Source of the DNA: Bacteroidia bacterium
Lineage (GTDB): Bacteria; Bacteroidota; Bacteroidia; Flavobacteriales; Flavobacteriaceae
Direction: 5' to 3'
Assembly (NCBI GenBank): GCA_030425285.1
Contig: JAUIAY010000001.1
Span: forward strand, 668,963-732,962
DNA length: 64,000 nt
Part shown: in pieces, positions 1 to 64,000 of the stretch
Position numbering within the stretch: the stretch's first letter is position 1
Layout: the number at the start of each line of letters is the position of its first letter
Translations under genes and position numbers: made by a program
Notes under the pieces: generated by a model
The model's input: only the letters and a program-made list of their open reading frames with translations
Databases searched by the model: none
Told to the model about the DNA's origin: nothing

Positions 1-534
1 CCAGATGCCAAAATGATGGTATTGGCCGATTTTGTGAAGTTTGTTTCAGAAAACCCACAATATGAAGATGATTTAGTTGAAACGACTTCAATTATTACCG
101 ATGACAATAATGGCACCTCATATTTGGAAGTGGCCCAGTATTTTCTAAAAAAAGGAGACAAGAGTAAAGCTCTTGACTATTATGAAAAGGCATTGAAATT
201 GGATAGTGACAACTTTGGTATTTTACGTAATGTATTATTGCTTCATTTAGATTTAAAAAACTATGACGAAGCCGTAACCATGAGCCGTGAAACACTCGAA
301 AAATTTCCTTCTCAACCTTTATTTTATTTGATTCAAGGGGTTGCACTCAATGAATTAAAAAAACCAAATGAAGCTTTAGAATCGTTGGAAACAGGATTGG
401 ATTATATTATCGAAGACCCCGAAATGGAAGCTGATTTTTACCAACAAATGAGTGTGGCTCATACCCAACTCAACAATACTGCTAAAGCAAAAACGTTTAG
501 TGATAAAGCAAAACAATTGGAATCCTCAAATTAA
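1..534 (+). CDS. Tetratricopeptide repeat protein (5' partial)
   Basis: The reading frame is open from the first base (Pro-Asp-Ala-Lys before the first Met at 13), so the true start lies upstream of the window; 177 residues are visible. From about residue 40 the chain shows consecutive 34-residue helix-turn-helix repeats of TPR type, for example SYLEVAQYFLKKGDKSKALD followed by a YYEKALKLDSDN helix, then three more degenerate repeats to the C-terminus. TPR arrays are protein-interaction scaffolds. No catalytic domain is visible here. The stop overlaps the next start by one base (TAATG), so it is translationally linked to the DUF4292 lipoprotein and the EnvC-like protein, suggesting an envelope-biogenesis operon. 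The partner cannot be named. Confidence 0.85.
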   Translation, partial: PDAKMMVLADFVKFVSENPQYEDDLVETTSIITDDNNGTSYLEVAQYFLKKGDKSKALDYYEKALKLDSDNFGILRNVLLLHLDLKNYDEAVTMSRETLEKFPSQPLFYLIQGVALNELKKPNEALESLETGLDYIIEDPEMEADFYQQMSVAHTQLNNTAKAKTFSDKAKQLESSN

Positions 535-1310
535 TGGACATACGTTTTAAAATCTCAAGTATCTTTTTGATCTGTTTTACCGTTTTGGTTGGATGTAAAT
601 CATCTAAGGCATTAGTGGATGGTGAAAAAAGCCTAGGATTGACCACAAAGGAGGTTATTAAAGCCAATGCTAAAAAGGCGGCTGACTTTAAGACCCTTCA
701 CTCTAAAGTAAGAGTGGTTTATACCCAAGAGAATAAATCGCAGACACATACGGTTACTTTAAGAATGTTGAAAGACCAGGTGATTTGGATAAATTCTACA
801 TTAAATTTAATCAGAGCAAAAATTACACCTGAAAAAGTGAGTTTTTATAATAAGTTAGATAACACGTACTTTGATGGAGACTACGGCTATTTAAGTGATA
901 TTTTAGGAACGGAACTGGATTTTAAAAAGCTTCAAAATTTGTTATTGGGCAATGCGATATTTGATTTGGATAAAGAAACGTATGTTATGTCTGTTCATAA
1001 TGATGCCTATTTGTTTCAACCTAAAAACCAATTAAATTTGTTTGAATTGTTTTATATCATTAATCCATCGCATTTCAAGATAGATTCCCAGCAATTGTCA
1101 CAGCCTACGGAATCCCGTTTCTTGCAAGTTGATTATTTAAATTATCAAGAAGTGGACAAACAAAGTCTTCCGGAAAACCTAAAAATAATTGCTTTGGAAG
1201 GCGACCAAGAAACCATTATAGAAATAGCGTATAAATCGGTTAGTTTGAATGAAGATTTACGCTATCCTTTTAAAATCCCTTCTGGGTTTGATGAAATAAT
1301 TCTTAAGTAA
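534..1310 (+). CDS. DUF4292 family lipoprotein
   Basis: 258 residues. A lipoprotein signal peptide ends in VLVGC with the lipidated Cys at residue 21. The mature part fits the Bacteroidota DUF4292 family, a LolA/LolB-like fold; the stretch around VRVVYTQENKSQTHTVTLRM and the VIWINSTLNLIRAKI segment are typical. The fold suggests carrying or receiving a lipid or lipoprotein at the outer membrane; this is inference from the family. It starts on the stop codon of the TPR gene and is followed three bases later by the EnvC-like gene. This order (TPR, DUF4292, M23) recurs in Flavobacteriia. The function has not been shown directly. Confidence 0.8.
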   Translation: MDIRFKISSIFLICFTVLVGCKSSKALVDGEKSLGLTTKEVIKANAKKAADFKTLHSKVRVVYTQENKSQTHTVTLRMLKDQVIWINSTLNLIRAKITPEKVSFYNKLDNTYFDGDYGYLSDILGTELDFKKLQNLLLGNAIFDLDKETYVMSVHNDAYLFQPKNQLNLFELFYIINPSHFKIDSQQLSQPTESRFLQVDYLNYQEVDKQSLPENLKIIALEGDQETIIEIAYKSVSLNEDLRYPFKIPSGFDEIILK

Positions 1311-1313
1311 TTT

Positions 1314-2540
1314 ATGCAAATATCTAAAACCCACATACTTGTTTTTGCCATTTTCACTGTAATGACATCATTCTGTTTTTCACAAAGCAAGAAACAGTTG
1401 GAGTTAGAAGAAAGACGTAATGAATTACGCGATGAAATCAAGCAAATCAATGAATTGCTCTTTAAGGATAAGAACAAGAAAAAATCTCAAACAACGCTTA
1501 TTGAGGATTTAAACTATCGCGTAAGTGTTCGAAAAAATTTAATACTGGTTACCAATCAGCAGGCTAATTTACTAACAAGAGAAATTAACGATAATCAAAA
1601 TAAGATAACCGAACTACGCGATGAATTGGCTACTCTGAAGGACAATTATGCTAAAATGATTGTGAAATCTTACAAGAGCAAAAGTGAGCAAAGCCGCGTG
1701 ATGTTTTTGTTGTCTTCTACTAATTTTAAACAAGCCTATAAACGTGTTCAGTACTTAAATCAGTATGCCAATTATCAAAAAGAACAGGGTGAAGCCATAA
1801 AAGTTAAAACAGCCAAGTTACAAGAAATCAATACGGATTTGTTACGGCAGAAAGCTGATAAACAACAGCTTATTGAAGAAAACCGTGTGGCACAACGCGA
1901 ATTGGAAAAAGAGCTGGGACAACAACGGGAATTGATGGCAGCCATCAATAAGAATTTAAATAACTATACAGCACAAATACGAGCTAAACAGCGCGAAGCT
2001 GAAAAAATTGATCGGGAGATAGAGAAAATTATCCGTGAAGCCATTGCTGCATCCAATAAAAAGGCCGGAAAATCCACTAGCACATCAACAAGTTTTGCAT
2101 TAACACCAGAAGCCAAAGCATTGGCTAAAGATTTTGTGTCCAACAAAGGCAAATTACTCTGGCCAGTAGAAAAAGGCGTTGTAAAGGTACGCTATGGGAA
2201 ACAGCCACATCCAGTAGTAAAAAATGTGACGATTCAAAGTAATGGTGTCCGAATAGCTACAGAGAGTAACGCTGATGTTCGTGCCATTTTCAATGGCGAA
2301 GTTATGCGGATAATTACTTCCAAAAATGGTAATCCAACGGTTTTAATTCAACATGGTAACTATATTACTGCCTATTCCAATATGGCAAAAATTTATGTCA
2401 AAAAAGGCGATAAAGTTTCTACCAAGGAAACCATTGGGCAAGTATTCACAAATCCTACAAATGGTGAAACCATTTTAAATTTCTCTATTTTTAAGGAAAC
2501 CAAAACCGTTAATCCAGCAGAATGGATTTATAGGATGTAA
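1314..2540 (+). CDS. EnvC-like murein hydrolase activator (degenerate LytM/M23 domain)
   Basis: 408 residues. A signal peptide covers about residues 1-24 (ending CFSQ). A long charged coiled coil follows, roughly residues 25-230, with many Lys/Glu/Gln heptads. The C-terminal LytM (M23) fold is at about 280-408. Active M23 enzymes carry an HxxxD and an HxH zinc motif. Here the first position reads SNGVRIATE and the last reads ILNFSIF, so the zinc ligands are missing. This matches EnvC-type proteins, which activate amidases rather than cut peptidoglycan. It probably acts in the periplasm during septum splitting. The gene is three bases downstream of the DUF4292 gene. Confidence 0.82.
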   Translation: MQISKTHILVFAIFTVMTSFCFSQSKKQLELEERRNELRDEIKQINELLFKDKNKKKSQTTLIEDLNYRVSVRKNLILVTNQQANLLTREINDNQNKITELRDELATLKDNYAKMIVKSYKSKSEQSRVMFLLSSTNFKQAYKRVQYLNQYANYQKEQGEAIKVKTAKLQEINTDLLRQKADKQQLIEENRVAQRELEKELGQQRELMAAINKNLNNYTAQIRAKQREAEKIDREIEKIIREAIAASNKKAGKSTSTSTSFALTPEAKALAKDFVSNKGKLLWPVEKGVVKVRYGKQPHPVVKNVTIQSNGVRIATESNADVRAIFNGEVMRIITSKNGNPTVLIQHGNYITAYSNMAKIYVKKGDKVSTKETIGQVFTNPTNGETILNFSIFKETKTVNPAEWIYRM

Positions 2541-2556
2541 TAATAGAACCAAATCT

Positions 2557-3273
2557 ATGAAGGACTATTTATCATGTTTCTTTGTCCTCTTTATTCTTTT
2601 ATCATGCTCAAACAAATTTGAAGAAGGGTCTACACTAGAACAACAAGTCTATCAAGATATTTTTCCTGAATTGGTTGATAAAACTTTTCAAGATTTCAGG
2701 AAATTACCCGTTCCGCCTTTGGCTCCTTATTCTCCAAATGCAACTAGCAATGAACATACAAAGAAATACAAAGATAAGGAGGAAATGGATGAAGCGTTTA
2801 GTCAAGCTGTTGAAAACCATAAAATTTATCTAGATACTACAGATTTTGCTCCATTAACAGTTATTGTTTCTGATACTGTTGCTAAATATTCTAAAAAAGA
2901 CAAACTTATATCTAGGCATAATAATATAAATTTTGACACTGAATATATTAAATCATCATTTAAAATTGATGTTTCAAAAATTGAAATGCCAGTTGGATAT
3001 GATTTGAAGTATAAGTCTGCTTTTAGTGAATCTATAGAGGAACTTAAAAAAGCTGATTGGGAAAAATATCCTAATAAAGAGCAAAGGCATCTACATAAGT
3101 TTTCAGGAGAACTTAATTTGTATCAAATTTACTTTAATGAAGAGACAACCTATGGTTTTTTGCATGTAGGTTTTTATTGTGGTAAACTTTGTGGATGCAG
3201 TTATCGAGTTTTTGTAAAAAAAATTAACAAAAAATGGGTCATTGACGATATTCAAAATTTAGGCTGTGCTTAA
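2557..3273 (+). CDS. Hypothetical lipoprotein with cysteine-rich C-terminus
   Basis: 238 residues, not recognised. The signal peptide ends in LLSC, giving a lipidated Cys at residue 17. A Lys/Glu-rich middle part is followed by a C-terminal segment with closely spaced cysteines (YCGKLCGCSYRVFVKK), which could form disulfides or bind a metal. It lies 16 bases after the EnvC-like gene, so it may be cotranscribed, although its codon use looks more AT-rich than the preceding genes. No known catalytic motif was found. Confidence 0.7.
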   Translation: MKDYLSCFFVLFILLSCSNKFEEGSTLEQQVYQDIFPELVDKTFQDFRKLPVPPLAPYSPNATSNEHTKKYKDKEEMDEAFSQAVENHKIYLDTTDFAPLTVIVSDTVAKYSKKDKLISRHNNINFDTEYIKSSFKIDVSKIEMPVGYDLKYKSAFSESIEELKKADWEKYPNKEQRHLHKFSGELNLYQIYFNEETTYGFLHVGFYCGKLCGCSYRVFVKKINKKWVIDDIQNLGCA

Positions 3274-3281
3274 ATATTATA

Positions 3282-3794
3282 TTACTCAAATAGTGCCTTC
3301 AACTCCGTAGCATCATTAGCCTTCATTTTACCTGCCAAAACCAAGCTTAATTGTTTACGTCTTAAAGCTGCGGCATAACGTTCTTTTTCTAAATCAGTTT
3401 CAGGTGTGATTTCTGGAATTTCAACAGGGCGTCCTGTTTCGTCAACGGCCACAAAGGTATAAATGGCTTCATTGGCTTTAGTGCGCAGTCCAGACTCGCG
3501 GTCTTCAATCCAAACATCCAAAAAGACTTCCATGGAGGTTTTAAAAGCTCGGGAGACTTTAGCTTCAACCGTTACAACACTACCTAGTGGTATTGAACGA
3601 TTAAAAGCCACATGGTTCACAGAAGCGGTTACCACAATACGTCTACTATGTCTTCTGGCAGCAATACTGGCACAACGATCCATTCTGGCCAATAGTTCGC
3701 CTCCAAATAAATTGTTCAACGGGTTGGTTTCACTTGGTAAAACCAAGTCGGTCATGATGGTTTTAGTTTGTTCAGGTGTTTTTACTGTCATCAT
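3282..3794 (-). CDS. Acyl-CoA thioesterase, hotdog fold
   Basis: 170 residues. Hydrolyses acyl-CoA to free acid and CoA in the cytosol. It has the single hotdog domain of the BACH/YciA group: PSETNPLNNLFGGELLARMD near the N-terminus (the Asn and Gly-Gly belong to the usual active-site signature) and the strand FKTSMEVFLDVWIEDRE further on. Two start codons lie side by side (3794 and 3791). A TACCTTTG promoter element sits 20-27 bases upstream. It converges with the upstream plus-strand genes and is monocistronic. Chain-length preference cannot be read from sequence. Confidence 0.88.
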   Translation of the reverse strand: MMTVKTPEQTKTIMTDLVLPSETNPLNNLFGGELLARMDRCASIAARRHSRRIVVTASVNHVAFNRSIPLGSVVTVEAKVSRAFKTSMEVFLDVWIEDRESGLRTKANEAIYTFVAVDETGRPVEIPEITPETDLEKERYAAALRRKQLSLVLAGKMKANDATELKALFE

Positions 3795-3813
3795 CCACTG
3801 TTTTAATGAAGTG

Positions 3814-3821
3814 CAAAGGTA
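3814..3821 (-). promoter_or_regulatory. Promoter -7 element of the thioesterase gene
   Basis: Reads TACCTTTG on the minus strand, a perfect match to the Bacteroidota primary-sigma -7 consensus TAnnTTTG. It lies 20 bases before the start at 3794. The -33 element is not clear. Confidence 0.5.
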
Positions 3822-3876
3822 CGTTGAAAAAGGGATATGATTACGGCAATAATGTTATAATAATGCTAATAAAGGG

Positions 3877-4815
3877 CTAGTCAAGCTCTTTTACTAAAAG
3901 CCAAGCATCGGAATTGTGGGTACGCTTAATGGTTCTCAAGGCATCTAGAGCTTCCAAACGGTCTTCATAACTTGCATAAACCACCTCGTGTAAGCCATAT
4001 TTATTAACGCCTATTTTGCGAGCCTTAAAACCTTGTTCTCGCAACTGGCTTACTTTTTTGTCACTATTTTCCTCAATTCTAAATGCACCAGCGATAATGT
4101 GGTAATTGCCTGATTGTTTGGTGATGTTAAGTGTAACGGCAGGTAATGGATTATCAATAACAAAGGTGGCTTCCTGAATTTTGTTCTCCAACTGTTCATT
4201 GGCCTGTTCTTGTGCCAACTGGTTGTGCTCATTTATATTATCAACATAGAATTTGGACGCTCCCAAACCACCAATAGTTAGAGCAATAATGGCAACTGCA
4301 GCATATTTTAAGTAAGGGCGTGATTTGCGACGTTCAGGAGTCACTGCAATTGGAACAACTTTTTCAATTTCTTCAACTGTTTCCTTATAGGTTTCACGCT
4401 TGACATCTTCGGATACAAACTGCGATAAACCAAAGGCATCCGTTAAATAGTTTAAATGATACGAAGGTTCAAAAAGTATCTTTCCTTCTTGGTTTAGTGA
4501 CAGACTGCCAATATTGTGAAAATCGACCGTTTCGCCTTCAATTAGAAAGGATTTTAGATACTTAACACGCTTTTGAACTTTTTTGGTTGCTTCTTCGTAA
4601 GGTATCTTTTCAACATCAGCAATATAATGCGCCAAAAGGCCATCGTTTTTTTGAATTTGTTCATTGAACGATAGGATTTTTTTTGGCGGATAAAACGTAT
4701 GGGTAGACTCATGAATTGTTGCTGAAACTCTACGAGTCAAAAAAGACCCGAATTCAGGTATCGTCACACATTCGTATCGGTACAGTAAATCGCTTATGTA
4801 AGGCTCTAATTGCAT
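3877..4815 (-). CDS. HU/CCDC81-like and SPOR domain membrane protein
   Basis: 312 residues. The N-terminal half (about 1-130) looks like the paired HU-CCDC81-type domains found in Bacteroidota, with a CVTIPEFGSFLTRR segment like the HU beta-arm region. A transmembrane helix follows at about residues 167-190 (KYAAVAIIALTIGGLGASKF). The C-terminus, about 235-310, is a SPOR domain (YHIIAGAFRIEENSDKKVSQ, then GFKARKIG), which binds denuded septal glycan. The topology implies a cytoplasmic HU-like part and a periplasmic SPOR part, so it may link the nucleoid or cytoplasmic face to the division septum. That role is inferred. The promoter abuts the start codon, so the mRNA may be leaderless. Confidence 0.85.
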   Translation of the reverse strand: MQLEPYISDLLYRYECVTIPEFGSFLTRRVSATIHESTHTFYPPKKILSFNEQIQKNDGLLAHYIADVEKIPYEEATKKVQKRVKYLKSFLIEGETVDFHNIGSLSLNQEGKILFEPSYHLNYLTDAFGLSQFVSEDVKRETYKETVEEIEKVVPIAVTPERRKSRPYLKYAAVAIIALTIGGLGASKFYVDNINEHNQLAQEQANEQLENKIQEATFVIDNPLPAVTLNITKQSGNYHIIAGAFRIEENSDKKVSQLREQGFKARKIGVNKYGLHEVVYASYEDRLEALDALRTIKRTHNSDAWLLVKELD

Positions 4816-4820
4816 TAAAA

Positions 4821-4850
4821 CAAAGTTAAAAAATTTTGTAGGTGAACAAA
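4821..4850 (-). promoter_or_regulatory. Consensus promoter abutting the HU/SPOR gene start
   Basis: On the minus strand TTTG (4850-4847), 18 bases, then TAACTTTG (4828-4821): close to the full Bacteroidota -33/-7 consensus. Only five bases separate the -7 element from the ATG at 4815, so transcription should begin at or next to the start codon. Confidence 0.65.
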
Positions 4851-4920
4851 ATTAGGTGCTAACAATTTATTAACATCCCAAAATTTCTTTTCTTGTATTC
4901 TCAAAATTAATTTTTTAATA

Positions 4921-6021
4921 ATGACCGATAACGAACTCATTCACATTTTGGCCTTACAGCATGTCCCAAATATTGGTGACATAACAGCTAAAAAGTTGAT
5001 TAATCACTGTGGTTCGGTTGAAGCTGTTTTTAAGGAGAAAAAGCAAAACCTTTTAAAAATTGATGGTATTGGAACGGTTGTTATTAGCGATTTGTTCAAT
5101 AAAGAGCACATTACTGCGGCAGAAGAAGAATTAGAGTATATAAAAGAAAATAATATTACTTGTCTGTATTTTACGGATGCAGAATATCCCGAACGACTAA
5201 AACATTGTATCGATAGTCCGATTTTAATGTTTCAATCTGGAAATATTAACCTAAAAAACCAGCACATTATTAGCATTGTTGGTACACGTAAAATCACCAG
5301 TTCAGGAATTGATTTTTGCAACGCACTAGTTGAAGAACTAGCTGTTTTTAACCCAATAATTGTTTCCGGCTTTGCATATGGAACGGACATCACAGCTCAA
5401 AGGGCAGCGCTTAAGCATAATTTACAAACCATTGGATGTTTGGCACACGGGTTAAACCAGATATATCCTAAAGTTCATAAAAAATATGTAGCCGATATTG
5501 AAAAACATGGAGGCTTTTTCACAGACTTTTGGAGTAGCGATGCTTTTGATAGAAATAATTTTTTAAAACGAAACCGTATTATTGCTGGCTTGAGTGAAGC
5601 AACAATTGTTATAGAATCGGCAGAAAAAGGTGGGAGTTTGGTTACGGCTGATATTGCAAATTCCTATAATCGTGATGTGTTTGCTGTCCCAGGTCGTATT
5701 ACAGATAAACAAAGCGTGGGCTGTAATAACTTAATTAAATTCCAAAAAGCACACTTATTATCAAACCCATTGGATATTCCTTATATGTTGAATTGGGAAT
5801 TGGATAGTAAAGATAAGCCTAGTGTCCAAAAGCAATTGTTTGTTGAATTATCTGATGATGAAAAAATCATTTATAATTATTTAAAAACTGATAAACAACA
5901 ATTGGATATCATTGCACTTGAATGCAGCTTACCTATTTTTAAAGTAGCTAGTATATTATTGAATATGGAGCTAAAAGGCGTGGTAAGACCTTTACCAGGT
6001 AAATATTTTGAGGTTATTTAG
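4921..6021 (+). CDS. dprA: DNA-processing protein DprA
   Basis: 366 residues, normal length. DprA protects incoming single-stranded DNA and loads RecA during natural transformation. An N-terminal helix-hairpin-helix-like region (IGDITAKKLINHCGSVEAVF) leads into the Rossmann-like DprA core: ISIVGTRKITSSG, VSGFAYGTDITAQRAALKHN, the ESAEKGGSLVTADIA segment and FAVPG. A C-terminal winged-helix (DML1-like) domain covers about 300-366. It is divergent from the HU/SPOR gene, and its last four bases overlap the convergent end of trpS. recA lies 5 kb downstream, on the opposite strand. Confidence 0.95.
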   Translation: MTDNELIHILALQHVPNIGDITAKKLINHCGSVEAVFKEKKQNLLKIDGIGTVVISDLFNKEHITAAEEELEYIKENNITCLYFTDAEYPERLKHCIDSPILMFQSGNINLKNQHIISIVGTRKITSSGIDFCNALVEELAVFNPIIVSGFAYGTDITAQRAALKHNLQTIGCLAHGLNQIYPKVHKKYVADIEKHGGFFTDFWSSDAFDRNNFLKRNRIIAGLSEATIVIESAEKGGSLVTADIANSYNRDVFAVPGRITDKQSVGCNNLIKFQKAHLLSNPLDIPYMLNWELDSKDKPSVQKQLFVELSDDEKIIYNYLKTDKQQLDIIALECSLPIFKVASILLNMELKGVVRPLPGKYFEVI

Positions 6022-6986
6022 TAACCAACCTTTTCTCTAACGCGGTTTAGAACATCATCAGCTACAATTTTCGCTTTTTGAGCACCAATCTTTAAGGCTT
6101 CGTCTATTTCATTCAGGTTAGCCATATAATGGTTATAGCGTTGGCGAGGTTCAGCAAATTTTTCAATAATTAATTCAAAAAGGGCTTGTTTGGCATGGCC
6201 ATAACCATAACCACCTGCTTCGTAATTACTTTTCATTTGGGAGATTTCGTCATCAGAAGCCAAAATACTATATAACGCAAAACAATTACAGGTTTTCCAA
6301 TCTTTAGGTTCTTCCAAAGGTGTGCTATCTGTCATTATAGACATGATTTGCTTGCGCAGTTTTTTGTCATCCAAAAAGATGTTGATGATGTTTCCACGAC
6401 TTTTACTCATCTTTTCACCATCAGTTCCCGGAATAAGCATGGTGTTTTCTTGTATTTTACCTTCAGGTAACACAAAAGTTTCACCCATTTTGTTATGAAA
6501 ACGCGATGCCACATCACGAGTCATTTCAATATGTTGCAATTGGTCTTTTCCAACCGGAATGATATTGGCGTCATACAACAGAATATCTGCAGCCATTAAC
6601 ATAGGATACATAAATAAACCAGAGTTTACATCGTCTAATCTATCGGCTTTATCTTTAAATCCATGAGCTAACTGTAATCTTTTAAACGGAAAAAAACAAT
6701 TTAAATACCAAGCAAGTTCTGTAACTTGAGGAATATCACTTTGTCTGTAAAACACTGTTTTTTCTATATCTAATCCAAAAGCCAACCACGTTGCTGCTAC
6801 AGAGTAAGTGTTGTGTCTTAACTCTTCAGCATTTTTTATTTGCGTAAGTGTGTGTAAATTAGCGATAAAGAGAAACGATTCGTTTTCTGGGTTATTAGCC
6901 ATTTCAATTGCAGGCATTATAGCGCCTAAAATATTCCCTAAATGTGGTGTTCCTGTACTTTGTATTCCCGTTAGTATTCTTGCCAT
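6018..6986 (-). CDS. trpS: Tryptophan--tRNA ligase
   Basis: 322 residues, usual bacterial length. Class Ic synthetase that charges tRNA-Trp. The HIGH-type motif is GTPHLGN (His at residue 15) and the KMSKS loop is complete (DGEKMSKSRGN). The tryptophan pocket region VGKDQLQHIEMTRD is present. The start at 6986 is supported by the ARILTGIQSTG N-terminus. The gene is monocistronic and converges with dprA. An inverted repeat covers the start codon and promoter (see the separate entry). Confidence 0.96.
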   Translation of the reverse strand: MARILTGIQSTGTPHLGNILGAIMPAIEMANNPENESFLFIANLHTLTQIKNAEELRHNTYSVAATWLAFGLDIEKTVFYRQSDIPQVTELAWYLNCFFPFKRLQLAHGFKDKADRLDDVNSGLFMYPMLMAADILLYDANIIPVGKDQLQHIEMTRDVASRFHNKMGETFVLPEGKIQENTMLIPGTDGEKMSKSRGNIINIFLDDKKLRKQIMSIMTDSTPLEEPKDWKTCNCFALYSILASDDEISQMKSNYEAGGYGYGHAKQALFELIIEKFAEPRQRYNHYMANLNEIDEALKIGAQKAKIVADDVLNRVREKVGY

Positions 6987-7038
6987 AGGTGTTTAATGCA
7001 ATAGCAGCATGTTTTGTTGTAGATTAAACCTATGGCAA
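6980..7038. repeat. Inverted repeat spanning the trpS start codon and promoter
   Basis: Arms TTGCCATAGGT (6980-6990) and ACCTATGGCAA (7028-7038) are perfectly complementary over 11 bp. After a two-base bulge the pairing continues with TTTAAT/ATTAAA. The loop is about 25 bases. One arm contains the trpS ATG, and the other overlaps the minus-strand -7 element TACCTTTG (7036-7043). If that promoter is used, the upstream arm is only partly transcribed, so a DNA operator or partial duplication is as likely as an RNA hairpin. Confidence 0.55.
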
Positions 7039-7043
7039 AGGTA
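7036..7043 (-). promoter_or_regulatory. Promoter -7 element of trpS
   Basis: TACCTTTG on the minus strand matches TAnnTTTG, with a TTG about 20 bases upstream. It predicts a leader of roughly 45 bases before the trpS ATG. Confidence 0.5.
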
Positions 7044-7076
7044 GTTTTTTTAGTATAATAGCTCAATTTATTTAAG

Positions 7077-7084
7077 TAGTTTTG
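7077..7084 (+). promoter_or_regulatory. Promoter -7 element directly before the acyltransferase
   Basis: TAGTTTTG matches TAnnTTTG. The ATG at 7091 is only six bases downstream, so the transcript would start at the ATG (leaderless). This argues against the upstream TTG at 7082 as the start. A clear -33 element is not visible. Confidence 0.5.
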
Positions 7085-7090
7085 AACCCT

Positions 7091-7825
7091 ATGATTGTTT
7101 TTAAATACCTGTTTTGGATTTTATATAGGATTTGGTTTTATATTTTGGTAGCATTACCCATACTTATTTTGTTTCCAATTCTTTTGATTTCCATACTGAA
7201 GGAATCCTGGTATCCTTTTTTCTTTAAAATCGCGCGATTGTGGGCTTATTTCATTCTTATTGGAATGGGTTTTAAGGTGTCTATTGATTTAGAACAAAAA
7301 CCTCAAAAGGGTGCAAGCTATATGTTTATTGCCAATCACACTTCTATGGCAGATATTATGTTGATGCTCGTTGTTACCAAAAATCCTTTTGTCTTTGTAG
7401 GAAAAAAAGAACTGGCCAAGATTCCTCTATTTGGATTTTTTTATAAGCGTACCTGTATTTTGGTCGACAGAAGTTCTGAAAAAAGTAGAAAAGCAGTTTT
7501 TTTAAGAGCCCAAAGACGCTTAAAACAGGGTTTGAGCATTTGTATTTTTCCCGAAGGTGGCGTCCCTGAAGAATCAGTTCTTCTAGATGACTTCAAAGAT
7601 GGTGCTTTTAGATTGGCCATTAACCACCAAATCCCCATTGCACCATTTATATTTTTGGATAACAAAAAGCGATTTTCTTACACATTTTTTAGTGGTAGCC
7701 CTGGTAAAATGCGTGTTATAGGACATCAGTTTATTGAAACCAAAGGGCTTTCTATAGAAAATACTAAAAACCTAAACAATCAAGCAAGAGCCATTATTCT
7801 TGAAACATTGCAAAAACAGAACTAA
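7091..7825 (+). CDS. 1-acyl-sn-glycerol-3-phosphate acyltransferase (PlsC family)
   Basis: 244 residues from the ATG at 7091; a TTG at 7082 would add three. Transfers an acyl chain to lysophosphatidate at the inner membrane. One or two hydrophobic helices occupy about residues 8-60. The PlsC motifs follow: IANHTSMADIM (catalytic HxxxxD) and FPEGGVPEE, where the usual EGTRS is changed to EGG. The ATG is preferred because a promoter -7 box ends six bases before it. A strong terminator follows. A second PlsC-family gene lies at 59567-60304; the substrate split between them is not clear from sequence. Confidence 0.88.
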   Translation: MIVFKYLFWILYRIWFYILVALPILILFPILLISILKESWYPFFFKIARLWAYFILIGMGFKVSIDLEQKPQKGASYMFIANHTSMADIMLMLVVTKNPFVFVGKKELAKIPLFGFFYKRTCILVDRSSEKSRKAVFLRAQRRLKQGLSICIFPEGGVPEESVLLDDFKDGAFRLAINHQIPIAPFIFLDNKKRFSYTFFSGSPGKMRVIGHQFIETKGLSIENTKNLNNQARAIILETLQKQN

Positions 7826-7827
7826 AT

Positions 7828-7859
7828 AAAAAACCGCTCTTGGCACAGAGCGGTTTTTT
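7828..7859. terminator. Bidirectional terminator
   Basis: A perfect 13-bp stem (AAAAAACCGCTCT / AGAGCGGTTTTTT) with a six-base loop sits between two convergent genes. The A-tract and T-tract let it serve both the acyltransferase and the barrel-protein operon ending at 7919. Confidence 0.85.
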
Positions 7860-7918
7860 GTTCATCATTGCTTTTTCAAAGAGCGTTGAAAAAACAACCA
7901 ATCTAACCAACTAAAAAA

Positions 7919-9682
7919 CTAAAATTTATAACTAAATCCAGTATAGACACCTATAATATAAGGTCTAAAATTACCAGAGGTATTGTTGTATCCGTTTAAT
8001 TGATATTTGAAGGTAGGCTCCAAATTAAATTTAAACGCATCAGAAAATTTATAATTAATGCCAAGACCTAAATTGGTGCTAAAGCTCACATTATTGATAT
8101 TATTGGCTTCTCCAATGTAGGTGGTATATTCTTCAAATTCTGAATACACTTCATTGTCATCTAAAAAGAAGGTACTCACACCACCAATAATATTTAATCC
8201 AAATCGGTTGTTAATGAGTTTATATTCCAATTCAACAGGAACTTCATAATAGCTTAACCTTTGACTAATAGCTGCGTTGTATAACACATCGTTTATTTGT
8301 TGAACACCTAAATTATTGGCGCTAAAAGCATTTAAAGTTTGATATTGAGGCGTTAGGTTAATATTTCGAAGCGGATTGACAGGAGGCGTGTTATTACCAC
8401 CTGGTGTCTCATATAAAATAACATTATCGGTATCATAACTTAGATTAAGCGAATTGACACCAGATCTTACAGATAATTTTTTACTTAAGGCATAGCTTAC
8501 ATTTACACCATAACTCATGTTTACCTCACCGCTTTTAGAGTTAGAAACAAATTGGTCGTCAATGTGCGAGCCTTTTCCAAGAGAATTGTAGTAAACAGGC
8601 GCAACATTAGCTGCAACTTGCCACCTGTTTACCAATTCTTCTTTTTCTTCTTCTTTTTCACTAATGTTGTCTAATTGAGCAATTTCTTCCTCAATAGAAG
8701 GCAATTCGCCAGTTGCAAGCGAATCGCCAACTTTTTGATTGTCCTCTTTTTCTTTTTCATTATGAGGTGTGTCGCCTTTCATAGAATTAAGAGCGACAGC
8801 TTCTTGGGTTTTTTCCGTATCCAAAGCCTTTTCAACAGCACTTGCATCTAGCTCTGGCGTTGAGTTAGATTGAACAACTGCTGAATTAACTGTATTTGGA
8901 TTGGAAGAAACGGGATTATTTGTTGAAGAATCTAATGAATTTCGGTCATTAGATTTTGACGGGTTTTTTTGAGATGCAATATCCGCAACTTGGGACGTAT
9001 TGTTGTCTTCTAAAACCTTGGTGGAATTAGATGTCACTACGTTTTTGTTTGATTCCGCAATTTGGGACGAGTTTAAAGTGGTATTATTAACAGAATAAGA
9101 AACGTTATTTTCTTGGTTCTCGCTTGTACTTTCTCCAGATTCAACATGAGCAACTTTAGACTCTGGATACTCTGAATTTGAAACAGTGTTTAAGTTTGTG
9201 TTTTTTAAATTAGAACCATTTGTTTTAGGAGCTTGGTTAGCCTCTGTTGTAGAATTGGCAACATCTTCTCCTGAAGGCATATTTTCAGGATTGCCTTTTG
9301 TTAAATCACCTTCTGAATTAATATTAGCTACTGATGTTTCAGAGTTGTTTTCAATTGAACGGTTTGACGATGATGCCTCACTATCGTTAACGTTTTTGGA
9401 GTCATTGCCAAATGTATCTGAAGCATTAGTGTCTACAGTGTTTTGTTTCGGAAGCGTTGACGAATTATTTCCATCAAACACCCAGGTGCCAACTGTAAAT
9501 AGGATAGACAATAAGGCAGCAATACCAGCTAATCGAAGCCACAAAGGAAAGGCTTTTTTAGGCTCTTCGTTTTCTTGGTTCATTTGACCTTGAATGTTGT
9601 TCCAAAGTTCAGGGTTTGGAGCGACCTCAAAGTCTTTCAGCTTTTCCTGGAAAATTCTATCGATATGTTTTTTATCACTCAT
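7919..9682 (-). CDS. Membrane-anchored outer-membrane beta-barrel protein, likely sigma-factor partner
   Basis: 587 residues. A short cytoplasmic N-terminus (1-45, with PNPELWNNIQGQM as in Bacteroidota anti-sigma-like proteins) precedes one transmembrane helix at about 48-69. Residues about 72-340 form a long Ser/Asn/Thr/Glu-rich, low-complexity linker. The last 230 residues look like a PorT-type outer-membrane beta-barrel with alternating strands, ending in an aromatic YKF. Its start overlaps the stop of the ECF sigma gene by one base. The layout suggests one chain linking inner and outer membranes and holding the sigma factor; this is inferred from position and topology, since no classical zinc anti-sigma motif is present. 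Confidence 0.75.
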   Translation of the reverse strand: MSDKKHIDRIFQEKLKDFEVAPNPELWNNIQGQMNQENEEPKKAFPLWLRLAGIAALLSILFTVGTWVFDGNNSSTLPKQNTVDTNASDTFGNDSKNVNDSEASSSNRSIENNSETSVANINSEGDLTKGNPENMPSGEDVANSTTEANQAPKTNGSNLKNTNLNTVSNSEYPESKVAHVESGESTSENQENNVSYSVNNTTLNSSQIAESNKNVVTSNSTKVLEDNNTSQVADIASQKNPSKSNDRNSLDSSTNNPVSSNPNTVNSAVVQSNSTPELDASAVEKALDTEKTQEAVALNSMKGDTPHNEKEKEDNQKVGDSLATGELPSIEEEIAQLDNISEKEEEKEELVNRWQVAANVAPVYYNSLGKGSHIDDQFVSNSKSGEVNMSYGVNVSYALSKKLSVRSGVNSLNLSYDTDNVILYETPGGNNTPPVNPLRNINLTPQYQTLNAFSANNLGVQQINDVLYNAAISQRLSYYEVPVELEYKLINNRFGLNIIGGVSTFFLDDNEVYSEFEEYTTYIGEANNINNVSFSTNLGLGINYKFSDAFKFNLEPTFKYQLNGYNNTSGNFRPYIIGVYTGFSYKF

Positions 9683-10224
9683 TACAATGATTGCGAGTTT
9701 AAGCTCGCTTTGTATATTTCAATTTTTTCTATTAATAATTTTCGGGCTCTTGCCAGATTGGATTTTGATGTCCCCATGGTTATATCCAGTAAATCGGCTA
9801 TTTCTTTATGCGAATAACCATCGAGAGCATACAAGTTAAACACCAATCTATATCGGTCAGGTAATTCTTGAATGATTCTCAATAGAAACTCAATAGTTAA
9901 ATCGTCATCTTCAATATCCAATTCAACATCTTCAATTAATTCTTCATTAACTATTTCAAAAACACCTTGGTTTCTATAACGCTGCAACGCAGTATTGATA
10001 GTAATCCGTTTTAACCAACCTTCAAAAGAACCTTTGTTATCATATTGACCAATTTTTTTAAAAATGGTCAAAAAAGCATCTTGCAGATTATCCTCTGCCT
10101 CCGCATAGTTTCTTGAGTACTTTAAGCATACCGAAAACAATTTACTCGAAAAGAGTTGATATAGTTCGCTTTGTGCTTTAGTATCATTTTTACTACAGTT
10201 TATTATGAGTTGTTTTAAACTCAC
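9682..10224 (-). CDS. ECF-type RNA polymerase sigma factor
   Basis: 180 residues, usual ECF size. Region 2 is at about 25-85 (YAEAEDNLQDAFLTIFKKIG, then GSFEGWLKRITINTA). Region 4 is at about 120-170 (LPDRYRLVFNLYALDGYSHK, then EIADLLDITMGTSKSNLARA). It directs RNA polymerase to a special promoter set. The gene sits between a small lipoprotein gene (28-base gap) and the barrel protein (one-base overlap). An ECF-like promoter at 10697-10727 precedes the lipoprotein, so the operon is probably self-activated. Confidence 0.92.
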   Translation of the reverse strand: MSLKQLIINCSKNDTKAQSELYQLFSSKLFSVCLKYSRNYAEAEDNLQDAFLTIFKKIGQYDNKGSFEGWLKRITINTALQRYRNQGVFEIVNEELIEDVELDIEDDDLTIEFLLRIIQELPDRYRLVFNLYALDGYSHKEIADLLDITMGTSKSNLARARKLLIEKIEIYKASLNSQSL

Positions 10225-10252
10225 ATGACATGCATATTAATTAAACACTAAC

Positions 10253-10660
10253 TTAATCTATAACAGGAACCTCAACAATCATATATTGATCTTCCCCATT
10301 TTCATCTTCACCTTGCCAAAACTTAAAGATGTACAAATCTTCAGTTGTTGCCTTAAATCTAAATGTTGCTTCTGTCAGGGCATCGATATCTGTACAACTA
10401 TACTCACCTTGAAAATAAGTAGCTACAATAGCAACAGTTCTTTCATTGGATTCACTCGTATAATAAATGTCATTGAATCCATGACAAGAAGTAGGTCGCA
10501 AATACTCAAGATAAATATCATAAGTTTCATTGCGTTCAAATTCTGTTGGAAGAATGGCATTTTCTACAGGCAAGATTACAAAGGAAATCTCTTCCATCCC
10601 ATCGTCAAGACTACAGGACATTGCCATTAAAAACAACAAACAAACAACTATTTTTTTCAT
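10253..10660 (-). CDS. Small lipoprotein of the ECF sigma operon
   Basis: 135 residues. The signal peptide ends in AMSC, with lipidated Cys at residue 16, followed by an acidic Asp-rich tether. The mature part contains two further cysteines (PTSCHGF and EYSCTD) that could pair, plus a C-terminal FKFWQGEDENGEDQ strand region. I do not recognise a family. It is the first gene of the operon with the ECF sigma factor, 36 bases downstream of the ECF-like promoter. A role as sensor or target of the sigma factor is plausible but unproven. Confidence 0.75.
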   Translation of the reverse strand: MKKIVVCLLFLMAMSCSLDDGMEEISFVILPVENAILPTEFERNETYDIYLEYLRPTSCHGFNDIYYTSESNERTVAIVATYFQGEYSCTDIDALTEATFRFKATTEDLYIFKFWQGEDENGEDQYMIVEVPVID

Positions 10661-10696
10661 GGTAATATTAAATGTTTAATTCACATATTCACCCTA

Positions 10697-10727
10697 TAGA
10701 TGCAAAAAGTGCAAAAAGGTTGCGTCA
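10697..10727 (-). promoter_or_regulatory. ECF-type promoter, left copy of a 31-bp inverted repeat
   Basis: Read on the minus strand it begins TGACGCAACC and ends GCATCTA. GCAACC resembles the AAC-type ECF -35 element and ATCTA an ECF -10, 16 bases apart. The sequence is identical over 31 bp to 11835-11865 in inverse orientation. It sits just past the recA terminator and 36 bases before the lipoprotein ATG, so it probably drives lipoprotein-sigma-barrel. Confidence 0.65.
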
Positions 10728-10732
10728 AAAAA

Positions 10733-10765
10733 TAAAAAAAATCCCAAATTTTTGGGATTTTTTTT
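10733..10765. terminator. recA terminator
   Basis: The stem AAAAAAATCCCAAA / TTTGGGATTTTTTT with a two-base loop starts three bases after the recA stop in the minus direction. It separates recA transcription from the ECF promoter immediately beyond it. Confidence 0.85.
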
Positions 10766-10767
10766 AT

Positions 10768-11769
10768 TTAAGAGGTTTTTAAAGCCTCCCTAATCTTACT
10801 TTCCAGCTCATCCATAAGCTCTGGATTGTCTTTTATTAGGGCTTTTACAGCATCCCGTCCTTGACCGAGTTTTGTTTCGTCGTAACTAAACCACGAGCCA
10901 CTTTTTTTAACAATTTCAAGATCAACGGCTATATCCAATATTTCACCAACTTTGGAAACACCTTCACCATACATAATGTCAAACTCTGCTGTTTTAAAAG
11001 GAGGTGCTACTTTGTTCTTAACAATTTTAACACGTGTCTTGTTTCCAGAGACAGTGCCATCGGTTTCTTTAATTTGTGTAGAACGTCTGATGTCTATTCT
11101 AACCGAAGCATAGAATTTAAGAGCATTACCACCTGTAGTTGTTTCAGGGTTGCCAAACATCACACCAATTTTTTCTCGTAATTGGTTAATGAAAATAACG
11201 GTGCAATTCGTTTTACTGATGGAAGCAGTTAATTTTCTTAAAGCTTGAGACATCAATCTAGCATGCAAGCCCATTTTAGAGTCACCCATTTCACCTTCAA
11301 TCTCACTTTTAGGAGTTAAAGCCGCAACCGAGTCAATGACCACAATATCTATAGCGCCAGAACGAATTAAATTGTCGGCGATTTCCAAAGCCTGTTCGCC
11401 ATTGTCAGGTTGTGATATAATTAAGTTGTCTATGTCAACACCTAATTTTTCAGCATAAAACCTGTCAAAAGCATGTTCTGCATCAATAAAGGCAGCAATT
11501 CCACCACCTTTTTGAGCTTCAGCTATGGCATGTAATGTCAAAGTTGTTTTTCCTGACGATTCAGGGCCATAAATTTCTATAACACGCCCTCTGGGATAAC
11601 CACCTACACCGAGTGCAATATCAAGTCCTAAAGAACCAGACGGAATGGCATCAACATCAACCACTGCCTGATCACTCATTTTCATTACTGTTCCTTTACC
11701 ATACGCCTTGTCCAGCTTATCTAAAGTTAGCTTTAATGCTTTTAATTTTGCATCTTTTTCACTGCTCAT
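10768..11769 (-). CDS. recA: Recombinase RecA
   Basis: 333 residues, typical length. Forms ATP-dependent filaments on single-stranded DNA for strand exchange and the SOS response. Walker A is GPESSGKT at residues 68-75 and Walker B is [12 protein letters not shown]. The L1/L2 region ([20 protein letters not shown]) and the C-terminal domain are intact. Its terminator follows directly. The gene is bounded on both sides by copies of the outward-facing 31-bp ECF-type promoter, and the right copy shares the upstream intergenic region. No LexA-type operator was recognised. Confidence 0.98.
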
Positions 11770-11834
11770 TTGTTGTTGTTTTTTAATTTGATAGGTCAGC
11801 TAAATTACGATAAGTTTTAATTTTTTCAATATTC

Positions 11835-11865
11835 TGACGCAACCTTTTTGCACTTTTTGCATCTA
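11835..11865 (+). promoter_or_regulatory. ECF-type promoter, right copy of the 31-bp inverted repeat
   Basis: Identical over 31 bp to the left copy at 10697-10727 but on the plus strand: TGACGCAACC, a T-rich spacer containing GCAC, then GCATCTA. It is followed by a short transcript region (ORF at 11958, terminator at 12111). Both copies point away from recA into genes, which supports a promoter over a chance repeat. Confidence 0.6.
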
Positions 11866-11957
11866 CTATATAAAGTGGGGAACTTTTGCTATGAAATCAA
11901 TCGTATTTAATGCGATTAATTTTGTCTGCTCTTTTTAACATTTAAAAAATTGTACAG

Positions 11958-12050
11958 ATGAAATTTATTAAGAAAACTTTAATTAACAAGGCATTAGGCG
12001 TTTCAGTGGTTGTATTTATAAACAGCAGCTGTAAAGCCGATGGAGGTTAG
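11958..12050 (+). CDS. Tiny lipoprotein-like peptide (30 residues)
   Basis: Small ORF of 30 codons. It has a basic N-terminus (MKFIKKTLINK), a hydrophobic core (ALGVSVVVFI), then NSSCKADGG and stop. It looks like a lipoprotein signal peptide with almost no mature part; cleavage before Cys25 would leave a six-residue lipopeptide. The -3 residue is Asn, which is unusual for a lipobox, although Ser at -1 matches other lipoproteins in this window. It lies 92 bases after the ECF-type promoter and 60 bases before a terminator. It may be a secreted or toxic peptide, a regulatory ORF, or chance within a small RNA. Confidence 0.5.
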   Translation: MKFIKKTLINKALGVSVVVFINSSCKADGG

Positions 12051-12110
12051 CTCTTATTATGTTTTTTGATTTAGAAGAATGAAAAAATATTAATAACGAG
12101 TTAGTCTACT

Positions 12111-12142
12111 AAAAGCGTTCTGAAAAACAGGACGCTTTTTTT
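12111..12142 (+). terminator. Terminator of the short ECF-driven transcript
   Basis: Stem AAAAGCGTTCTG / CAGGACGCTTTT with one G-T pair and a five-base loop, followed by T residues. It closes the transcript predicted to start at about 11872. Confidence 0.8.
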
Positions 12143-12181
12143 ATGGACCGTCTTTAAAAATTAGAATTCATATTAAATATG

Positions 12182-12189
12182 TACTTTTG
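12182..12189 (+). promoter_or_regulatory. Promoter -7 element of trhO
   Basis: TACTTTTG, a perfect TAnnTTTG, 36 bases before the trhO ATG. Confidence 0.55.
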
Positions 12190-12225
12190 CAGCAAATAAA
12201 TCTTTAACCTTAAAATTAGTATAGC

Positions 12226-13296
12226 ATGCAACTGTACAATAACTTAAGCGCTAAAGAAAGAGCAGCCTTAATTGAGCAAGCGGGAAAGGACCGTTTGACA
12301 ATCTCTTTCTATAAATACGCCAAAATTAAAAATCCTGAACTTTTTAGAAATCATATGTTCCTAGCTTGGGACCAATTGGATGTGCTCGGAAGAATTTACA
12401 TTGCTACCGAAGGAATTAATGCACAACTATCGGTTCCGGCAGAGAATTTTAATGATTTCAAGGAGCATTTAGACACTATCTCGTTTTTGGAAAATGTTCG
12501 GTTGAATATCGCCATTGAGCATGATAATTTTGCCTTTTTAAAACTGAAAGTAAAGGTTCGAGATAAGATTGTCGCTGATGGATTGAATGACGAAACATTT
12601 GACGTTACAAACAAAGGTATTCATGTTGAAGCAGAACAGTTTAACGAGCTCATCGAAGATCCTGATGTGGTGTTGGTCGACATGCGTAACCATTACGAAA
12701 GTGAAATAGGGCATTTTAAAAATGCGGTCACTCCTGATGTGGATACATTTAGAGAATCATTGGATATCATTGAAGAAGATTTACGTGAGCACAAGGAGAA
12801 CAAAAAACTGGTAATGTATTGTACAGGTGGCATCCGTTGTGAGAAAGCCAGTGCTTATTACAAACACAAAGGGTTTAAAAATGTCTTTCAATTGGAGGGC
12901 GGCATTATAAACTATGCGCGTCAAGTTGAGGAGCAAGGTCTGGAAAACAAATTTATTGGCAAAAACTTTGTGTTTGACCAAAGACGATCAGAGCGTATTT
13001 CTGATGATATCATCGCACAATGTCATCAGTGTGGTGAGCCAGCTGATTTACATACCAATTGTGCTAATGAGGCGTGTCATTTACTATTCATTCAGTGCGA
13101 CAGTTGTAAAGAAAAAATGGAAAACTGCTGTTCGACTAACTGTATGGAAATAAATAGATTGCCTTATGAAGAACAAAAAGCTTTAAGAAAAGGGCAGGGC
13201 AATAGCAACGATATTTTTAAGAAAGGACGTGCGGACCATTTACCGTTTAAAAAAGACCTGCGAAACATTTTTGACGTTATAGACAAGAAGAGCTAG
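12226..13296 (+). CDS. trhO: tRNA uridine(34) hydroxylase, rhodanese family
   Basis: 356 residues. The TrhO (YceA) family hydroxylates U34 of certain tRNAs on the way to 5-carboxymethoxy- or methoxyuridine. An N-terminal acylphosphatase-like domain covers about 1-110. A rhodanese domain at about 125-230 has active-site loop CTGGIRCEKA with Cys199. A Cys-rich C-terminal segment follows (CHQCGEPADLHTNCANEACH, then CDSCKEKMENCC). Length and order match the family. The radical SAM gene starts on the next base after its stop, so the two are one operon. Confidence 0.92.
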   Translation: MQLYNNLSAKERAALIEQAGKDRLTISFYKYAKIKNPELFRNHMFLAWDQLDVLGRIYIATEGINAQLSVPAENFNDFKEHLDTISFLENVRLNIAIEHDNFAFLKLKVKVRDKIVADGLNDETFDVTNKGIHVEAEQFNELIEDPDVVLVDMRNHYESEIGHFKNAVTPDVDTFRESLDIIEEDLREHKENKKLVMYCTGGIRCEKASAYYKHKGFKNVFQLEGGIINYARQVEEQGLENKFIGKNFVFDQRRSERISDDIIAQCHQCGEPADLHTNCANEACHLLFIQCDSCKEKMENCCSTNCMEINRLPYEEQKALRKGQGNSNDIFKKGRADHLPFKKDLRNIFDVIDKKS

Positions 13297-14301
13297 ATGG
13301 ATATATACAAGCTGTTAAAGTTGAATAGAAAAATTAAAAGCCACAGAATTAAGTTTCTGGGTCTTTTTCTGTTACATAAATTCAACAAACGCTATTTAGC
13401 TGTTAATATGGATCCGGTTATGGCCTGTAATCTTCGTTGTAAAATGTGCTATTTTACTGATGCCGACTATGTCAAAACCTTAAAAGGACAATTTAAGGAA
13501 GAAGAGTTGAACCAAGTGGCAAAAGCTATTTTTAAACGTGCTTTAAAACTTCAGATAGGTTGTGGTACAGAGCCTACCTTGTATAAAAACCTGGAACAAA
13601 TAGTGGCACTTGGAAAACAATATAAGGTGCCCTACATTTCCCTTACCACAAACGCAAACCTACTGACCGAAGAGAAAATAGAAAGTCTTTTAAAAGCTGG
13701 ATTACATGAATTTACCATATCACTTCACGGTGTAAACAAAGAGAGCTATGAGGGCTTTATGAAAAAGGCTAGTTATGAGAAATTTCATAATGCCTTTAAG
13801 GCGTTTCAAAAATTAAAAGCAAAATACAATTTCAGGGTTCGAATTAATTATACATTCAATAAGGATAATTTCTACGAACTTCAGGATTTCTTCAAGCATT
13901 TTGACGGTGAAAGCTTTGATATTCTCCAAATCAGACCCATTCAAAAAATCGGTAATACCGAGTATAACGATTTTGATTTAGATTCAATTCGCAAAGATTA
14001 CCCTGATTTAATCAACACAATCAGGGAAAGCTGCAAGAAAAACAACATTACGCTTTTGGCGCCAGATACAATTCCTGATAGTAAAGCCGTAAACGATTCC
14101 AGTTTGATTTTTGATTATACATTTTGTTACATATCCCCTCAAAAATTCTGGAAGGAAGGCTTTGAATGGAAACAAGAAAGCTTTAATGATTTTTCAAGAA
14201 AAATCGGTTGGAGCCATACCTTGTTTTCAAATATTTTTAAATCTAAAGCAACCTTAAAATCTTTGTCAAACCGACTTAATTACGAAATAGAATTCAATTG
14301 A
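13297..14301 (+). CDS. Radical SAM protein, SPASM/MoaA-like
   Basis: 334 residues. The radical SAM motif CNLRCKMC places the [4Fe-4S] ligands at Cys44, Cys48 and Cys51. The TIM-barrel parts IGCGTEPTLYK and ISLTTNANLLTEEKIESLL are typical of MoaA/NifB-like enzymes. No clear second cluster motif is seen in the C-terminus. It follows trhO with no gap, so it could act on tRNA or share regulation, but the substrate is unknown. It converges end to end with the secreted M23 peptidase, with zero bases between stops. Confidence 0.82.
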   Translation: MDIYKLLKLNRKIKSHRIKFLGLFLLHKFNKRYLAVNMDPVMACNLRCKMCYFTDADYVKTLKGQFKEEELNQVAKAIFKRALKLQIGCGTEPTLYKNLEQIVALGKQYKVPYISLTTNANLLTEEKIESLLKAGLHEFTISLHGVNKESYEGFMKKASYEKFHNAFKAFQKLKAKYNFRVRINYTFNKDNFYELQDFFKHFDGESFDILQIRPIQKIGNTEYNDFDLDSIRKDYPDLINTIRESCKKNNITLLAPDTIPDSKAVNDSSLIFDYTFCYISPQKFWKEGFEWKQESFNDFSRKIGWSHTLFSNIFKSKATLKSLSNRLNYEIEFN

Positions 14302-15711
14302 TTATTTTTTAATAAATTTTATTACTTCCTTTTTATTTTTTCCTTCGAGAGACAAAAAATATAGTCCTTTTGAAATGCCCGAAAGATCTATAGCGTGTTG
14401 GTCATTACCTGTAAGTAGCCATGAGTTTATTTGCTTTCCTGTTATGTCATGAATAGTGGCTGTTTGTATATTTTCAACGTTTTTTAAGGTAAGTTCGTTC
14501 TGTACAGGATTTGGATATATCATTACACCAGCGTTTACGTGTTCTTCAACACTTAAAGTTCCAATATTGAACGTATGCGTAACGGTTTCTCCTCCATAGG
14601 TAGCTTGCCATTTCCATTCACCTTCTTGGTCGTAAACACCAGTAAAGTACCAATAATAATACCAAGACGACGAAGTTTCCGAAGCATTTATATCCCAATT
14701 GTATAAAAAGGAATTGTCAGGTTTAATCACTTTAAAATTTATAGTTTCGCCAGCTACCTGATCCCTAAAATAGGCAGCAAAGTAAATGGTGTCATCAGTT
14801 TCAAAATTATTACTAATATTGGGCGTTTCTGTTGTTGGACAAGGAGGAAAAATATCTGGAGCTGCATTATGCGTCAACATGGCGTTTATGCCACTATTGT
14901 TGTAAGGATTCTGGGTTTCCCACCATGTGTCGTTCCCATTAAGGCTATTGCAGGAACCTGCAAAAGGATCTATTAACTGAGCAAAAGAATCGTCGGTATA
15001 AACCTCGAAGTGTAGGTGCGGACCCGTTGAATTTCCAGAACTCCCAACAACACCTAAAACCTCGCCCAAAGCTACCATTTCACCTACATTTTTGGTAGTC
15101 ACTGAACCATTTTTCATATGACCATACCAAGCTATACTGCCATCACTATGTTGTATATATACAGCATTCCAAGGATTGTTGTTAAAACTACAGCTTCTAT
15201 CATATTGGCCGTCGCCTTTTGCAATTATTTGACCAGGTGCTGCAGCAATTATTTCAGTTTGGCCATCATCCATTTGTTTCCAGGAAAAAGGCCAGAGATA
15301 AATATCTAACCCTTGGTGATTATATCCTGCTGATGTATCATAACTTCTATTACCGCAATTATAATCGGTTAATTGGTTTGGATAGCCTGTATTGTGATCT
15401 ACATAACCTGAAACAGCCCAAGTATTATTATAACTGAATCCTGTTGCTTGCTGAACAGGCCATATAAACAACGGGTGATTTCCTCGATTTTGATTATTGT
15501 TGGAGAATAAGTTGTTTTGCGACTTTAATAGTTCAATGTTTTCATTTAGTAGCGTTTTAATGGTGTTTCTTTCCAAATGCGTTAAACAGGGAAATTGACT
15601 TTCGTTAAATAGGGAAGAGCCTTCGCCTTTGGGAATAAAATGTGTTTGCCCTAGCAAATCCAAGCATAAGAATGTAAAAAAAATGAATGTAATTTTTAGT
15701 TTCATAATCAA
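14302..15711 (-). CDS. Secreted M23 metallopeptidase with T9SS sorting domain
   Basis: 469 residues. The signal peptide is at about 1-22. The M23 (LytM) domain at about 120-255 keeps the zinc site, with NHQGLDIYLW (H and D ligands) and HLHFEVY. The middle part (about 275-385) is a beta-sandwich of unknown role. The last 75 residues are a type IX sorting domain (VMIYPNPVQNELTLKN near its start, ISKGLYFLSLEG, then KFIKK), so the enzyme is exported by T9SS and anchored or released outside. It probably cuts peptidoglycan or glycine-rich peptides. An alternative Met two codons in (15705) is possible. Confidence 0.9.
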   Translation of the reverse strand: MIMKLKITFIFFTFLCLDLLGQTHFIPKGEGSSLFNESQFPCLTHLERNTIKTLLNENIELLKSQNNLFSNNNQNRGNHPLFIWPVQQATGFSYNNTWAVSGYVDHNTGYPNQLTDYNCGNRSYDTSAGYNHQGLDIYLWPFSWKQMDDGQTEIIAAAPGQIIAKGDGQYDRSCSFNNNPWNAVYIQHSDGSIAWYGHMKNGSVTTKNVGEMVALGEVLGVVGSSGNSTGPHLHFEVYTDDSFAQLIDPFAGSCNSLNGNDTWWETQNPYNNSGINAMLTHNAAPDIFPPCPTTETPNISNNFETDDTIYFAAYFRDQVAGETINFKVIKPDNSFLYNWDINASETSSSWYYYWYFTGVYDQEGEWKWQATYGGETVTHTFNIGTLSVEEHVNAGVMIYPNPVQNELTLKNVENIQTATIHDITGKQINSWLLTGNDQHAIDLSGISKGLYFLSLEGKNKKEVIKFIKK

Positions 15712-15816
15712 TAGTTTTATGGTTAATTATTAATACATCGTAACAAAGTCAAAATGTGAGCATAAAAAGCAATAAATAGGTTAAATATATGGAAAATAGA
15801 TGCTTACATAGCTTTA

Positions 15817-15848
15817 ATTAAGTAAAAAAGCAACAATTTTTACTTAAT
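15817..15848. repeat. AT-rich inverted repeat upstream of the PSP1 gene
   Basis: ATTAAGTAAAAA and TTTTTACTTAAT form a perfect 12-bp stem with an eight-base loop, midway between divergent genes. It is not at a gene end, so an operator or cruciform is as likely as a terminator. Confidence 0.4.
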
Positions 15849-15932
15849 AAATAATCTTATCTTTACATTTTAAATTTCAATATTAATCGTCTTCTGAATT
15901 AAGGTTCAGAATCTATATATACTAATAAATTT

Positions 15933-17105
15933 ATGGCTTGTGGAACGTGTGCAACGGGGAAAGATGGTCAGCCCAAAGGATGTAAGAATAATGGAACATG
16001 TGGAACGGATAGTTGCAACAAACTAACTGTTTTTGATTGGTTGGCAAATATGTCATTGCCTGATGGAGCCGAACCTTTTAATTGGGTTGAGGTTCGTTTT
16101 AAAAATGGTAGAAAGCACTATTATAGCAATACTGAAAATCTCACATTAAGCATTGGCGATGTCGTAGCGACACAAGCGGAATATGGTCATGATGTTGGTA
16201 TGGTTACTTTAACAGGCGAATTGGTGCGTGTTCAAATGAAGCGCAAAAAAATCTCTGAAAAAGACCCTGAAGCCTTCAAGATTTACCGTAAAGCTTCGCA
16301 AAAGGATATCAATATTTGGTCTGAAGCAAGGGATCGCGAAGAGCCTATGAAGGTTAAAGCGAGACAGTTTGCCATTGACCTAAAACTCCAGATGAAGATT
16401 TCAGACATTGAATTTCAGGGAGATGCCAGCAAGGCTACATTCTACTATACTGCTGAAGATAGAGTGGATTTCAGGGAGCTTATAAAATTATTTGCAAAAG
16501 AATTTAAGACCCGTATCGAAATGCGTCAAGTAGGATTCCGACAAGAAGCATCTAGATTGGGTGGTATTGGTTCTTGTGGTCGTGAACTATGCTGCTCAAC
16601 CTGGCTTACAGATTTTCGTTCAGTCAGTACTTCAGCGGCTAGGTATCAGCAACTATCACTAAATCCATTGAAGTTGGCTGGGCAATGTGGAAAGTTAAAA
16701 TGCTGCTTGAATTACGAATTAGACACTTATTTAGATGCACTCAAGGACTTTCCTAAAACAGATGTTAAACTTCAAACTGAAAAAGGAGTTGCTGTATGTC
16801 AAAAAACAGATATTTTTAAAGGCCACATGTGGTATGCCTATGAAGGCGAATGGATGAATTGGCATAAAATAACTACCGATCAAGCCAATGAAATTATAGG
16901 CTTAAACAAACAAAAAAAGAAGGTAGCAAGTCTTGAGGAATATGCATCAGATTTGATAGAAAATACTAAAACCGAATTTGAAAACGTTGTTGGTCAAGAC
17001 AGTTTAACAAGGTTTGATAGTCCAAAACGCCGAAATAAACGTAAAAATAATAGAGGCAACAAAAGAAGGCGTAAACCTCAAAGCAAAAAAAACAATGCGA
17101 AATAG
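15933..17105 (+). CDS. PSP1 domain protein, RicT/YaaT-like
   Basis: 390 residues. A short Cys-rich N-terminus (CGTCATGKDG, then CKNNGTCGTDSC) is followed by the PSP1 core with GSCGRELCCSTWL and AGQCGKLKCCLNYELDTYLD. The C-terminal 40 residues are Lys/Arg/Asn-rich and may bind RNA. In Bacillus, RicT is part of the RicAFT Fe-S complex that controls RNase Y-dependent mRNA maturation; whether that applies here is unknown. Its stop overlaps the gldH start by 11 bases, and PBP1A follows, so it belongs to an envelope/motility operon. Confidence 0.85.
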   Translation: MACGTCATGKDGQPKGCKNNGTCGTDSCNKLTVFDWLANMSLPDGAEPFNWVEVRFKNGRKHYYSNTENLTLSIGDVVATQAEYGHDVGMVTLTGELVRVQMKRKKISEKDPEAFKIYRKASQKDINIWSEARDREEPMKVKARQFAIDLKLQMKISDIEFQGDASKATFYYTAEDRVDFRELIKLFAKEFKTRIEMRQVGFRQEASRLGGIGSCGRELCCSTWLTDFRSVSTSAARYQQLSLNPLKLAGQCGKLKCCLNYELDTYLDALKDFPKTDVKLQTEKGVAVCQKTDIFKGHMWYAYEGEWMNWHKITTDQANEIIGLNKQKKKVASLEEYASDLIENTKTEFENVVGQDSLTRFDSPKRRNKRKNNRGNKRRRKPQSKKNNAK

Positions 17106-17583
17106 TATCATATTTGGTTTTATATGTCTTTTGGTCGTGCTTTCCTGTGATTCTAATCAGATTTATGATGTATATAGGTCCATGCCCAACGAATGGCATA
17201 AGGATTCTGTTGTGAGTTTTAAAATAAACCCTCCAGATTCCGTAAAACCGTATAATTTGTTTGTTAATTTACGTAACACCAACGATTATAAGTACAGCAA
17301 TTTATACCTGATAGTTGAAATGAATTTTCCGCACGGAAAAATAATTAAGGATACTTTGCAGTATAAAATGGCAAAACCTAATGGCGAGTTATTAGGCACA
17401 GGATTTACCGATGTAAAGGAAAATAAATTGTGGTATAAAGAAGGTGTTGTTTTTAACGAATCAGGCGAATACACTATTAACATTCAACATGCCATGCGCG
17501 AAAATGGTAAAGTAAGTGGCGTTGTTAATTTGCAAGGTGTTACAGACGTTGGCTTTAGAATTGAAAAACCATTAGAGCAATAA
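17095..17583 (+). CDS. gldH: Gliding motility lipoprotein GldH
   Basis: 162 residues from the ATG at 17095. Upstream in-frame Met codons lie inside the PSP1 gene and give no signal peptide, so this start is chosen. The signal peptide ends in VVLSC with lipidated Cys at residue 18. The mature sequence (YDVYRSMPNEWHKDSVVSF, then the IKDTLQYKMAKPNGELLGTG region) is typical GldH. GldH is needed for gliding and associated chitin use in Flavobacterium johnsoniae. It sits between the RicT-like gene and PBP1A, three bases from the latter. Confidence 0.92.
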   Translation: MRNSIIFGFICLLVVLSCDSNQIYDVYRSMPNEWHKDSVVSFKINPPDSVKPYNLFVNLRNTNDYKYSNLYLIVEMNFPHGKIIKDTLQYKMAKPNGELLGTGFTDVKENKLWYKEGVVFNESGEYTINIQHAMRENGKVSGVVNLQGVTDVGFRIEKPLEQ

Positions 17584-17586
17584 CAT

Positions 17587-19911
17587 ATGGCGAAAAAGAA
17601 AAAAGCAAATCAAACACAAGATTTTCAAACCTATGTAAGATGGTTTTGGAAATTATTCCTTTCGGGAATTTTATGTGTGGTATTAATATTTCTATTGGCA
17701 TCTTGGGGTGTTTTTGGAGAATTACCTGATTATACGGTGTTAGAAAACCCCAAAACCAATTTAGCTACCGAAATTATTTCTTCTGATGGAAAAACGCTCG
17801 GTAAATTTTATTTTAATGATAACCGAACTCCTGTAAGTTATGATGAACTGCCGCAGCATTTGGTTGATGCGCTAATAGCTACCGAAGACGCTCGTTTTCA
17901 TGAGCATTCGGGAATAGATGCAAGAGGGACACTTCGAGCATTTTTCTTTTTAGGTAATAGAGGAGGTGCCAGTACTATTTCTCAACAGCTGGCCAGACAA
18001 TTATTTGTTGGTGTTGCTTCTCCCAATACAATTAGCAGATTAACGCAAAAAATAAAAGAATGGATTATTGCTATACGTTTGGAAAGACAATATACCAAAG
18101 AGGAAATTATAGCTATGTATTTCAATATCTATGATTTTGGAAATAATGCAGATGGTATCCGTTCAGCTGCCAGTATTTATTTTAATAAGGAACCTAATGA
18201 ATTGGACATTAAGGAATCGGCCATGCTGGTCGGTATGTTCAAGAATTCATCATTATATAACCCAAGAGAGCATCGTAATCCTGTTGGCACAAGAAACCGA
18301 CGAAATGTAGTGCTATCTCAAATGGAGAAGTACGATTACATAAGTGAAGCAACCAAGGATTCGCTTCAGGCTTTGGAATTGGGTTTGCGTTATACACCAC
18401 AATCACATAGAGACGGCATTGCCACTTATTTTAGAGCCTATTTAGATGGCTTTATGAAAGATTGGATCAAGAACAACCCAAAACCAGATGGTGAAAAGTA
18501 CAATTTGTATGGAGACGGCTTAAAAGTCTATACAACCATCGACTCGCGTATGCAACAATACGCCGAAGATGCAGTACAGCAGCACATGCCGCGTTTGCAA
18601 GCAGAGTTCGACCACCAGAATACACCAGACAGAAATCCAACTGCGCCATTTTTGGAATTAAGCAAAACACAAATAGAAGACTTAATGAAACGTGGTATGC
18701 GTCAATCAGAACGTTGGCGTGTTATGAAAACACAAGGAAAATCGGACAAGGAAATTATAGCTTCGTTCGATAAGCCAACCAACATGACTATTTTTTCATG
18801 GAAAGGCGAGATAGATACTATCATGAAGCCTATGGATTCTATGCGCTATTATAAATCGTTTTTGCATCCTGGCATGATGTCCATGGATCCCCAAACCGGT
18901 CATGTTAAGGCTTGGGTTGGTGGTATGAATTATAAGCATTTTCAGTACGACCATGTCAATCAAGGAAAGCGCCAAGTTGGTTCAACATTTAAACCTTTTT
19001 TATATGCCACGGCTATAGATCAATTACATCTGTCTCCTTGTTATAAAATGCCACGTTCTCAAATCACTATTGAGGCGGGAAAACATGGAACTTTGGAACC
19101 TTGGACACCTTCAAATGACGACGGCAATTATGGTGGAGAGCTAACATTACAAGCGGCTTTGGCCAATTCTGTTAATACTATTTCGGCGCGATTAATGGAT
19201 AAGGTTGGGCCACAACCAGTTATTGATTTAGTTGAAAAGCTAGGTGTTGAATCTAATATTCCGGCTGTACCATCTATTGCATTGGGAACAGCAGATTTAA
19301 ATGTTTATGAAATGGTTGCAGCCTATGCGTCATTTGCCAACAAAGGGGTTTACACAAAACCGGTTATGGTGACACACATTGAAGACAAAAATGGTACTAT
19401 CCTTTATCAATTCACACCAGAATCTCGTGATGTCATCAGTGAAGAAACAGCTTACGTGACGGTTAAACTCATGGAGGGTGTTACCGAATATGGTTCTGGT
19501 GCGAGATTAAGACGTTCATGGATGCCGAAAAGTGGTGTATATACCAAAATAATAACAGGCTATCCTTATGAGTTCAAAAATCCCATAGCTGGTAAAACGG
19601 GAACTACGCAAAATCAGAGTGATGGTTGGTTTATGGGCATGGTCCCTAACTTGGTAACTGGTGTTTGGGTAGGAGCAGAAGATCGTGCAGCGCATTTTAA
19701 AAGTATAACTTATGGTCAGGGTGCGGCAATGGCATTACCTATTTGGGGGCTTTATATGAAGGCTTGTTATGAAGACGAAACATTGGACGTTTCCAAAGAT
19801 AGTTTTGAAAAACCAAAAGAGCTAACCATAGAGGTAGATTGCGAAATATATGAGCAGGAAACCAATGACGCCTTACCCGGTGAAGAGGTTCCTGATGAAT
19901 TGGATTTCTAG
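17587..19911 (+). CDS. Class A penicillin-binding protein 1A
   Basis: 774 residues. Polymerises and cross-links peptidoglycan at the inner membrane. A transmembrane helix lies at about 25-47. The GT51 glycosyltransferase domain (about 60-245) contains ATEDARFHEHSGIDARG with the catalytic Glu and GGASTISQQLARQLF. The transpeptidase domain (about 420-740) has the STFK serine at residue 466, an SVN motif and KTGTTQ. The C-terminus is a short acidic tail. It is the last gene of the operon after gldH and is followed by a terminator. Confidence 0.95.
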   Translation: MAKKKKANQTQDFQTYVRWFWKLFLSGILCVVLIFLLASWGVFGELPDYTVLENPKTNLATEIISSDGKTLGKFYFNDNRTPVSYDELPQHLVDALIATEDARFHEHSGIDARGTLRAFFFLGNRGGASTISQQLARQLFVGVASPNTISRLTQKIKEWIIAIRLERQYTKEEIIAMYFNIYDFGNNADGIRSAASIYFNKEPNELDIKESAMLVGMFKNSSLYNPREHRNPVGTRNRRNVVLSQMEKYDYISEATKDSLQALELGLRYTPQSHRDGIATYFRAYLDGFMKDWIKNNPKPDGEKYNLYGDGLKVYTTIDSRMQQYAEDAVQQHMPRLQAEFDHQNTPDRNPTAPFLELSKTQIEDLMKRGMRQSERWRVMKTQGKSDKEIIASFDKPTNMTIFSWKGEIDTIMKPMDSMRYYKSFLHPGMMSMDPQTGHVKAWVGGMNYKHFQYDHVNQGKRQVGSTFKPFLYATAIDQLHLSPCYKMPRSQITIEAGKHGTLEPWTPSNDDGNYGGELTLQAALANSVNTISARLMDKVGPQPVIDLVEKLGVESNIPAVPSIALGTADLNVYEMVAAYASFANKGVYTKPVMVTHIEDKNGTILYQFTPESRDVISEETAYVTVKLMEGVTEYGSGARLRRSWMPKSGVYTKIITGYPYEFKNPIAGKTGTTQNQSDGWFMGMVPNLVTGVWVGAEDRAAHFKSITYGQGAAMALPIWGLYMKACYEDETLDVSKDSFEKPKELTIEVDCEIYEQETNDALPGEEVPDELDF

Positions 19912-19931
19912 AAAATATTGTTTAAAAAAAC

Positions 19932-19961
19932 CAAAGCCATTCACTTCCGAATGGCTTTTTT
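19932..19961 (+). terminator. Terminator after PBP1A
   Basis: Stem AAAGCCATTC / GAATGGCTTT with a six-base loop and a following T-run, 22 bases past the stop. Confidence 0.85.
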
Positions 19962-19995
19962 ATTTTGTATTTTCCCGCAGCAAAAAATATAAACA

Positions 19996-20697
19996 ATGAT
20001 TAATAAACAAGTCTCGGGTGTGCAAGAAGCCATAACAGGTGTTTCTGATAACATGACCTGTATGTTTGGAGGTTTTGGATTAAGTGGTATCCCTGAAAAT
20101 GCTATTGCAGCCTTGGTAGAATCTGGCGTAAAAGGTTTAACCTGCATCTCGAATAATGCTGGTGTAGACGATTTTGGTTTAGGCTTATTATTACAGCAAC
20201 ATCAAATCAAAAAAATGGTGTCTTCGTATGTAGGAGAAAATGATGAATTTGAACGTCAAATGCTAAGTGGCGAATTGGATGTAGAGCTTATTCCGCAAGG
20301 AACCTTGGCAGAACGTTGTAGAGCTGCTCAAGCTGGATTTCCAGCTGTTTATACGCCAGCGGGCTATGGAACAGAGGTAGCCGAAGGTAAGGAAACTCGT
20401 GAGTTTGATGGTAAGATGTATGTTTTGGAGCATGCTTTTAAAGCTGATTTTGCCTTTGTTAAAGCTTGGAAAGGTGATGCTGCTGGGAATTTAATTTTTA
20501 AGGGAACAGCGAGAAACTTTAATCCTAACATGTGTGGTGCTGCTAAAATTACAGTTGCTGAGGTTGAGGAGTTAGTGCCTATTGGAGAATTGGATCCCAA
20601 TCAAATACACATACCAGGGATATTTGTACAACGTATTTTTCAAGGTGAAAAGTATGAGAAACGTATTGAACAACGAACAGTAAGAAAAAGAGAGTAG
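19996..20697 (+). CDS. 3-oxoacid CoA-transferase subunit A
   Basis: 233 residues. The alpha subunit of a family I CoA transferase (SCOT/AtoD type), which moves CoA between succinyl-CoA and acetoacetate or similar acids. Signature [13 protein letters not shown] near the N-terminus, then [17 protein letters not shown] and the [20 protein letters not shown] region. The beta subunit starts two bases after the stop, so the pair forms one operon and one enzyme. The exact acid substrate is not readable from sequence. Confidence 0.93.
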
Positions 20698-20699
20698 TT

Positions 20700-21356
20700 A
20701 TGGCTTTAGATAAAAATGGAATCGCTAAACGTATAGCAAAAGAAGTTCAAGACGGTTACTACGTAAATTTAGGAATAGGTATTCCTACATTAGTTGCTAA
20801 TTATGTTAGAGATGATATAGAAGTGGAATTTCAAAGCGAAAATGGTGTTTTGGGAATGGGCCCTTTCCCTTTTGAAGGTGAAGAAGACGCCGATGTCATC
20901 AACGCAGGAAAACAAACCATAACAACTTTGCCAGGGGCTAGCTTTTTTGATTCGGCTATGAGTTTCTCTATGATTAGAGGGCAGCATGTACACCTTACTA
21001 TATTAGGAGCTATGGAGGTTGCAGAAAATGGTGATATAGCCAATTGGAAGATACCAGGACGCATGGTGAAAGGTATGGGTGGTGCTATGGATTTGGTAGC
21101 CAGTGCTGAAAATATTATTGTTGCTATGATGCACACAAATAAAGCCGGTGAATCTAAATTATTGAAGCGTTGTAGCTTACCATTAACAGGCGTTGGTTGT
21201 GTTAAAAAGATTGTGACCAATCTAGCCGTACTTGAAGTAACCGACAATGGATTCAAGTTGTTGGAGCGTGCGCCAGGTGTATCGGTTGAAGATATTCAAA
21301 ACGCAACAGAAGGTACTTTGATAGTTGAAGGAGATATCCCTGAAATGGCTATTTAA
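20700..21356 (+). CDS. 3-oxoacid CoA-transferase subunit B
   Basis: 218 residues. Beta subunit carrying the catalytic Glu in QSENGVLGMGP. Further family segments are YYVNLGIGIPTLVANY, GGAMDLVASA and the LPLTGVGCVKKIVTNLAVLE stretch. The last eight bases overlap the convergent barrel gene. Together with subunit A it would support ketone-body or branched-chain acid degradation. It acts in the cytosol. Confidence 0.93.
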   Translation: MALDKNGIAKRIAKEVQDGYYVNLGIGIPTLVANYVRDDIEVEFQSENGVLGMGPFPFEGEEDADVINAGKQTITTLPGASFFDSAMSFSMIRGQHVHLTILGAMEVAENGDIANWKIPGRMVKGMGGAMDLVASAENIIVAMMHTNKAGESKLLKRCSLPLTGVGCVKKIVTNLAVLEVTDNGFKLLERAPGVSVEDIQNATEGTLIVEGDIPEMAI

Positions 21357-21987
21357 TAACCCAGTTTTTTCCTATTGAGACTATAAGTCCTAATTGAATT
21401 TGAGTTTGGTTGATTTTATTAAAATAATCTTCCCAATCTTTGTTTGTATTCACGTTAAATCGGATGTTATTATAATTAAAGCCAGTAAAAAGTGAGATAT
21501 TAGGGCTGATTTTAAAAGTTAAATTGAAACCAGCATATAAGTTCATTCCATAAAAACTATCGTTATCTGAATCATCATATTTTTGGCGAATTTTAGTGGC
21601 ACCTGAACCAATGAAGGGTTCTATAGACCAGTATTTAGACACATCCCATTGGTATTGGATTTTTCCATAAACAGAAGTGTAAAAGGTATAGCCAATGTTT
21701 CCTATTGTTGCCGAATTTATAACATTATAATTATGATATTCCCATCCAATTCCAAATTTAAAATTCTGATACTTCAGCAAGTTCAGTTGTAATCCAATAC
21801 CAACGAAGCTTGCATTGTGCCCATCGGATAGAAAATTGTCACCATGGTTTATGTGATGGTTGGCATATAAATAGAATTGGGGTTTAAAAGAAAAACTTTT
21901 GGTGTTTTCTGAATCACTATTTTCTTCATTTTGCGCAAGTAGAAAACACGGCAAAACCATCACAAGGAACAATACTATTTTTTTCAC
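21349..21987 (-). CDS. Outer-membrane beta-barrel protein
   Basis: 212 residues. The signal peptide is at about 1-18 (VLPCFLLAQ). The rest is alternating amphipathic strands rich in aromatic residues (for example FGIGWEYHNYNVINS and WSIEPFIGSGATKIRQ), typical of an 8-stranded OmpW/OprF-like barrel. No binding site is recognisable. It starts two bases after the stop of the lipoprotein gene upstream, so the two are cotranscribed and may work together at the outer membrane. Confidence 0.75.
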   Translation of the reverse strand: MKKIVLFLVMVLPCFLLAQNEENSDSENTKSFSFKPQFYLYANHHINHGDNFLSDGHNASFVGIGLQLNLLKYQNFKFGIGWEYHNYNVINSATIGNIGYTFYTSVYGKIQYQWDVSKYWSIEPFIGSGATKIRQKYDDSDNDSFYGMNLYAGFNLTFKISPNISLFTGFNYNNIRFNVNTNKDWEDYFNKINQTQIQLGLIVSIGKNWVIK

Positions 21988-21989
21988 AG

Positions 21990-22640
21990 CTAATAATTTA
22001 TGGTGTATTCGGTTAAATCATTGGAATCAATCACTATGGTTTCATTAAAAACAGCAGTTTGTCCAGTATTACCGTTTCTTACTTCATAGTTTAAATTTAA
22101 AGTTTGATTTTTAGCAACGGGTTTGTGATAAGACTCAAAATAGTAAGGAGTATAGTTTTCTTCCTCTGGAGGATTTACCCAAATAATTTGGTCGGCAATT
22201 ATTCCTGTTAATTCAAGGGACGTAATGTTGTTTTCTAGGTTTATTTGGTCAAGTGTAATTACTAAATTAGAAATGTCATCAGCAGCCACGAGAGTTGTTT
22301 GACCTATGGTTACTTTATGATCTAAAAAATCAGTTTCAAAAATGTTTACATAGTCTACTTTACTAAAAATAGAACTTCCTTTTACCTTTATTTCAAAATC
22401 TGTTTCGTTTTTAGGCTTTGGAATTACTAGTTCGTAGTAACCATCAAAATTTGTTTCGGTATATCCAATAAAATCGGAATCATGGTCATTGTAAATCCAA
22501 ACTTCAACAGGAATATTTTCTATAGAGTTTCCATTTCTGTCCTGTACCTGACCCTCAAATACATATCTTGTAGAAACATCATATTGGATCTGGCAACTAT
22601 ACAGCAAGCCCAATATGAAAAAAGGGATAATTTTTTTCAT
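21990..22640 (-). CDS. Lipoprotein with carboxypeptidase-regulatory-like domain
   Basis: 216 residues. The signal peptide ends in LYSC with lipidated Cys at residue 16. Residues about 25-100 (VFEGQVQDRNGNSIENIPVE, then FDGYYELVIPKP) have the pattern of the CarboxypepD_reg / transthyretin-like beta-sandwich used in surface proteins of Bacteroidota. The C-terminal half is a second beta-rich domain of unknown type. It forms a two-gene unit with the following barrel protein. Confidence 0.72.
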   Translation of the reverse strand: MKKIIPFFILGLLYSCQIQYDVSTRYVFEGQVQDRNGNSIENIPVEVWIYNDHDSDFIGYTETNFDGYYELVIPKPKNETDFEIKVKGSSIFSKVDYVNIFETDFLDHKVTIGQTTLVAADDISNLVITLDQINLENNITSLELTGIIADQIIWVNPPEEENYTPYYFESYHKPVAKNQTLNLNYEVRNGNTGQTAVFNETIVIDSNDLTEYTINY

Positions 22641-23034
22641 TGCAATTTTTTATTAAATGTAAAAAATTGTTTTGACTAATAAAAATTGTAAGAAAAAAAC
22701 TTTAAAATTGTATTAAATGTTAAAAAACAATGCATTTCATCGAAAAATAATGCATTTAGACAGATTTATTCAAAATAAGTTTCATATTAGCAATCCCAAA
22801 TTTAATGAACTGATTAACCAACTTCTTTTGGAAACTTGAATTGTAATTTTCCCCATATCTATTATAATTTAAGCGAAAGAAAGAAACCCAAATCTACCAA
22901 AAACCTACTTTATGAATTTTGCCTCAAATCTACCTGAACAGCCTACTAGTTATGATATTGGATTGAGTGCTAAAATCCAAAAAACCAAACAATTCATTAA
23001 AAGCTTAATGTATTTGACAAAAAAGTTATTCATG
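22641..23034. other. Long AT-rich intergenic region
   Basis: About 390 bases between the lipoprotein gene (minus, starting at 22640) and the ABC ATPase gene (minus, ending at 23035). It contains short direct repeats (TATTAAATGT twice, AATGCATTT twice) at 22650-22760 and a 42-codon ORF on the plus strand at 22912-23040. No terminator hairpin or RNA gene was recognised. Confidence 0.4.
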
Positions 23035-23040
23035 CTATAA
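22912..23040 (+). CDS. Possible small hypothetical protein (42 residues)
   Basis: An ATG-to-TAA ORF starting MNFASNLPEQPTSYDIGLSA and ending in a basic, hydrophobic tail (YLTKKLFML). It overlaps the convergent ABC gene by six bases. Composition is protein-like and the surrounding region has no other gene, but I see no promoter match and no family. It may be a remnant of a larger gene or chance. Confidence 0.25.
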   Translation: MNFASNLPEQPTSYDIGLSAKIQKTKQFIKSLMYLTKKLFML

Positions 23041-24720
23041 TCCCTTTGGGATGGCATGAATAAGCTTTTTGGTATAATCTTTTTTGGGAGTATCGTAAAT
23101 GACATCGGCATCATCCATTTCCTCAATTTGACCGCTGTTCATAACAATTAAATTATCAGACATATATTTTACCACTGCCAAGTCATGGGAAATAAATATA
23201 TAAGTAAACCCATAGTTTTCCTTTAAATCATTCAGTAGATTTAAAACCTGCGCTTGCACCGAAATGTCCAAGGCAGAAACTGATTCGTCGCAAATAATCA
23301 ATTTAGGTTGTAATGCAATAGCTCTAGCAATTCCAATACGTTGCCTTTGTCCACCTGAAAACTCATGCGGATATCTATTGAAAACCGAAGAATCCAACCC
23401 TACTTTGTCGAGTAAATCATAAACTAGGGCTTCCCTTTCAGAGGTATTTTTGCCTATGCCATGAACCAGCATGGGTTCCATAATCGCTTTTCCAACAGGA
23501 ATTCGTGGATTTAGTGAAGCAAATGGATCTTGGAAAATAATTTGAATGTCTTTTCGCAACGCTCTTGTTGCAGTTTTGGATAGATTGCTAATATCATTCC
23601 CTTTATATAGAATAGTGCCTTTTGTGGCTTTGTCCAAAAGTAAAATGGCATTTGATAGCGTTGATTTACCACAACCAGATTCGCCAACAAGGCCCAAAGT
23701 TTCACCTTCATAAAGCTTAAAACTAACATTGTTTACGGCCTTAAAGGTTTCTGGTTTTGAAAACCAACCTGATTTGGAAATATATTCCTTTTCAAGATTT
23801 ATAACTTCCAGTAAGGGAGGCTTTGAGTACAATATCTGATGCGCGTTATGGCGTTCTTGTTTCGAAACGATGGCTTGGTTCACGGTATCGTTCATATAAT
23901 CACTTATGGTAGCCAATCGTTTATATCTTACCTCAAGATCTGGTCTTGAATTAACCAAAGCTTTGGTATAAGTATGTTTGGGAGATTTAAATATGTCCGA
24001 AACAAATCCTTGTTCAACAATATCACCTTGATACATAACCAAAACTCTATCTGAAATTTCAGATATAAGAGCCAAATCATGGGAAATAAAAATAATGCTC
24101 ATGCCCTCATCCTTTTGAAGCTGCTTCAATAGCAAAACAATATCTTTTTGAACAGTTACATCCAATGCAGTTGTGGGTTCATCGGCAATTAAAACCTTGG
24201 GTTTGCAAGCAATGGCCATGGCTATCATAACCCGCTGTTTTTGTCCACCAGATATTTCATGAGGATACGCTTTAAAAACACGTGAGGGATCTGGAAGTTT
24301 TACTTTTTCAAACAGTTGAAGGGTTTCATTTTTTGCTTCTTCTTTTGATAGCGAAGTATGTTGTAACAAGATTTCGGCAACCTGTTTTCCGCATCGCATT
24401 GAAGGGTTCAGGGAACTCATGGGCTCCTGAAAAATCATAGCGATGTCATTTCCACGTATGGCTTGAAGCTCTTTTAAGGATAACTTGGTCAAATCCTTCT
24501 TGTCAAAAAGAATGGTGCCTTGCGTGATTCGAGATATTTTTTTTGGGAGTAGTCCTAAAATAGCTAAAGAAGAAACTGATTTTCCAGAACCGGATTCTCC
24601 CACAATACCAAGAATTTCATTGGGATTTAAAAAGTAGGAAATATGGTGGATAATTTCTTTTTCAATGTTATTACTAAAAAAAGAAATAGATAAGTTTTTG
24701 ACAGTTAGAATTGGCTCCAT
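23035..24720 (-). CDS. Fused oligopeptide/dipeptide ABC transporter ATP-binding protein (DppD-DppF type)
   Basis: 561 residues with two complete ATPase domains. The first, about 1-260, has GESGSGKS, signature SGGQKQRV and Walker B VLIADEP. The second, about 305-555, has GESGCGKS, signature SGGQRQRI and Walker B LIICDES. Each domain is followed by the Opp/Dpp-type C-terminal extension ([24 protein letters not shown]). It energises uptake of peptides or nickel. No permease or binding-protein gene is adjacent, so it must work with subunits encoded elsewhere. This fused form is common in Bacteroidota. Confidence 0.92.
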
Positions 24721-24889
24721 TTGTATAAGTAAATGTAGCCATTTTCACCATTTATTTTACGGTTTTTCCGTACTTATTTTTTTTTGATTGTTTTTCGTCG
24801 AAAACGATTTCGAATAATTTTCATATTAACAAAATATTAATATTTTCACCGCTAATTATTCACCAAAATTATTAAAATTTTAAACAAAC

Positions 24890-27800
24890 ATGAAAAAAAC
24901 ACTACTATTCATTATTTTAATGAGTACAGGGTTTGTTTTTTCTCAAAACAAATCTTTTTGGACAAAAGAAGCCATAAAGTCTTCGGCTTTTATTAAACAA
25001 AACAAACAGACTTTACCTAAAAATCAAACCTTTGGTTTAGACATTAATGGCCTAAAACAAACATTAAGCCAATCACCCAAACGGGAAGATTTTGCAAGAC
25101 AGTCAAATGTTATTGTATCGTTCCCGAATTCAGATGGGACCATGGAGCGTTTCAGAGTATTTGAAGCGTCTGTTTTTCACCCAGATTTACAAGCTAGATA
25201 TCCTGATATTCGCTCTTATGCAGGCCAAGGAATCGATGACCCTTCAGCAGTCATTCGCTTTAGTGTATCACCACAAGGGTTTCAAAGTATGAGCTTGTCT
25301 GCCAATAGACCAGCAACTTTTATAGAGTCTATTACTAGCGATGGAAATCTGTATGCAGCTTATAACCGTCAGGACAGAGTGAATACAGATGATGATTTTG
25401 TATGCGAAGTCTCCGACCAAATGCATACAAGTATTGACAGTGGAGACATGCACATGCGAAATGCGGATGATGCTATTTTAAGAACGTACAGATTGGCTGT
25501 TTCTACAACAGGTGAATATACAGCTTATCACGGAGGAACAAAAGCATTGGCATTGGCAGCGATAAATGCTACAATGACGCGTGTAAATGGTGTATTTGAA
25601 AATGATTTTAATGCTACCATGGTTTTGATAGCTAATAATGACGATGTTATTTATACTAATTCTAGTACAGATCCTTACAGCAATAATTACAATAGCCAAT
25701 TGCAATCAACATTAACAAGTGTTATTGGAGAATCCAATTATGATGTTGGACACCTTTTTGCCAGAGCATCTAATAATGGAAATGCTGGTTGTATCGGTTG
25801 CGTGTGCGTAAATGGTAGTAAGGGAAGTGCCTTTACATCTCGCACGGATCCAGAAGGAGACCCTTTTGATATAGATTATGTAGCTCATGAATTGGGACAT
25901 CAATTTGGAGCCAATCACACGTGGACATTTAATGGAAACGAAGGAACCAATGCCCAAATGGAGCCAGGAAGTGGTTCAACCATTATGGGTTATGCAGGAA
26001 TTACTGGTGCTACGGATGTTCAGTCTAATAGTGACCCATATTTCCATGCTAGATCTATAGAACAGGTTACCAATTATATTAAATCCAGAAGTTGTCAAAC
26101 CAATACCAGTACAGGTAATAATGTGCCTTCGGTAAATGCAGGTAATAATTATACCATTCCAAAAGGAACGCCATTTGTTTTAGAAGGAACTGCAACCGAT
26201 GCTGATTCAGGAGATGTATTAACCTATTGCTGGGAGCAGTATGATGAGAACAACGCCTCTACAACTTACCCAAGCACAACAGCTACTTCGGGTGTAGCAT
26301 TTAGATCATATAATCCAACAACAGATACTAAACGGTACTTCCCTAGGTTATCAACCATCAAATCTGGAAATACCTCGTGGCAATGGGAAGCAGTTCCCAA
26401 TGTGGCTCGAAATCTAAATTTCAGATTGACCGTTAGGGATAATAGAGCAGGAAGTGGCACCAATAATAGTGACGATATGGTTGTAACAGTTAATGGAACT
26501 GCAGGCCCTTTTGTAGTGAATTCTCCAAATTCAAATGTGACATGGAATGCAGGAACCACCCAGACGGTTTCTTGGAATGTTGCAGGGACAACAGGGAATG
26601 GTGTTAATGCAGCAAATGTTGATATTTTCTTATCAACTGATGGCGGTGATACCTATCCAATAGCTTTGGCAGTTGGCGTCCCTAATGATGGCTCCCATGA
26701 TATTGTTGTTCCTAACAATCAAGGAAATCAAAATAGAATTATGGTAAGAGGATCAAACAATATTTTCTTTGATATTTCAAACTCGAACTTTACCATTTCA
26801 GGACAGGTTGTTTGTAATGCAACAGTACCTACAGGATTAAACGCTTCAAGCGTTGGGTCTAATTCGGCAACGCTTTCTTGGAACTCTGTAGCTGGCGCAA
26901 CTTACGATGTGAGATATAGAGAAACGGGAACCACAACTTGGACAACCAATGCTGTAACTGGAGTGTCAACTTCTGTTTCTGGTCTAAATATATTGACGCA
27001 GTATGAAGCCCAAGTAAGAAGCAAGTGTAATGGTGGCAGTAATTCTACTTACAGTAGCTCAATAAACTTCACGACAACTGATGTTCAATTGAATTATTGT
27101 TCTTCAGCAAGCACCAATGTGAATGATGAATATATTGGTAGAGTTGAACTAAACACTATCGATAATAGTTCAGGAGCGCAATTTTATAGTGATTTCACAG
27201 GAGTATCAACAACTTTGACCAAGGGAAGTCAGTATACCATTACGGTAACACCTATTTGGACAGGTACTGTTTACAGTGAAGGATATTCTGTATGGATTGA
27301 CTATAACCGTGATGGGGATTTTAGTGATGCAGGCGAGCAAGTTTGGACACAAAATGCCACACAAAATTCACCGGTAAGCGGCTCTTTTACAATTCCGACT
27401 GGAGCTGTTGAAAATAGCACAACCATGCGGGTTTCCATGAAATATAATGGTGTGCCAACAGCTTGTGAAACTTTCCAGTATGGTGAAGTTGAAGATTATA
27501 CGGTTGTTATTGAGGGGTCAGGACCAGATACGCAAGCACCGAGCGCACCAACAAGTTTATCGGCTTCCAATACTACGACAACAACTACAGATTTAAACTG
27601 GAACACATCAACCGACAATGTAGGTGTAACAGGATACGATGTTTACCAAGGGGCTAGTGTTATCGCTTCGGTTTCAAGTACATCTTACCAAGTAACGGGC
27701 TTGAGTCCAAGCACATCATACGCATTTTCAGTGATCGCTAAAGATGCTGCAGGCAATGAATCTAACGCCAGTAACACAGCTAACGTTACAACTTTGGATC

Positions 27801-29326
27801 CACCAGATACGCAAGCGCCAAGCGCGCCAGCAAGTTTGTCAGCTTCCAATACGACTCAAACAACTACAGATTTAAGCTGGAATGCATCAACCGACAATGT
27901 AGGCGTAACAGGATACGATGTTTACCAAGGAGCTATTGTTATTGCAACTGTTTCTAGTACATCTTATCAGGTAACAGGGTTAAGTCCAAGTACAAATTAT
28001 ACATTTAGTGTTACCGCAAAGGATGCCACAGGCAATGAATCCAATGCCAGCAATACGGCTAATGTTACTACATTAGACCCAGTAGCAACTTGCGATGATG
28101 GTATTCAAAATGGCGATGAAACCGGAGTAGATTGTGGCGGTTCTTGTGAGCCTTGTCAAACAGGGTGTACCGATAATGAAGTAACGATTACAATTACTTT
28201 TGATAATTATCCAGAAGAAACTTCTTGGAGTTTAGTTAATGATTCTGGGCAAACAGTAGCATCTGGTGGAACCTATGGAAGTCAGCCAGATGGTTCAACT
28301 TTTTCAGAAACATTGTGTTTACCGGATGATTGTTATACGTTTACAATTAATGATACTTATGGTGATGGTATTTGCTGTTCTTATGGCAATGGATCGTATT
28401 CAGTTACAGGATCAACAGGAACGTTAGCTTCAGGAGGGTCTTTTACGAATTCAGATGTAACAAACTTCTGTTTAGGAGACCCGCCAGCACCAACTTGTGA
28501 TGATGGTATTCAAAACGGCGATGAAACCGGAGTTGATTGCGGTGGCTCGTCTTGTGCTCCTTGTTCTACTGGAGGAAACGTTACATTATTGGAAGGTTAT
28601 TTTGAAACTGGCTGGGATGGCTGGTCTGATGGTGGAAGTGATGTAGCGCGTTATTCAGGTTCTCGTTCCTATGAGGGTAACTATTCAATTCAATTACGAG
28701 ATAATTCCGGCACTGCTTCTGCAATGACGTCTCAATCTTTAAACCTAACACCGTTTACACAGGTTGAGGTAACATTTTATTTCTATGCTTACAGTATGGA
28801 AAATGGTGAAGACTTCTGGTTACGTTATTATAATGGCTCATCTTGGTCAACTGTAGCTAGTTATGCTAGAGGAACTAATTTTAACAATAATACGTTCTAT
28901 ACGGCAACAGTTACTTTAGATGCTTCGCAGTATAATTTTGCTTCAAATGCCCAATTTAGATTCCAATGTGATGCCAGTAACAATAGTGATTATATTTATA
29001 TTGATCAGGTTACGGTAACTGGTATTTCAGGTACAGTTAGAGGAAACAACGATAGCATTGTTGCTGTTGGAGGCCTTGATGACAGTGATGCATTTGGAGA
29101 TCAGGAAATACTGCTTTTCCCTAACCCAGTGAAAGGTAGTATTCTAAATGTTAAGCTTCCAAGAAATGAAGATGCTGCATATACAATTGTTAATATGTTA
29201 GGGCAAACCGTTTTAAGGGGTAATTCTATTTCCAATGTCAATGTAAGTTCATTGGAAGCTGGTGTTTATTTTATTAAAGTAAATGAAGGTGAAGAAATTA
29301 TCACTAAAAAGTTTATAAGACAATAA
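24890..29326 (+). CDS. Secreted M12B-like metalloprotease with FN3, GEVED and T9SS sorting domains
   Basis: 1478 residues. The signal peptide is at about 1-19, followed by a propeptide to about 195. The reprolysin-like zinc protease domain carries HELGHQFGANH, starting at His333. Then come a cadherin/PKD-like domain (about 420-545), a beta-sandwich (545-640), an FN3 domain (650-725), a GEVED domain (about 735-875), two near-identical FN3 repeats with a 93-residue period (about 880-1065), two Cys-rich CDDGIQNGDETGVDCGG modules, a carbohydrate-binding-like beta domain and a T9SS sorting tail (LLFPNPVKGS, then KKFIRQ). It is secreted and probably degrades extracellular protein. A shared ancestor with the next gene is clear. 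Confidence 0.92.
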   Translation: MKKTLLFIILMSTGFVFSQNKSFWTKEAIKSSAFIKQNKQTLPKNQTFGLDINGLKQTLSQSPKREDFARQSNVIVSFPNSDGTMERFRVFEASVFHPDLQARYPDIRSYAGQGIDDPSAVIRFSVSPQGFQSMSLSANRPATFIESITSDGNLYAAYNRQDRVNTDDDFVCEVSDQMHTSIDSGDMHMRNADDAILRTYRLAVSTTGEYTAYHGGTKALALAAINATMTRVNGVFENDFNATMVLIANNDDVIYTNSSTDPYSNNYNSQLQSTLTSVIGESNYDVGHLFARASNNGNAGCIGCVCVNGSKGSAFTSRTDPEGDPFDIDYVAHELGHQFGANHTWTFNGNEGTNAQMEPGSGSTIMGYAGITGATDVQSNSDPYFHARSIEQVTNYIKSRSCQTNTSTGNNVPSVNAGNNYTIPKGTPFVLEGTATDADSGDVLTYCWEQYDENNASTTYPSTTATSGVAFRSYNPTTDTKRYFPRLSTIKSGNTSWQWEAVPNVARNLNFRLTVRDNRAGSGTNNSDDMVVTVNGTAGPFVVNSPNSNVTWNAGTTQTVSWNVAGTTGNGVNAANVDIFLSTDGGDTYPIALAVGVPNDGSHDIVVPNNQGNQNRIMVRGSNNIFFDISNSNFTISGQVVCNATVPTGLNASSVGSNSATLSWNSVAGATYDVRYRETGTTTWTTNAVTGVSTSVSGLNILTQYEAQVRSKCNGGSNSTYSSSINFTTTDVQLNYCSSASTNVNDEYIGRVELNTIDNSSGAQFYSDFTGVSTTLTKGSQYTITVTPIWTGTVYSEGYSVWIDYNRDGDFSDAGEQVWTQNATQNSPVSGSFTIPTGAVENSTTMRVSMKYNGVPTACETFQYGEVEDYTVVIEGSGPDTQAPSAPTSLSASNTTTTTTDLNWNTSTDNVGVTGYDVYQGASVIASVSSTSYQVTGLSPSTSYAFSVIAKDAAGNESNASNTANVTTLDPPDTQAPSAPASLSASNTTQTTTDLSWNASTDNVGVTGYDVYQGAIVIATVSSTSYQVTGLSPSTNYTFSVTAKDATGNESNASNTANVTTLDPVATCDDGIQNGDETGVDCGGSCEPCQTGCTDNEVTITITFDNYPEETSWSLVNDSGQTVASGGTYGSQPDGSTFSETLCLPDDCYTFTINDTYGDGICCSYGNGSYSVTGSTGTLASGGSFTNSDVTNFCLGDPPAPTCDDGIQNGDETGVDCGGSSCAPCSTGGNVTLLEGYFETGWDGWSDGGSDVARYSGSRSYEGNYSIQLRDNSGTASAMTSQSLNLTPFTQVEVTFYFYAYSMENGEDFWLRYYNGSSWSTVASYARGTNFNNNTFYTATVTLDASQYNFASNAQFRFQCDASNNSDYIYIDQVTVTGISGTVRGNNDSIVAVGGLDDSDAFGDQEILLFPNPVKGSILNVKLPRNEDAAYTIVNMLGQTVLRGNSISNVNVSSLEAGVYFIKVNEGEEIITKKFIRQ
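27524..28081 (+). repeat. Tandem FN3-encoding repeat
   Basis: Two consecutive copies of about 279 bp inside the first metalloprotease gene, beginning at 27524 and 27803 with the same CCAGATACGCAAGC sequence. The encoded FN3 domains share long identical segments (STDNVGVTGYDVYQGA, SSTSYQVTGLSPST, GNESNASNTANVTTLDP), which indicates a recent duplication or gene conversion. Confidence 0.85.
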
Positions 29327-29346
29327 TAATGGGCATTTGTCCAATT

Positions 29347-29380
29347 AAAAAAATCCAGATTATATTATCTGGATTTTTTT
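29347..29380 (+). terminator. Terminator after the first metalloprotease
   Basis: Stem AAAAAAATCCAGAT / ATCTGGATTTTTTT with a six-base loop, 20 bases after the stop. The core is closely related to the terminator of the paralogous gene at 34599-34629. Confidence 0.85.
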
Positions 29381-29486
29381 GTTTCTATAACTAGCGATGG
29401 TTTAGGATGTTATAATTAGGATTCAAACAAAATAATTACGTATTTAGCAATTGTGATTCATTGTTTTACGTTGATAAATTAAATTC

Positions 29487-32400
29487 ATGAAAAAAATACT
29501 ACTATTCATTATCTTAATGAGTACAGGATTTGTTTTTTCTCAAAACAAATCTTTTTGGACAAAAGAAGCAGTAAAATCTACAACTTCAATTAAGGAAAGC
29601 AAAAAAGCTTTGCCAAAAAATCAAATCTTTAGTTTGGACATTAACAGTTTAAAACAAGTCCTCGCCCAAACACCTAAACGGAATGACCACTCACGACAAT
29701 CAAATGTTATTTTGTCCTTTCCAAGTTCGGAAGGTACTATGGAGCGTTTCAGAGTATATGAAGCATCGGTAATGCATTCAGACCTACAGGCTAGATATCC
29801 AGATATACGTTCATACGCAGGTCAGGGAATCGATGACCCCTCTGCAGTCATTAGATTTAGTGTTTCTCCTTTGGGCTTCCAAAGCATGCGGTTATCTGCC
29901 AACGGTCCAGCAACCTTTATTGAGTCAATTTCAGAAGATGGGCAATTATATACTGCCTTTGACCGTGCTGAAAGAATAGATAGGCAAAATCGTTTTGAAT
30001 GCGAAATTTCTGAAGATTTAAACCATCAAGTAATGGGACTCTCTTCAATGATGCGAAATGCAGACGACGGTGTCTTAAGAACTTATAGATTGGCTGTTTC
30101 AACAACTGGTGAATATACCAATTACCACGGAGGGACTAAACCATTGGCTTTGGCTGCTATTGTTCAAACAATGACTCGAGTAAATGGTATTTTTGAGATT
30201 GATTTTAATGTTAACATGACATTAATTGCTAATACAGACGATGTTATTTATACAAATGCAGCTTCAGATCCTTATACAGGATCGTATAATTCACAGCTTC
30301 AATCTACTTTGACTAGTGTAATTGGAGAGGCCAATTATGATATAGGGCATTTATTTGTACAAGGTTCAAATAATGGTAATGCAGGCTGTATAGGATGTGT
30401 TTGTGTTAATAACCAAAAAGGTAGTGGATTTACGTCTTTAACGGCACCTGAAGGGGATCTGTTTGATGTGGATTATGTAGCTCATGAAATGGGTCACCAA
30501 TTTGGTGCTAACCATACTTGGACTTTCAACGGAAACGAAGGGACTAATGTCCAAGTAGAGCCAGGAAGCGGTTCAACTATTATGAGTTATGCTGGTATTA
30601 CTGGAGCTACAGATGTCCAAGATTTTGTACACCCTAATTTCCATGCGGTTTCAATTGAGCAAGTAACTGATTATGTAAAAAGTACAAGCTGCCAAACCAA
30701 TACTAATACAGGAAATTCAGTTCCTAGTGTAGATGCTGGGGCTAATTATACAATTCCAAGAGGAACGGCCTTTGTTTTAGAGGGCACAGCCACTGACGCT
30801 GATGCAGGAGATGTATTAAGTTATTGTTGGGAACAAATGGACGAAAATAATGCATCAACTACGTACCCAAGCACAACAGCGACATCAGGTGTAGCATTTA
30901 GAGCTTACGAGCCTGTAACAGATAATAAACGATATTTTCCGAGGTTGGAAACTATAAAAACTGGTGCTACGTCTTGGCAATGGGAAGCCGTTCCAAATGT
31001 GGCAAGAACATTGAATTTCAGGTTAACGGTAAGAGATAATGTTGCTGGAGGAGGCACTAATAATAGCGACGATATGGTGGTGACGGTTAATACTACTGCT
31101 GGGCCATTTGTTGTAACCTCACCAAACACTAGTGTTTCTTGGGATGCAGGAACCACACAAACAGTAACATGGAATGTAGCTGGAACTAATGGAAACGGTG
31201 TGAATGCTGCCAATGTAGATATCTTCTTATCAACTGATGGAGGAGATACCTATCCAATAACTTTAGCTACTGGTGTTACAAATAATGGCTCCCATGATAT
31301 TGTTGTTCCAAACAACCCTGGATCACAAAATAGAATTATGGTTAGAGGTTCAAACCACATTTTCTTCGACATTTCAAATGCAGATTTTACTATTAATCTA
31401 TCTACACCTACGTATTCTTTGGCTGTTTCTCCTGATTCTAATGAATCGTGTACACCTGCTACGGCTGATTATACTATAGATTTAACATCTTTTTTAGGGT
31501 TTAATTCTCCTGTAACACTATCTACTTCTGGGTTACCTGCAGGAGCAACAGGTAATTTTTCAATAAATCCTGTAACACCAACAGGTAGTTCGATTTTAAC
31601 TTTAGATCCTGGAACCGCTAATTTTGGAACTTATACTATAACAATCACAGGTAATGGTGGTGGGATTACGCGAAACTTTGATATAAGTTACACCATTTCT
31701 CCTGGTTTATTAGATGTGACAACATTGATTTCGCCTACAAATGGACAACTGGCTGTAAGCACCTCTCCAACTTTAAGTTGGAACTCTGTTGCAAACAGTG
31801 ATTCTTATGAATTGGTTGTTGCAACCGATTCAGGATTATCAAATGTTGTTTCTTCCCAAACAGGATTGACTAATACATCTGCATCACTTTCTGGGCTTTC
31901 TTATAGTACAGATTATTTTTGGAGAGTTAGGGCAGTTAATAATTGTACTAATGGAAATTGGTCGCCTATTTGGCAGTTCACGACTGACCAGGCACCGCAA
32001 TGTACAGGAACTATTATAAATACCTATCCGTATTTGGAGACCTTTGATTCTGGAATTGGTGATTGGTCACAAGCGGCTGGTGATGATGGTAACTGGACTC
32101 TTGATGCTAATGGAACACCATCAGGTTCAACGGGCCCATCAGATGATATAACTGGAGGAGGCAACTACTTTTACACAGAAGCTTCAACAATTGGTGGTGG
32201 TCTTGGATCTAATGCTACAGTTTTACTAAATAGCCCATGTTATGATTTAACAGGTCTTTCTGAAGCCTATTTTTCATTTTATTACCATATGTATGGATTT
32301 ACAATGGGATCTTTGGATTTGGAAATATCAGTTGATGATGGTTCTACATGGACCAATATTTTTACGTTAAGTGGAAATCAAGGAAATGAGTGGTTTAATG

Positions 32401-34577
32401 AAACTATAGATTTAAACGCTTACGTTGGAGGCAATGTTAAGTTCAGATTTATAGGGACTACAGGGAACAACTATTGGAGCGATATAGCCATTGACCATAT
32501 AGGTATAACAGATGTTTTTGTACCAAACTATTGTCAATCTAACGGGAATAGTACTGTTGACGAATATATAGGCCGTGTTCAATTAGCAAGTATCGATAAT
32601 ACCTCGGGAGCAGGAACAACCAGTACGGGTTATTCTGATTTCACAAGTATAAGTGCAGATTTGTTTAGTGGCACACAATATAATATAACCATTACACCTG
32701 TTTGGACTGGAACGATTTATAATGAAGGTTATGCCGTATGGATAGATTATAATTATGACGGAGACTTTGATGATTCTGGAGAATTAGTATGGACGCAGGC
32801 TCCTACCCAAAATACACCTGTTAGCGGAAGCTTTACAGTGCCTGATGATATTGCTTTTGAAGAAAGTACCAGAATGCGTGTTTCTTTAAAATATAATGGA
32901 ATTCCTACGTCATGTGAATCATTTAATTGGGGTGAAGTAGAAGACTATACCATTAATTTAAAGTATGACGGTCTTCTTTATATTGACAATTCTTGGGTCC
33001 CTAATGCACCAACAGATTTGACGGGTACTGTTAATGCACTCGTTTATAATGGATCATATAACATGAGTTCCGATGTTGCCTTAAATGACTTAACAGTAAA
33101 TTCAGGTGCAGCTCTAGAAGTGTTAGAAACTGGTTCAATAGTTTTAAATGGTGATTTAACCAACAATGGGAATGTTACCTTTAATTCAGTATCTGATCAG
33201 TATTCAAGTCTTATTTTAAATGGGAGTGCTACAGGAAATGTTTCTTACAGACGCCACGTTAATATTAATGCTAGTTCAGGAGGAAATGATTTAATATCGG
33301 CACCACTTACTGGCCAAACTTTTGGTGATTTTGCATCTTTAAATGCGAATATGTTTTCTAATCCGTCTAATCCATCTGAAAAATTATTTGGGCCATTTGA
33401 TAAGGCAACAGAATCCTATCTAACTTATGATGTTGATATTCCTGCTGAAGCAGCAATAACTCTTGATCCAGGTATAGGATACAGAGCAGCCACAACAGAT
33501 AATGGTACTTTTACATTTAATGGTACGGTGAATACTGGTAATGTTAATGTGAGCATATTTAACTCTGGTACTGTTTATCCTGAATGGAATTTGGTAGGCA
33601 ACCCTTATCCTTCATATATCACACTTTCAGATTTTTTAAATGATAATGTTTCAGAGCTGTTACCCACAAGCGCTGCAGTTTATGGGTATGATGGTGATGC
33701 TTCTGATGGTTGGACTATTTGGAACCAAGCTTATGCTTTAGCAAACCCGAATGCGTTAATTACTCCAGGTCAAGGATTTTTGGTGTCTTCTAAAGTTGGT
33801 GGAGGTACTGTTTCATTTTCACCTAACAGTCGTACTATTGGTTCAAGTGACGATTTCATTTCTGGAAGAAATAGTCAAAGAAATGATCTAGCTTACTTAA
33901 GGATTCAAATGTCAAATGGTACAGATAGCTTTAATACCGATTTTTATTTTACAGATTTTGCAACAAGAGCGATGGATGTTGGTTACGATGCTACTGTCTT
34001 TAATGGAACAGCACCAAGCTTTGCTATTTATTCTGCATTGGTTGAAGGTCATGAAGGGAATGACATAGCTATCCAATCGGTTGGTTATGATGAATTCAAT
34101 CAAAGCATTGTTATTCCATTAGGTATTAATGCCTCCCAAGGGCAACAAATAACAGTTGAAATAGCAGTTAATAGTTTGCCAGACAATATCAATGTGTATT
34201 TAGAAGACACTGTTTTGAATACATTTACTTTATTAAATGAATCTGATTATGTATTGTCAGTATCAAGTTCATTATCTGGGCTTGGACGCTATTTTTTACA
34301 TTTTGAATCGCAAACGTTAACAAACCAAGAACACAATTTAGATAGTGTATTGATATTTACACATAGCAATCCTAAAACCATTGTTATTAAGGGGCTTTTA
34401 ACAGAAAACACTGTTGCAAAGGTTTATGATATTCAAGGAAGATTAGTTCTGTCTTCGACACTGGAAGAAAATTCTACTTTAAATGAAATAGATGCAAACA
34501 ATGTAGCTTCTGGCGTATATGTCATACAGTTGGAAAGTGATTCCAGTAACAAATCCCAAAAAATTATTATTAAGTAG
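29487..34577 (+). CDS. Secreted M12B-like metalloprotease, tandem paralog with T9SS sorting domain
   Basis: 1696 residues. The first ~640 residues are highly similar to the preceding gene: the same signal peptide, propeptide and zinc site HEMGHQFGANH, again starting at His333. After that the architecture differs: a beta-sandwich, an FN3-like domain (about 755-835), a MAM-like domain (LETFDSGIGDWSQAAGDDGN region), a GEVED domain (YCQSNGNSTVDEYIGRV onward), a long C-terminal region with repeated beta strands and a T9SS tail ending KIIIK. The different C-terminal modules suggest different substrates or surfaces. It has its own upstream gap of 160 bases and its own terminator. Confidence 0.92.
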   Translation: MKKILLFIILMSTGFVFSQNKSFWTKEAVKSTTSIKESKKALPKNQIFSLDINSLKQVLAQTPKRNDHSRQSNVILSFPSSEGTMERFRVYEASVMHSDLQARYPDIRSYAGQGIDDPSAVIRFSVSPLGFQSMRLSANGPATFIESISEDGQLYTAFDRAERIDRQNRFECEISEDLNHQVMGLSSMMRNADDGVLRTYRLAVSTTGEYTNYHGGTKPLALAAIVQTMTRVNGIFEIDFNVNMTLIANTDDVIYTNAASDPYTGSYNSQLQSTLTSVIGEANYDIGHLFVQGSNNGNAGCIGCVCVNNQKGSGFTSLTAPEGDLFDVDYVAHEMGHQFGANHTWTFNGNEGTNVQVEPGSGSTIMSYAGITGATDVQDFVHPNFHAVSIEQVTDYVKSTSCQTNTNTGNSVPSVDAGANYTIPRGTAFVLEGTATDADAGDVLSYCWEQMDENNASTTYPSTTATSGVAFRAYEPVTDNKRYFPRLETIKTGATSWQWEAVPNVARTLNFRLTVRDNVAGGGTNNSDDMVVTVNTTAGPFVVTSPNTSVSWDAGTTQTVTWNVAGTNGNGVNAANVDIFLSTDGGDTYPITLATGVTNNGSHDIVVPNNPGSQNRIMVRGSNHIFFDISNADFTINLSTPTYSLAVSPDSNESCTPATADYTIDLTSFLGFNSPVTLSTSGLPAGATGNFSINPVTPTGSSILTLDPGTANFGTYTITITGNGGGITRNFDISYTISPGLLDVTTLISPTNGQLAVSTSPTLSWNSVANSDSYELVVATDSGLSNVVSSQTGLTNTSASLSGLSYSTDYFWRVRAVNNCTNGNWSPIWQFTTDQAPQCTGTIINTYPYLETFDSGIGDWSQAAGDDGNWTLDANGTPSGSTGPSDDITGGGNYFYTEASTIGGGLGSNATVLLNSPCYDLTGLSEAYFSFYYHMYGFTMGSLDLEISVDDGSTWTNIFTLSGNQGNEWFNETIDLNAYVGGNVKFRFIGTTGNNYWSDIAIDHIGITDVFVPNYCQSNGNSTVDEYIGRVQLASIDNTSGAGTTSTGYSDFTSISADLFSGTQYNITITPVWTGTIYNEGYAVWIDYNYDGDFDDSGELVWTQAPTQNTPVSGSFTVPDDIAFEESTRMRVSLKYNGIPTSCESFNWGEVEDYTINLKYDGLLYIDNSWVPNAPTDLTGTVNALVYNGSYNMSSDVALNDLTVNSGAALEVLETGSIVLNGDLTNNGNVTFNSVSDQYSSLILNGSATGNVSYRRHVNINASSGGNDLISAPLTGQTFGDFASLNANMFSNPSNPSEKLFGPFDKATESYLTYDVDIPAEAAITLDPGIGYRAATTDNGTFTFNGTVNTGNVNVSIFNSGTVYPEWNLVGNPYPSYITLSDFLNDNVSELLPTSAAVYGYDGDASDGWTIWNQAYALANPNALITPGQGFLVSSKVGGGTVSFSPNSRTIGSSDDFISGRNSQRNDLAYLRIQMSNGTDSFNTDFYFTDFATRAMDVGYDATVFNGTAPSFAIYSALVEGHEGNDIAIQSVGYDEFNQSIVIPLGINASQGQQITVEIAVNSLPDNINVYLEDTVLNTFTLLNESDYVLSVSSSLSGLGRYFLHFESQTLTNQEHNLDSVLIFTHSNPKTIVIKGLLTENTVAKVYDIQGRLVLSSTLEENSTLNEIDANNVASGVYVIQLESDSSNKSQKIIIK

Positions 34578-34598
34578 TAAAATAAATAGATTGATAAA

Positions 34599-34629
34599 AA
34601 AAGTCCAGATTTTAAATCTGGACTTTTTT
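34599..34629 (+). terminator. Terminator after the second metalloprotease
   Basis: Stem AAAGTCCAGATTT / AAATCTGGACTTT with flanking A- and T-runs. It lies between convergent genes (next stop at 34632) and can work in both directions. Confidence 0.85.
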
Positions 34630-34631
34630 AT

Positions 34632-35345
34632 TTATATATGAACAATTTCGTTATCGTGGAGTAATTCGTCACCTCGTAAACGTAAAAATATTTGCGCAAC
34701 GGCTACAGTGTCTTTTTCGCAATAGGTGATTATACGGTCAATGTTGTTTTCTTCATAGTATACTCTATAAACCTCACTGCCATCAATATCATCTTTTGGA
34801 GAAGGAATGCCCAAAACATTCGTCAATAACTTTAATGAAGTGTATGTTTTATAATCTCCAAATTTCCACAATTCCAAAGTGTCGAGGTGAGGTACTTCCC
34901 ATGGTTTTTTGCCAAACAGATTTAATTTATATGGCAATTCAATATTATGAATTATCATACGCCTGGCTATATACGGGAAGTCAAATTCCTTGCCATTATG
35001 GGCACAAAGTAAATGTTTGTTTTGACTAAAATGCGTTATAAGAAGATTTTTAAAGTCCTTCAATATTTTTACTTCATCACCATAAAATGATGTGACGCGA
35101 AATGTTCTTACATCGCCTTGCATTTTAAAATAGCCCACAGAAATACAGATTATTTTGCCAAATTCTGCCCAAATACCAGCACGATCATAAAATTCTTCAG
35201 CAGTATAGTCTTCTTTACGTTGGTATTGTGATTTGGTTTCCCAAAGAATTTGTTTGGTGTCGTCTAAATCTGAAAAATGTTGTGTTTCTGGAACCGTTTC
35301 AATGTCCAAAAAAAGAATGTTTTCAAGATTTAGTTTGCTAATCAT
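34632..35345 (-). CDS. 3'-5' exonuclease, DEDDy family (PolB-like)
   Basis: 237 residues. Ribonuclease H-like fold with the DEDDy motifs in order: LDIETVPETQ near the N-terminus (Exo I Asp and Glu), HNGKEFDFPYIARR (Exo II Asp), and YCEKDTVAVAQI (Exo III Tyr and Asp). There is no polymerase domain, so it is a stand-alone exonuclease like the predicted PolB-type exonucleases of Bacteroidota. It probably acts in DNA repair. It starts 18 bases after the S41 peptidase gene and may be cotranscribed with it. Confidence 0.88.
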   Translation of the reverse strand: MISKLNLENILFLDIETVPETQHFSDLDDTKQILWETKSQYQRKEDYTAEEFYDRAGIWAEFGKIICISVGYFKMQGDVRTFRVTSFYGDEVKILKDFKNLLITHFSQNKHLLCAHNGKEFDFPYIARRMIIHNIELPYKLNLFGKKPWEVPHLDTLELWKFGDYKTYTSLKLLTNVLGIPSPKDDIDGSEVYRVYYEENNIDRIITYCEKDTVAVAQIFLRLRGDELLHDNEIVHI

Positions 35346-35363
35346 AAAGTGGCTTTTTATGAG

Positions 35364-37562
35364 TTACTCATTTAAAATGATACTGATGGCCTTTTCTAAC
35401 GGCTCATCTATATTATTTTTTATACCATCTACAGTTAAATTTACAACAACATCTGGAATTATCCCAACACGTTGTGTTTTTGTTCCATCAGGATAATACA
35501 CACCGATTCCCGAAATCATTGTACTTAAACCACCTGGTAGATTAATGCGAGATACATTGCCATCTGCCCCAGCTGTCGTGCTACCCACAATGGTTACGTT
35601 ATCACCTGCTTTAAAGGCCATGGCAGTATATTCTGCTTGGCTTTGAGAGAGTTCATTTACCAAAACAGCTACTTTTCCTTTGTAGAACTTTCCTTTTGGC
35701 GGTATGGATAAGTCTTTTCCATAACTAAACTCCCCAGGATTGTTAGTTTTTCCATTGGTAAATTTCACAAAAGGGCTATACTTTGAAGTAAAATACGAGC
35801 CTAATAAAAAAGGCATAAATGCTGATGGATAGTTACGAATATCTACAATAATTCCTTTAGTGTCTTTAAACTCTTTTCTGATTTCAGCAATGTCTTCATT
35901 TTTTATATTCTTAAGTGTGATATAACCTATATTATTATCAAGTATCTTGTAGCTTTTGCCATCTTTTTCAGGTCTGTACCAGCCATAATATTTTAAATCA
36001 TCTTTTAAGAATAACTGCAATTCTTTTGTAAACGATTGATTGTCCCTAATGTAATTTATGGTAATACGTTCTGAATTAGAGCGCAAAATATCACGAGACA
36101 TATCCCGAAGTCTTGTAGGCTGATTTGATGCAGGATAAAACTGATGATTTTCATCGATGAAATCTTCAATAGCCTTACCATTAACATGTGTTATAACATC
36201 TCCAATTTCCAGCCCAATGTCCTTTTGCATTTCTGGATTGAAATAGTCGTCAACAACCAATTTGTTTTCAGCAAAACGCATATGAACAGGAGGAAAATAA
36301 TTGCCTCTTAACTCTTGAATCTTGTTGCCTCCTCCCCATAAATTGGCATGTGTGTCTTTTACATCAGCTATAATTTCTAGTACGGCCAATTCATACTCAA
36401 GTTCATTTTTAGCATCAATAAATTTCGGGATATATTCTTTCAAGACATTGTTCCAATTCTTATCGGTTAAATGTCGATTAGGGTTAAAATATTGCATCAT
36501 ATTCCAGTATCTATACAATGCTAAAAGACGAAAACCATCATCAGGATAGGTCATTTCTGAATAATTGTTTTCATTTTTAAAATCTGGATTTCCAACACTA
36601 GGCATCATACCTATGTAATAGTGGTTTCCTTGATGTCTGTTTTGTTGAATGTACTTAAGTTTTTCAATTAAAGAATTAGATAGTCCACTATTGTCAATCC
36701 AATCTAAATCTGGTTTTAAAACAGCGTCTTCTGGAGTTTCTTTGCATGATTTGCAGACTTTCACTTCTCCTAAATCGTTAATCCAATTGACTAAAAGCAA
36801 ATCCCTTTCGGCATTTGTGGCAGCTTTTTGATATTTAGGAAGTATTCTAAACAGTTCATAATCCCAATTATAATTGCCTTCGCCAATTGAAGGGTGGTAA
36901 TATTTCAAAAACCCCCAAACACGACCCAGCAAATCAAGGTTTGCTATTTGAGTTTTGTTCAATGAAGTAAATGAAATCAAAGAACCATTATCAAATTCTT
37001 TGTCTAATTGTGGTTTTGTAAGTTCTTTTTCAGGAGCTTTATTAAGAGGTTTTCCATCAATGGTCACAACTAAATTATCAACCCATATTTTTCCTGTACC
37101 TGAAAGAATGCCTCCAATTACTATCTTTTTAGCATTGCTGTTATAGTCGAGCTCTATTTCATATTTTTTCCAATCAGTAGTTCCAGTTATTCCTCTTGAT
37201 TGCATATTGTCAAAAGCAACTTGAGGATCAATCCGCATCCATAGGCCAGCCCAGCCATTGGAAACATTTTCAGTTTTAATATAGCCGGTTAATTTAATTT
37301 TTTTGCCTCCAAAGGTTGCTGGAATATTATAAGCTAGTGCATTAAATTGAACATTATCTCCTGTGCTTTCAATGACAGCGGACACATTCCCATTTTGATA
37401 AATGGTCTTGTCGTAGGAAATTTTATAATCTCCGTTGCCAAAGACATTCCAATCTTGTGCTTTGTTGTTTTCTAAAATTTCAAAATCTAAATTATGGGAA
37501 TCTTGAGAAAAACTTAAAGCTACGCAAAAAACGAAGCTGATAATTGAAAAAAAGGTTTTCAT
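35364..37562 (-). CDS. S41 family peptidase with PDZ-like region
   Basis: 732 residues from the Met at 37562, which begins a good signal peptide (MKTFFSIISFVFCVALSFSQ); the in-frame Met nine codons upstream does not. An N-terminal beta-sandwich (about 25-165) resembles a carbohydrate-binding or galactose-binding-like fold. A helical part and a PDZ-like part follow (IGDVITHVNGKAIEDFIDEN). The S41 (tail-specific protease) catalytic core at the C-terminus contains ELSQSQAEYTAMAF with the nucleophile Ser. It is probably periplasmic or secreted. The substrate is unknown. Confidence 0.87.
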   Translation of the reverse strand: MKTFFSIISFVFCVALSFSQDSHNLDFEILENNKAQDWNVFGNGDYKISYDKTIYQNGNVSAVIESTGDNVQFNALAYNIPATFGGKKIKLTGYIKTENVSNGWAGLWMRIDPQVAFDNMQSRGITGTTDWKKYEIELDYNSNAKKIVIGGILSGTGKIWVDNLVVTIDGKPLNKAPEKELTKPQLDKEFDNGSLISFTSLNKTQIANLDLLGRVWGFLKYYHPSIGEGNYNWDYELFRILPKYQKAATNAERDLLLVNWINDLGEVKVCKSCKETPEDAVLKPDLDWIDNSGLSNSLIEKLKYIQQNRHQGNHYYIGMMPSVGNPDFKNENNYSEMTYPDDGFRLLALYRYWNMMQYFNPNRHLTDKNWNNVLKEYIPKFIDAKNELEYELAVLEIIADVKDTHANLWGGGNKIQELRGNYFPPVHMRFAENKLVVDDYFNPEMQKDIGLEIGDVITHVNGKAIEDFIDENHQFYPASNQPTRLRDMSRDILRSNSERITINYIRDNQSFTKELQLFLKDDLKYYGWYRPEKDGKSYKILDNNIGYITLKNIKNEDIAEIRKEFKDTKGIIVDIRNYPSAFMPFLLGSYFTSKYSPFVKFTNGKTNNPGEFSYGKDLSIPPKGKFYKGKVAVLVNELSQSQAEYTAMAFKAGDNVTIVGSTTAGADGNVSRINLPGGLSTMISGIGVYYPDGTKTQRVGIIPDVVVNLTVDGIKNNIDEPLEKAISIILNE

Positions 37563-37652
37563 GATAAATTGGTTTTTTAGTTCAACCAAAAAAAGTTCAT
37601 AAAAAAGCCAGATATACCCAATAGATTGTTAAATAACATAAAATTAAGAAAG

Positions 37653-38810
37653 CTATCTTAACATATTATAAGCTTCCTCGATAAATGTCGTAATATCTGG
37701 TGTAAAAGTTGCAATGGCATCACCAGGCCCTTTTGAATGCCCTAAACGAACAATTATAACATTGTCATTAGGCTCTACAATAACATATTGTCCTAGATGA
37801 CCACGCATCATAAAAAACGATTTTCCATTCATCTTTTTTAACCACCAGCCGTATCCATATTCAGGACTAGCCTCAAAACGCGGTGTAATAGATTTTGCGA
37901 TAAAAGTCGAATCCAATAGTTGTTGTCCGTTCCATTTACCATAATCTTTATAAAGTTTGCCCATTCTGGCAAAATCTTTAGCATTACTGGCTATACAACA
38001 ATAAGCCTTTACCATATTGTGCTCTTCACTGTCAACTTGCCAAAGTGTGGCGTTTTCTGATCCTAGTGGTTTCCAAAAACTTTCAGTTAAATAATCATAT
38101 AGTTTTTTACCAGTTGCACGTTCCAAAACCATTGCTAGCATTTGCGTGTCACCACTAGCATATTTATAACCTGTTCCTGGCTCACGAACCACATCTAAAC
38201 CTAACATCACTTTGTCTAAATCGTCATCAAAATAAGCACGTGTGGTGATTGAAAAAGGTGAATAATAACGTTCGTCCCAATTGGTTCCTGATGCCATGGA
38301 AGACAAATCACCAACGGTTAATTTTGCCGCTTTATCACTTTTCCCCTCACAAAATTCTGGTATGAAATCACAAACAGGTTGATTTAAACTTTTTATATAA
38401 CCATCCATTATGGCTTTTCCCAACATAGCTGACACATAGCTTTTTGCCATTGAAAAGGAGTTGGATTTAGAATTTTCGTCAAAACCATCGTAGTAAGACT
38501 CATACCATACACTATCATTTTTGATGATGACATAGGCAATAGTTCCGTTTTCCTTATTGATTTTTTTTAAGTTTTCAGTAGCTTCAACTGAATTATAGTC
38601 TTTGTGTTTTGGCCAAGGTTGCGGTGTGCCATTTTCAACTTCAGCGTTGTCAAATTCTTTGTAATCTTCAAGATAGGCTGTTGTATAACCTTTAAAATAG
38701 ATGGTTCTAACAGCTTTAAGTAAATAGTCAGTATCAGTTAAGTACAGCGTAATAATGAGTAGTCCAAAAACAACGATTACCCATTTAAGGAGTTTCTTTA
38801 AAAATTTCAT
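37653..38810 (-). CDS. Serine hydrolase, beta-lactamase class C/esterase-like
   Basis: 385 residues. An N-terminal membrane helix lies at about 7-27 (KWVIVVFGLLIITLYL), so the enzyme is anchored and faces the periplasm. The SxxK motif is SMAKSY and the second motif appears as YASG, in the place of YxN. HLG in the MRGHLGQYV segment takes the place of the KTG triad. These features fit the wider beta-lactamase/PBP4-like esterase family rather than a proven antibiotic-resistance enzyme. It is followed by ogt on the same strand with different spacing. Confidence 0.87.
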   Translation of the reverse strand: MKFLKKLLKWVIVVFGLLIITLYLTDTDYLLKAVRTIYFKGYTTAYLEDYKEFDNAEVENGTPQPWPKHKDYNSVEATENLKKINKENGTIAYVIIKNDSVWYESYYDGFDENSKSNSFSMAKSYVSAMLGKAIMDGYIKSLNQPVCDFIPEFCEGKSDKAAKLTVGDLSSMASGTNWDERYYSPFSITTRAYFDDDLDKVMLGLDVVREPGTGYKYASGDTQMLAMVLERATGKKLYDYLTESFWKPLGSENATLWQVDSEEHNMVKAYCCIASNAKDFARMGKLYKDYGKWNGQQLLDSTFIAKSITPRFEASPEYGYGWWLKKMNGKSFFMMRGHLGQYVIVEPNDNVIIVRLGHSKGPGDAIATFTPDITTFIEEAYNMLR

Positions 38811-38846
38811 TTGGTAGTTTTAGAAGATTAAATATAGTAAAATTCA

Positions 38847-39320
38847 CTAAAAAAGTGATTGTTGCTTATAAGGACTTTCATGTTCCAATAGCCACTGTTT
38901 TCTGTGTAAACCGCCAGCATATCCCGTTAGACTGCCGTCACTTCCAATAACTCTGTGACAAGGAATAATAATCCAAATAGGGTTTTTGCCATTAGCATTG
39001 GCAACAGCTCTAATGGCCTTTACATCGCCTAATTTTTTAGATAAGTCAAGATAAGATACTGTTTTTCCAAACGGAATATTCAACAGTTCATCCCAGACTT
39101 GTTTTTGAAAGTCGGTACCTTGAGGATTCAACTTTAAGTCAAATCTTTGGCGTTCACCATTAAAATATTCATTCAGTTGGTAGACGCAATCCTCTAAATT
39201 TTCAGGGATAACATCGGAAACAATTTCGTCTGAATTTAAGACGGTAATAGATCCAATGCCTGTTTCATCACCAACAATTCTGGTAAAACCTAATGGAGAT
39301 GCTATGATACAACTATCCAT
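38847..39320 (-). CDS. ogt: Methylated-DNA--protein-cysteine methyltransferase
   Basis: 157 residues. Suicide repair enzyme that takes the methyl group off O6-methylguanine. The acceptor Cys lies in IIPCHRVIG, and the helix-turn-helix region includes LLNIPFGKTVSYLDLSKKLG and IRAVANANGKNP. It lacks an Ada regulatory domain. Its start overlaps the end of the CNNM-type gene by eight bases, so it is expressed together with it. Confidence 0.93.
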   Translation of the reverse strand: MDSCIIASPLGFTRIVGDETGIGSITVLNSDEIVSDVIPENLEDCVYQLNEYFNGERQRFDLKLNPQGTDFQKQVWDELLNIPFGKTVSYLDLSKKLGDVKAIRAVANANGKNPIWIIIPCHRVIGSDGSLTGYAGGLHRKQWLLEHESPYKQQSLF

Positions 39321-40413
39321 TTAATTCGTCTTCAGGATCTTCATCTTCTATTAAACCGATGCGTTTAGCACGAGCTTCCCAGCTTCTTCGTGCCAATTGC
39401 TGTAAATTGGGAACATCGTCACTTTCGTCCATGATTTCCATTCCCAAAAGGGTTTCAATAACATCTTCCATGGTTACCAAGCCACTAACGCCGCCATATT
39501 CATCCACAACCAAAGCCATGTGGTTCTTGCTTTCCACCAATTGCTCAAACAACCTCGGTATTGGCATCGTACGGTTGATTACAATAATGTTTCGTTTAAT
39601 GTCGGTAAGAGGCTTGTTGCCATTGCCAAAGGCCATTTCTTTAAAGACTTCATCTTTCAATACCAACCCAGTGATGTTATCGGTGTTTTTAGTGAAAACG
39701 GGAATTCTTGAAAATTTGATATTGGCATTTTTCTTAAAAAATGATTCAATAGTTTGGTTTTCGTCTTCAATTGACATAACAGTTCTGGGCGTCATAACAT
39801 CTTTGGCTTGAACCTCTTTAAAAGTCAGCATATTTTTAATGACTTTACTTTCAGATTCATGAAAAACACCTTCTTCTTCAGCTAAACTAGTCATAGCGTG
39901 AAAATCCTCACGACTTAAAACGCTTCCGTGATGCCCTTTTCCGCCAATAAGCTTGGTTGTTAATTGTAGTACCCAAAGAATACCTGTCCATTTCAATGGA
40001 AAGATTAAAATGGTTAAAGCTTTAGAGGTGAAATTTGCTAACTTCTTCCAGTATGTGGCACCGATGGTTTTTGGTATAATTTCAGAAGCAATCAAAATAA
40101 GTAAAGTCATGATAGCCGAAACCACACCAACAGTATTTATTCCAAAAAGTTCAATTTTATAGGGCAATTTTTCTGCTTCAATACCAACCATCATGGCACC
40201 AAGCGTATGGGCAATGGTGTTGAGTGTTAAAATGGAGATTAAAGGTTTGTCCACATCTTTTTTAAGCTCCTCCAGTGTTTCGGCATAGGCTCTGCCTTCC
40301 TGTTTTTTGACATTGATAAAAGTAGGAGTCACACTTAAAAGCACAGCTTCGAGAATGGAACATAAAAAAGAAAAGAAAATGGAAATGGTTGCCCAGAAAA
40401 TTAATGCACTCAT
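39313..40413 (-). CDS. CNNM/CorC-type membrane protein with CBS pair
   Basis: 366 residues. An N-terminal DUF21 (CNNM) transmembrane domain (about 1-165) has hydrophobic helices such as ALIFWATISIFFSFLCSILE. A CBS domain pair follows at about 200-320 (VMTPRTVMSIEDENQTIESF, VDEYGGVSGLVTMEDVIETL). The usual C-terminal CorC_HlyC domain is missing or much shortened, so the protein is at the short end of the family. Such proteins are linked to magnesium or cobalt efflux; the older name hemolysin is misleading. The start is 92 bases past hemB, with a dispersed repeat between. Confidence 0.88.
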   Translation of the reverse strand: MSALIFWATISIFFSFLCSILEAVLLSVTPTFINVKKQEGRAYAETLEELKKDVDKPLISILTLNTIAHTLGAMMVGIEAEKLPYKIELFGINTVGVVSAIMTLLILIASEIIPKTIGATYWKKLANFTSKALTILIFPLKWTGILWVLQLTTKLIGGKGHHGSVLSREDFHAMTSLAEEEGVFHESESKVIKNMLTFKEVQAKDVMTPRTVMSIEDENQTIESFFKKNANIKFSRIPVFTKNTDNITGLVLKDEVFKEMAFGNGNKPLTDIKRNIIVINRTMPIPRLFEQLVESKNHMALVVDEYGGVSGLVTMEDVIETLLGMEIMDESDDVPNLQQLARRSWEARAKRIGLIEDEDPEDELNG

Positions 40414-40469
40414 TAATGTTAAATTAAGTTGGAGCTAATTTACGAAATCAATTTTACAATATCCTTTGT

Positions 40470-40496
40470 ATCCTTTCGACTTCGCTCAAGATGACA
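40470..40496 (-). repeat. Dispersed TGTCAT-type repeat, copy 1
   Basis: On the minus strand it reads TGTCATCTTGAGCGAAGTCG and continues AAAGGAT. It lies between hemB and the CNNM gene. It shares its start and layout with copies at 44973-45001 and 53395-53420. Confidence 0.55.
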
Positions 40497-40505
40497 AAAC
40501 TATTT

Positions 40506-41498
40506 TTATCTATTAATTAACTTCACAACATCTTTGGCAAAATAACTAGCAATTATATCAGCTCCAGCACGTTTTATGGCCGTTACTTGTTCCATCATAA
40601 CAGCATCATGGTCCAGCCAACCTTTTTCGGCAGCAGCTTTTACCATGGCGTATTCACCTGATACTTGATATACAGCAACAGGAACATCTACTTCGTTTTT
40701 AATTTCACGAACAATATCTAAATAGCATAACCCTGGTTTTACCATCACAATATCGGCACCTTCATCAATATCCATTTCGGTTTCCCTAATGGCTTCAAAA
40801 CGATTGGCAGGATCCATTTGATAGGTTTTTTTATCCTTTGGAACATTGGCCATATCTACAGGCGCAGAATCTAAAGCATCGCGAAATGGCCCATAAAAGG
40901 CAGACGCATATTTGGCAGAATAACTCATTATGCCAGTATTATAAAACCCTTCGTCTTCCAAAGCTTCACGAATAGATAAAATGCGTCCGTCCATCATGTC
41001 GCTAGGTGCTACAAAATCGGCACCAGCTTTAGCGTGTGACAAACTCATGTCGGCTAAAATAGCAGCAGTATCATCATTTGCAATAAGGCCATTTTCAACA
41101 ATACCATCATGTCCATAGGAAGAATATGGGTCTAATGCCACATCGGTCATAACCAACATATCTGGGCAGGCATTTTTAACTGTTTTAATAGCGCGTTGCA
41201 TCAATCCATTTGGGTTAAGCGCTTCGGTTCCTTTGTTGTCTTTTAAGGCATCAGGAACTTTTACAAATAATAAAACGGACTTTAATCCCATTTGCCAAAG
41301 GGTCTTAACTTCCTGCTCCAATAAATCTAAACTGTAGCGATAATAATTGGGCATAGAAGCAATTTCTTCTTTAATAACTTTGCCTTCAACAACAAAAAGT
41401 GGCACTAAAAAATCGTTTGGAGTGATTATGGTTTCACGAACCAAACTTCTGATAGCATCACTGGTTCTTAATCGTCTATTTCTTCTTAATGGATACAT
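40506..41498 (-). CDS. hemB: Porphobilinogen synthase
   Basis: 330 residues. Condenses two 5-aminolevulinate molecules into porphobilinogen. The two active-site lysines are Lys196 (YSAKYASAF) and Lys254 (VMVKPGLCYLD). The metal site reads DVALDPYSSYGHDG with no Cys triad, so it is the magnesium-type rather than zinc-type enzyme. The gene starts two bases after the DUF4421 gene stop. Last hem gene of the minus-strand heme cluster. Confidence 0.96.
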   Translation of the reverse strand: MYPLRRNRRLRTSDAIRSLVRETIITPNDFLVPLFVVEGKVIKEEIASMPNYYRYSLDLLEQEVKTLWQMGLKSVLLFVKVPDALKDNKGTEALNPNGLMQRAIKTVKNACPDMLVMTDVALDPYSSYGHDGIVENGLIANDDTAAILADMSLSHAKAGADFVAPSDMMDGRILSIREALEDEGFYNTGIMSYSAKYASAFYGPFRDALDSAPVDMANVPKDKKTYQMDPANRFEAIRETEMDIDEGADIVMVKPGLCYLDIVREIKNEVDVPVAVYQVSGEYAMVKAAAEKGWLDHDAVMMEQVTAIKRAGADIIASYFAKDVVKLINR

Positions 41499-41500
41499 GT

Positions 41501-42511
41501 TTAGTTTTTTATTTTTTCAATTTCGTCATTCAATTTATTTTGCATTTTATCAGCAAAAGCGACTAATGACTTGGGTGCCTTAAAGCGATAGCCCACAAAT
41601 ATTTGAAAGTAAGGAATATTATCATTTACTCGAGTTGATCTGTCAGCATTATGATTTAATATTAGGTAGCTATAATGAGTTCCTAAATATAAATTATCGA
41701 TATCATAGGTTGCCGAAGCTCTAAAGTTCAATTCGGTCAATAGTGTGGTTAATGAATCTTCACCATCGTATTTTGAATAATTCAATCCAATTCCAGCCGA
41801 TACGCCTGCTGAAAGCAAGATGTTTTTTGTAGGCACAAAATTATAATAATAGGAAGGCGCAAAAGCGATGTCAAAAGACTTGTAATCGTCATCAATTGGC
41901 GGATTGGTTAAATCCGTTCTAAAATTGAATTTGGAGTAGTAATATATAATTCTTGGAATAAAGCTTCCTGTACTTTTAAGCTGTTTTTCGTCTTGGGAAG
42001 TTATAGCACGAAACGAAAAATTCTCATTCCAGATATAAGATGTCGCACCGCCAATTTTAAAGTTCCTCGTTTTTGGTAAATAGACCGAAACATTGTCATC
42101 ACTTAAATAGAATCCTTTTTCGTTGAAAAGGTCAAAGGTTTGCATAAAATGCTTTCCAAAAAAGGTTCTTAAGTTAAGATTGAAAAGTTTAGAATCTTTA
42201 TTGTCCTTGTTTTCGGACATAAAATCGGGAGCAAAGGAATAGGAGGCTGACAAACCACGGAAAGAAACCGAAGCACCAATACGGTTTTGTTTGTTAGGCT
42301 CAAGATTAAAGAAAGCATTTGAATTACGATCTTTAAGTATAAGCGAATTGGAAGTATTAACGTAGTAAGCCCTAGCTGTTATTCTATTGGGATAAGAAAC
42401 CTTGTATTCGGATTCTTCTTTGTAAATAATTTCTTCATCAGTTTCTTGAGAAAAACACAATAGGGGAAAGGTAAATAACAGGACACAAAGCAAACTATTT
42501 TTTAGACCCAT
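41501..42511 (-). CDS. DUF4421-like outer-membrane protein
   Basis: 336 residues. The signal peptide is at about 1-21 (LLCVLLFTFPLLCFSQ). The rest consists of alternating amphipathic strands (RIGASVSFRGLSASYSFAPD, ILLSAGVSAGIGLNYSKYDG), consistent with a beta-barrel, and the pattern fits the Bacteroidota DUF4421 family (assignment from memory, moderate). It overlaps hemF by 10 bases and precedes hemB by two, so it is fully embedded in the heme operon. Its function, perhaps related to porphyrin or metal handling, is not established. Confidence 0.65.
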   Translation of the reverse strand: MGLKNSLLCVLLFTFPLLCFSQETDEEIIYKEESEYKVSYPNRITARAYYVNTSNSLILKDRNSNAFFNLEPNKQNRIGASVSFRGLSASYSFAPDFMSENKDNKDSKLFNLNLRTFFGKHFMQTFDLFNEKGFYLSDDNVSVYLPKTRNFKIGGATSYIWNENFSFRAITSQDEKQLKSTGSFIPRIIYYYSKFNFRTDLTNPPIDDDYKSFDIAFAPSYYYNFVPTKNILLSAGVSAGIGLNYSKYDGEDSLTTLLTELNFRASATYDIDNLYLGTHYSYLILNHNADRSTRVNDNIPYFQIFVGYRFKAPKSLVAFADKMQNKLNDEIEKIKN

Positions 42512-43404
42512 GATTTTGGATGTTTTAAAACATCAAGAAGTTTTTCTTCCTCACTTCCCAATGCTGGTTTATGGTCATAAATCCATTGTACATGTGGGGG
42601 TAAACTCATTAATATACTTTCAATGCGACCATTAGTTTTTAAACCAAACAAGGTGCCTTTGTCGTGAACCAAATTAAATTCCACATAACGACCACGACGT
42701 ATTTCCTGCCAATTGCGTTTTTCTTTAGTAAAAGGCAAATCCTTTCGTTTTTCTACTATAGGAGCATAAGCTTCTAAAAAACTATCGCCAACTTCAGTTA
42801 CAAAGTTAAACCATTTTTCCATAGACATGGCATCTGTAGTTTTGCAATAATCAAAAAACAAACCACCAATGCCTCGGGCTTCATTTCTGTGCGAATTATA
42901 AAAGTATTCATCGCACCTTTCCTTATAAGTTTCGTAAAAGTCAGGATTGTGCTTATCGCAAGCTGTTTTACAAACTTGATGAAAATGTTTGGCATCTTCT
43001 TCAAACAAATAATAAGGTGTTAGGTCTTGTCCGCCACCAAACCATTGGTCAACAATGTCACCATTTTCATTGTACATTTCAAAGTAACGCCAATTTGCGT
43101 GAACAGTCGGTACAAATGGGTTTTTGGGATGTAAAACCAGACTCAAACCACAGGCAAAAAAGTTCGCTTCAGAAACACCAAAATGCTTACGCATGGTTTC
43201 AGGTAGTTCGCCATGTACTGCGGAAATATTCACACCGCCTTTTTCAAAAACATTCCCATTTTCAATAACGCGCGTTCTTCCGCCACCGCCTTCAGGGCGT
43301 TTCCAAAGATCTTCTTGAAATTGTGCTTTACCATCAATAGCTTCCAATTTAGAAGTAATGGTATTTTGTAAATCTTGTATGTATTGATAGAACTTATTTT
43401 TCAT
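42502..43404 (-). CDS. hemF: Coproporphyrinogen III oxidase, oxygen-dependent
   Basis: 300 residues from the Met at 43404 (MKNKFYQYIQ); longer starts at 43416 or 43443 lie inside the GNAT gene and add no conserved sequence. Converts coproporphyrinogen III to protoporphyrinogen IX using oxygen. Signatures: RPEGGGGRTRVIENG, GVNISAVHGELP and WFGGGQDLTPYYLFE. Its presence shows that heme can be made aerobically. It overlaps the DUF4421 gene by 10 bases and the GNAT gene by about 11. Confidence 0.95.
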   Translation of the reverse strand: MKNKFYQYIQDLQNTITSKLEAIDGKAQFQEDLWKRPEGGGGRTRVIENGNVFEKGGVNISAVHGELPETMRKHFGVSEANFFACGLSLVLHPKNPFVPTVHANWRYFEMYNENGDIVDQWFGGGQDLTPYYLFEEDAKHFHQVCKTACDKHNPDFYETYKERCDEYFYNSHRNEARGIGGLFFDYCKTTDAMSMEKWFNFVTEVGDSFLEAYAPIVEKRKDLPFTKEKRNWQEIRRGRYVEFNLVHDKGTLFGLKTNGRIESILMSLPPHVQWIYDHKPALGSEEEKLLDVLKHPKSWV

Positions 43405-43933
43405 TGTATAATTCATATAACTCCATATCAAGAGTGTCTTCACCTGGAGGCGTGTATTCTTTTAATAATGTTTCTTTCCAAGTGAAATTATTATTGGTTG
43501 CAACCTTGATACTAGAGATATTACTTTCATTTACTATAATACGAAGTGTTTTGAGGCCTAAAGTTTTAAATGCATACTCTGAAAGCAGTCTAACAGCTTT
43601 GGTGGTAAGTCCTTTTTCTTCAAACTGATAACCAATACAGTAAGCAAATTCACCTCGTTTTATTTCCCAATCAAGTTCTTTGATATAAATTATTCCTACT
43701 AATTGATGAGACCCCTTTTCTTTTAGAAGGTATACGAACTCTTCATTTGCTAAAGATTGCTTTACTTTTTTTGCTGCAAATGATTTGGCAAGATTAGGAG
43801 TTAAATTTTGATATAGGGTTTGTGGAAAAAAGCGCTTTAAACGATCCTCATTGGAAACAACAAAATCACAAATAGACCAAGCATCTTTTTCTTGAATAAT
43901 AACAATATAATATGAATCAAAACTAGCAATCAA
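43394..43933 (-). CDS. GNAT family N-acetyltransferase
   Basis: 179 residues of the RimJ/RimL-like subgroup. The acetyl-CoA binding part is IGYQFEEKGLTTKAVRLLSE, with the GLGLKTLRI-type helix written as TLGLKTLRIIVN and the closing NNFTWKETL. The substrate (ribosomal protein, small molecule or antibiotic) is unknown. It lies between hemE (three bases) and hemF (11-base overlap), so it is part of the heme operon without an obvious reason. Confidence 0.85.
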   Translation of the reverse strand: MIASFDSYYIVIIQEKDAWSICDFVVSNEDRLKRFFPQTLYQNLTPNLAKSFAAKKVKQSLANEEFVYLLKEKGSHQLVGIIYIKELDWEIKRGEFAYCIGYQFEEKGLTTKAVRLLSEYAFKTLGLKTLRIIVNESNISSIKVATNNNFTWKETLLKEYTPPGEDTLDMELYELYNEK

Positions 43934-43936
43934 AAC

Positions 43937-44962
43937 CTAACTTTTGTATTCTTTTACTGCATCAATAAAGGCTTTGGCGTGGTCTAACGGAATGTTAGGC
44001 AAAATACCGTGCCCCAAGTTTACGACGTATTTATCCTTCCCGAATTCATTGATCATTTGGGTTACCATTTTTTTGATTTCTGAAGGTGGTGAGAATAATC
44101 GAGTAGGATCAAAATTCCCTTGTAGGGTAATATTGCCACCAGTTAAGTAGCGCGCATTTCTCGCAGAACAAGTCCAGTCAACGCCTAAAGCCGATGCCTT
44201 GCTTTTTGACATCTCGTTTAGTGCAAACCAGCAACCTTTTCCAAAGGCAATAACCGGAGCATCTTCATGTAAGGCCTCAATAATTTGGTTAATATATTGC
44301 CAAGAAAACTCTTGATAATCGACAGGCGATAGCATGCCTCCCCAAGAATCAAATACCTGAACGGCATTACAGCCTGCTTTCACCTTTTCCTTTAAATAAG
44401 CAATAGTGGTGTCTGTGATTTTTTGCAATAACTGATGAGCAGCAACAGGATTAGTAAAGCAGAATTCCTTGGCTTTATCAAAATTCTTGCTGCCTTGCCC
44501 TTGTACACAATAACATAAAATAGTCCAAGGCGAACCTGCAAAACCGATAAGTGGTATGTCGTTATTTAGCTTTTCTTTGGTTGCCTTTATGGCTTGATAC
44601 ACATAATCCAGCGCGACAGTAACATCAGGAACAATAACGTTGTCCACATCTTTTTGAGAGCGAATAGGATTGGGTAGGTAAGGCCCAAAATCAGGTTTCA
44701 TTTGTACCTCAATATTCATGGCTTGCGGGATAACCAAAATGTCGCTAAACAAAATGGCCGCATCCATACCATATCTTCTTATAGGCTGAAGAGTGATTTC
44801 ACTAGCCAATTCCGGAGTTCGACAACGCGTAAAAAAATCATACTTAGCTTTTATTTCCATGAATTCAGGAAGATAACGCCCAGCTTGACGCATCATCCAT
44901 ACAGGCGGCCTTTCAACAGTTTCCCCTTTAAGGGCTCTTAAAAATAAATCGTTTTTTATCAT
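43937..44962 (-). CDS. hemE: Uroporphyrinogen decarboxylase
   Basis: 341 residues. Removes four carboxyl groups from uroporphyrinogen III. The N-terminal signature [17 protein letters not shown] is complete, and the second conserved region is [16 protein letters not shown]. The C-terminal [11 protein letters not shown] loop is present. There is no frameshift. The start is 45 bases from the hemCD stop, with a short dispersed repeat in the gap. Confidence 0.97.
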
Positions 44963-44972
44963 GATATAAATG

Positions 44973-45001
44973 TGAGATGCTGAATCAAGTTCAGCATGAC
45001 A
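44973..45001 (-). repeat. Dispersed TGTCAT-type repeat, copy 2
   Basis: On the minus strand it reads TGTCATGCTGAACTTGATTC and continues AGCATCTC. The arms TGCTGAA / TTCAGCA form a hairpin between hemCD and hemE. Related to copies at 40470 and 53395. Confidence 0.6.
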
Positions 45002-45007
45002 AAATTT

Positions 45008-46585
45008 TTAAATATAGTGTTCGTTTACCAATTCGATCACGCTTTCAACTGTAGGGATTTTAGCAATGCGTATATCCTTAAAATGTTTTTTGGCTTCTTT
45101 AGCGGTTGTTTCGCCTATGCAAAAAGCAATCAATTCGGCATTGTTTTCTTGTCTGTAGCTTTGTACTGTTGATGGACTATAGAACATAACGCCTTCAACA
45201 GAATCTTTGAGTTTCACCGCATCGAATTTCGTTTGATAGGCTTCTACTTCAGTAACCGATATATTGCTTTCTTCCAGAATACTTGGCAAGGCATCCAATC
45301 GGATATCGCTACAGAAGTAAGTTACTTCGGTTCCCTCAATGTATTCTACTAAATATTCCGCTAATTTTTTGGCGTTTTTTTCAGCATGTTTGACTGGCCC
45401 AATGCGGTTTTCAATCATGCGTTTGGTACGCCTACCTACACAGTAGATGTTTTCAAACTGTAATTCAGGCGCTGAAAAATTGTGCAATAAAGCTTCTACA
45501 GCATTTTTGCTGGTTATAACAACATTTTGAATCGGTTTTCTGATTACTTGAGGCTTTATTCGGTTCAAGCTAATTTTTACAAAGTCAGAACTGTCAACCG
45601 TAATATTTTCATGAAACAATTGCAACTGACTTTCAGTAAGTGTCTTGGTAGAATATATTTTTGTCTGTACATCAGAACGTTTAATGGCATCCATAAGGCG
45701 TTTACCACCGCGTTCGAGAATATAGTCAGCGCAATATTGTGCTATATTTTGATGCTTACCTAATTTTTCTGATCGTTTGACCTCGATTTTTTTAGAGCCA
45801 TCGGTACTTAATAAGACACCTTCAAAATGAACCTCATCCTCTTTAATTATAGCTAAAGCGCCAATAGGAGCTGTGCAACCACCTTCCAATTTGTTCAAAA
45901 ACTCTCGTTCAATTGTTGTGCATATTTCGGTTTCTTCATGATTGAGTTCAGAACAAATAGTGCGAATATCTTCATCTTCCTCAAGAGCAGTAATCATTAT
46001 AGCACCTTGTGCTGGCGCAGGAAGCATCCAATTTAGATTAATGGCATTTTTAGGACGAAGTCCAATACGACCAATACCCGCAGCAGCAAAAATAGCAGCG
46101 TTCCAATGTTCGTTGTCTTCCAATTTTTGCAATCTGGAATTTACATTGCCTCTTAAATTTTCAATGGTATGTGTAGGATACCTATTGAGCCATTGTGCAC
46201 GACGCCTTAAACTCCCAGTAGCTATAACAGCATCTTTAGCACTCAAAAACTCTTCATTATTTTTAAAAACCAGTGTGTCACGAACATTACCGCGCTTTAA
46301 AACTGCAGTTTGAACAATGCCTTTTGGCAAAAGTGTTGGAACGTCTTTGAGTGAATGAACCGCGATATCAATATCATGGTTGAGCATGGCAATATCCAAC
46401 GTTTTGGTAAAAATACCTGTAATGCCCAATTCGTAAAGGGGTTTATTTAAAACAATATCACCAGTAGACTTAACAGGAACCAATTCAGTTTTATGACCAA
46501 GTTGTTCTAGTTGTTGTTTTACGGTATTTGCTTGATACAATGCTAACTCACTATCGCGAGTTCCAATGCGAATAATTTTAGACAT
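45008..46585 (-). CDS. hemCD: Fused hydroxymethylbilane synthase and uroporphyrinogen-III synthase
   Basis: 525 residues, two enzymes in one chain. HemC (about 1-305) builds hydroxymethylbilane: IRIGTRDSELAL at the start, TGSLRRRAQW, and the cofactor-binding Cys237 in LEGGCTAPIG. HemD (about 325-525) closes the ring: VVITSKNAVEALLHNF, the IYCVGRRTKRMIE region and VMFYSPSTVQSYRQ. HemC alone is about 300 residues, so the extra 220 account for HemD. The start overlaps hemA by eight bases. The fusion would pass unstable hydroxymethylbilane directly to the next enzyme. Confidence 0.93.
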   Translation of the reverse strand: MSKIIRIGTRDSELALYQANTVKQQLEQLGHKTELVPVKSTGDIVLNKPLYELGITGIFTKTLDIAMLNHDIDIAVHSLKDVPTLLPKGIVQTAVLKRGNVRDTLVFKNNEEFLSAKDAVIATGSLRRRAQWLNRYPTHTIENLRGNVNSRLQKLEDNEHWNAAIFAAAGIGRIGLRPKNAINLNWMLPAPAQGAIMITALEEDEDIRTICSELNHEETEICTTIEREFLNKLEGGCTAPIGALAIIKEDEVHFEGVLLSTDGSKKIEVKRSEKLGKHQNIAQYCADYILERGGKRLMDAIKRSDVQTKIYSTKTLTESQLQLFHENITVDSSDFVKISLNRIKPQVIRKPIQNVVITSKNAVEALLHNFSAPELQFENIYCVGRRTKRMIENRIGPVKHAEKNAKKLAEYLVEYIEGTEVTYFCSDIRLDALPSILEESNISVTEVEAYQTKFDAVKLKDSVEGVMFYSPSTVQSYRQENNAELIAFCIGETTAKEAKKHFKDIRIAKIPTVESVIELVNEHYI

Positions 46586-47840
46586 GATTTACGGTTTCTT
46601 CAAGTTGAAACACTTTCTTAATGAGTTCTAAACTGTCGTCGGTAGAAATGGCATCATCCTTTAAATGGTGCGCAAAATGATTGGTTATTTTTTGGATGAT
46701 ATTGTTACTTATTATTTCAGCTTGTTCCTCGTTAAAGTTAGCCAATTTTTTTCGTTGTGTATCAAGCTCCAAAGTTTTAAAATCTTCCAATCTGTTTTTT
46801 AAGGCCTTTATAGTTGGCGCAAATTTTCGGGTTTCCAGCCAAGCATTGAATTCCGTTTCAATTTCGGTAATAATGTTTTCGGCTAATGGAATATCTTGTT
46901 TTCTTTTTTCTAAAGTATCATCGGTTATTTGAGATAAATAATCTAAATGAACCAAGGTGACATTTTCCAATTCTGTGACATTTTCGTCAACATTTTTAGG
47001 GATGGACAAATCCAAAATCAATAGGTCTTTTTGATTTTGAATAATGTGCTTGTCAACAGTTGGCAATTGCGCACCTGTTGCCACAATAAGAATGTCAGAA
47101 GCATTTATTTCTTCTTGTAGGCTACTATAATCTTTAACAGTTAGATTAAACTTTCCAGCAATCTCCTCTGCTTTGTTTTTGGTACGGTTTATTAGGGTAA
47201 TATGTGGATTTTGGGTGTGTTTCACCAAGTTTTCACAGGTGTTTCGGCCTATTTTCCCTGTTCCAAATAGCAAGATATTTTTGCTTGAAATATCTTTTAC
47301 GTTATTTAAGATATATTGAACCGATGCAAAAGAAACTGAAGTAGCACCAGTAGAAATATTGGTTTCCGTTTTAATACGCTTGCTAGATTGAATAACGGCA
47401 TTAATCAATCGCTCCATAAAGGCATTCAATAAATCGCATTTTTTGGAAGCAATGGCAGATTGCTTAAGTTGACCAATAATTTCGAAATCGCCTAAAATTT
47501 GACTATCCAAACCAGAACCTACTCTGAAAATATGAGAAATAGCATCCTTGCCTTTAAAAACGAACGCTACTTTTTGAAACTCTTCAACGGTACCTTTGGT
47601 ATTCTCGCAAAGCAATTTAATAAGTTGGTAAGGGTGTTGCGCAAATCCATAAATTTCTGTTCGGTTACAGGTTGAAATAACAACTGTACTCTCAATCCCT
47701 TCATTTTTAGCTTGTTGCAGAAGGTTTGATTTGGCTTCTGTGTCCAAACTAAAATGTCCGCGGATTTCAGCATCGGCTTTTTTGTAACTTAAGCCAATGG
47801 CATAAAATGAATTGCCTTTAGAAATATTGTATTGCTTCAT
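46578..47840 (-). CDS. hemA: Glutamyl-tRNA reductase
   Basis: 420 residues from the Met at 47840 (MKQYNISKGN); an in-frame Met at 47867 adds nine residues without family support. First committed step of C5 heme synthesis. The catalytic Cys is in VVISTCNRTEIYGF, and the NADPH-binding part is ILLFGTGKIGRNTCENL. The partner gene hemL is not in the window. It heads the minus-strand heme operon and is divergent from the AraC regulator, about 160 bases apart. Confidence 0.95.
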   Translation of the reverse strand: MKQYNISKGNSFYAIGLSYKKADAEIRGHFSLDTEAKSNLLQQAKNEGIESTVVISTCNRTEIYGFAQHPYQLIKLLCENTKGTVEEFQKVAFVFKGKDAISHIFRVGSGLDSQILGDFEIIGQLKQSAIASKKCDLLNAFMERLINAVIQSSKRIKTETNISTGATSVSFASVQYILNNVKDISSKNILLFGTGKIGRNTCENLVKHTQNPHITLINRTKNKAEEIAGKFNLTVKDYSSLQEEINASDILIVATGAQLPTVDKHIIQNQKDLLILDLSIPKNVDENVTELENVTLVHLDYLSQITDDTLEKRKQDIPLAENIITEIETEFNAWLETRKFAPTIKALKNRLEDFKTLELDTQRKKLANFNEEQAEIISNNIIQKITNHFAHHLKDDAISTDDSLELIKKVFQLEETVNHV

Positions 47841-47966
47841 GTACCTGATCAGGATATTGCCAAGCAAAAATAGAATGCTAGATGCTATAAAAATAACGCC
47901 AAAAGAACTTTTAATATCGCTTGTAGTTTTTTCGATAGTATTTTTATAATAATATGATAAAAGTCA

Positions 47967-47974
47967 TACTTTTG
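47967..47974 (+). promoter_or_regulatory. Promoter -7 element of the AraC regulator
   Basis: TACTTTTG, a perfect TAnnTTTG, 27 bases before the TTG start at 48002, inside the hemA-AraC divergent intergenic region. Confidence 0.5.
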
Positions 47975-48001
47975 CAGTAATCATAACACATTTGGAATAA
48001 T

Positions 48002-48934
48002 TTGTTTAGAATTATTCTAAATAATAATATTTTTAGATTGGAAAATGAACAATTAAAAAATATCGCGAAAGGTTCTTTTGATGAAACCGAAGTTGATGAT
48101 GGCTTTAAAGTATTAACCTTTAAAAATGAAAGCCCTGAAGTTAAAACCGTTGAACGTGATATTGACAGTAGTCATATTCAGTTTCATTTTTGTGTGAAGG
48201 GGAATTGTGCTTTTCAGTTTAATCAAGGGACTTATACATTGTCCATACAGGAGGAAACATCATTATTGTTATACAATCCACAAAGGGATTTGCCCATTCA
48301 TTTGGATGTCAATCCAAATTCGTGGATGGTTTCCTTGGTAATTTCAATTAAAAAATTCCATAGACTGTTCTCACAGGAGGCTGATTATATTACTTTTTTA
48401 AGTGATGATAATCGTGACAAAAAGTATTACAAAGATGGAATAATATCGCCATCTATGACGATTGTACTTAATCAATTAATCAATTTCAATCTTAATAGCT
48501 CCATTAAGAACCTATATTTTAAAGGCAAGGCTTATGAGTTATTGAGTTTGTTTTTTAACCGAACGGAAGAAGGCAGTGTTGAGCAATGTCCCTTTTTAGC
48601 CGACGAAGCCAATGTGATTAAGATCAGAAAAGCCAAGGATATTATTATAGCTAGAATGGCAGAACCACCAACCTTGCAGGAATTGGCAGACGAAATTCAG
48701 TTAAGTCTTAAAAAATTAAAAGAAGGGTTCAAAGAAATTTATGGCGATTCGGTTTTTAGTTTTTTGTTTGATTATAAAATGGAAGTCGCCCGAAAATTAT
48801 TGGAATCAGGTGACCACAATGTCAATGAAGTCGGTTTGCGAGTAGGTTATAGTACAGCGAGCCATTTTATAGCAGCATTTAAAAAGAAATATGGTACTAC
48901 ACCTAAAAAGTATATTATGTCTTTATCGTCATAA
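48002..48934 (+). CDS. AraC family transcriptional regulator next to heme genes
   Basis: 310 residues if it begins at the TTG at 48002; no in-frame ATG exists for the first 100 codons, and a second TTG at 48038 is the alternative. The N-terminal part (about 40-150) is cupin-like (IQFHFCVKGNCAFQFNQG). The C-terminal AraC double helix-turn-helix is at about 210-308 (LQELADEIQLSLKKLKEGFK, then VGYSTASHFIAAFKKKYG). A Cys-Pro dipeptide (Cys196) lies in EQCPFLADE between the domains; CP motifs can bind heme. Position between hemA (divergent) and hemH (12 bases downstream) suggests control of heme synthesis by heme or iron; inference. Confidence 0.88.
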   Translation: MFRIILNNNIFRLENEQLKNIAKGSFDETEVDDGFKVLTFKNESPEVKTVERDIDSSHIQFHFCVKGNCAFQFNQGTYTLSIQEETSLLLYNPQRDLPIHLDVNPNSWMVSLVISIKKFHRLFSQEADYITFLSDDNRDKKYYKDGIISPSMTIVLNQLINFNLNSSIKNLYFKGKAYELLSLFFNRTEEGSVEQCPFLADEANVIKIRKAKDIIIARMAEPPTLQELADEIQLSLKKLKEGFKEIYGDSVFSFLFDYKMEVARKLLESGDHNVNEVGLRVGYSTASHFIAAFKKKYGTTPKKYIMSLSS

Positions 48935-48946
48935 TTAAAAAAGTAA

Positions 48947-49981
48947 ATGAAAGGAATATTATTAGTAAATCTCGGGTCTCCAGATAGTCCCAATCCCAAA
49001 GACGTCAAAAAATATCTTGGAGAATTTTTAATGGATGAACGCGTGATTGATGTGCCGCTTTGGGCTAGAAACCTTTTAGTAAAAGGCATTATTTTGAATA
49101 CAAGGCCAAAAGCTTCGGCTGCAGCCTATAAAAAGATTTGGTGGGAAGAAGGCTCTCCACTTATAGTCATATCTGAACGATTACAGCAGAAAGTCCAAAA
49201 ACAAGTTGAATTCCCTGTAGCGTTGGCGATGCGTTATGGCAGCATGACCATTAAAAAAGGGCTTCAGGAATTGGTTGATAAAGGAGTTGATGAGGTTCTG
49301 CTAATTCCATTATATCCACAATTTGCTATGGCAACCACCGAAACTATTTTGGTATTGACTAAAGAAGTTCGCGAGGCGCATTTTCCTGATTTAACGATTA
49401 CCGATTTACCAGCTTTCTACAATAAGCCTGAATATATTGAGGTACTGTCAAATTCAATAAAACACCATCTAAAAGATAAAAATTTTGACCACTTATTGTT
49501 TTCGTATCATGGCGTTCCAGAACGTCATATTCGAAAAAGCGATGTTACCAAATCACACTGTAAGATTGATGGGAGTTGTTGTGCAACCCCTTCAAAGGCA
49601 CATGAGTTTTGCTACAGGCATCAATGTTTTGAAGTGACACGTTTGGTTGCCGAAAAGCTAAATTTAAAGGAAGGAAGCTATTCATCCAGTTTTCAATCGC
49701 GTTTAGGTTTTGATCCTTGGTTATTGCCCTATACTGACAGAACTATTGAGCGTTTGGGTAAAGATGGTATCAAAAATATGGCCATTGTTACACCGGCTTT
49801 TGTGAGTGATTGCTTGGAAACGTTAGAAGAAATCGCCATGGAAGGTCAAGAAATTTTCCATGAAATGGGCGGAAACGAGTTTACGACTGTTCCTTGTTTA
49901 AATAATGACGATGCATGGGTTGGGATATTAGCGAAATGGATAAACGAATGGGCAACTTCCCAAACTGTAGTGTCTGAATGA
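48947..49981 (+). CDS. hemH: Ferrochelatase
   Basis: 344 residues. Inserts ferrous iron into protoporphyrin IX (or coproporphyrin). The N-terminus GILLVNLGSPDSP and the metal-binding His188 in LFSYHGVPERHI are conserved. A segment with five cysteines (Cys205, 211, 212, 222, 227; HCKIDGSCCATPSKAHEFCY) could carry an iron-sulfur cluster, as in some ferrochelatases, though ligand spacing was not tested. It overlaps the MATE gene by four bases. Confidence 0.95.
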   Translation: MKGILLVNLGSPDSPNPKDVKKYLGEFLMDERVIDVPLWARNLLVKGIILNTRPKASAAAYKKIWWEEGSPLIVISERLQQKVQKQVEFPVALAMRYGSMTIKKGLQELVDKGVDEVLLIPLYPQFAMATTETILVLTKEVREAHFPDLTITDLPAFYNKPEYIEVLSNSIKHHLKDKNFDHLLFSYHGVPERHIRKSDVTKSHCKIDGSCCATPSKAHEFCYRHQCFEVTRLVAEKLNLKEGSYSSSFQSRLGFDPWLLPYTDRTIERLGKDGIKNMAIVTPAFVSDCLETLEEIAMEGQEIFHEMGGNEFTTVPCLNNDDAWVGILAKWINEWATSQTVVSE

Positions 49982-51327
49982 AAAAAACAACTTCAGTAGA
50001 TTTAGGAACTGAATCAATTGGTAAACTACTTATCAAACAAGCTGTCCCAGCTTCCATAGGGATTCTGGTGATGTCTCTAAATATTTTGGTTGACACCATT
50101 TTTGTTGGTAACTGGATTGGCTCAACAGCTATTGCTGCCATAAATGTAGTGCTGCCTGTATCGTTCTTTATTGCTGCGCTAGGTATGAGTATTGGTGTTG
50201 GCGGTTCTTCAATAATTTCTAGGGCTTTAGGAGCTAATGATAAAAACAAAGCATTAAAGACATTTGGCAATCAGTTAACGTTGACACTTTTGCTAACGGT
50301 TACGATGATAACCTTTGGTTTGTATTATGTAAATGATATTATTCCAGCATTTGGAGGAAAGGGATCTATTTTCGAACCAGCAAAAATCTATTATAAAATT
50401 GTTTTGTACGGAGTACCTTTTCTGGCTTTGTGCATGATGGGCAATACCGTTATTCGAGCCGAGGGAAAACCCAAGTTTGCGATGTATGCCATGATGATTC
50501 CATCAGTTGGGAATTTACTTTTAGATTATCTTCTTATTAATGTTTTAGATTTTGGGATGGCAGGTGCTGCTTGGGCAACAACGGGTTCGTATTTGTTATG
50601 TTTTGCATTCATTTTATGGTTTTTCCTTTCAGAAAATTCAGAATTAAAAATTAAATGGCATCATTTTGGACTCAACATTCCAGTAGTGAAGGAAATTAGC
50701 TCTTTGGGTTTCGTAACCTTGGCAAGACAAGCTGTGGTAAGCATTACCTATTTGTTTATGAACAATATTTTGTTTGAATTGGGAGGTGAAACTTCGGTAA
50801 CGGCTTATGCCATTGTTGGCCGTATGCTTATGTTTGCCTTGTTTCCTGTTTATGGTATCACCCAAGGCTTTTTGCCAATAGCTGGGTTTAACTATGGCGC
50901 TCAACAATATGATCGTGTTAGGGAAACAATCAATACAGCCATTAAATATGCTGTAGTATTGGCGACGTTGGTTTTTGTCGTGCTGATGATTTTTCCAGAA
51001 GCCATTACAAAAATGTTTACATCAAATACTAATGTGATTTCTGAAACGCCAAGCGCCATGCGCTGGGTATTTGCAGCAACACCTATAATTGCTTGGCAAC
51101 TCATTGGCGCAGCCTATTTTCAAGCTATTGGAAAAGCGACACCTGCGTTGTTGTTGACATTGACTAGGCAAGGATTTTTCTTCATACCATTAATTTTAAT
51201 TTTACCAATTTTTTATGGAGAATTAGGAGTGTGGATGTCATTCCCAATTGCCGATGTTTTGGCAACCATTGTAACAGGTTATTTTTTAAATAGAGAAATC
51301 AGATTAAATTTACGTAACCAATCTTAA
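49978..51327 (+). CDS. MATE family efflux transporter
   Basis: 449 residues with about 12 hydrophobic helices and the two-fold MATE layout (VPASIGILVMSLNILVDTIF near the N-terminus; the second half starts near SLGFVTLARQAVVSITYLFM). Exports organic cations by sodium or proton exchange. It overlaps hemH by four bases and is followed six bases later by the HemJ-like gene, so it is part of the heme operon. Export of porphyrins or a heme-related toxin is possible; the substrate is not known. Confidence 0.9.
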   Translation: MKKTTSVDLGTESIGKLLIKQAVPASIGILVMSLNILVDTIFVGNWIGSTAIAAINVVLPVSFFIAALGMSIGVGGSSIISRALGANDKNKALKTFGNQLTLTLLLTVTMITFGLYYVNDIIPAFGGKGSIFEPAKIYYKIVLYGVPFLALCMMGNTVIRAEGKPKFAMYAMMIPSVGNLLLDYLLINVLDFGMAGAAWATTGSYLLCFAFILWFFLSENSELKIKWHHFGLNIPVVKEISSLGFVTLARQAVVSITYLFMNNILFELGGETSVTAYAIVGRMLMFALFPVYGITQGFLPIAGFNYGAQQYDRVRETINTAIKYAVVLATLVFVVLMIFPEAITKMFTSNTNVISETPSAMRWVFAATPIIAWQLIGAAYFQAIGKATPALLLTLTRQGFFFIPLILILPIFYGELGVWMSFPIADVLATIVTGYFLNREIRLNLRNQS

Positions 51328-51333
51328 TGGTTT

Positions 51334-51882
51334 ATGGAATATTACAATTATATCAAATCGCTTCACTTAATTTTTGTCATAACCTGGTTTGCTGGTCTAT
51401 TTTACATACCCAGATTGTTTGTGTACCAAATCGAAGCTTTTCATAAACCATCGCCTGAAAAAGAAATTCTAGGAAAGCAGTTAAAACTTATGGCAAAGCG
51501 TTTGTGGAATATCATTACTTGGCCATCAGCTATTTTGGCAACCGCTTTTGCTATTTGGCTGTTGATTTTAATACCATCTTGGTTACAACAGCCTTGGATG
51601 CACGTCAAATTAGGGTTTGTTGTTTTATTGATTGCTTACCATCTAAAAACCCATCAGTTTTACAAACAGTTACAGCGCGATGATGTTCGTAAAACATCAA
51701 ACTTTATGAGGCTATGGAATGAAGGTGCTACCTTTATTTTGTTTGCAGTTGTGTTTTTAGTGATTTTAAAAAGTGCTTTTAATTGGATTTTTGGAGTTGT
51801 AGGTATTTTTGTTTTGGGTATGTTACTGATGCTTGGGTTTAAAATCTACAAAAACATTCGAAGTAAAAATCCAGATGCCTAA
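51334..51882 (+). CDS. hemJ: HemJ-like protoporphyrinogen IX oxidase
   Basis: 182 residues, membrane protein with four or five helices. Matches the HemJ (UPF0093/CopD-like) family: conserved His11 in SLHLIFVITWFAGLFY, RLWNIITWPSAI, and Lys92 in WMHVKLGF. HemJ oxidises protoporphyrinogen IX to protoporphyrin IX. No hemG or hemY is in the window, so this gene would supply that step. It is longer than the usual ~145-180 residues by a C-terminal helix. Operon with hemH and the MATE gene. Confidence 0.85.
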   Translation: MEYYNYIKSLHLIFVITWFAGLFYIPRLFVYQIEAFHKPSPEKEILGKQLKLMAKRLWNIITWPSAILATAFAIWLLILIPSWLQQPWMHVKLGFVVLLIAYHLKTHQFYKQLQRDDVRKTSNFMRLWNEGATFILFAVVFLVILKSAFNWIFGVVGIFVLGMLLMLGFKIYKNIRSKNPDA

Positions 51883-51930
51883 ATGTATTGGCTTGATTAT
51901 TGCTATATTTAGGCAACTACAAAAACATTT

Positions 51931-53388
51931 ATGAAGTTAGGGAAACTCTCTTTACGATTTCGCATTTTCATTGCTATGATTCTATTGGTGCTATTAGCTT
52001 CGGTTCTTATAGCTGGTGTTACCATTTATCAATATAATGAAGAAGCGCGTGACTACCATCAGGATAGGTTAGAACGCAAGGAGGAGAATATCCGAGCAAG
52101 TATTGAGTATACCATAAAAGAGACTACCTATCTTGTGACTACCGAGAATATGCCTCTTATTTTCAAGGAGGAAATTTATGAGATAGCTACAGTGCATAAT
52201 ATGGAAATCAATCTTTATGATTTGGAAGGAGGTTTAATAAAATCATCTAAAGCTAGTTTTGCTGCCGATTCTATACCAAGATGCTTGGATGCCAATATCT
52301 TAAACACGGTTTCCAACACACTGGATCACAGATATGTTAATAAAACCATAGAAAACGAAGAAGGTTATCTGTCGTCCTATTCCATTATAACGGATAAAAA
52401 ATTTAAACCTCTGGCTATTTTAAATTTGCATTATTTAGAAAACGACGATTTTTTAAATAAAGAGCTTAACGAGTTTTTAGAACGTTTAAGCTATGCTTAT
52501 GTGGTTATGTTAATTATGGCTGTGGTGCTGGCCTATTTTCTTTCAAAATACATTACCAAATCACTAAAAACGGTTAGTGATTTTATTAGCAAAACCCGTT
52601 TTGAGAAGCGAAATGAAAAAATAGACATTGGAGCTTCAAGTGAAGAAATAGATGCACTTATTAACTCTTACAACAGCATGATTGATGAGTTGGAAGAAAG
52701 TGCTGTGAAGTTGGCAACCAGTGAGCGTGAACAGGCTTGGCGCGAAATGGCCAAACAAGTTGCCCACGAAATCAAGAATCCGTTAACACCTATGCGATTG
52801 AGTGTCCAAAGTTTTCAACGAAAATTTGACCCAACCGATGAGAATATTACCAATAAGGTTGACGAATTCAGTAAAACTTTGATTCAGCAAATTGACACTA
52901 TGAGTTCCATAGCTTCGGCTTTTTCCAACTTTGCCAAAATGCCTGCGCAACAAAATGAAACCCTTAATGTGGTAAAAATTGTCAAGCTGGCTTTGGATAT
53001 ATTTAATGAAGACTACATTGTTTTCAAAGCTAGTGATGAACAGGTTATTGCCAAGTTCGATAGGACCCAGTTAATAAGAGTTGTTACTAATTTAGTGAAA
53101 AACGGCATTCAGGCGTTTCCGGAAAACAGCAATAAAACACCACAGATAATTGTGGAGGTTAATAGTGAAGGCAATATGGTAAATATTATTGTTTCTGATA
53201 ATGGCAGAGGTATTTCAGAAAAAAATAAATCCAAAATATTTGAGCCAAAGTTCACCACCAAAACTAGTGGCATGGGATTAGGATTAGCCATGGTAAAAAA
53301 TATTGTGGAAACTTATAACGGAAATATTACCTTTACATCGCAAGAAGGCGTAGGTACAACCTTTAAAGTTACCTTCCCAAAAGAATAG
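51931..53388 (+). CDS. Sensor histidine kinase, NtrY-like
   Basis: 485 residues. Transmembrane helices at about 12-31 and 186-206 enclose a periplasmic sensor domain. Then come a HAMP linker (about 207-265), a HisKA domain with phospho-acceptor His279 (VAHEIKNPLTPMRLSVQ), and a HATPase with NGIQAF, DNGRGI and GMGLGLAM. The HEIKNPLTP form is typical of NtrY-type kinases. No response regulator is adjacent, so its partner lies elsewhere. The start is 48 bases past hemJ; cotranscription is possible. Confidence 0.9.
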   Translation: MKLGKLSLRFRIFIAMILLVLLASVLIAGVTIYQYNEEARDYHQDRLERKEENIRASIEYTIKETTYLVTTENMPLIFKEEIYEIATVHNMEINLYDLEGGLIKSSKASFAADSIPRCLDANILNTVSNTLDHRYVNKTIENEEGYLSSYSIITDKKFKPLAILNLHYLENDDFLNKELNEFLERLSYAYVVMLIMAVVLAYFLSKYITKSLKTVSDFISKTRFEKRNEKIDIGASSEEIDALINSYNSMIDELEESAVKLATSEREQAWREMAKQVAHEIKNPLTPMRLSVQSFQRKFDPTDENITNKVDEFSKTLIQQIDTMSSIASAFSNFAKMPAQQNETLNVVKIVKLALDIFNEDYIVFKASDEQVIAKFDRTQLIRVVTNLVKNGIQAFPENSNKTPQIIVEVNSEGNMVNIIVSDNGRGISEKNKSKIFEPKFTTKTSGMGLGLAMVKNIVETYNGNITFTSQEGVGTTFKVTFPKE

Positions 53389-53394
53389 CATAAT

Positions 53395-53420
53395 TGTCAT
53401 TCCTGCAAAGGCAGGAATCC
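53395..53420 (+). repeat. Dispersed TGTCAT-type repeat, copy 3
   Basis: Reads TGTCATTCCTGCAAAGGCAG and continues GAATCC. The perfect stem ATTCCTGC / GCAGGAAT forms a hairpin in the gap between the sensor kinase and the enoyl-CoA hydratase. Same family as 40470 and 44973. Confidence 0.6.
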
Positions 53421-53436
53421 AAAAACAAAATCAAAA

Positions 53437-54219
53437 ATGGCGTACGAAAACATCTTATCAAAAACAGAAAACGGTATAAACTACATCACCATTAACAGAC
53501 CCAATAAATTGAACGCGCTCAACAAAGCAACCATTCAAGAATTGCATGATGCTTTTGAAGCTGCTGATTCTGACAAAGACGTTAAGGTTATCATTGTGAC
53601 TGGTAGAGGTGAAAAAGCATTTGTAGCTGGTGCTGATATTTCTGAATTTGCCGATTTTGATGTTGAAAATGGCGGCAAACTGGCAGCCAAAGGTCAGGAA
53701 TTGTTATTTGATTTTGTTGAAAATTTGGGTACGCCTGTAATTGCTGCTGTAAATGGCTTTGCATTGGGTGGTGGTTTGGAATTGGCAATGGCTTGTCATT
53801 TTAGAGTGGCTAGCGACAATGCCAGAATGGGATTGCCTGAAGTATCATTGGGTGTCATTCCTGGATATGGTGGTACGCAGCGTTTACCACAGTTGGTTGG
53901 TAAGGGTCGTGCTATGGAACTAGTAATGACTGCTGGGATGATTGATGCCCAAACAGCCCATAGCTACGGATTGGTAAATCATGTAACCTCACAAGAAGAG
54001 CTAATTCCTTTAGCCGAAAAAATTGCGAGTAAGATTATGAGGAACTCCTCGGTTGCCATTAAAGGGGCTATCAAAGCCGTTAATGCCAATTTCCAAGATG
54101 GTGTAAATGGTTTTGATGTTGAAATTTCAGAATTTGGAAACTGTTTTGGTACAGCCGATTTTAAAGAAGGCACCACAGCATTTTTAGAAAAACGCCAAGC
54201 AGATTTTCCAGGAGAATAA
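53437..54219 (+). CDS. Enoyl-CoA hydratase/isomerase
   Basis: 260 residues, usual crotonase length. Hydrates trans-2-enoyl-CoA in fatty acid degradation. The oxyanion-hole segments are FVAGADISEFADF and ALGGGLELAMACHFRVA, and both catalytic Glu positions are kept (the Glu in GGLELA and the one in LPEVSLGVIPGYGGTQRL). The substrate chain length is not readable. It appears monocistronic, between two repeat elements. Confidence 0.93.
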   Translation: MAYENILSKTENGINYITINRPNKLNALNKATIQELHDAFEAADSDKDVKVIIVTGRGEKAFVAGADISEFADFDVENGGKLAAKGQELLFDFVENLGTPVIAAVNGFALGGGLELAMACHFRVASDNARMGLPEVSLGVIPGYGGTQRLPQLVGKGRAMELVMTAGMIDAQTAHSYGLVNHVTSQEELIPLAEKIASKIMRNSSVAIKGAIKAVNANFQDGVNGFDVEISEFGNCFGTADFKEGTTAFLEKRQADFPGE

Positions 54220-54229
54220 ATTATAGTTT

Positions 54230-54367
54230 CGTTAACGGTCTCGGCTATGATTTCGTTGCGGAAAAATCCGCAGGATTCTTTCCGCCGTAGCCGAAAGATA
54301 GCAAATTTGCGGTTGAATTCCGATTAGGAATTCAGCCGCAATGAGCTATACACGTTGTTGCCAAACG
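54230..54367. repeat. Hairpin-rich intergenic element
   Basis: About 138 bases with several nested stems: TCGGCTA (54241) with TAGCCGA (54288); TGCGGA (54257) with TCCGCA (54267); and a 15-bp stem TTGCGGTTGAATTCC / GGAATTCAGCCGCAA (54307-54341, one G-T pair). The GC content is higher than its surroundings. From memory similar elements occur beside small genes in other Flavobacteriaceae. It abuts the unknown gene at 54374. Confidence 0.55.
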
Positions 54368-54868
54368 TATTTTTTAATTTATTTGTTTCATTATTTTACA
54401 CCCTAATTCAATCCAACTTTTAGTTTCTTTTTGAGGAAAAACAACTTCTCCATTATAACCTTCTCCTTTTATTCCAATCCTACATTTTTCAGGGATATTC
54501 TTTCCGAATTCTTTTTCCGCAACTTGGAATAAGTCAACTCGATAGTCGTTTAGCAAATGAAATGCTGCTGATAAAACCATTCCACGAGGGTCTTCATCTT
54601 CATCCGCTAAATATTTAATCAGAGCGTGTTCTTCAAAAAGTGACCTTTGGTCTGTCACTCCGTCAAAATCATCATCGTCAAGTTCTTCATCTTCAATGTC
54701 AGTCGGCATTCTAGGTATTTTATATAATTCCGAAAGTTTCTCGAATGCAATTTCCGCCTTTTCAGTCAAAGTTTTTTCTGTTGATTCGATTTCAATGATT
54801 AGGTCATTGAGTTTCTTATCTGTATTTATCCAATGTTCTACAGGGTTCTGTTCCATATGTTTGGCAAC
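54357..54868. repeat. Short inverted repeats bracketing the gene at 54374-54856
   Basis: GTTGCCAAAC at 54357-54366 and its exact inverse GTTTGGCAAC at 54859-54868; match extends to 13 of 14 bases. They lie seven and two bases outside the gene ends, an arrangement expected for a mobile or exchanged gene unit. No transposase or integrase is nearby. Confidence 0.5.
54374..54856 (-). CDS. Hypothetical protein in a repeat-bracketed cassette
   Basis: 160 residues, not recognised. No signal peptide or membrane helix. Helical N-terminus (EKAEIAFEKLSELYKIPR), then a very acidic stretch (IEDEELDDDDFDG), then a mixed part (EEHALIKYLADEDEDPRGMV) and a C-terminal beta/alpha segment (IGIKGEGYNGEVVFPQ). 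Probably cytoplasmic. The ATG is two bases from a 10-bp inverted repeat whose partner lies just after the stop, and the hairpin-rich element follows. Candidate for horizontal acquisition. Confidence 0.7.
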   Translation of the reverse strand: MEQNPVEHWINTDKKLNDLIIEIESTEKTLTEKAEIAFEKLSELYKIPRMPTDIEDEELDDDDFDGVTDQRSLFEEHALIKYLADEDEDPRGMVLSAAFHLLNDYRVDLFQVAEKEFGKNIPEKCRIGIKGEGYNGEVVFPQKETKSWIELGCKIMKQIN

Positions 54869-55041
54869 TTATTGATATGATATCGTTTTAATGATTTATA
54901 TCAGCAGTTAAACGAAGTTCGGTTTTTTATTTTACAAAGTCAAGTTTGTTAATAACCCAAATTTACTTTAACACTTTTGGATTTAAAAAATAGCTAATTT
55001 TAAAGTGTCAGGTTTTTCCAATCACATAATTTTTTTGCTAT

Positions 55042-56115
55042 ATGAACCCCAAGTCTGTTATAAAAGGGCGTGGTGCCCAGCACAATGTACCCAACCGTTT
55101 TTTTGAATTAAGCCATGAACTCCGTGATGATTTTTTGGAGTATTGCGTCAAGGAAGGTGAAGAAGCTGACAAAAATAAAACACTGTATTTGCCAGTTTTC
55201 CCCAAAACGATAGTCAATAAAGTAACGAGCCCAGATGTGGGTATGGGTTATTCCATGAACATGTACCAAGGTTGTGAACATGGTTGTGTGTATTGCTATG
55301 CCAGAAATAGCCACGAATATTGGGGCTATAGTGCGGGTTTGGATTTTGAACGCCGTATTTTGGTAAAAAAAGATGCACCAAAACTCTTGGAAGCGTTTAT
55401 TAAACGAAAATCTTGGCAAGCTTTTCCTATTGTAATGTCTGGGAATACCGATTGTTATCAACCCGCCGAAAATCAGTTTAAAATAACCAGAGAATGCTTG
55501 AAGGTCTTTTTGAAATATAAACACCCAGTGGGCATCATCACCAAAAATGCGTTGATACTTCGCGATTTGGATATTTTAAAGGAATTGGCAAAAGATAATT
55601 TAGTTGCCGTTAATATTTCCATTACTTCATTGTCTGAAGAAACCAGACGTATTTTAGAACCTCGAACAGCCACCATTAAAAAACGATTGGAAACGGTGAA
55701 AGTGCTTTCTGAAAATGGAATTCCCGTTAATGTGATGTTGGCTCCCATAATTCCATCCATAAATAGTCATGAGATTTTGCCAATGGCTAAAATGGTAAGT
55801 GAGGCTGGAGCTTTGTCCATTGCACATACTTTAGTAAGGTTAAATGGTGCCATAGGTGAAATTTTTACTGAATGGATACGAAAAACGCTTCCAGATAGAG
55901 CCGATAAGGTATTACATCAGATAGAAAATTGTCACGGAGGTAAGCTGAACGATTCGCGCTATGGTACGCGTATGCGAGGAGAAGGTGAGATAGCCAAACA
56001 AATTCATGATTTAATCAAATTAGCAAGGCGCAAATACTTTAAGAACAAAGCCATGCCAAAATTGAGCACAGCTCTCCACGAAGAATATAAAGATGGACAA
56101 TTACGATTGTTTTAA
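55042..56115 (+). CDS. PA0069-type radical SAM protein
   Basis: 357 residues. The cluster motif CEHGCVYCYAR (CxxxCxxC) is followed by NSHEYWGYSAGLDFE and RRILVKKDAPKLLE, typical of the PA0069 subgroup related to spore photoproduct lyase. Also present: SGNTDCYQPAENQFKITREC and the VAVNISITSLSEETRRILEP barrel region. The natural substrate of this group is unknown; a DNA-lesion role is often guessed but not shown. Monocistronic, with a terminator-like hairpin after the stop. Confidence 0.88.
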   Translation: MNPKSVIKGRGAQHNVPNRFFELSHELRDDFLEYCVKEGEEADKNKTLYLPVFPKTIVNKVTSPDVGMGYSMNMYQGCEHGCVYCYARNSHEYWGYSAGLDFERRILVKKDAPKLLEAFIKRKSWQAFPIVMSGNTDCYQPAENQFKITRECLKVFLKYKHPVGIITKNALILRDLDILKELAKDNLVAVNISITSLSEETRRILEPRTATIKKRLETVKVLSENGIPVNVMLAPIIPSINSHEILPMAKMVSEAGALSIAHTLVRLNGAIGEIFTEWIRKTLPDRADKVLHQIENCHGGKLNDSRYGTRMRGEGEIAKQIHDLIKLARRKYFKNKAMPKLSTALHEEYKDGQLRLF

Positions 56116-56121
56116 AAACAC

Positions 56122-56155
56122 AAAAGCCTCTTTCCCAACACAGAAAGAGACTTTT
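56122..56155 (+). terminator. Terminator after the radical SAM gene
   Basis: AAAAGCCTCTTTC pairs with GAAAGAGACTTTT with one mismatch and an eight-base loop. It lies between convergent genes. Confidence 0.6.
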
Positions 56156-56187
56156 GGCTTAATACAAACTAACTTAATCGCTATTAT

Positions 56188-56790
56188 TCAAAACAAATTT
56201 AGGGTTTCTTCAAACTTGTGGTTGTCACTGAACAAAACAACTTTATATGCGCCCTTTCTTTTTTCAGAAAGCTTAAGAATTCTTGTTAAAACCATATCGC
56301 CACGTAATGTTTCAGAGTAGATTAAATCATAACCACCAACACCATTTTCATAAAAAAGCTTGATTTTTAAGGGGTGCTTTTCTAAAGAAAGTTGTGAGAT
56401 TAATACTTTAGAACCTTTTAATGTTACGTAAGGTCTATAGAAACTAGGTGTACTTTCATTTTCAAAAATTACAGAGTCTGCATGTACCTCAAAAGACTTT
56501 GTATTAATTTCCAAATCCTTTACAAGTTCAAATACGTAACTGCCTTGTGGTAAAAAAGTGAAGTCAAATCTTTTGGCATAATAACCAGGTTTAGTAATTT
56601 CTTCTGTATAGATAATTTCATTACTAAAGTTCTTTAATTGTAATAAAGACCCTTTTTTCACATCTTTAAAAATAACATAAGACATTTTAGCTCTTAAATC
56701 ATCCTTTAATAAAGATTTTTCGGCTCCATAACTGAATAATACAGTCAATAATGTTAAAAATAACAGGTTGTTTTTAAGTACTTTTTTCAT
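56188..56790 (-). CDS. Hypothetical secreted protein
   Basis: 200 residues, not recognised. Signal peptide at about 1-22 (NNLLFLTLLTVLFSYG). The remainder is beta-rich with two similar stretches (LLQLKNFSNEIIYTEEI and LKIKLFYENGVGGYDLIYSE), which suggests two related beta-sandwich domains. There is no sorting domain, so it is likely periplasmic. A TATCTTTG promoter element lies about 42 bases upstream. Confidence 0.72.
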   Translation of the reverse strand: MKKVLKNNLLFLTLLTVLFSYGAEKSLLKDDLRAKMSYVIFKDVKKGSLLQLKNFSNEIIYTEEITKPGYYAKRFDFTFLPQGSYVFELVKDLEINTKSFEVHADSVIFENESTPSFYRPYVTLKGSKVLISQLSLEKHPLKIKLFYENGVGGYDLIYSETLRGDMVLTRILKLSEKRKGAYKVVLFSDNHKFEETLNLF

Positions 56791-56831
56791 GACTTTAGGT
56801 TTTTATAAGATTGTACTTTGTTTTTACATAG

Positions 56832-56839
56832 CAAAGATA
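56832..56839 (-). promoter_or_regulatory. Promoter -7 element of the secreted-protein gene
   Basis: TATCTTTG on the minus strand, matching TAnnTTTG, with a TTTTC about 18 bases upstream as a weak -33. Confidence 0.5.
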
Positions 56840-56981
56840 GGATGCCAATACCGTGTTGAAAACAGCTATTTTATCAATTTTATATACTATATTAACGTCA
56901 TCAGGAGTTGTAATCGCCATTAATGTTAATATAGAACACATTTAAGTTAAATTTGTATAGATGTTTTTAGAATCAAGAAAT

Positions 56982-56989
56982 TAATTTTG
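56982..56989 (+). promoter_or_regulatory. Promoter -7 element of the second AraC regulator
   Basis: TAATTTTG, a TAnnTTTG match, 13 bases before the ATG at 57003. The leader would be very short. No clear -33 element. Confidence 0.4.
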
Positions 56990-57002
56990 TAAAAAAGTTT
57001 TC

Positions 57003-57875
57003 ATGAGCCTTAAGAAACCAGCATTAAAAAAGTTAAGCACAGAATTTGGGTATTCGCTTCTTGTTGAACAACATACGGAGCGAACTGACAATAAGCTGGC
57101 TTTTTGGCATTTTCATCCGGAAATAGAATTGCTTTATGTTAACAAAGGTTTTGGAAAAAGACACATTGGTAATCACGTATCTTATTTTAACAACAGCCAA
57201 TTGTTGCTCATAGGTTCTAATTTGCCCCATAATGGGTTTACCGATGGTATGACAACCAATGGGAAGGAGACATTGGTTCAGTTTAGACCGGATTTTTTAG
57301 GAACCCATTTTTTTGATGTGCCTGAAATGAAAGCCATCAACAAGCTTTTTGAACGTGCTAAAAAAGGTATTTTATTCAATATTGAAACCAAAAAAGCCGT
57401 CGGGCCCAAAATTGAAGCATTGATTGAATATGAAGGATTTGACCGAATTGTAAAGGTGTTGGAGGTTTTACAGGAATTGGCTCTTACCGAAGAATATCGG
57501 GTTTTAAATTCTGAAGGGTTTGACTTTGAAACCGAGCCACAGGATACAGCCAAGATTGATAAGATTTATAAGTATGTGAATGCCAATTTTAAAGAGCACA
57601 TTTCACTTGACGATATTGCCAATGAAGTAAGTATGACAGTTCCAGCTTTTTGTAGATATTTTAAGCGGGTTACAGGTAAAACATTCACTCAATTGGTTAA
57701 TGAATACCGTATAGTGCATGCTACTAAATTACTTAATGAAAGCAAATTGGGTATAACTGATATTTGTTTTGAAAGCGGTTTCAATAACTTTTCCCATTTT
57801 AATAAACTCTTTAAGCAAGTCATTGGCAAAAGTGCTTCCAGTTACAGAAAGGATATGAAACAAATGATAGTTTAA
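57003..57875 (+). CDS. AraC family regulator with cupin sensor domain
   Basis: 290 residues. N-terminal cupin domain (about 15-110; FWHFHPEIELLYVNKGFGKR) typical of sugar- or metabolite-sensing AraC proteins. The C-terminal double helix-turn-helix is at about 185-285 (ISLDDIANEVSMTVPAFCRY, then ICFESGFNNFSHFNKLFKQV). It probably activates a nearby or distant catabolic gene; no sugar genes are adjacent. It converges with the HD hydrolase, three bases apart. Confidence 0.9.
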   Translation: MSLKKPALKKLSTEFGYSLLVEQHTERTDNKLAFWHFHPEIELLYVNKGFGKRHIGNHVSYFNNSQLLLIGSNLPHNGFTDGMTTNGKETLVQFRPDFLGTHFFDVPEMKAINKLFERAKKGILFNIETKKAVGPKIEALIEYEGFDRIVKVLEVLQELALTEEYRVLNSEGFDFETEPQDTAKIDKIYKYVNANFKEHISLDDIANEVSMTVPAFCRYFKRVTGKTFTQLVNEYRIVHATKLLNESKLGITDICFESGFNNFSHFNKLFKQVIGKSASSYRKDMKQMIV

Positions 57876-57878
57876 GTA

Positions 57879-58535
57879 TTATTTTTCACCATCCCATTCA
57901 GCATAAAATTGCTCAAGATATTGCTCCATAAAAGTATGTCTATCAGAGGCGATTCGCCTTCCAGTTTTAGTGTTCATTTTATCTTTTAACAACAATAATT
58001 TTTCATAGAAGTGATTAATGGTTGGAGCAGTAGAGTTTTTGTATGCTTCCTTGCTCATATTTAAGTTTGACTTTATAGATGGATTGAATAGCGGCCTGTT
58101 TTTGAATCCACCATAGTTGAAGGCTCTTGCTATTCCAATAGCACCAATGGCATCCAATCTGTCGGCATCCTGAACCACTTCTAATTCTGGAGAGTGGAAT
58201 AATGTTTCTTCGCCAAGCGATTTACTAAAGGACATATTGGCAATGATGCTGACTACATGTTCAATGATTTCCGAAGAGACATTTTGCTCAAATAGAAACT
58301 CACGAGCCTTTTGCGGACCAACGGTTTCATCTCCATTATGGAATTTGCTATCGGCAATATCATGAAGTAAGGCAGCTAATTGTACAACCTGAAGGTTTAC
58401 GTCTTCGGTTTTGGCAATTAAAAGGGCGTTTTTATAGACACGTTCAATATGAAACCAATCATGACCGCCTTCAGCATTTTTTAATTGGTCTTTTACAAAA
58501 TCAATGGTTTTGGATATTAGGTTTGAATTGTCCAT
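57879..58535 (-). CDS. HD domain phosphohydrolase
   Basis: 218 residues. HD metal-binding site: HDWFHIERVYKNA (first His) and AALLHDIADSKF (HD pair), with the later Asp in VVQDADRLDAIGAIGIARA. This pattern fits the YedJ-like family of soluble metal-dependent phosphohydrolases, possibly acting on nucleotides. There is no additional signalling domain. It starts 37 bases after the desaturase gene and may be cotranscribed with it. Confidence 0.87.
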   Translation of the reverse strand: MDNSNLISKTIDFVKDQLKNAEGGHDWFHIERVYKNALLIAKTEDVNLQVVQLAALLHDIADSKFHNGDETVGPQKAREFLFEQNVSSEIIEHVVSIIANMSFSKSLGEETLFHSPELEVVQDADRLDAIGAIGIARAFNYGGFKNRPLFNPSIKSNLNMSKEAYKNSTAPTINHFYEKLLLLKDKMNTKTGRRIASDRHTFMEQYLEQFYAEWDGEK

Positions 58536-58571
58536 ATTTTGAAAACTCCCTTACACTACAAATGCAGGTTT

Positions 58572-59555
58572 TTAAACAACAGGTTCAACCCATTTAAATT
58601 GATAAGCGTTTTGCGGTATTTTAATACGTTCGGAAAGCCTTGTTAGTCTGGATGGTAATTTCATAAGATAATCTCTGGCTTTTTCTGCTTCATCGGTCAG
58701 GTTGGTTATTTTTTCTATTTCCCAGCGTTGTAGTAGTTTTTGTAAAATATCCACATAGTCTTGAGAGGTGTAAACCCCAATACGTTGGGCAGTATTGGAA
58801 AACTCTTCAAAAGCGTCGCTTATCTTTCCGCCAGATTCTCTTAAAAAATGAGCAGGCATAGTGATTTTAAGTTTCATCATTTGCTGAAAAGCCATCATCA
58901 TTTGGCTGGGATCTACCTTAAAAATACGCTCAACAAACTCACAATAGGCATTATGGTGGCGCATCTCGTCCCCTGAAATGATTTTGCACATTTTAGCCAA
59001 TTGTTTGTTGCTTTTCTGTTTAGCCAATTTAGCAACGCGATTATGTGAAATATAAGTGGCCAATTCCTGAAAACTAGTATATAAAAAGTTTTTATAGGGA
59101 TCGCGATCGGTACCTATATCAAAACCATCAGCAATAAGATACTGGGTGGTTTTTTCTATTTCCTTCATATTAACGCGACCAGATAAATATAGGTATTTGT
59201 TAAGCACATCACCGTGTCTGTTTTCTTCGGCAGTCCAATGACGCACCCATTTCCCCCATGAATTTCTACCCACCTGATCAATGCCTTCAACATCCATAAG
59301 CCAAGACTCGTAGGTTGGCAAGGCTTCTTCAGTTATCATATCGCCCACTAAAACAACCCAAAAATCATAAGGAAGTTCTTTTGAGAGTTCACGTATTTCT
59401 TTAACCTCTTCCAGAAACCCATCACTTTCAGAATTAGGCAAAAAATCGGTTGGCTGCCAAATTTTTTCAATGGGCATTAAATACTTTTCTATTAAGGAGT
59501 CTACGTCTTTTTCCAAAAACTGCATGACCTCCAATCTGACATTTTTCAATGACAT
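58572..59555 (-). CDS. Acyl-ACP desaturase
   Basis: 327 residues, ferritin-like di-iron enzyme that introduces a double bond into stearoyl-type acyl-ACP. Iron ligands come in the two EExxH-type motifs: EENRHGD at about 110-118 and DEMRHHNAY at about 195-205. The N-terminus LEVMQFLEKDVDSLIEKYLM fits the soluble desaturase family (plant and actinobacterial FAB2-like). It is followed upstream by an acyltransferase gene 11 bases away, so the two probably modify and place unsaturated chains. Confidence 0.88.
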   Translation of the reverse strand: MSLKNVRLEVMQFLEKDVDSLIEKYLMPIEKIWQPTDFLPNSESDGFLEEVKEIRELSKELPYDFWVVLVGDMITEEALPTYESWLMDVEGIDQVGRNSWGKWVRHWTAEENRHGDVLNKYLYLSGRVNMKEIEKTTQYLIADGFDIGTDRDPYKNFLYTSFQELATYISHNRVAKLAKQKSNKQLAKMCKIISGDEMRHHNAYCEFVERIFKVDPSQMMMAFQQMMKLKITMPAHFLRESGGKISDAFEEFSNTAQRIGVYTSQDYVDILQKLLQRWEIEKITNLTDEAEKARDYLMKLPSRLTRLSERIKIPQNAYQFKWVEPVV

Positions 59556-59566
59556 AACTAGGTTTT

Positions 59567-60304
59567 TTAGGGGTTTATACTCGAAGCGATTGCAGTTTCA
59601 ATATCTTTAATAAGCTTCTCTCTATCTACAAAGGTAGCCAATTTAATGGGCTTGTGTACTGTTAAAGTTACAAAAGCACCTAGTCCCATGGGGAATTTAC
59701 CATACTTAAACAGCTTCCAGGAATTATTAATGGTAATGGGCACAATAGTAGCCGAAGGAATTTTTTTGAACAAAACATCCAAACCTTTAGTTTGAAAAGG
59801 CTTCATTTTTCCGTCTTTACTTCGCGTGCCTTCGGGAAAAATAACAGCTGCTCTATTGTTTTCTTCAATATATTCACCAAACTTCATAATGGCAGGTAGT
59901 GATTGCCTAGGATTTTTTCGGTCAATTAAAACAGAACCGCCATGACGTAAATTATAGGAAACACTTGGAATCCCTTTCCCCAATTCTTTTTTACTAATAA
60001 ATTTAGGATGATGTTTTCGCATATACCATATAATAGGTGGAATATCATACATGCTTTGGTGATTGGCAACAATAATTAGAGGTTGATTGGGTTCAATTTG
60101 ATAGGGATTGATAAACTTATAGCGGGTTCCTAAAATGTTGGTACATCTCATGATAAAGAACTGTAACCAGTCAACACTGATCTTGTGCGCTTTATAGCCT
60201 AAAACATTGAAACAAAACCATTGAATGGGGTGAAAGACGACCAATGTTAATAAGAAACACAGGGCATATATTACAGAAAGAATATAAGCAAGAATTTTAA
60301 TCAT
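59567..60304 (-). CDS. 1-acyl-sn-glycerol-3-phosphate acyltransferase
   Basis: 245 residues from the Met at 60304 (MIKILAYILSVIYALCFLL); the longer frame starting at 60391 overlaps the bacilliredoxin gene and lacks the normal N-terminus. Membrane helix at about 2-30. PlsC motifs: IVANHQSMYDIPPI (HxxxxD) and FPEGTRSKDGK. Adds a fatty acid to the sn-2 position of lysophosphatidate. It lies 11 bases before the acyl-ACP desaturase, so the unit is aimed at membrane lipid composition. A second PlsC-like gene is at 7091. Confidence 0.92.
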   Translation of the reverse strand: MIKILAYILSVIYALCFLLTLVVFHPIQWFCFNVLGYKAHKISVDWLQFFIMRCTNILGTRYKFINPYQIEPNQPLIIVANHQSMYDIPPIIWYMRKHHPKFISKKELGKGIPSVSYNLRHGGSVLIDRKNPRQSLPAIMKFGEYIEENNRAAVIFPEGTRSKDGKMKPFQTKGLDVLFKKIPSATIVPITINNSWKLFKYGKFPMGLGAFVTLTVHKPIKLATFVDREKLIKDIETAIASSINP

Positions 60305-60316
60305 GCCCAAAATTAA

Positions 60317-60343
60317 AAAACCACGTTGAATAACGTGGTTTTT
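60317..60343. terminator. Terminator between bacilliredoxin and acyltransferase genes
   Basis: Stem AAAACCACGTT / AACGTGGTTTT with a four-base loop. Located just past the bacilliredoxin stop in the minus direction and before the acyltransferase start. Confidence 0.75.
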
Positions 60344-60365
60344 ATTTTTAAAAAGATGGTATTCT

Positions 60366-60776
60366 CTAGCAATATTCGTTATAAGCATCAACCAAATTTT
60401 CTGAAATCAATTCAGCTGGTCTGCCTTCAATATGATGACGTTCAAGCATGTGAACCAATTCACCATCTTTAAACAAGGCCATACTTGGCGAACTTGGAGG
60501 AAAAGGAATCATATATTCACGCGCTTTCTCAACGGCTTCTTTATCAACACCCGCAAAAACGGTTACAATATGGTCAGGTTTTTTGGTGTTCTGTAAACTC
60601 ATTCTGGCACCTGGACGTGCATTGGCTGCAGCACAACCACAAACTGAATTAACAACCACCAATGTAGTTCCTTCTTTAGCTAAAGCCATATCAACAGCTT
60701 CAGGTGTATGTAATTCTTCAAAACCTACAGTGGTTAAATCTTCGCGCATAGGTTTTACTAATTCTGCTGGATACAT
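60366..60776 (-). CDS. BrxA/BrxB family bacilliredoxin
   Basis: 136 residues, thioredoxin-like YphP/DUF1094 fold. The redox motif is CGCAAANARPGAR (CxC), as in bacilliredoxins, which remove small thiols from mixed disulfides on proteins. The conserved start YPAELVKPMREDLTTVGFEE and the VFAGVDKEAVEKAREYMIPF segment are typical. It is probably cytoplasmic and part of oxidative-stress defence. Own promoter element upstream and terminator downstream. Confidence 0.92.
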   Translation of the reverse strand: MYPAELVKPMREDLTTVGFEELHTPEAVDMALAKEGTTLVVVNSVCGCAAANARPGARMSLQNTKKPDHIVTVFAGVDKEAVEKAREYMIPFPPSSPSMALFKDGELVHMLERHHIEGRPAELISENLVDAYNEYC

Positions 60777-60812
60777 ATATTATAAATTTTTAAGATTAAT
60801 ATTTAGATGTTG

Positions 60813-60820
60813 CAAAGATA
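60813..60820 (-). promoter_or_regulatory. Promoter -7 element of the bacilliredoxin gene
   Basis: TATCTTTG on the minus strand, matching TAnnTTTG, about 36 bases before the ATG at 60776. Confidence 0.5.
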
Positions 60821-60895
60821 CCAATTGTGTAACAAAATAAACAGTCAATCTACTAACAAATAGTATATTTACCAATAAATAAAATTGATAGTTAG

Positions 60896-61672
60896 ATGAG
60901 TTTTTCTAAATGGATAGGAGCGTCTTTGGGATGGTCTTTTGGTGGGCCAATTGGTGCTATTATTGGATTGGCTTTGGGAAGTATTGTTGATGCTATGGCA
61001 GACGGCAACCAAAGCCCATTTTTGGGTCAGGGAGAAGGTAGAAGCAGACAACGACAAACAACCAGAACCCGAAATCAGTCAAGACCTCAAACCCAATCGG
61101 GTGATTTTGAAGTGAGCTTGTTGGTTTTGGCATCCATTGTAATAAAGGCTGATGGCAAGCAAGACCAAAAGGAATTAGACTTTGTTAGGCAGCAGTTTGC
61201 GAGCATGTACGGAAAAGAACGTGCCAATCATGCCTTCAAATTATTCAAAAACATCAGTAAGCAACAAATATCCACGCGTCAGGTTTGTTTGCAGATTAAA
61301 CAAATGATGGATCACCCGTCACGACTACAACTACTTCATTTTCTCTTCGGAATAGCTAAAGCAGATGGTCATGTTACAGAAGACGAGGTTAAACAAATCT
61401 ATACCATTTCAGGTTATTTGGGAATAAGCTCCAGAGACTATGAAAGTATTAAAGCCATGTTTTATAACAGTAGCGATAATGCTTATAAAATTTTGGAAAT
61501 CGATAAGAATGCTTCTGTTCCAGAAATAAAAGCAGCCTATCGTAAAATGGCTAAAAAATATCATCCAGACAGAGTTGTGCATTTGGGGAAAGAACATCAA
61601 GAAGGTGCTGAAGAGAAGTTTAGACAAGTACAACAGGCCTACGAGCACCTACAAAAAGAACGAAAATTCTAA
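60896..61672 (+). CDS. TerB and J-domain co-chaperone, DjlA-like
   Basis: 258 residues. N-terminal Gly-rich hydrophobic segment (about 7-38; [20 protein letters not shown]) that may insert in the membrane. TerB-like helical domain at about 70-185 ([20 protein letters not shown], then [20 protein letters not shown]). C-terminal J-domain at about 195-258 with the HPD tripeptide in [10 protein letters not shown]. This is the DjlA arrangement: the J-domain recruits DnaK to a membrane-linked client. It is four bases upstream of the DksA-like gene. Confidence 0.92.
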
Positions 61673-61676
61673 TTGA

Positions 61677-62000
61677 ATGGACAAGGGGCAGATAAGGCAA
61701 ACAATTATAGATGAAATAGCCAAAACCGAAAAAGCTATAGTAGGTTATAAAGAACTAACCAAGCCCATTTCGCCTAATAATGCCATTGGCCGTGTTAGCA
61801 GGATGGATGCCATAAACAACCGAAGTGTTAACGAAGCATCATTAAGACAAGCAGAAACCAAACTTACCAATCTTAAACGCGCATTGTCTAAAGTAGACGA
61901 TGATGATTTTGGAATATGTTTAAAATGCTGTAATCCAATTCCTGTTGGTAGGATACTTATCCGTCCAGAAAGTTTTTTGTGCGTGAACTGTGCACAATAA
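61677..62000 (+). CDS. DksA/TraR-like C4 zinc-finger protein
   Basis: 107 residues. N-terminal helical hairpin (about 5-75; ETKLTNLKRALSKVDDDDFG leads to the finger) and a C-terminal C4 zinc finger CLKCCNPIPVGRILIRPESF with the second pair CVNC. DksA-type proteins act in the RNA polymerase secondary channel. The chain is shorter than DksA (about 150), closer to TraR/YbiI-like forms. It forms an operon with the TerB/J-domain gene and lies 58 bases before a sigma factor gene. Confidence 0.87.
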   Translation: MDKGQIRQTIIDEIAKTEKAIVGYKELTKPISPNNAIGRVSRMDAINNRSVNEASLRQAETKLTNLKRALSKVDDDDFGICLKCCNPIPVGRILIRPESFLCVNCAQ

Positions 62001-62058
62001 AAGTCAAAATATTAAGGAGACCTTTTTGAAATTTGACCATTAAGTAATAAAACGTTTT

Positions 62059-62601
62059 ATGAACGATCAAAAAATCTTACAGTGTTTTAAAGATGGTCAA
62101 CGTGAAAGGGCATTCCGAAAACTTTATCAACTGTATCCTAAAATTGAAACCTTAATCCTATCTAAAGGTGGCCAGAAACAGGATGCATCCGATGTTTTTC
62201 AGGAATCACTCATTATTCTGTATCGGAATCTAGAGAAATCAAATTTCAAGCTTACTGCATCATTCTATACCTATTTGTATTCTGTTTCACGATATGTTTG
62301 GAGCGATATGCAAAAACAAGAATCAAAAATGCCATCAAGCACTCTTAACGAGATAGAAACAACCATTGTAAAAACCATTGATGAAGAGAAACAATTTCAA
62401 TTAGCCGAACGTGCTTTTTCTGAATTAGGAGAACGCTGTAAAAAACTCTTACTACTGTTTTATCATAAAGGCATGCCATTTAAGGACATTGCCAAAATGA
62501 TGCAATTTTCTTCAGAAAAAATTGCAAAAAACCAAAAGTATAAATGCTTGTCGAAAGCTAGGGATATTTACAAAAACAATCAACAAACCGTACAATCCTA
62601 A
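62059..62601 (+). CDS. RNA polymerase sigma factor, sigma-70 family (ECF-like)
   Basis: 180 residues. Region 2 at about 20-90 (ASDVFQESLIILYRNLEKSN, then FYTYLYSVSRYVWSDMQKQE). Region 4 at about 115-170 (LAERAFSELGERCKKLLLLF, then MPFKDIAKMMQFSSEKIAKN). It differs from the sigma factor at 9682 and has its own membrane partner 12 bases downstream. A GTCAAA / TTTGAC inverted pair (62003-62037) in the preceding gap may be an operator, but this is weak. Confidence 0.9.
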   Translation: MNDQKILQCFKDGQRERAFRKLYQLYPKIETLILSKGGQKQDASDVFQESLIILYRNLEKSNFKLTASFYTYLYSVSRYVWSDMQKQESKMPSSTLNEIETTIVKTIDEEKQFQLAERAFSELGERCKKLLLLFYHKGMPFKDIAKMMQFSSEKIAKNQKYKCLSKARDIYKNNQQTVQS

Positions 62602-62613
62602 ACTACAGAAATC

Positions 62614-64000
62614 ATGAAAACAGATATAAAACATATTGAGCTAATCACAAAATATTTAAACGGAGAACTTTCATTTTCTGAATCCCAAATTTTTGAAGAA
62701 CGATTGAATACAGATAACGAGTTTAAGGAATTGTTTGACGAACAGAAAATAATAATTCAAGGAATTAAGCGTACTGGATTGAAAGAAGATATCGTTATTG
62801 CGAAGCAACGTTATTTTACGACTAAATGGTTAAAAATCATTGGGGTTTCAGGAACCACAATTGTGGTTTTAATTGTAGCAGGAATTTTATGGTTTAACAA
62901 ACCAGATCCCAAGCCAATACCATCTCAAAACGAAATGAGTTTAGAAATGGAAGAAGCGCCTAAAACAGAAACTTCTTCTGCACCAGAGCATGAAGTTTTA
63001 GATATTCAGACAGATACCTTAAAAACAGTTGAGCCACCTATTGCCTATATGGAATCTAGTGATTCGGTAAATAAGGTAGAACAAAATCCAATAAAAAAAG
63101 CAGTGACCACGATTCAAAACGATTCTTTGATTGAAAGCGAGTCTGTAGAAGCAATCAAAACAAGCCATCAATCCTTAAATTCATTCTTTGAAGCTGTAAA
63201 AAAGAAACCACAGGTTACTGAAATAAATGTTGAAGAGGAAACATCTCTTACCCTTGATGAGGGAACGACAATTACAATACCAAAGCATGCCTTTGTTGAC
63301 GAGAAAACAAATAGGTTAGTTCGTGGTACGGTTCAATTAGAGGTTACAGAGTACTATAAGCTATCTGATATGCTTTTAGGAAACTTATCAACTACCTCCA
63401 ATGCTCAACCATTAGAAACAGGAGGGATGTTATATGTACAAGTCACAAAAAATGGCAAGAAACTAGGAACAATCAAACCTATTTCAATTGGCTTTCCTTT
63501 TATAAAGGAAAAACCTGATATGCAGCTGTTTTCCGGAAAGATGAATGATGATGGTGTTAACTGGATTCCTGAAGGCAACCGAACCCAAGCAGTTTTATCT
63601 ATTGATTCTATTGAAGAAAATATAGAAGTTCCTTTTAATGTTGTTGAAAATGTTCCTGTATTTCCTGGCTGTCAAGGTGAAAACCAAGAATTGAAAGATT
63701 GTTTTAATACCAAGATGAAAGATTTTTTAACTCAAAACTTCAATCTTGAAATTGCTGAAGAATTGAACTTAACTGGAAAGAACAGAATCAATACTTTTTT
63801 TAAGATAAATGAAAACGGCAATATAACAAATGTAAGAATTAGAGCTTCAAGTGTAACATTAGGAGAAGAAATGATGCGTATCATTAAATTATTGCCAAAG
63901 TTCCAACCTGCTCTTCAAAGAGATAGGCCAGTAAAAGTTCCATACTTCATGCCATTTGAAGTTAACCTTCCTGGAAGAGATAGGAATCTACCGATGATAA
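62614..64000 (+). CDS. Membrane-anchored sigma-factor partner with TonB C-terminal-like region (3' partial)
   Basis: 462 codons are visible; no stop before the window end. Short cytoplasmic N-terminus (1-72, with ELITKYLNGELSFSESQIFE like anti-sigma N-termini), one transmembrane helix at about 73-98 (WLKIIGVSGTTIVVLIVAGI), then a Pro/Glu/Ser-rich periplasmic linker. A beta-rich domain covers about 205-330. From about 348 (VVENVPVFPGCQGENQELKD) the sequence resembles TonB C-terminal-like domains of Bacteroidota. It begins 12 bases after the sigma factor gene, so it is likely its anti-sigma or sensor partner. Confidence 0.75.
   Translation, partial: MKTDIKHIELITKYLNGELSFSESQIFEERLNTDNEFKELFDEQKIIIQGIKRTGLKEDIVIAKQRYFTTKWLKIIGVSGTTIVVLIVAGILWFNKPDPKPIPSQNEMSLEMEEAPKTETSSAPEHEVLDIQTDTLKTVEPPIAYMESSDSVNKVEQNPIKKAVTTIQNDSLIESESVEAIKTSHQSLNSFFEAVKKKPQVTEINVEEETSLTLDEGTTITIPKHAFVDEKTNRLVRGTVQLEVTEYYKLSDMLLGNLSTTSNAQPLETGGMLYVQVTKNGKKLGTIKPISIGFPFIKEKPDMQLFSGKMNDDGVNWIPEGNRTQAVLSIDSIEENIEVPFNVVENVPVFPGCQGENQELKDCFNTKMKDFLTQNFNLEIAEELNLTGKNRINTFFKINENGNITNVRIRASSVTLGEEMMRIIKLLPKFQPALQRDRPVKVPYFMPFEVNLPGRDRNLPMI

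Follow-up and report, generated by a model that had tools for sequence, protein, structure and literature searches.

This locus of a marine-type bacterium raises the question why recA is bracketed by a 31-bp inverted repeat in the window (the whole stretch of 64,000 nucleotides that was analysed), and what the two arms of the repeat do. The original prediction held that the arms are exact inverse complements, that each contains GCAACC, 16 bases and ATCTA, and that both point away from recA. This is borne out when the sequence is checked base by base: the match stops at 31 bp on both sides, both boxes are present in both arms, and neither arm is directed at recA (Table 1). As had been claimed, the right copy faces the lipoprotein-sigma-barrel operon, with 36 bases between its end and the ATG of the ORF at 10660. 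A chance origin of an exact inverted repeat of this length is not expected in 64 kb, and the pair is best read, from its sequence, as two outward promoters of the ECF-sigma type. It is proposed here that they are the promoters of one ECF sigma factor, encoded at 9682-10224, which would serve an autoregulated Dma-like operon, a short peptide-encoding RNA and a set of exported proteins; the probability of this reading is estimated at about 0.85.

Table 1. Features of the recA locus (positions in the window; a dot marks a feature without strand).
Feature	Position	Strand	Remarks
Dma-like protein, 587 aa	7919..9682	-	No Pfam match; predicted TM helix, tether and barrel
ECF sigma factor, 180 aa	9682..10224	-	Pfam Sigma70_r2 and r4_2; Das-like by its position beside the Dma-like gene
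Lipoprotein, 135 aa, first gene of the operon	10253..10660	-	Beta-sandwich model; no Pfam family
Right ECF-type promoter (predicted)	10697..10727	-	TGACGCAACC-N15-CATCTA; 36 nt 5' of the lipoprotein ATG
Symmetric hairpin with T runs, probable recA terminator	10730..10769	.	Between recA and the right promoter
recA (bystander)	10768..11769	-	Between both promoters; same direction as the sigma operon
Probable own promoter of recA	11800..11829	-	TTG-N19-TAATTTAG, near the sigma-A consensus TAnnTTTG
Left ECF-type promoter (predicted)	11835..11865	+	Divergent from recA
Leader of the left transcript	11866..11957	+	Block GG..AA..TTTTGCTATGAAA is conserved; also has a short upstream ORF
Micropeptide ORF, 30 aa	11958..12050	+	MKFIKKTLINKALGVSVVVFINSSCKADGG; stop TAG at 12048-12050
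Hairpin enclosing the stop codon	12045..12106	+	5' arm with the last codon of the peptide and the stop; covariation of the arms among relatives
Intrinsic-terminator-like hairpin and T tract	12112..12142	+	Before the gene at 12226; read from sequence

The promoter motif and its occurrence

In promoters of ECF sigma factors, a -35 box that contains AAC and a distinct -10 box are held at a fixed spacing. GCAACC-N16-ATCTA has this build, with an AAC-type -35 box, a -10 box and a spacing that hardly varies: when 107 recA loci are considered, it is 16 bases in 135 of 138 occurrences and 15 in the other three, and no other value within 8-24 is found. A sigma-70 consensus scan, which covers another promoter type, listed neither copy. 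The left copy, with at most one mismatch, lies within 400 nt of recA in 65 of these 107 loci (own locus included). In the 64-kb window the motif with at most one mismatch has four matches, 1.02 being expected; besides the pair at recA these are an exact match at 63575 and one with a single mismatch at 26192, both apparently fortuitous.

The perfect identity of the two arms is a property of the genome itself but is not conserved among its relatives, where the boxes and their spacing are kept. Left and right spacers are identical in one of the 62 distinct pairs from recA loci, that of the own genome, which is common to a relative of the same genus (G001), and the mean difference between the two copies is 6.35 of 16 bases. 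Because the spacers differ in most relatives, the perfect 31-bp identity is, on sequence grounds, incidental, the conserved part being the two boxes and the distance between them. Concerted evolution of the two copies was considered and rejected: the figures (6.35 versus 6.90 mismatches, 1/10000 permutations) are not separable from the effect of relatedness.

When the own genome is searched with the full pattern and up to three mismatches, 11 sites are found, compared with one for the reversed control. Eight of these have at most one mismatch, one has two and stands before a secreted protein, and two have three and look like chance; a control pattern with the spacer one base longer gives four sites, all with three mismatches. 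The shorter pattern GCAACC-N16-ATCTA has ten exact sites, of which L001 and L007 look like chance. Nine sites in the genome are credible, seven of them away from the recA locus, so the regulon is wider than originally claimed. Each of these seven sites is followed by an ORF with a secretion-type N-terminus, the signal peptides having been assessed by eye. The products are an OMP_b-brl_2 protein, a DUF11 protein, a secreted protein and four proteins resembling lipoproteins, two of which match no Pfam family. Among 25 sites taken from relatives, a set that includes operon lipoproteins, an ORF of 60 aa or longer follows within 220 nt in 18 cases; of these ORFs, 16 score as signal peptides by a simple rule, and the remaining two are the gene behind the short RNA. 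The seven sites that are not followed by such an ORF are six left transcripts and a site in G015 away from recA (L175).

Conservation of the motif in relatives had been set beforehand as one of the refutation tests of the prediction, a test which it has passed: the exact pattern ACGCAACC-N15-CATCTA is present in 231 of 397 Flavobacteriaceae genomes, with the reversed control in 5. In 196 genomes of the order it is present in 20 of 30 members of the family and in 1 of 166 genomes of other families. Judging by these genomes, GCAACC-N16-ATCTA is a Flavobacteriaceae-wide signal.

In four Winogradskyella loci (L067, L073, L081 and L085) a motif copy is found about 4.2 kb from recA, still directed away from it, and no copy adjoins recA on that side. 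This copy may be a displaced left promoter.

recA, the sigma operon and the source of the signal

recA itself appears to be driven by neither copy and to have its own promoter and terminator, as far as these can be recognised by their motifs. TTG is a box of sigma-A promoters. It is followed here by a near match to TAnnTTTG, the sigma-A consensus given in the excerpted text of PMC9723704. The strict form of this promoter pattern is present in only 13 of 107 loci, and a TAnTTTAG variant is present in all seven loci inspected; the hairpin at 10730-10769 was not listed by a consensus terminator scanner. The promoter of recA and the left ECF promoter are back to back, with their upstream boxes 9 bases apart, and mutual interference between the two is possible.

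The sigma operon is a three-gene unit on the minus strand, in which the lipoprotein gene is followed by the genes of the ECF sigma factor and the 587-aa protein; the alignment of the sigma factor comprises 16 sequences. It adjoins recA in Winogradskyella, Lacinutrix, Gelidibacter, Aquimarina, Leeuwenhoekiella, Kordia and Flavobacterium, among other named genera. The motif, with at most one mismatch, precedes the operon in 75 of 80 named loci, which is the arrangement of an autoregulated operon; the five others are L074, L098, L109, L115 and L120, of which L074 and L098 are on contigs that lack recA. A tblastn search for the lipoprotein gave no match at 12 of the 80 named loci. The identification of this lipoprotein as NigD, the type encoded by the Das1 target nigD1, was rejected, as the own protein has no family at E<=1 and NigD is not among the 25 families listed for 38 members, and its predicted beta-sandwich fold has no PDB match at E<=0.001.

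The original prediction that the motif marks the regulon of the ECF factor at 9682 is supported by the motif before the 75 operons, by the spacing fixed at 16 and by co-occurrence. With the sigma factor scored as present at E<=1e-45 and the motif as the exact pattern, 229 of the 397 family genomes have both, 2 have the motif only (G146 and G280), 87 the sigma factor only and 79 neither (Fisher p 1.5e-33, a value that ignores phylogeny). The loci are interrelated and the two samples overlap, and these counts are not independent. Part of the 87 genomes with the sigma factor only may have motif variants, of which GTATCTA, CATCTG and ATCTT were seen, or paralogs of the sigma factor. In ten recA neighbourhoods that have no operon (L031-L040, +-1.5 kb) the motif is absent even with one mismatch allowed; G006 and G007, which are among these ten genomes, have a sigma match elsewhere. 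In G280 (L155) the lipoprotein-sigma-Dma operon is gone from beside recA and the peptide ORF is kept, and the two copies that flank recA end in AACTA and ATCTT, a mild deviation, ATCTT being found also in loci with the sigma factor.

Two other explanations of the pair have to be weighed against these data. The boxes could be promoters of another ECF factor, or of several, with the sigma gene at 9682 being merely one of the targets. ECF-like genes abound in the genomes of the family, a first look giving 2-71 candidates in each genome listed, the boxes could be read by further ECF factors present in the cell, and the 87 genomes that have the sigma factor and not the exact motif are also compatible with this. 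Yet the motif occurs without this sigma factor in only 2 of 231 motif genomes, it is absent from the ten neighbourhoods that have no operon, and in G280, which no longer has the operon beside recA, the two copies deviate, one of them in the form also seen in sigma loci; this explanation is considered improbable. The inverted repeat could instead be a site of recombination or inversion around recA, or the end of a mobile element, as might be suggested by its perfect and inverted 31 bp and by a second lineage, G314 (L156, outside the 62 pairs), which also has identical left and right copies, with another spacer. Against this, the sigma gene and recA keep their relative orientation in all 77 named loci that contain recA, recA and the gene at 12226 are opposed in each of the 63 named loci in which the two were found, the spacers of the two copies differ in 61 of the 62 distinct pairs, and the same boxes are present at unrelated places of the genome. 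A flip site is rejected on account of the constant orientation and the diverged spacers, and the chance that the repeat has any such role is regarded as very small.

The putative tether of the sigma factor is the 587-aa protein, for which an AlphaFold model was obtained with 50 sequences (mean pLDDT 62, pTM 0.47). In this model, the N-terminus has helices at 7-14 and 24-34, at low confidence (pLDDT 55-74), and a helix at 47-69 that coincides with the sole strongly hydrophobic segment. This is followed by a disordered N/S-rich tether to about residue 326 (pLDDT mostly <50 over 73-326) and by an OmpA-like barrel at 354-585 (pLDDT mostly >80), the best PDB structure match of which is OmpA (E 5e-7). 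A PDB sequence search with the protein gave no convincing relative. The domain order of Dma proteins, with an N-terminal region, a TM helix, a disordered tether and a C-terminal beta-barrel, is thus seen in the model, according to which the operon has the anatomy of a Dma/Das system, to which it is likened by domain order.

The predicted left transcript and its peptide

The product of the left copy would be a short RNA coding for a conserved peptide of about 30 aa. It had been predicted that this transcript has its own terminator, and a terminator-like hairpin can indeed be read at 12112-12142, ahead of the gene at 12226-13296, which we take to be of the rhodanese type and TrhO-like. With a purpose-written finder such hairpins are found downstream in 63 of 65 left transcripts, before the next gene where this is recognised, compared with 4-5 of 65 in five dinucleotide shuffles; under a strict rule the numbers are 58 and 0-1. 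The consensus terminator scanner did not list 12112-12142. The median distance from the promoter to the end of the terminator is about 260 nt in transcripts with the peptide and 195 nt in those without.

The own 281-nt transcript folds at z -5.3 when compared with dinucleotide shuffles. For the hairpin that encloses the stop codon, the mean energy in 32 distinct cases is -14.9 kcal/mol with the own arms and -11.6 with swapped arms (0/20000 permutations), and z is below -2 in all 32 (mononucleotide shuffles). RNAalifold gave no consensus structure and no pairs for the MAFFT alignment of this stem, in our reading because indels misalign the arms in that alignment. The leader block T[TA]GCTAT is present in 42 of 65 left transcripts, 0.73 being expected from shuffles. 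When antisense targets of the block were sought in the own genome, 16 matches were obtained, one of which is the gene of the transcript itself, versus 29 for the reversed control. Rfam has no match in the window at the gathering score; the 38 matches below the threshold at 10600-12300 look like chance.

In the long leaders of L014, L020, L022, L047, L050 and L052, a stretch of the type TTCATCTG can pair with CAGATGAA at the start codon of the peptide, and a short upstream reading frame precedes this start. The start-codon hairpin is only suggestive, with a median p of 0.067 over 21 leaders.

A peptide ORF of 25-30 aa that ends in [DE]-G-[GR] is present in 36 of the 65 left transcripts. The peptide usually ends in C-K-x-D-G-G, as C-K-A-D-G-G in the own genome, and M1, C25, D28, G29 and G30 are invariant in 29 aligned forms, a set that excludes L094, L095 and L101 as the most divergent and also some near-duplicates. 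Third codon positions of the ORF vary most, and pN/pS is 0.49 over 35 distinct ORFs and 0.16 over the last six codons. In a profile search of whole genomes, 86 of 397 genomes give matches at E<=0.01, of which the weakest are doubtful, and 85 of the 86 have one match each; the 30 best matches are open frames ending in DGG and a stop, and all 30 have the motif (at most one mismatch) 25-140 nt upstream. The profile was built from left-promoter loci, partly of the same genomes, and the search itself made no use of the motif. When the search is extended to the class, 4 of 247 genomes have a match at E<=0.001, and three of the four belong to the family; L193, L194 and L195 from this search have no ORF ending in DGG. 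The peptide has no match in Pfam or NCBIfam.

A lipoprotein has a lipobox before its Cys. The identification of the peptide as a lipoprotein was rejected, as the lipobox is missing and N[SG][SN] precedes the Cys in the common form. The peptides of L087, L096 and L106 have, by eye, little hydrophobic stretch.

By the same rule, 29 of the 65 left transcripts are without the peptide, many of them from related Winogradskyella, and in several Winogradskyella the frame is broken with traces remaining (by eye). Of these 29, 27 keep the terminator and 20 keep the leader TTGCTAT, three of the latter being without ATG. Because leader block and terminator are retained at such loci, these sequences suggest a function of the RNA beside its peptide. 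In L044 (Flavivirga algicola) the peptide frame seems broken near its end. Eight peptide-less transcripts (L016, L019, L026, L043, L048, L053, L054 and L089) have a common tract, [GA]ACTA[AG]CTC, which is like the 5' arm of the hairpin.

It is quite possible, if on balance not favoured, that the left transcript is only the mRNA of the micropeptide, with the hairpin and the leader serving stability and translation. The purifying selection on the peptide, with its five invariant residues, agrees with this, as do the single match in nearly all matching genomes and the position of the 30 best loci behind the promoter; against it stand the transcripts that keep terminator and leader block when the peptide is gone, a count to which the related Winogradskyella contribute much. 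It is rather unlikely that the transcript works solely in trans as a small RNA, in the manner of the RNAs that depend on sigma-E in enteric bacteria, with the peptide being incidental. Such an RNA would be short, terminated and strongly folded, as this one is predicted to be, and could be kept without the peptide, as is seen in several lineages, but the low pN/pS of the last six codons and the open, DGG-ending frames of the best profile matches argue for a peptide that matters, and the antisense target scan of the own genome is not enriched.

Proposed model and comparison with known systems

The reading of the pair as two promoters of the one ECF sigma factor is built on what is established by computation, namely the motif, its spacing and conservation, the co-occurrence with the sigma factor, the conservation of the peptide and the hairpin, and the Dma-like architecture. 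The dependence on sigma, the transcription starts, the envelope signal and the function of the short RNA and the peptide are steps that we infer. In this model, the right copy very probably switches on an operon that regulates the envelope stress response. By analogy, the 587-aa protein would probably hold the sigma factor at the inner membrane by its N-terminus, with the C-terminal barrel in the outer membrane, and the sigma factor would be set free when the envelope is disturbed, a mechanism borrowed from the Dma/Das systems of Bacteroides. The freed sigma factor would act on the right copy, giving the lipoprotein, the sigma factor itself and the Dma-like protein, a loop of positive autoregulation in which the inhibitor is produced as well. 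From the left copy it would give the short terminated RNA, with the leader block, the peptide of about 30 aa and the hairpin enclosing the stop codon, and from the other sites about seven other exported proteins.

A more tentative proposal, with the odds against it, is that the left transcript is a dual-function effector of this Dma-type envelope response, which acts as an RNA via its 5' block and 3' hairpin and also by its C-x-x-D-G-G micropeptide. Ribosomes that finish the peptide would open the hairpin, so translation would decide on the active form of the RNA. Envelope stress could then also disturb the transcription of recA, because the left promoter is back to back with that of recA itself.

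No description of the promoter signal or the peptide was found in the open-licence PMC literature; GCAACCTTTT occurs in one bacteroidete paper, where it is part of a PCR primer. The predicted short RNA with its conserved peptide is previously undescribed, no Rfam, Pfam or NCBIfam family having been found for it. As an arm of an envelope response in Bacteroidota that works by RNA or peptide, it is a tangible candidate. In the literature found, Dma-type regulators are described from Bacteroides and in connection with vesicle formation. The same domain order is now seen across Flavobacteriaceae, and the sharp promoter signal that accompanies it makes it possible to list the regulon for hundreds of genomes.

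The closest known counterparts are the Dma/Das systems of Bacteroides thetaiotaomicron, which excerpts of PMC13088901 describe as dual membrane-spanning anti-sigma systems; Dma2 is described there with the order of TM helix, disordered tether and outer-membrane barrel. As in those systems, judged by the same excerpts, an ECF sigma gene is found here beside a gene for a protein with an N-terminal region, a TM helix, a long disordered tether and a C-terminal barrel. The N-terminus of the B. thetaiotaomicron proteins is the anti-sigma part, and the same role is putative for the 587-aa protein. Genes of the Dma family lie beside those of ECF21 sigma factors, and the 587-aa gene is beside an ECF sigma gene recognised as such by Pfam. 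In contrast to Dma/Das as described in these excerpts, the host here belongs to another branch of the phylum, a lipoprotein gene usually heads the operon, recA adjoins it, and a short RNA with a micropeptide is predicted to arise from another promoter of this type. Within Flavobacteriaceae, the excerpted text of PMC9723704 describes the SM6 promoters of Flavobacterium psychrophilum, which are likewise of the ECF type, have a CGT box at -10 and drive T9SS genes; the GCAACC/ATCTA motif is absent from its account of SM6 promoters. Other ECF promoters of B. thetaiotaomicron are described in excerpts of PMC12596196.

The enteric sigma-E system is similar in that an envelope-linked ECF sigma factor drives genes of exported proteins and, apparently also at this locus, a short RNA. 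The enteric sigma-E regulon includes the RNAs MicA, RybB and MicL. The locus differs from it by another type of anti-sigma protein, by an unrelated sequence and by an RNA that codes for a peptide. Such an RNA is reminiscent of the dual-function RNAs of the SgrS/SgrT kind. Unlike these, the transcript predicted here has its stop codon inside a covarying hairpin, and a base-pairing role is putative; like them, it would be a short regulated RNA in which a conserved small ORF is combined with conserved RNA parts.
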